A DNA stretch of 8,011 nucleotides from NCBI GenBank assembly GCA_031285525.1, contig JAITWB010000050.1:1-8011 (forward strand), read 5' to 3'. This document shows positions 1 through 8,011 of this stretch, piece after piece. The number at the start of each line of letters is the position of its first letter. Position 1 is the first letter of the stretch. This DNA is from Spirochaetaceae bacterium. Lineage in GTDB: Bacteria > Spirochaetota > Spirochaetia > Treponematales > Treponemataceae. The notes under the pieces were generated by a model that saw only the letters and a program-made list of their open reading frames with translations, was not told the DNA's origin and made no database searches. The translations under genes were made by a program, and so were the position numbers.

Positions 1-3
1 CTT

Positions 4-29
4 TGCTCCCTGCTTTTCTCCTTTCTCCC
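4..29. repeat. Degenerate pyrimidine heptad tract
   Basis: The window opens with a C/T-only tract built of imperfect 7-mers: TGCTCCC, a shortened TGCTT, TTCTCCT and TTCTCCC. The same units recur at 1509-1543, so lipoprotein 1 and its leader are bracketed by two direct copies. No reading frame of note crosses the tract. It may be intergenic or may border a gene outside the window. Confidence 0.5.
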
Positions 30-126
30 TTATTATGCCGTTGACCTATCCACTAAAGGGTGATAACCTATTCCTGTATGGCTTACTACTCTTCTTCTAA
101 GATATACTTCAAGCCTCAAGCAAGCT

Positions 127-180
127 CTGCGGACTGCGGACTGCGGACTGCGGACTGCGGACTGCGGACTGCGGACTGCG
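127..180. repeat. Perfect 7-bp tandem array, unit CTGCGGA, about 7.7 copies
   Basis: Seven exact CTGCGGA units plus a final CTGCG run without a mismatch, which suggests recent expansion or homogenisation. CAAGC occurs just before and just after the array. It ends 289 bp before the lipoprotein 1 start. An array with a different 7-bp unit ends about 250 bp before lipoprotein 2. It lies outside any gene, so copy-number change would alter spacing rather than reading frame. Confidence 0.95.
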
Positions 181-355
181 CAAGCATACCGCCAATGCTC
201 TCTTTGTCAACCTATTAGTACCCTCTAACACTCTTTTTTACGCTTTTGTATCCTCTGCTATTGTAAGAGTCCGGCGCTTTCCGGTGTCCGCCTTTTATAG
301 AGGGAACTGCCGTCGGCAGTCTCCCATCCGTTACGGTATTGCCGTATCGGACTGG

Positions 356-382
356 ACATTGTCCAGACAACATTGTCCAGAC
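356..382. repeat. 14-bp tandem duplication within leader copy 1
   Basis: ACATTGTCCAGAC occurs at 356-368 and again at 370-382, separated by one A, giving a period of 14 bp (two heptads). It duplicates the right half of the CTGGACA/TGTCCAG palindrome. Leader copy 2 has only one, at 6604-6613, so this is a private slippage event in copy 1. Confidence 0.9.
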
Positions 383-388
383 CTCTTG

Positions 389-450
389 ATTGAGGGTTAA
401 TCACAACTGATTACCCGTCAATGAGGAACTTCTTCAAACGGGGGTAATCA
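389..450 (+). promoter_or_regulatory. Candidate two-state RNA switch or attenuator (A/B/C segments), copy 1
   Basis: Segment A (389-403) pairs with B (408-422): ATTGA+GGG+TAATCA against TGATTA+CCC+TCAAT, about 14 bp with one bulged base on each side and a CAAC loop. B can instead pair with C: TGATTACCC (408-416) against GGGTAATCA (442-450), a perfect 9-bp stem. The two structures exclude each other. C ends 7 nt before the GGAG ribosome binding site. The same arrangement, with altered stem sequence, is at 6625-6675. No known riboswitch class is recognised and no T-run follows, so a translational effect is more likely than termination. Function is inference. Confidence 0.45.
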
Positions 451-468
451 GGCAAACGGAGTTTTTCT

Positions 469-1446
469 ATGAAAAACATGTTCAAACTACTGGGGATTAT
501 CGTCATAGCGGCGGTAATAGGATTCATGGTTGTCGGCTGCGGCGGGGGAAACACTCTTGGCGGTGACGGTGACAATACCACGGATAATACGCCCTCGACC
601 ACCCCTCCTACCGAGAATCCTCCCCAGTCAAGCGGAGTAAATGCTGTCAGCGGAAAAACATATTATCAAGCTGACACAAGAACTGTTTTTTCAGCCACCG
701 CCGAGGGCGCTGTAACCGGGACATATACCGTCGGACAAAACGATGGCGATACGGATACAAATGGCAAATATGTCTACGAAGATATAGTAAAAGGTTCCTA
801 CACGTGGAATGAAACCGCAAAAACAGTGACTTTAACGCCTACAGAGATAAACGTACAGGGCTCCTTCATAACAAAATCCGCCTACCTTACAGCAATGCAG
901 GAGATGCTTGCTGAAACACGTGCTGCGCTTGAAGCAATGTCTCAGGATGAACTAATGGAGGCATTGGGCAATACCGATATAGATGCCTACATGGATGTTT
1001 ATACAGAACAAGTAGAGGCTATGGTAGATGACACTTTTGCCGTAAAAACAGCAGCCTATTCTTTCAGCACTGATAATACGGCATTGTTCCTGGTTCAGTC
1101 ATTACAGGCAAATAAGGGAACGAATGAATTGGCAGGGAAGACTTATTACGATGCGGCAGACGAAAATATAACATTCGTTTTTACCGCCGATACATATACA
1201 TACACCGATTCTGCGAATAATCGAACAATATCCGGCTCTTATACCTATGACAGCGAAGCCGCAATGGGTATTTTCAGACCTGAAACAATGTCCGGAATGA
1301 CCCGTGCGCAAATCTATACAGAGATGCCAGCACCGGGTCCGCACAGTTACGCAGATGACAACGCATACCTCGCTGCACTTATCAATGGTCAGTTTGCCAT
1401 CTCATATTTTTATTATGACAGTGTTAATCTGCTGATACACTGGTAA
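469..1446 (+). CDS. Putative outer-surface or periplasmic lipoprotein with two repeat domains (lipoprotein 1)
   Basis: Hypothetical lipoprotein of 325 residues. A signal peptide (MKNMFK, then a hydrophobic stretch) ends in a lipobox VVGC with Cys24 as the predicted lipidated residue, so it should be membrane-anchored after signal peptidase II cleavage. A Gly/Asn/Thr/Pro-rich linker (about 25-55) follows. Two related beta-rich units start at GVNAVSGKTYY (56-66) and GTNELAGKTYY (217-227), each leading to a GSYT motif (109-112 and downstream of 227). A Met/Glu/Ala-rich, probably helical segment (about 137-188) separates them. GSYTW…VTLTPTEI (109-127) resembles GNYTI…VTLTTKEI in lipoprotein 2, so the mature parts are distant relatives. 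The ATG at 469 is chosen for its GGAG site 7 nt upstream and because the same MKNMF start is used by lipoprotein 2. The gene converges on the ABC operon. Ligand and role are unknown. Confidence 0.9.
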   Translation: MKNMFKLLGIIVIAAVIGFMVVGCGGGNTLGGDGDNTTDNTPSTTPPTENPPQSSGVNAVSGKTYYQADTRTVFSATAEGAVTGTYTVGQNDGDTDTNGKYVYEDIVKGSYTWNETAKTVTLTPTEINVQGSFITKSAYLTAMQEMLAETRAALEAMSQDELMEALGNTDIDAYMDVYTEQVEAMVDDTFAVKTAAYSFSTDNTALFLVQSLQANKGTNELAGKTYYDAADENITFVFTADTYTYTDSANNRTISGSYTYDSEAAMGIFRPETMSGMTRAQIYTEMPAPGPHSYADDNAYLAALINGQFAISYFYYDSVNLLIHW

Positions 1447-1508
1447 TAAGCGCGCCAACAACGATACGAGGGGTCTCGCCCACCCGGACGCTCCCCCTCT
1501 TCCCCCTT

Positions 1509-1543
1509 TGCTCTTTTCTCCCTGCTATTTGCTCCCTTCTCCC
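1509..1543. repeat. Degenerate pyrimidine heptad tract overlapping the 3' end of an ABC gene
   Basis: Five consecutive 7-mers read TGCTCTT, TTCTCCC, TGCTATT, TGCTCCC and TTCTCCC on the plus strand (consensus TKCTCCC). They are related to the units at 4-29. On the minus strand the tract encodes the last residues (EGSK and neighbours) and the TAG stop of the larger ABC subunit, then continues into the 78-bp convergent intergenic gap. That gap (1447-1524) holds only a short CGAG/CTCG stem near 1467-1478 and no convincing terminator. Confidence 0.7.
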
Positions 1544-3732
1544 TTTTCACTGTACTGCAGCTTATACAGCCCCGCATACAGCCCATCCCTCTCAATCAGC
1601 TCCTTATGGTTCCCCGACTCCACCAGCGTCCCCCCGGAGAGAACCAGAATCTTGTCGGCATTACGTATCGTAGAAAGCCGATGGGCGATGACCACCGACG
1701 TCCTGCCTGAGAGCACCTTCTGGATACCCAGCTGAATAAGGTGCTCCGTCTCGGTATCGATGGAACTGGTAGCCTCATCGAGAATAACAATCGAGGGGTT
1801 GTGGGCGATGACCCGGGCAAAGCTGATGAGCTGCCGCTGACCCGATGAGATATTCGATGCGCCTTCGGCGAGCATGGTCTTATAGCCCAAAGGAAGGCGG
1901 GAGATAAACTCATGGGCGTGGACGGAACGGGCGGCGGCTTCCACTTCTTCGTCTGAAAGATTCAAACCCAGCCGAATATTATCCGCCACGGTACCGGAGA
2001 AGAGGAACACGTCCTGTAATACCGGCAGAATGGAACGCCGCACTTCTGAGAGCTTGATATTTTCGATAGGCATACCGTCCAGCAGCACCTTCCCGGAATC
2101 GATGTCCCAGAGCCGGGTAAGCACATTGATAATCGTCGTCTTTCCGGCTCCGGTATACCCCACGATAGCAGCCATCTCTCCGGGACTAACCGTAAAGCTC
2201 AGGCCCTTGAGAATCTCCTCACCCTTACGGTAGGAAAAACGCACATCATCAAAGGTGATATGCCCCCGAAGCATCCCGTTCACCTCAATGGTACCCTTAT
2301 CGGGAATCTCCTCGTTCGTATCCAAAAGACGGAAAACCCGCTCCCCTCCAGCCATAGCGGACTGCAGGAGGGTATACTTTTCAGCAATATCCTGCACCGG
2401 GGAGAAGAACATCTGCACCAGAGTGATAAACGCAATAAGCACCCCCACCGAGAGGGACATATGCAGCGCCAGGGAACTTCCCACGGCAACCACGAGGGCG
2501 ATGGTCAGGTTGGCGAGAAAATCGATGGACGGGCGGAATGTGGCAAACACGTACATCTCCCCCAGATTGGCGCTGAGGAGTTCCTTATTCCGTGCGGAAA
2601 ACTCATCCCCGCTCCGCTTCTCCTGCCCAAAGAGCTGTACCACCTGCACCCCCGAAAGCCGCTCCGACAAATAGGAGTTAACCCCGGAAGACGCGGTACG
2701 CTGCCGCCTGAATGCGTCCCTCGCCTTGAGCCTGCTGATCGCGGCGATCACCGCCACCGGAGGCATGGTAATCAGCGTCACCAGAGCGAGCCTGGGCGAA
2801 AGGAAGAAGATGGTTATCAATACGCCTATCATGATGGCAAAATCCTTGAGGAAGGAAGTCAGTACGGAAGTAAAAAACTCATTGATAGTCTCCACATCCC
2901 CGGTAAGACGGGTCACGATGCGCCCCACCGGATGGCGGGAGAGAAAATCCGTCGATTGCCCGGCGGTCTTTTTGAACAGAGCGAGCCGAATATCTTCCAT
3001 AACCCGCTGCCCGATGAGGGACGTGTTCCAGGTCTGCAAAAAGGTTGCCCCGAATACCAGAATGATGGCGATTAAAAAGAGCACCGTCGCATAGACCAGA
3101 AGCTTGAGGTCGCCAAAGCGGATGATCCGTATTTCATTCAGCGAAAGTGAATAGAGATCCTCAGACCGAATAGCGGCGGCAATACTGCCGGAAGGCACTG
3201 CCCCAGCCGAAACTCCGGTGTAAAACAGGGCAGGATACCGCTGCACCACTTCCGCCGCAGCTTCGCCTGGAAGGAAGCTGAAAGCGTACCAGTTTCCTTC
3301 CTTTACAAGCCCTGCCGCTGAAAGCTCCTGCTCCGCATCTGCAGAAAGCTTCGCTGTCTGCGAAAGCAAGCCTCCGCCAAGGTTAGAGCTTCCGCCCAGG
3401 GGAACCAACAGCATTCCGCCGACAGTATAGGCGCCGGAAGAAGTCTCCAGTTCCGCCAGCAGCGATACCGTTTCTGCCGAAATCTGACCGTCTTCAAGAT
3501 GCCCGTTCTTCAAACCCTCTGTATCTATGGCAATAAACCGGGAGATTATCACCGAGTCTATAATGCGCTGGGTGAGTACCGGGATAAACAGCTCTCCCGC
3601 TGTGGAGATCAGGAGTCCCAGCGCCGCAAACAGGGCGAGGAAGCGGTAGGGTTTTACATATCCGAAAATCCGTTTTACGATACGGCCGTCATATTCTTTC
3701 ACAACGTCTTCAACTTCAAAATATTCAGCCAT
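1525..3732 (-). CDS. ABC exporter subunit, catalytic half of a heterodimer, with large extracellular insertion (BmrD-like)
   Basis: Half-transporter of 735 residues: an exporter-type membrane domain (about 20-450) fused to a C-terminal ATPase, presumably pumping drugs or lipids outward in the cytoplasmic membrane. Visible ATPase motifs are Walker A GYTGAGKTT (525-533), Q-loop Gln573, signature SSGQR (629-633), Walker B ending ILDE with catalytic Glu653, and H-loop His684. The signature departs from LSGGQ, while the glutamate is intact; the partner shows the reverse, as in heterodimers such as BmrCD and TM287/288. TM1 (about 30-60) and TM2 (about 209-233) are separated by roughly 140 residues (about 65-205), far more than in a typical half-transporter and reminiscent of the BmrD extracellular domain. 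The start ATG overlaps the partner's stop by 8 bp (ATGGCTGA) and has GGAGG (3739-3743) 6 nt upstream, so translation is probably coupled. The C-terminal tail is encoded by a heptad repeat. Substrate is not deducible. Confidence 0.93.
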   Translation of the reverse strand: MAEYFEVEDVVKEYDGRIVKRIFGYVKPYRFLALFAALGLLISTAGELFIPVLTQRIIDSVIISRFIAIDTEGLKNGHLEDGQISAETVSLLAELETSSGAYTVGGMLLVPLGGSSNLGGGLLSQTAKLSADAEQELSAAGLVKEGNWYAFSFLPGEAAAEVVQRYPALFYTGVSAGAVPSGSIAAAIRSEDLYSLSLNEIRIIRFGDLKLLVYATVLFLIAIILVFGATFLQTWNTSLIGQRVMEDIRLALFKKTAGQSTDFLSRHPVGRIVTRLTGDVETINEFFTSVLTSFLKDFAIMIGVLITIFFLSPRLALVTLITMPPVAVIAAISRLKARDAFRRQRTASSGVNSYLSERLSGVQVVQLFGQEKRSGDEFSARNKELLSANLGEMYVFATFRPSIDFLANLTIALVVAVGSSLALHMSLSVGVLIAFITLVQMFFSPVQDIAEKYTLLQSAMAGGERVFRLLDTNEEIPDKGTIEVNGMLRGHITFDDVRFSYRKGEEILKGLSFTVSPGEMAAIVGYTGAGKTTIINVLTRLWDIDSGKVLLDGMPIENIKLSEVRRSILPVLQDVFLFSGTVADNIRLGLNLSDEEVEAAARSVHAHEFISRLPLGYKTMLAEGASNISSGQRQLISFARVIAHNPSIVILDEATSSIDTETEHLIQLGIQKVLSGRTSVVIAHRLSTIRNADKILVLSGGTLVESGNHKELIERDGLYAGLYKLQYSEKGEGSK

Positions 3733-5596
3733 TGATATCCTCCGGAATCACTTCACTGCGAACATTCTGTTCACCGTCCTGTTCCAGCCGCTGGAGCTGC
3801 GCCATTCTGCTGAAAAATCCTGTCCCTGCGGCAAGCTCAGCGGGGGAACCGCTTTCGGCGATCCTGCCGTTCTCAAGGACGATAACGAAATCCGTGTTCT
3901 GCAGGGTAGAAACCCGGTGGGAAACCAGTATCGTCGTACCGGCGCCTCCCCGTCTCTTTTCGAGGAGCCTATTGAGGATGGTCCGTTCCGTTTCGGCATC
4001 CACCGCAGAGAGGGCGTCATCCATCACCATGATTTCCGGCTCCCGTCCCAGCGCCCGGGAAATAGCCACCCGCTGTTTCTGCCCCCCAGAGAGGGTCAGC
4101 CCCCGCTCGCCGACAACTGTATCCCAGCCGTTGGCAAAGCCTTCGAGATCCTTCGCAATGGCGGAGGTCACGGCTGCCTCTTTCAGTATAGAGTCAGAAT
4201 CACCGCTTGTTCCGTAACCAGCAGTTACTCCGTAACTGATATTATTCTTTATCGAATCCGAGAAGAGATAGGTATCCTGAGGAATCACGCCGAAACTGCC
4301 CCGCAGCTGCGCCAGATCCCAGTCCCGCACATCGGTTCCGTTGACAAACACCGTGCCCTGCGGCGGATCGACCATCCGCATGAGAGTCTTGAGCAGGGTG
4401 GTCTTGCCGGAACCGGTCTTGCCGAGAATACCGACAACCATCCCCGAGGGAATATCGATGCTGATGTCGTGTAAAACTTCGCAGTCTGGAACAGCGGAAT
4501 CCCCAGAAGCGGCTTCTGTTGAGGAGGTTTCTTCCGCCGCATAGGAAAATGACAGGTTCCTGATGCTTACCGCAGGGACAGCTGTGTTTCTCTCCGCCGC
4601 AATCGGCATCTCGGGAGAAGCGATAGCAGGCTCCTCGCTGAATATCTCGTTGATACGGGCAAGCCCTGCGGCTCCCCGCTGCATCATATTGACGGTAAAA
4701 CCCACACCAATCATGGGCCATATCAGCATCTGGAGGTAGCTGAAGAAAGCCGCCAGCTCTCCGATGCTTAGGGTTCCTTCGATAACCTTCGAGCCCCCTG
4801 CCAGGAGGAGGATAAGCGTGGTCATTCCCGAGAGCAGCGTCACCAGGGGAAAAAAGATACCGAATATCTTCACCACCGCCATATTCGCTATTCGGTAATC
4901 TGCATTGGTGTCTGCGAACTTACGGATGAACCACCATTCCTTCACAAAGGACTTGACCACCCGTATACCCGCAAAGGTCTCCTGTACCGTGTCGCTCACT
5001 GCAGAATACGTCTCCTGCACCCGATGAAACCGCTTTCCCATCATGTTCCCGAAGAACAGGATGAGTATGGTGACAAAGGGGAGCGGAATAACGGCTAATG
5101 CCGCCGTCTGGGGGTTCTGGACAAACATGATGATGAGTATGGTCAGGGACATCACGGTTCCGTCGATAAAAGCGACAAAGCCCATACCGATAGCCATCCT
5201 CACTGCGTTGAGGTCGTTGGTCTCCCGTGCCATGAGGTCACCGATTTTGTTCCGCTGATAAAAGTCATAGGACAAGGTGATCATATGGTCAAAGAGGTTT
5301 TGCCGTATCTCCGTCTCTATCCTTCGGGAAGAGCCGTGGATAAAATACCTCCAGAGAAAACGCCCTGCCGAGATTACCAGCGCAAGACCGACAATAGCAG
5401 CGCTGAGCTTATAGATCTCACCCATCTCAAAGGATCCGGGGGTAATCATATCGATAGCCTGTCTGATAAACTGGGGGATGAATATCTGTGCGGCATCAAC
5501 CAAAATGAGAAAGAAAAAGCCTACAAGATACTTCCCTAAATAGGGTTTCATATACGGAAAGAGGGTACGATACTCCCTAAAAGATGCATTTTTCAT
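3725..5596 (-). CDS. ABC exporter subunit, degenerate-site half of a heterodimer (BmrC-like)
   Basis: Half-transporter of 623 residues, first gene of the two-gene operon. Six membrane segments lie near 21-45, 62-86, 136-158, 163-184, 246-267 and 279-300, followed by an ATPase domain. Motifs: A-loop Tyr352, Walker A GKTGSGKTT (392-400), Q-loop Gln440, canonical signature LSGGQ (502-506), Walker B IMVMDD with Asp527 where the catalytic Glu is expected, and H-loop His560. A Glu-to-Asp change here marks the degenerate site of heterodimeric exporters; its intact LSGGQ would complete the consensus site with the partner's Glu. An unusual Ser/Ala/Glu-rich insertion (about 353-372) sits between the A-loop and the next strand. 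The ATG at 5596 is preferred over the adjacent TTG at 5599 because GAGG (5604-5607) lies 7 nt from ATG but only 4 from TTG. A sigma-70 promoter is just upstream. Confidence 0.93.
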   Translation of the reverse strand: MKNASFREYRTLFPYMKPYLGKYLVGFFFLILVDAAQIFIPQFIRQAIDMITPGSFEMGEIYKLSAAIVGLALVISAGRFLWRYFIHGSSRRIETEIRQNLFDHMITLSYDFYQRNKIGDLMARETNDLNAVRMAIGMGFVAFIDGTVMSLTILIIMFVQNPQTAALAVIPLPFVTILILFFGNMMGKRFHRVQETYSAVSDTVQETFAGIRVVKSFVKEWWFIRKFADTNADYRIANMAVVKIFGIFFPLVTLLSGMTTLILLLAGGSKVIEGTLSIGELAAFFSYLQMLIWPMIGVGFTVNMMQRGAAGLARINEIFSEEPAIASPEMPIAAERNTAVPAVSIRNLSFSYAAEETSSTEAASGDSAVPDCEVLHDISIDIPSGMVVGILGKTGSGKTTLLKTLMRMVDPPQGTVFVNGTDVRDWDLAQLRGSFGVIPQDTYLFSDSIKNNISYGVTAGYGTSGDSDSILKEAAVTSAIAKDLEGFANGWDTVVGERGLTLSGGQKQRVAISRALGREPEIMVMDDALSAVDAETERTILNRLLEKRRGGAGTTILVSHRVSTLQNTDFVIVLENGRIAESGSPAELAAGTGFFSRMAQLQRLEQDGEQNVRSEVIPEDING

Positions 5597-5624
5597 CAAT
5601 TATCCTCAACTGTGCAATCCCGGC

Positions 5625-5653
5625 ATTGTATCCTTTTTTTCTTTACTTGACAA
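5625..5653 (-). promoter_or_regulatory. Sigma-70-type promoter of the ABC operon
   Basis: On the minus strand TTGTCA (5653-5648), a 17-bp spacer and TACAAT (5630-5625) closely match the vegetative consensus. A start near 5618 would give a 5' UTR of about 22 nt with GAGG and then ATG at 5596. An ATCAT/ATGAT inverted repeat with a 7-nt spacer (5656-5672) just upstream of the -35 could be an operator, but it is short and weak. Confidence 0.75.
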
Positions 5654-5739
5654 TAATCATTTTTTGGATGATACTTAAGGCGTCCATCAGAGGGGCGGAG
5701 TTGGCTTCCGCCGGGTGATGCACCCTTTTGGGTTTCCGC

Positions 5740-6300
5740 CTAACCGCCGGGACTGCCTCCGGCTGTTTGGACATCTTCATTCCTATTCAAAATCTGTGCC
5801 TTTGATATGTCTGTTTTTTCATTTCGAGAAACATTCTTGCAAAAATCTTCAAAGGAAAGTGGTTTAGTAACTTTATAGAATGTTTTCCCCCTTAAACACT
5901 TGTTTTTTCTACCCATTAAAATCTCTTCAAAATAGAGGTATGTAATAGCATCAACCATTTTGGCATAAGCATTAATCAAAGCCGTTTTTCTTACAGCTCC
6001 AATAATTGCATAATCCGGAGCTTTTATGATATCAGAAATGTATTCAAAATCCGCATTGGTAATAGTTGCAGCCCCATGGATTGCGGGATTCCCATGACGT
6101 TTGAGACTATGCGCTAATAAATCGCTTGTTATTTCATGTATAAATTCTGAAAGATCAAGCCCAATGGTTGATGCCGCAGCCAAGAGCCATTCTTCCGGTT
6201 TTCCTAACTCGTCTTTGATAAAATCACTCACACCTTGTTTATACCAGAAAAATAAAAAACAATGAAATGCTTTTATAGCGATAAAAACGTCACTACACAC
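5740..6300 (-). CDS. PBECR-like nuclease-domain protein, probably degraded and of phage or foreign origin
   Basis: Open frame of 186 codons. I recognise, by memory only, the pattern of the phage-associated Barnase/EndoU/ColicinE5/RelE-like (PBECR) nuclease domains: GLDLSEFIHEITSD, then HSLKRHGN, then an ITNADFEYISDIIKAPD block, then FEEILMGRKN and a TFYKV segment. Such domains usually sit at the C-terminus of phage head or toxin-like proteins. Composition is AT-rich, unlike the neighbours, suggesting transfer. The start is doubtful. GTG at 6300 has no well-placed ribosome site. A nearby AAAGGAG (6323-6317) leads to an ATG in another frame that stops after six codons. GTG at 6231 is an alternative that drops an unconvincing aromatic N-terminus. 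The frame ends at TAG within GGSPGG, but 47 further in-frame codons, with a second SPGG, follow. It may be a pseudogene. Product assignment is moderate to low. Confidence 0.55.
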   Translation of the reverse strand: MCSDVFIAIKAFHCFLFFWYKQGVSDFIKDELGKPEEWLLAAASTIGLDLSEFIHEITSDLLAHSLKRHGNPAIHGAATITNADFEYISDIIKAPDYAIIGAVRKTALINAYAKMVDAITYLYFEEILMGRKNKCLRGKTFYKVTKPLSFEDFCKNVSRNEKTDISKAQILNRNEDVQTAGGSPGG

Positions 6301-6391
6301 AACTAAAAGACATTGACTCCTTTAAGTTGCAGTGGTATTCTATTCCTAATGGTTTATGTTATGAAACTTCGAGATATAATTCTAATCAATT

Positions 6392-6440
6392 ACGCAATAC
6401 GCAATACGCAATACGCAATACGCAATACGCAATACGCAAA
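6392..6440. repeat. Perfect 7-bp tandem array, unit ACGCAAT, about 6.9 copies
   Basis: Six exact ACGCAAT units and a seventh ending ACGCAA(A). The array lies about 20 bp before TTTGTCAA and about 250 bp before the lipoprotein 2 start, matching the position of the CTGCGGA array relative to lipoprotein 1. Unit length and copy number agree between the arrays, but the unit sequences do not. Confidence 0.95.
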
Positions 6441-6510
6441 ATTATTCGACCGACTCATTCTTTGTCAATAATCTAATACTGTTTTTTTCTCTTTTTCTTT
6501 CCTGTTGCCA

Positions 6511-6544
6511 TAAAAGCCCATCCTGTTTCAAGGATTGGCTTTTA
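6511..6544. terminator. Terminator-like hairpin, symmetric on both strands
   Basis: Arms TAAAAGCC (6511-6518) and GGCTTTTA (6537-6544) pair perfectly. After one C/T mismatch, ATCC (6520-6523) pairs with GGAT (6532-6535), around an 8-nt loop. The stem base is A-rich on one side and T-rich on the other, so it could end transcription in either direction. It could insulate the lipoprotein 2 leader from upstream transcripts. The 3' arm overlaps the possible -10 box, so a promoter role for that box and a terminator role here are in tension. Confidence 0.45.
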
Positions 6545-6624
6545 TATAGGGATATTGCCGTCGGCAGTCTCCCATCCGATACGGCATTGCTGTATCGGTC
6601 TGGACATTGTCCAAGCCTCTTTAT

Positions 6625-6675
6625 TGAGGGTGTAATCACAAGCTGATTAGCCCTCAGATTTGTTGAGGGTGATCA
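6625..6675 (+). promoter_or_regulatory. Candidate two-state RNA switch or attenuator (A/B/C segments), copy 2
   Basis: A (6625-6638) pairs with B (6644-6656): TGAGGG and TAATCA against TGATTA and CCCTCA, 12 bp with a small internal loop and a CAAGC loop. B can instead pair with C (6664-6675): TGAT/ATCA plus CCCTCA/TGAGGG, about 10 bp with an internal loop. C lies 5 nt before the AGGA ribosome site. The layout equals copy 1, while the lower B stem differs (CCCTCA here, CCCG there). Direct similarity of A and C could by itself create the second pairing, so function is unproven. Confidence 0.45.
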
Positions 6676-6692
6676 GGAAAAGGATGTTTTCT

Positions 6693-7124
6693 ATGAAAAA
6701 CATGTTCAAAGCTTTAGGGTTTATCGCACTGATCGCGGTAATCGGTATGATGGTGGTCGGCTGCGCCCCCGGCGGCGGTACCCTTACGGGAACATGGGTA
6801 GATAAAGAAGGGATACAGACATTTAAATTCACCGGCAATAAATGGGAAACAGAATTCACGGATAAAGGAATGACATATGCGGCAAATAGCTCGAAGATGC
6901 CACAAGCTATTATCCAGTTTTTTATAAAAGGGAACTATACTATAAATGGAGATATAGTAACGCTCACAACTAAAGAAATAAGACTGGGGGGACTAGGGAA
7001 TTCATTGAGCGATTCATTGGGGAATTTATTTAATTATGTACGTATAACAGACACAATAAAAGGCATCCACAATGAAGCATCTGCTGAATTGACTTTTGAA
7101 GGCATGGTCTTCAAAAAGAAATAA
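6693..7124 (+). CDS. Putative small lipoprotein (lipoprotein 2)
   Basis: Hypothetical lipoprotein of 143 residues. The first 24 residues (MKNMFKALGF… to lipobox VVGC, Cys24) are nearly the same as in lipoprotein 1, so signal peptidase II processing and membrane anchoring are expected. The mature part is short and beta-rich: LTGTWVDKEG (31-40), FKFTGNKWE (45-53), GNYTI (80-84), VTLTTKEI (89-96) and LTFEGMVFKKK at the end. The pattern suggests a small lipocalin-like or similar antiparallel barrel, but the fold is a guess. An upstream in-frame ATG at 6660 would add 11 residues. It is rejected because the ATG at 6693 has AGGA at good spacing, gives a proper signal peptide and matches the other copy. 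A strong hairpin follows the stop. Role unknown. Confidence 0.88.
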   Translation: MKNMFKALGFIALIAVIGMMVVGCAPGGGTLTGTWVDKEGIQTFKFTGNKWETEFTDKGMTYAANSSKMPQAIIQFFIKGNYTINGDIVTLTTKEIRLGGLGNSLSDSLGNLFNYVRITDTIKGIHNEASAELTFEGMVFKKK

Positions 7125-7134
7125 CCGTTACGTC

Positions 7135-7208
7135 TTAACAGGGAGGGAACAGATCGCCGCTGGGTGATATGCCCCCCGGGAGGCGGCGATCTGTTCCCCC
7201 ACTGTTAA
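7135..7208. other. Long stable hairpin between lipoprotein 2 and the J-protein gene
   Basis: A perfect 16-bp stem (7145-7160 with 7183-7198) is extended, across a 3-by-3 internal loop, by TTAACAG/CTGTTAA (7135-7141 with 7202-7208). The loop can form a further small GGG/CCC stem. No T-run follows directly on either strand, so it is not a textbook intrinsic terminator. It begins 10 bp after the lipoprotein 2 stop, so it may end or stabilise that transcript. It could also be a dispersed palindromic repeat unit. Confidence 0.6.
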
Positions 7209-7222
7209 TCCTCACTTTTATC

Positions 7223-7251
7223 TTGTAACTTCCCCGCTTTTGAAGTATTTT
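7223..7251 (+). promoter_or_regulatory. Weak candidate promoter of the J-protein gene
   Basis: TTGTAA (7223-7228), a 17-bp spacer and TATTTT (7246-7251). TATACT at 7252-7257 is a better -10 box, but it would place the transcript start at or beyond the GAGG ribosome site (7262-7265). Composition is AT-rich, so chance matches are likely. Confidence 0.3.
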
Positions 7252-7275
7252 TATACTGATTGAGGTACATACAGA

Positions 7276-7857
7276 ATGAATGATTTATATGCGATTTTAG
7301 GCGTACCTAAAACAGCCGCAGCTGAGGAAATAAAAAAAGCGTATCGTGAAAAAGCTCTACAGTACCATCCCGACAGAAACTCCGGGGATGCGGCAGCGGA
7401 GGAACAGTTTAAAAAGATCAGCGAAGCCTACGCTGTCCTTGGCGACGAAGAGAAACGGGCGCAGTATGACGCTTATGGACAAGCCGGAACAAACCCCTAC
7501 GGACAACCATATAACCAACCCAACGGCCAACCTTACGGAAACCCCTTTGGTCAGGCAGGATACGACCCGTTTGAGGAACTCTTTAGACAGCAGGCTAACC
7601 GCACTACCTATACCTGGTATACTTATGGTCCCTCAAGAGAGTCCCGGAGGAACAGAAACACCCCTGCAAGCAGGAAACAGGCGCTGCTGTTGCTGCTCAA
7701 AGGGGTATCCTTCCTGGTCATGGGACTCTTCTTCTTCCGGTATTCACTGTTTCTCGGTATAATCGGGCTGCTCATCTGCGGGTCATTGATAGCCGGCGGT
7801 GCGGCTGATGCTATCCGTGCGATTCAATACCTGTTAAACGGACACAGAAAAACCTAA
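7276..7857 (+). CDS. Membrane-anchored J-domain (DnaJ-family) co-chaperone
   Basis: Protein of 193 residues with an N-terminal J domain (about 1-67). The domain includes the HPD motif at 31-33 (YHPDRN) and the usual YAILGV and [18 protein letters not shown] segments, so it should stimulate a DnaK-type ATPase. A Gly/Asn/Pro/Gln/Tyr-rich linker (about 71-94) repeats [15 protein letters not shown] units. After a basic stretch (Ser/Arg/Asn-rich, about 119-133) come two predicted membrane segments (about 136-154 and 156-176) and a short tail. It lacks the zinc-finger and C-terminal substrate-binding domains of true DnaJ, so it is a type III J-protein, probably recruiting DnaK to the cytoplasmic membrane. 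The start ATG has GAGG 10 nt upstream. It ends 5 bp from the infA stop in convergent orientation. The client is unknown. Confidence 0.9.
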
Positions 7858-7862
7858 AGGGC

Positions 7863-8011
7863 TTACCGTTCGCGGTAGATAATACGGCCCCTGTTGAGGT
7901 CATAGGGAGAAAGCGCTACACGGACGTTATCGCCGGGCACTATCCTGATATAGTGCTTTCTCATTTTTCCGGAAAGGTGGGCAAGAATAACATGCCCGTT
8001 TTTCAGCTCCA
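7863..8011 (-). CDS. infA: Translation initiation factor IF-1, C-terminal part (5' end outside window)
   Basis: The minus strand from the window edge reads [18 protein letters not shown]… to …GRIIYRER and TAA, the last 48 residues of IF-1. IF-1 is a single S1/OB-fold protein of about 72 residues that binds the 30S A site during initiation. Conserved [13 protein letters not shown] and PYDL.RGRI.YR segments make this certain at family level. The remaining roughly 24 N-terminal residues and the start lie beyond position 8011. Two extra bases (TG) at the edge belong to the preceding codon. The gene converges on the J-protein gene with a 5-bp gap and no room for separate terminators. Confidence 0.97.

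Follow-up and report, generated by a model that had tools for sequence, protein, structure and literature searches.

Lipoprotein loci of a termite-gut spirochete as probable contingency loci with interchangeable 5' parts

Two lipoprotein genes in a stretch of 8,011 nucleotides of spirochete DNA, referred to here as the window, are preceded by the same series of elements, among them a perfect 7-bp repeat whose unit differs between the two genes. The questions are what such a series does and whether it belongs to these two genes or to a wider family. The window represents one contig of a Treponema-like spirochete of the termite gut: in protein comparison, the closest relatives of its ABC transporter were from termite-gut MAGs, with 91% over part of the protein for Spirochaetaceae Mx356_bin16, 70% for Brucepastera parasyntrophica, and about 60 to 65% for many Treponema MAGs. 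We take the names of these MAGs to mean termite guts. A short contig of Mx356_bin16 matched the window DNA within the ABC gene and nowhere beyond it; thus, the lipoprotein 1 locus is not common to both. The family question was examined in the genomes of relatives, including 195 genomes of one relative's family.

The two-copy architecture of the window was confirmed. Direct reading bore out the original prediction that both copies have the same order of parts, namely, a 7-bp array, the sequence TTTGTCAA, a TTTTATA box, palindromes, hairpin segments, an SD, and codons for MKNMFK to VVGC. The array has 7.7 perfect units of CTGCGGA in copy 1 (127 to 180, with position 180 as the corrected end) and 7 perfect units of TACGCAA in copy 2 (6391 to 6439), with no strand assigned to either. 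Within 1.29 Mb of DNA including the window, perfect 7-bp arrays of at least 3 copies were found four times, and two of the four are the window's own, more than chance would give. The sequence TTTGTCAA (203 to 210 and 6461 to 6468) is the plus-strand reading of a region with a candidate reverse promoter. Next, on the plus strand, come the TTTTATA box by direct reading (293 to 299 and 6540 to 6546) and, by direct reading and comparison of the copies, three palindromes in copy 1 (307 to 366, made up of 307 to 319, 328 to 350, and 352 to 366) and the corresponding ones in copy 2 (6556 to 6613, made up of 6556 to 6566, 6576 to 6598, and 6601 to 6613). The shared lipoprotein signal peptide, MKNMFKLLGIIVIAAVIGFMVVGC in copy 1 (469 to 540) and MKNMFKALGFIALIAVIGMMVVGC in copy 2 (6693 to 6764), opens lipoprotein 1 (469 to 1446, plus strand, 325 aa) and lipoprotein 2 (6693 to 7124, plus strand, 143 aa). 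Judged by eye, the N-terminal charge, hydrophobic core, and lipobox Cys of Sec/SPII lipoproteins are present in both proteins and also in the lipoprotein 1 family.

The DNA of the two copies was 93% identical over 58 nt (308 to 365 versus 6556 to 6613) and 76% identical over 88 nt (454 to 541 versus 6678 to 6765), and the match stopped one base past the lipobox Cys, the point at which a sharp drop in similarity had been noted. Past this point, no kinship between the mature lipoproteins was detectable by BLASTP within a set of 80 mature proteins (best match 40% over 30 aa, with E values of 0.17 to 0.43) or with a 48-sequence profile of the lipoprotein 1 family, which aligned to lipoprotein 2 over 28 columns of the signal peptide only. 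A simple duplication event in the source genome, copying a segment with one lipoprotein gene, would fit the 93% identity of the leaders over 58 nt, yet we rejected it as extremely unlikely: the mature parts show no such kinship, the arrays differ, and the family is present in other genomes, in which the signal peptide and leader precede many unlike mature proteins. The original prediction had set its module against the case of only two copies encoding full-length homologues, and what was found instead was many copies in relatives, with unlike mature parts.

The extent of the family was measured with a signal-peptide profile built from 29 rows, which found the signal peptide in 61 of the 195 genomes at an E value of ≤1e-5. 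At an E value of ≤0.1, the copies per genome numbered 45 in G066, 20 in G003, 18 in G096, 6 in G070, 3 in G109, and 1 in G002, with 0 copies in G001. A first set of 80 loci comprised 79 from 93 places at this threshold and one from leader BLASTN (L139 has two places, one of which was scored); a second set added 60 loci, mostly the best of the matches listed, drawn from 31 genomes other than G066, G003, and G096. Single-linkage BLASTP clustering of 80 mature proteins of at least 40 aa (from 78 of the first 80 loci, in five genomes, plus the two window proteins) gave 28 groups, 15 of them singletons, and both window proteins were singletons. The three largest groups had 15, 13, and 10 members; 13 of the 15 were from G066, so that the cargo of this genome is partly paralogous, with 13 members in one cluster. 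Apart from lipoprotein 1 itself, the protein database had 55 relatives of it, at about 32 to 45% identity, and lipoprotein 2 had none except itself at an E value of ≤0.001. The structure model of lipoprotein 1 was confident (pLDDT 87.8) and had no PDB match at an E value of ≤0.001; that of lipoprotein 2 was unusable (pLDDT 41.8).

The alignment of 48 members of the lipoprotein 1 family showed that the mature part is kept while the class of signal peptide varies, with a MKKGFLGILALTLIFGMAV type, the cassette type (e.g., P0014, P0016, P0020, and P0027), and others. Thus, signal peptide and cargo appear to have been re-paired, and at the level of sequence, we see both shared parts on different cargo and the same cargo with different signal peptides. 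The signal peptide was also found without an array or recognizable leader, and arrays also precede lipoproteins with other signal peptides. The suggested module for control and export of diversified cargo thus appears, from the sequences of relatives, to be family wide; as one fixed cassette it did not hold, since leader, signal peptide, and array each occur apart and are better described as a loose kit. The BLASTN comparison of the leader that had been proposed as a check matched only 4 of the 31 genomes, mainly over the SD and signal peptide, and the support for a family came instead from the profile and RNA-model searches. By eye, three candidate members were rejected, as an SPFH-like gene (L082), an antisense stretch of an ABC gene (L083), and an ftsZ-like gene (L091), and L084 has a related leader before another N terminus; these four loci were left out of the array counts.

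In both copies, the leader RNA (382 to 461 and 6614 to 6686, plus strand) is read as two tandem hairpins. In copy 1, the hairpin segments span 382 to 451, with hairpin 0:A within 382 to 403, hairpin B:C formed by 407 to 417 with 439 to 451, and the SD at 458 to 461. In copy 2, the segments for 0:A and B:C lie at 6615 to 6675, and B:C is formed by 6643 to 6655 with 6664 to 6675. An exact search with a leader 22-mer gave 0 matches in genome_contigs and 0 in viral_contigs; between species, the fold of the leader is conserved and its sequence is not. Among 25 leader seeds picked by eye (including both window copies, L084, L100, and L104), two tandem hairpins stand directly before the SD. Their alignment had 80.4% of cells paired, a value reached by 0 of 500 shuffles and compared with at most 48.5% in slid versions, and 15 of 18 pairs showed changes on both sides. 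Covariation thus gives good support to the tandem-hairpin part of the predicted A/B/C hairpins. For the competing A:B pairing, which would point to the mutually exclusive folds of a bistable attenuator or riboswitch, support is only weak: 75.3% of cells were paired, and its covariation was reached by 4 and its double-change pairs by 149 of 500 shuffles.

A covariance model (R2), the searchable form of the two-hairpin leader, gave matches in 20 of 22 chosen genomes at an E value of ≤0.1, 18 of them at ≤3e-4, with no match in G001 and G002 at ≤0.1. In 148 genomes of the class, under stricter filters, 5 genomes including G003 matched at an E value of ≤1e-4. The window leaders, both of them seeds of the model, scored 28.8 bits (copy 1) and 28.9 bits (copy 2). 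Among the best 30 R2 loci, 13 of which were seeds, the distance from the leader to the start of an export-signal gene is 5 to 10 nt at 26 (after correction of one start by eye) and about 20 nt at two, and the last two, L290 and L291, look like chance. Six of the 30 leaders (L273, L281, L293, L297, L298, and L299) are followed by clearly other signal peptides. Twenty nonseed matches, in an alignment fitted to the model, had 89.2% of cells paired, with 0 of 500 shuffles as high. No Rfam 15 family was matched by the leader in the window (there was one subthreshold match elsewhere) or in 9 relatives (tRNA only); the leader is an RNA element without an Rfam match that is now available as a searchable covariance model.

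A further hairpin lies across the start codon, GTTTTTC-TAT-GAAAAAC in copy 1 (461 to 477) and ATGTTTT-CTATGA-AAAACAT in copy 2 (6684 to 6703), both on the plus strand. The spacer between SD and ATG is complementary to codons 2 to 5, and the complementarity tracks codon changes, as in GTTCTT-TATG-AAGAAC, GGCTTTTT-ATG-GAAAAGCT, and GTTTCTT-ATGAA-GAGAAAC. Over 145 loci, the mean stem score was 10.74, compared with 9.61 (standard deviation, 0.20) when spacers and codons were re-paired as a control (0 of 300 as high); for the 47 loci that do not begin with MKN codons, the corresponding value was 8 of 1,000. These statistics, like those for the two hairpins, ignore the kinship of the loci. Outside G066, 10 of 25 leaders had their nearest leader within their own genome, compared with 1.1 by permutation (0 of 2,000), as would fit concerted evolution and a spread of the parts by duplication or gene conversion; against concerted evolution, the two window leaders were not each other's nearest in this comparison, which used an alignment fitted to the model. 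The TTTATA/TTTTAT box was considered as a second promoter and rejected as not general (12 of 38 loci, compared with 11% in shuffles).

The arrays themselves recur in relatives. At the 80 signal-peptide loci, the 47.8 kb before the starts had 20 simple-repeat arrays, spread over 19 loci; the 71.1 kb downstream had a single array, and a background of 1.256 Mb from related loci had 6. Of the 60 further loci from 31 genomes, 8 also had an array upstream; by the cut used, 61 of the 80 and 52 of the 60 loci had none. The units were C, AC, TA, TC, AGAC, CAATT, CCACAGG, ACACAGT, CCACGGC, TTCCCTG, and CAACAGG. The RNA-model loci gave 4 new arrays in a set of 30 and 3 in a set of 8 and added CAGACAA, GCCAACA, ACAAACA, and GCAACAA. 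The expectation of assorted repeat units upstream was thus borne out in relatives, with units of 1, 2, 4, 5, 7, and 8 bp. In G066, the 15 loci with arrays are for the most part paralogues of one another. A search with the mature part of lipoprotein 1 alone found 11 places in 10 of the 195 genomes, and after L341, a partial match, was left out, 9 of the 10 relatives had an array upstream (distances are rough in L333, L337, L338, and L339). The units at the nine were TCATTAC (two copies in one genome), GGCAAGCA, CCCTACT, CGCA, and C (four). At background density, the binomial chance of 9 in 10 is 1e-22 if the loci are independent; two of the nine are the G016 copies with the same unit.

These counts bear on an account of the repeats in which they are passive products of slippage in long intergenic regions and only the leader and signal peptide are functional. 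Poly-C tracts were present in 19 of 22 genomes, some of them before no exported protein, as a passive origin would allow, and by the rule used, 8 of 21 sampled tracts had no signal-like gene after them. Against this account, array density upstream was 38- to 83-fold above background, arrays precede 9 of 10 lipoprotein 1 family loci, and the poly-C tracts have a strand bias, with a signal-like gene on the C side of 13 and on the G side of 1 of 21 distinct tracts from 30 loci (lipobox type, 5 and 0) by a crude rule; many of the tracts had only a short flank on the G side, and two had <50 bp on the C side. A TGTCAA motif, moreover, neighbors the long-unit arrays. Arrays with different units also stand at like positions, so that in sequence comparison, placement is seen to be kept while the unit changes. 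In G066, two loci whose left flanks are 67.5% alike over 237 nt have the heptamer CCACAGG at one and ACACAGT at the other, a difference that speaks for selection for repetitiveness as such and not for a single binding sequence. We therefore consider passive repeats unlikely. As expected of an SSR contingency locus, the arrays are perfect and stand upstream of surface-protein genes, and are commoner than background. Differences in repeat length were seen only between paralogues (CA8 to CA25), in data with one genome per species, and not at one locus among strains, which counts against the contingency reading.

Candidate promoters flank the arrays on both sides. On the far side of each window array is a candidate forward sigma-70 promoter on the plus strand, TTGACC-N17-TAACCT at 41 to 69, 57 bp before the array of copy 1, and TTGACT-N17-TATTCT at 6313 to 6341, 49 bp before that of copy 2. 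Alone, neither is significant (scores of 8.5 and 11.0, with shuffle P values of 0.155 and 0.07), and the pattern recurs in relatives: a forward promoter left of the array had a P value of ≤0.045 in 14 of 24 arrays with enough flank (28 given), and by a fixed rule in a 130-nt window, it was found in 13 of 31; the control rates were 2.8% for places taken at random and 7 of 99 for loci with no repeat. Seven G066 CA-type loci have TTGACA-N18 and a TA box just beyond that window. On the leader side, the minus strand has a candidate reverse promoter, TTGACA-N16-TATGCT at 183 to 210 and TTGACA-N16-AATAAT at 6441 to 6468, each matched by 0 of 200 shuffles. TGTCAA, which on the other strand reads TTGACA, lies within 55 nt on the leader side of 12 of 16 arrays with units of ≥4 bp, compared with 1 of 25 arrays with units of 1 to 2 bp, 1.3% of 4,000 random places, and 0 of 99 repeat-less family loci (the 41 arrays scored omit L139, L218, the second of L128, and the later L347, L349, and L350). 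A −10-like box follows 16 to 19 bp further towards the array. Thus, the long-unit arrays appear to lie in a 5'UTR between convergent promoters.

The array could instead belong to a transcript of the opposite strand, an antisense RNA or divergent mRNA with the repeat at its 5' end; antisense pairing would then regulate the lipoprotein, or the lipoprotein would simply be located in the same region. The reverse promoter had a shuffle P value of ≤0.045 in 8 of 9 long-unit arrays scored, and its −10 box ends 1 to 7 nt from the array in six of them and 12 and 24 nt away in L256 and L251, as such a transcript would have it. The right flanks of poly-C tracts also contain AAGGAG-N4-ATG/GTG, which on the minus strand reads into the G tract. 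Left of array 2 is a minus-strand ORF with a PBECR3 domain, and two of four long-unit relatives read further left, L124 and L150, likewise have minus-strand ORFs (L202 and L203), neither with a Pfam match; others lie left of G066 arrays in L207 and L209. The reverse promoter may therefore drive a gene in places. Against this explanation, the nearest ORF left of the L165 and L178 arrays (L204 and L205) is on the plus strand, the sequence past the G tract is, by eye, unlike between loci, and where loci were found through the mature part of lipoprotein 1, the array keeps its position with respect to the lipoprotein. We judge it unlikely, though less so than passive repeats.

The arrays might also act by frame switching, with the repeat in a short upstream ORF whose unit number sets where ribosomes stop relative to the leader hairpins. 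No array unit within 700 to 800 bp upstream is a multiple of 3 bp, none has, on our reading, a sense-strand stop codon in any frame, and both window arrays sit within open 52-codon frames. Against this, there was no consistent pair of SD and start, substitutions between the G066 CA-type copies were not biased to third positions by eye, and the window frame does not run on to the lipoprotein start. With no coding bias seen, we rejected this explanation as very unlikely.

Overall, each copy is probably a phase-variable lipoprotein locus of the contingency type, assembled from 5' parts that are interchangeable, in which the repeat would vary output; the array itself is best explained as a contingency repeat, a reading absent from the original prediction. 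The sigma-70 promoter would start an mRNA with a slippage-prone simple repeat in its 5'UTR, and a second sigma-70 promoter beyond the repeat would point back through it. Slipped-strand mispairing would add or remove units and so change the length of the 5'UTR, the geometry of the convergent promoters, and the amount of mRNA. The folded leader (two tandem hairpins, SD, and start-codon hairpin) would set translation, the shared signal peptide would export diversified cargo, and leader and signal peptide would be copied among genes by duplication or gene conversion. We infer transcription from either promoter, slippage, and any effect on expression from these patterns. Speaking against the contingency reading, 4 of 16 long-unit arrays have no reverse −35 box, as is the case for short-unit arrays (24 of 25). 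A bolder version, which is possible but doubtful, is a convergent-promoter switch tuned by repeat length, in which unit number would set promoter interference and antisense length, repetitiveness would be selected while units turn over, and the switch would be coupled to a leader passed with or without the signal peptide among exported proteins of termite-gut treponemes, so that an insect symbiont would have a phase-variable surface system of many genes.

Phase-variable surface proteins are best known from pathogens. Termite-gut spirochetes are mostly uncultured, and some are symbionts of gut flagellates. Our results suggest that they may switch their surface coat via repeat length; if they do have a many-gene phase-variable set, surface switching serves symbionts too. 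Additionally, a placement that is kept while the unit changes makes it possible to ask, in naturally occurring loci, whether the contingency function needs the repeat sequence or just slippage and length.

In the open-licence literature on repeats, phase variation, and lipoproteins of Treponema, spirochetes, and termite treponemes, nothing describing this repeat-array lipoprotein system was found among the papers listed. Beggiatoaceae have intergenic heptamer arrays upstream of starts genome-wide, as here, with one conserved TAACTGA heptamer that is a possible binding site, whereas here the unit differs by locus (PMC4679880). In Moraxella catarrhalis uspA2, a tetranucleotide (AGAT)n repeat lies 132 bp upstream of the ORF and the mRNA level follows repeat number, but this is a single locus for which that text describes no shared leader (PMC7302503). 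The poly-G of the tprL promoter in Treponema pallidum shares the genus name and is a promoter homopolymer whose length affects activity; unlike the present arrays, it is a homopolymer only, before a putative outer-membrane protein, and the text mentions no shared leader RNA or signal peptide (PMC7864442). The (GAA)n of Mycoplasma gallisepticum vlhA is similar in having many lipoprotein genes, a variable repeat upstream, and conserved repeat flanks, and it differs in that its repeat has a single trinucleotide unit and lies about 40 nt ahead of the start site (PMC6258824). Here, the units are assorted, none is a multiple of 3, the array is probably transcribed, and the cargo belongs to many groups; the homologous mature proteins of a vlhA-like family were not found, with 28 groups among 80. 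Haemophilus influenzae hmw1A and hmw2A likewise have 7-bp tandem repeats before a surface-protein gene. Those repeats are in the 5'UTR of the mRNA from the far promoter, P2, a position that the present arrays may share; more repeats give less mRNA and protein, and for hmw1A, less mRNA from the upstream promoter (PMC8262952). That system comprises the hmw loci with heptamers only, whereas here many loci per genome carry units of 1 to 8 bp; the present loci also differ in their folded leader, in the signal peptides that the lipoproteins have in common, and in the candidate reverse promoter between array and leader.

The poly-C tracts of L337, L339, L137, L147, L148, and L159, loci taken from three related genomes, had the right flank A[TC]GTAACTCCTTAT in common; read on the opposite strand, where it leads into the G tract, this flank becomes AAGGAGTTAC-ATG/GTG. 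Among the 30 sampled poly-C loci (L302 to L331), some tracts preceded lipoproteins with quite different signal peptides. Thus, repeat control may extend past the cassette signal peptide, to genes that do not carry it. An 8-bp array, (CTCGATCC)11, was found in L083, an earlier leader match outside the family; it is located approximately 190 bp 5' of a further potential start codon, and a TTGACA in forward orientation precedes it.

Within the window, lipoprotein 1 (469-1446) had 55 further proteins of its family in the database, the majority of them unnamed. Its fold was predicted confidently (pLDDT of 87.8), and no PDB match was obtained at an E value of ≤0.001. Degenerate CT-rich short repeats resembling CTCCCTGCTTTTCTCC flank the gene on both sides (6-30, 1499-1523, and 1520-1544) and are possibly decayed arrays. 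On the 3' side of lipoprotein 2, a 26-nt inverted repeat (7135-7208), with arms that are 92% complementary and 22 nt apart, is likely a terminator or a dispersed palindrome. To the left of array 2, an open reading frame on the reverse strand (5740-6300) encodes a PBECR3 nuclease-like domain (Pfam E value, 7.6e-13), and the candidate reverse promoter of copy 2 is oriented towards it.

In the related genome G066, several loci (L206 to L209, L211, and L202) carried a 150- to 200-bp repeat with internal palindromes that starts shortly 3' of the upstream gene, and L207 contained an additional, inverted copy elsewhere in the locus. This repeat is a REP-like element located at the left edge of the cassette.
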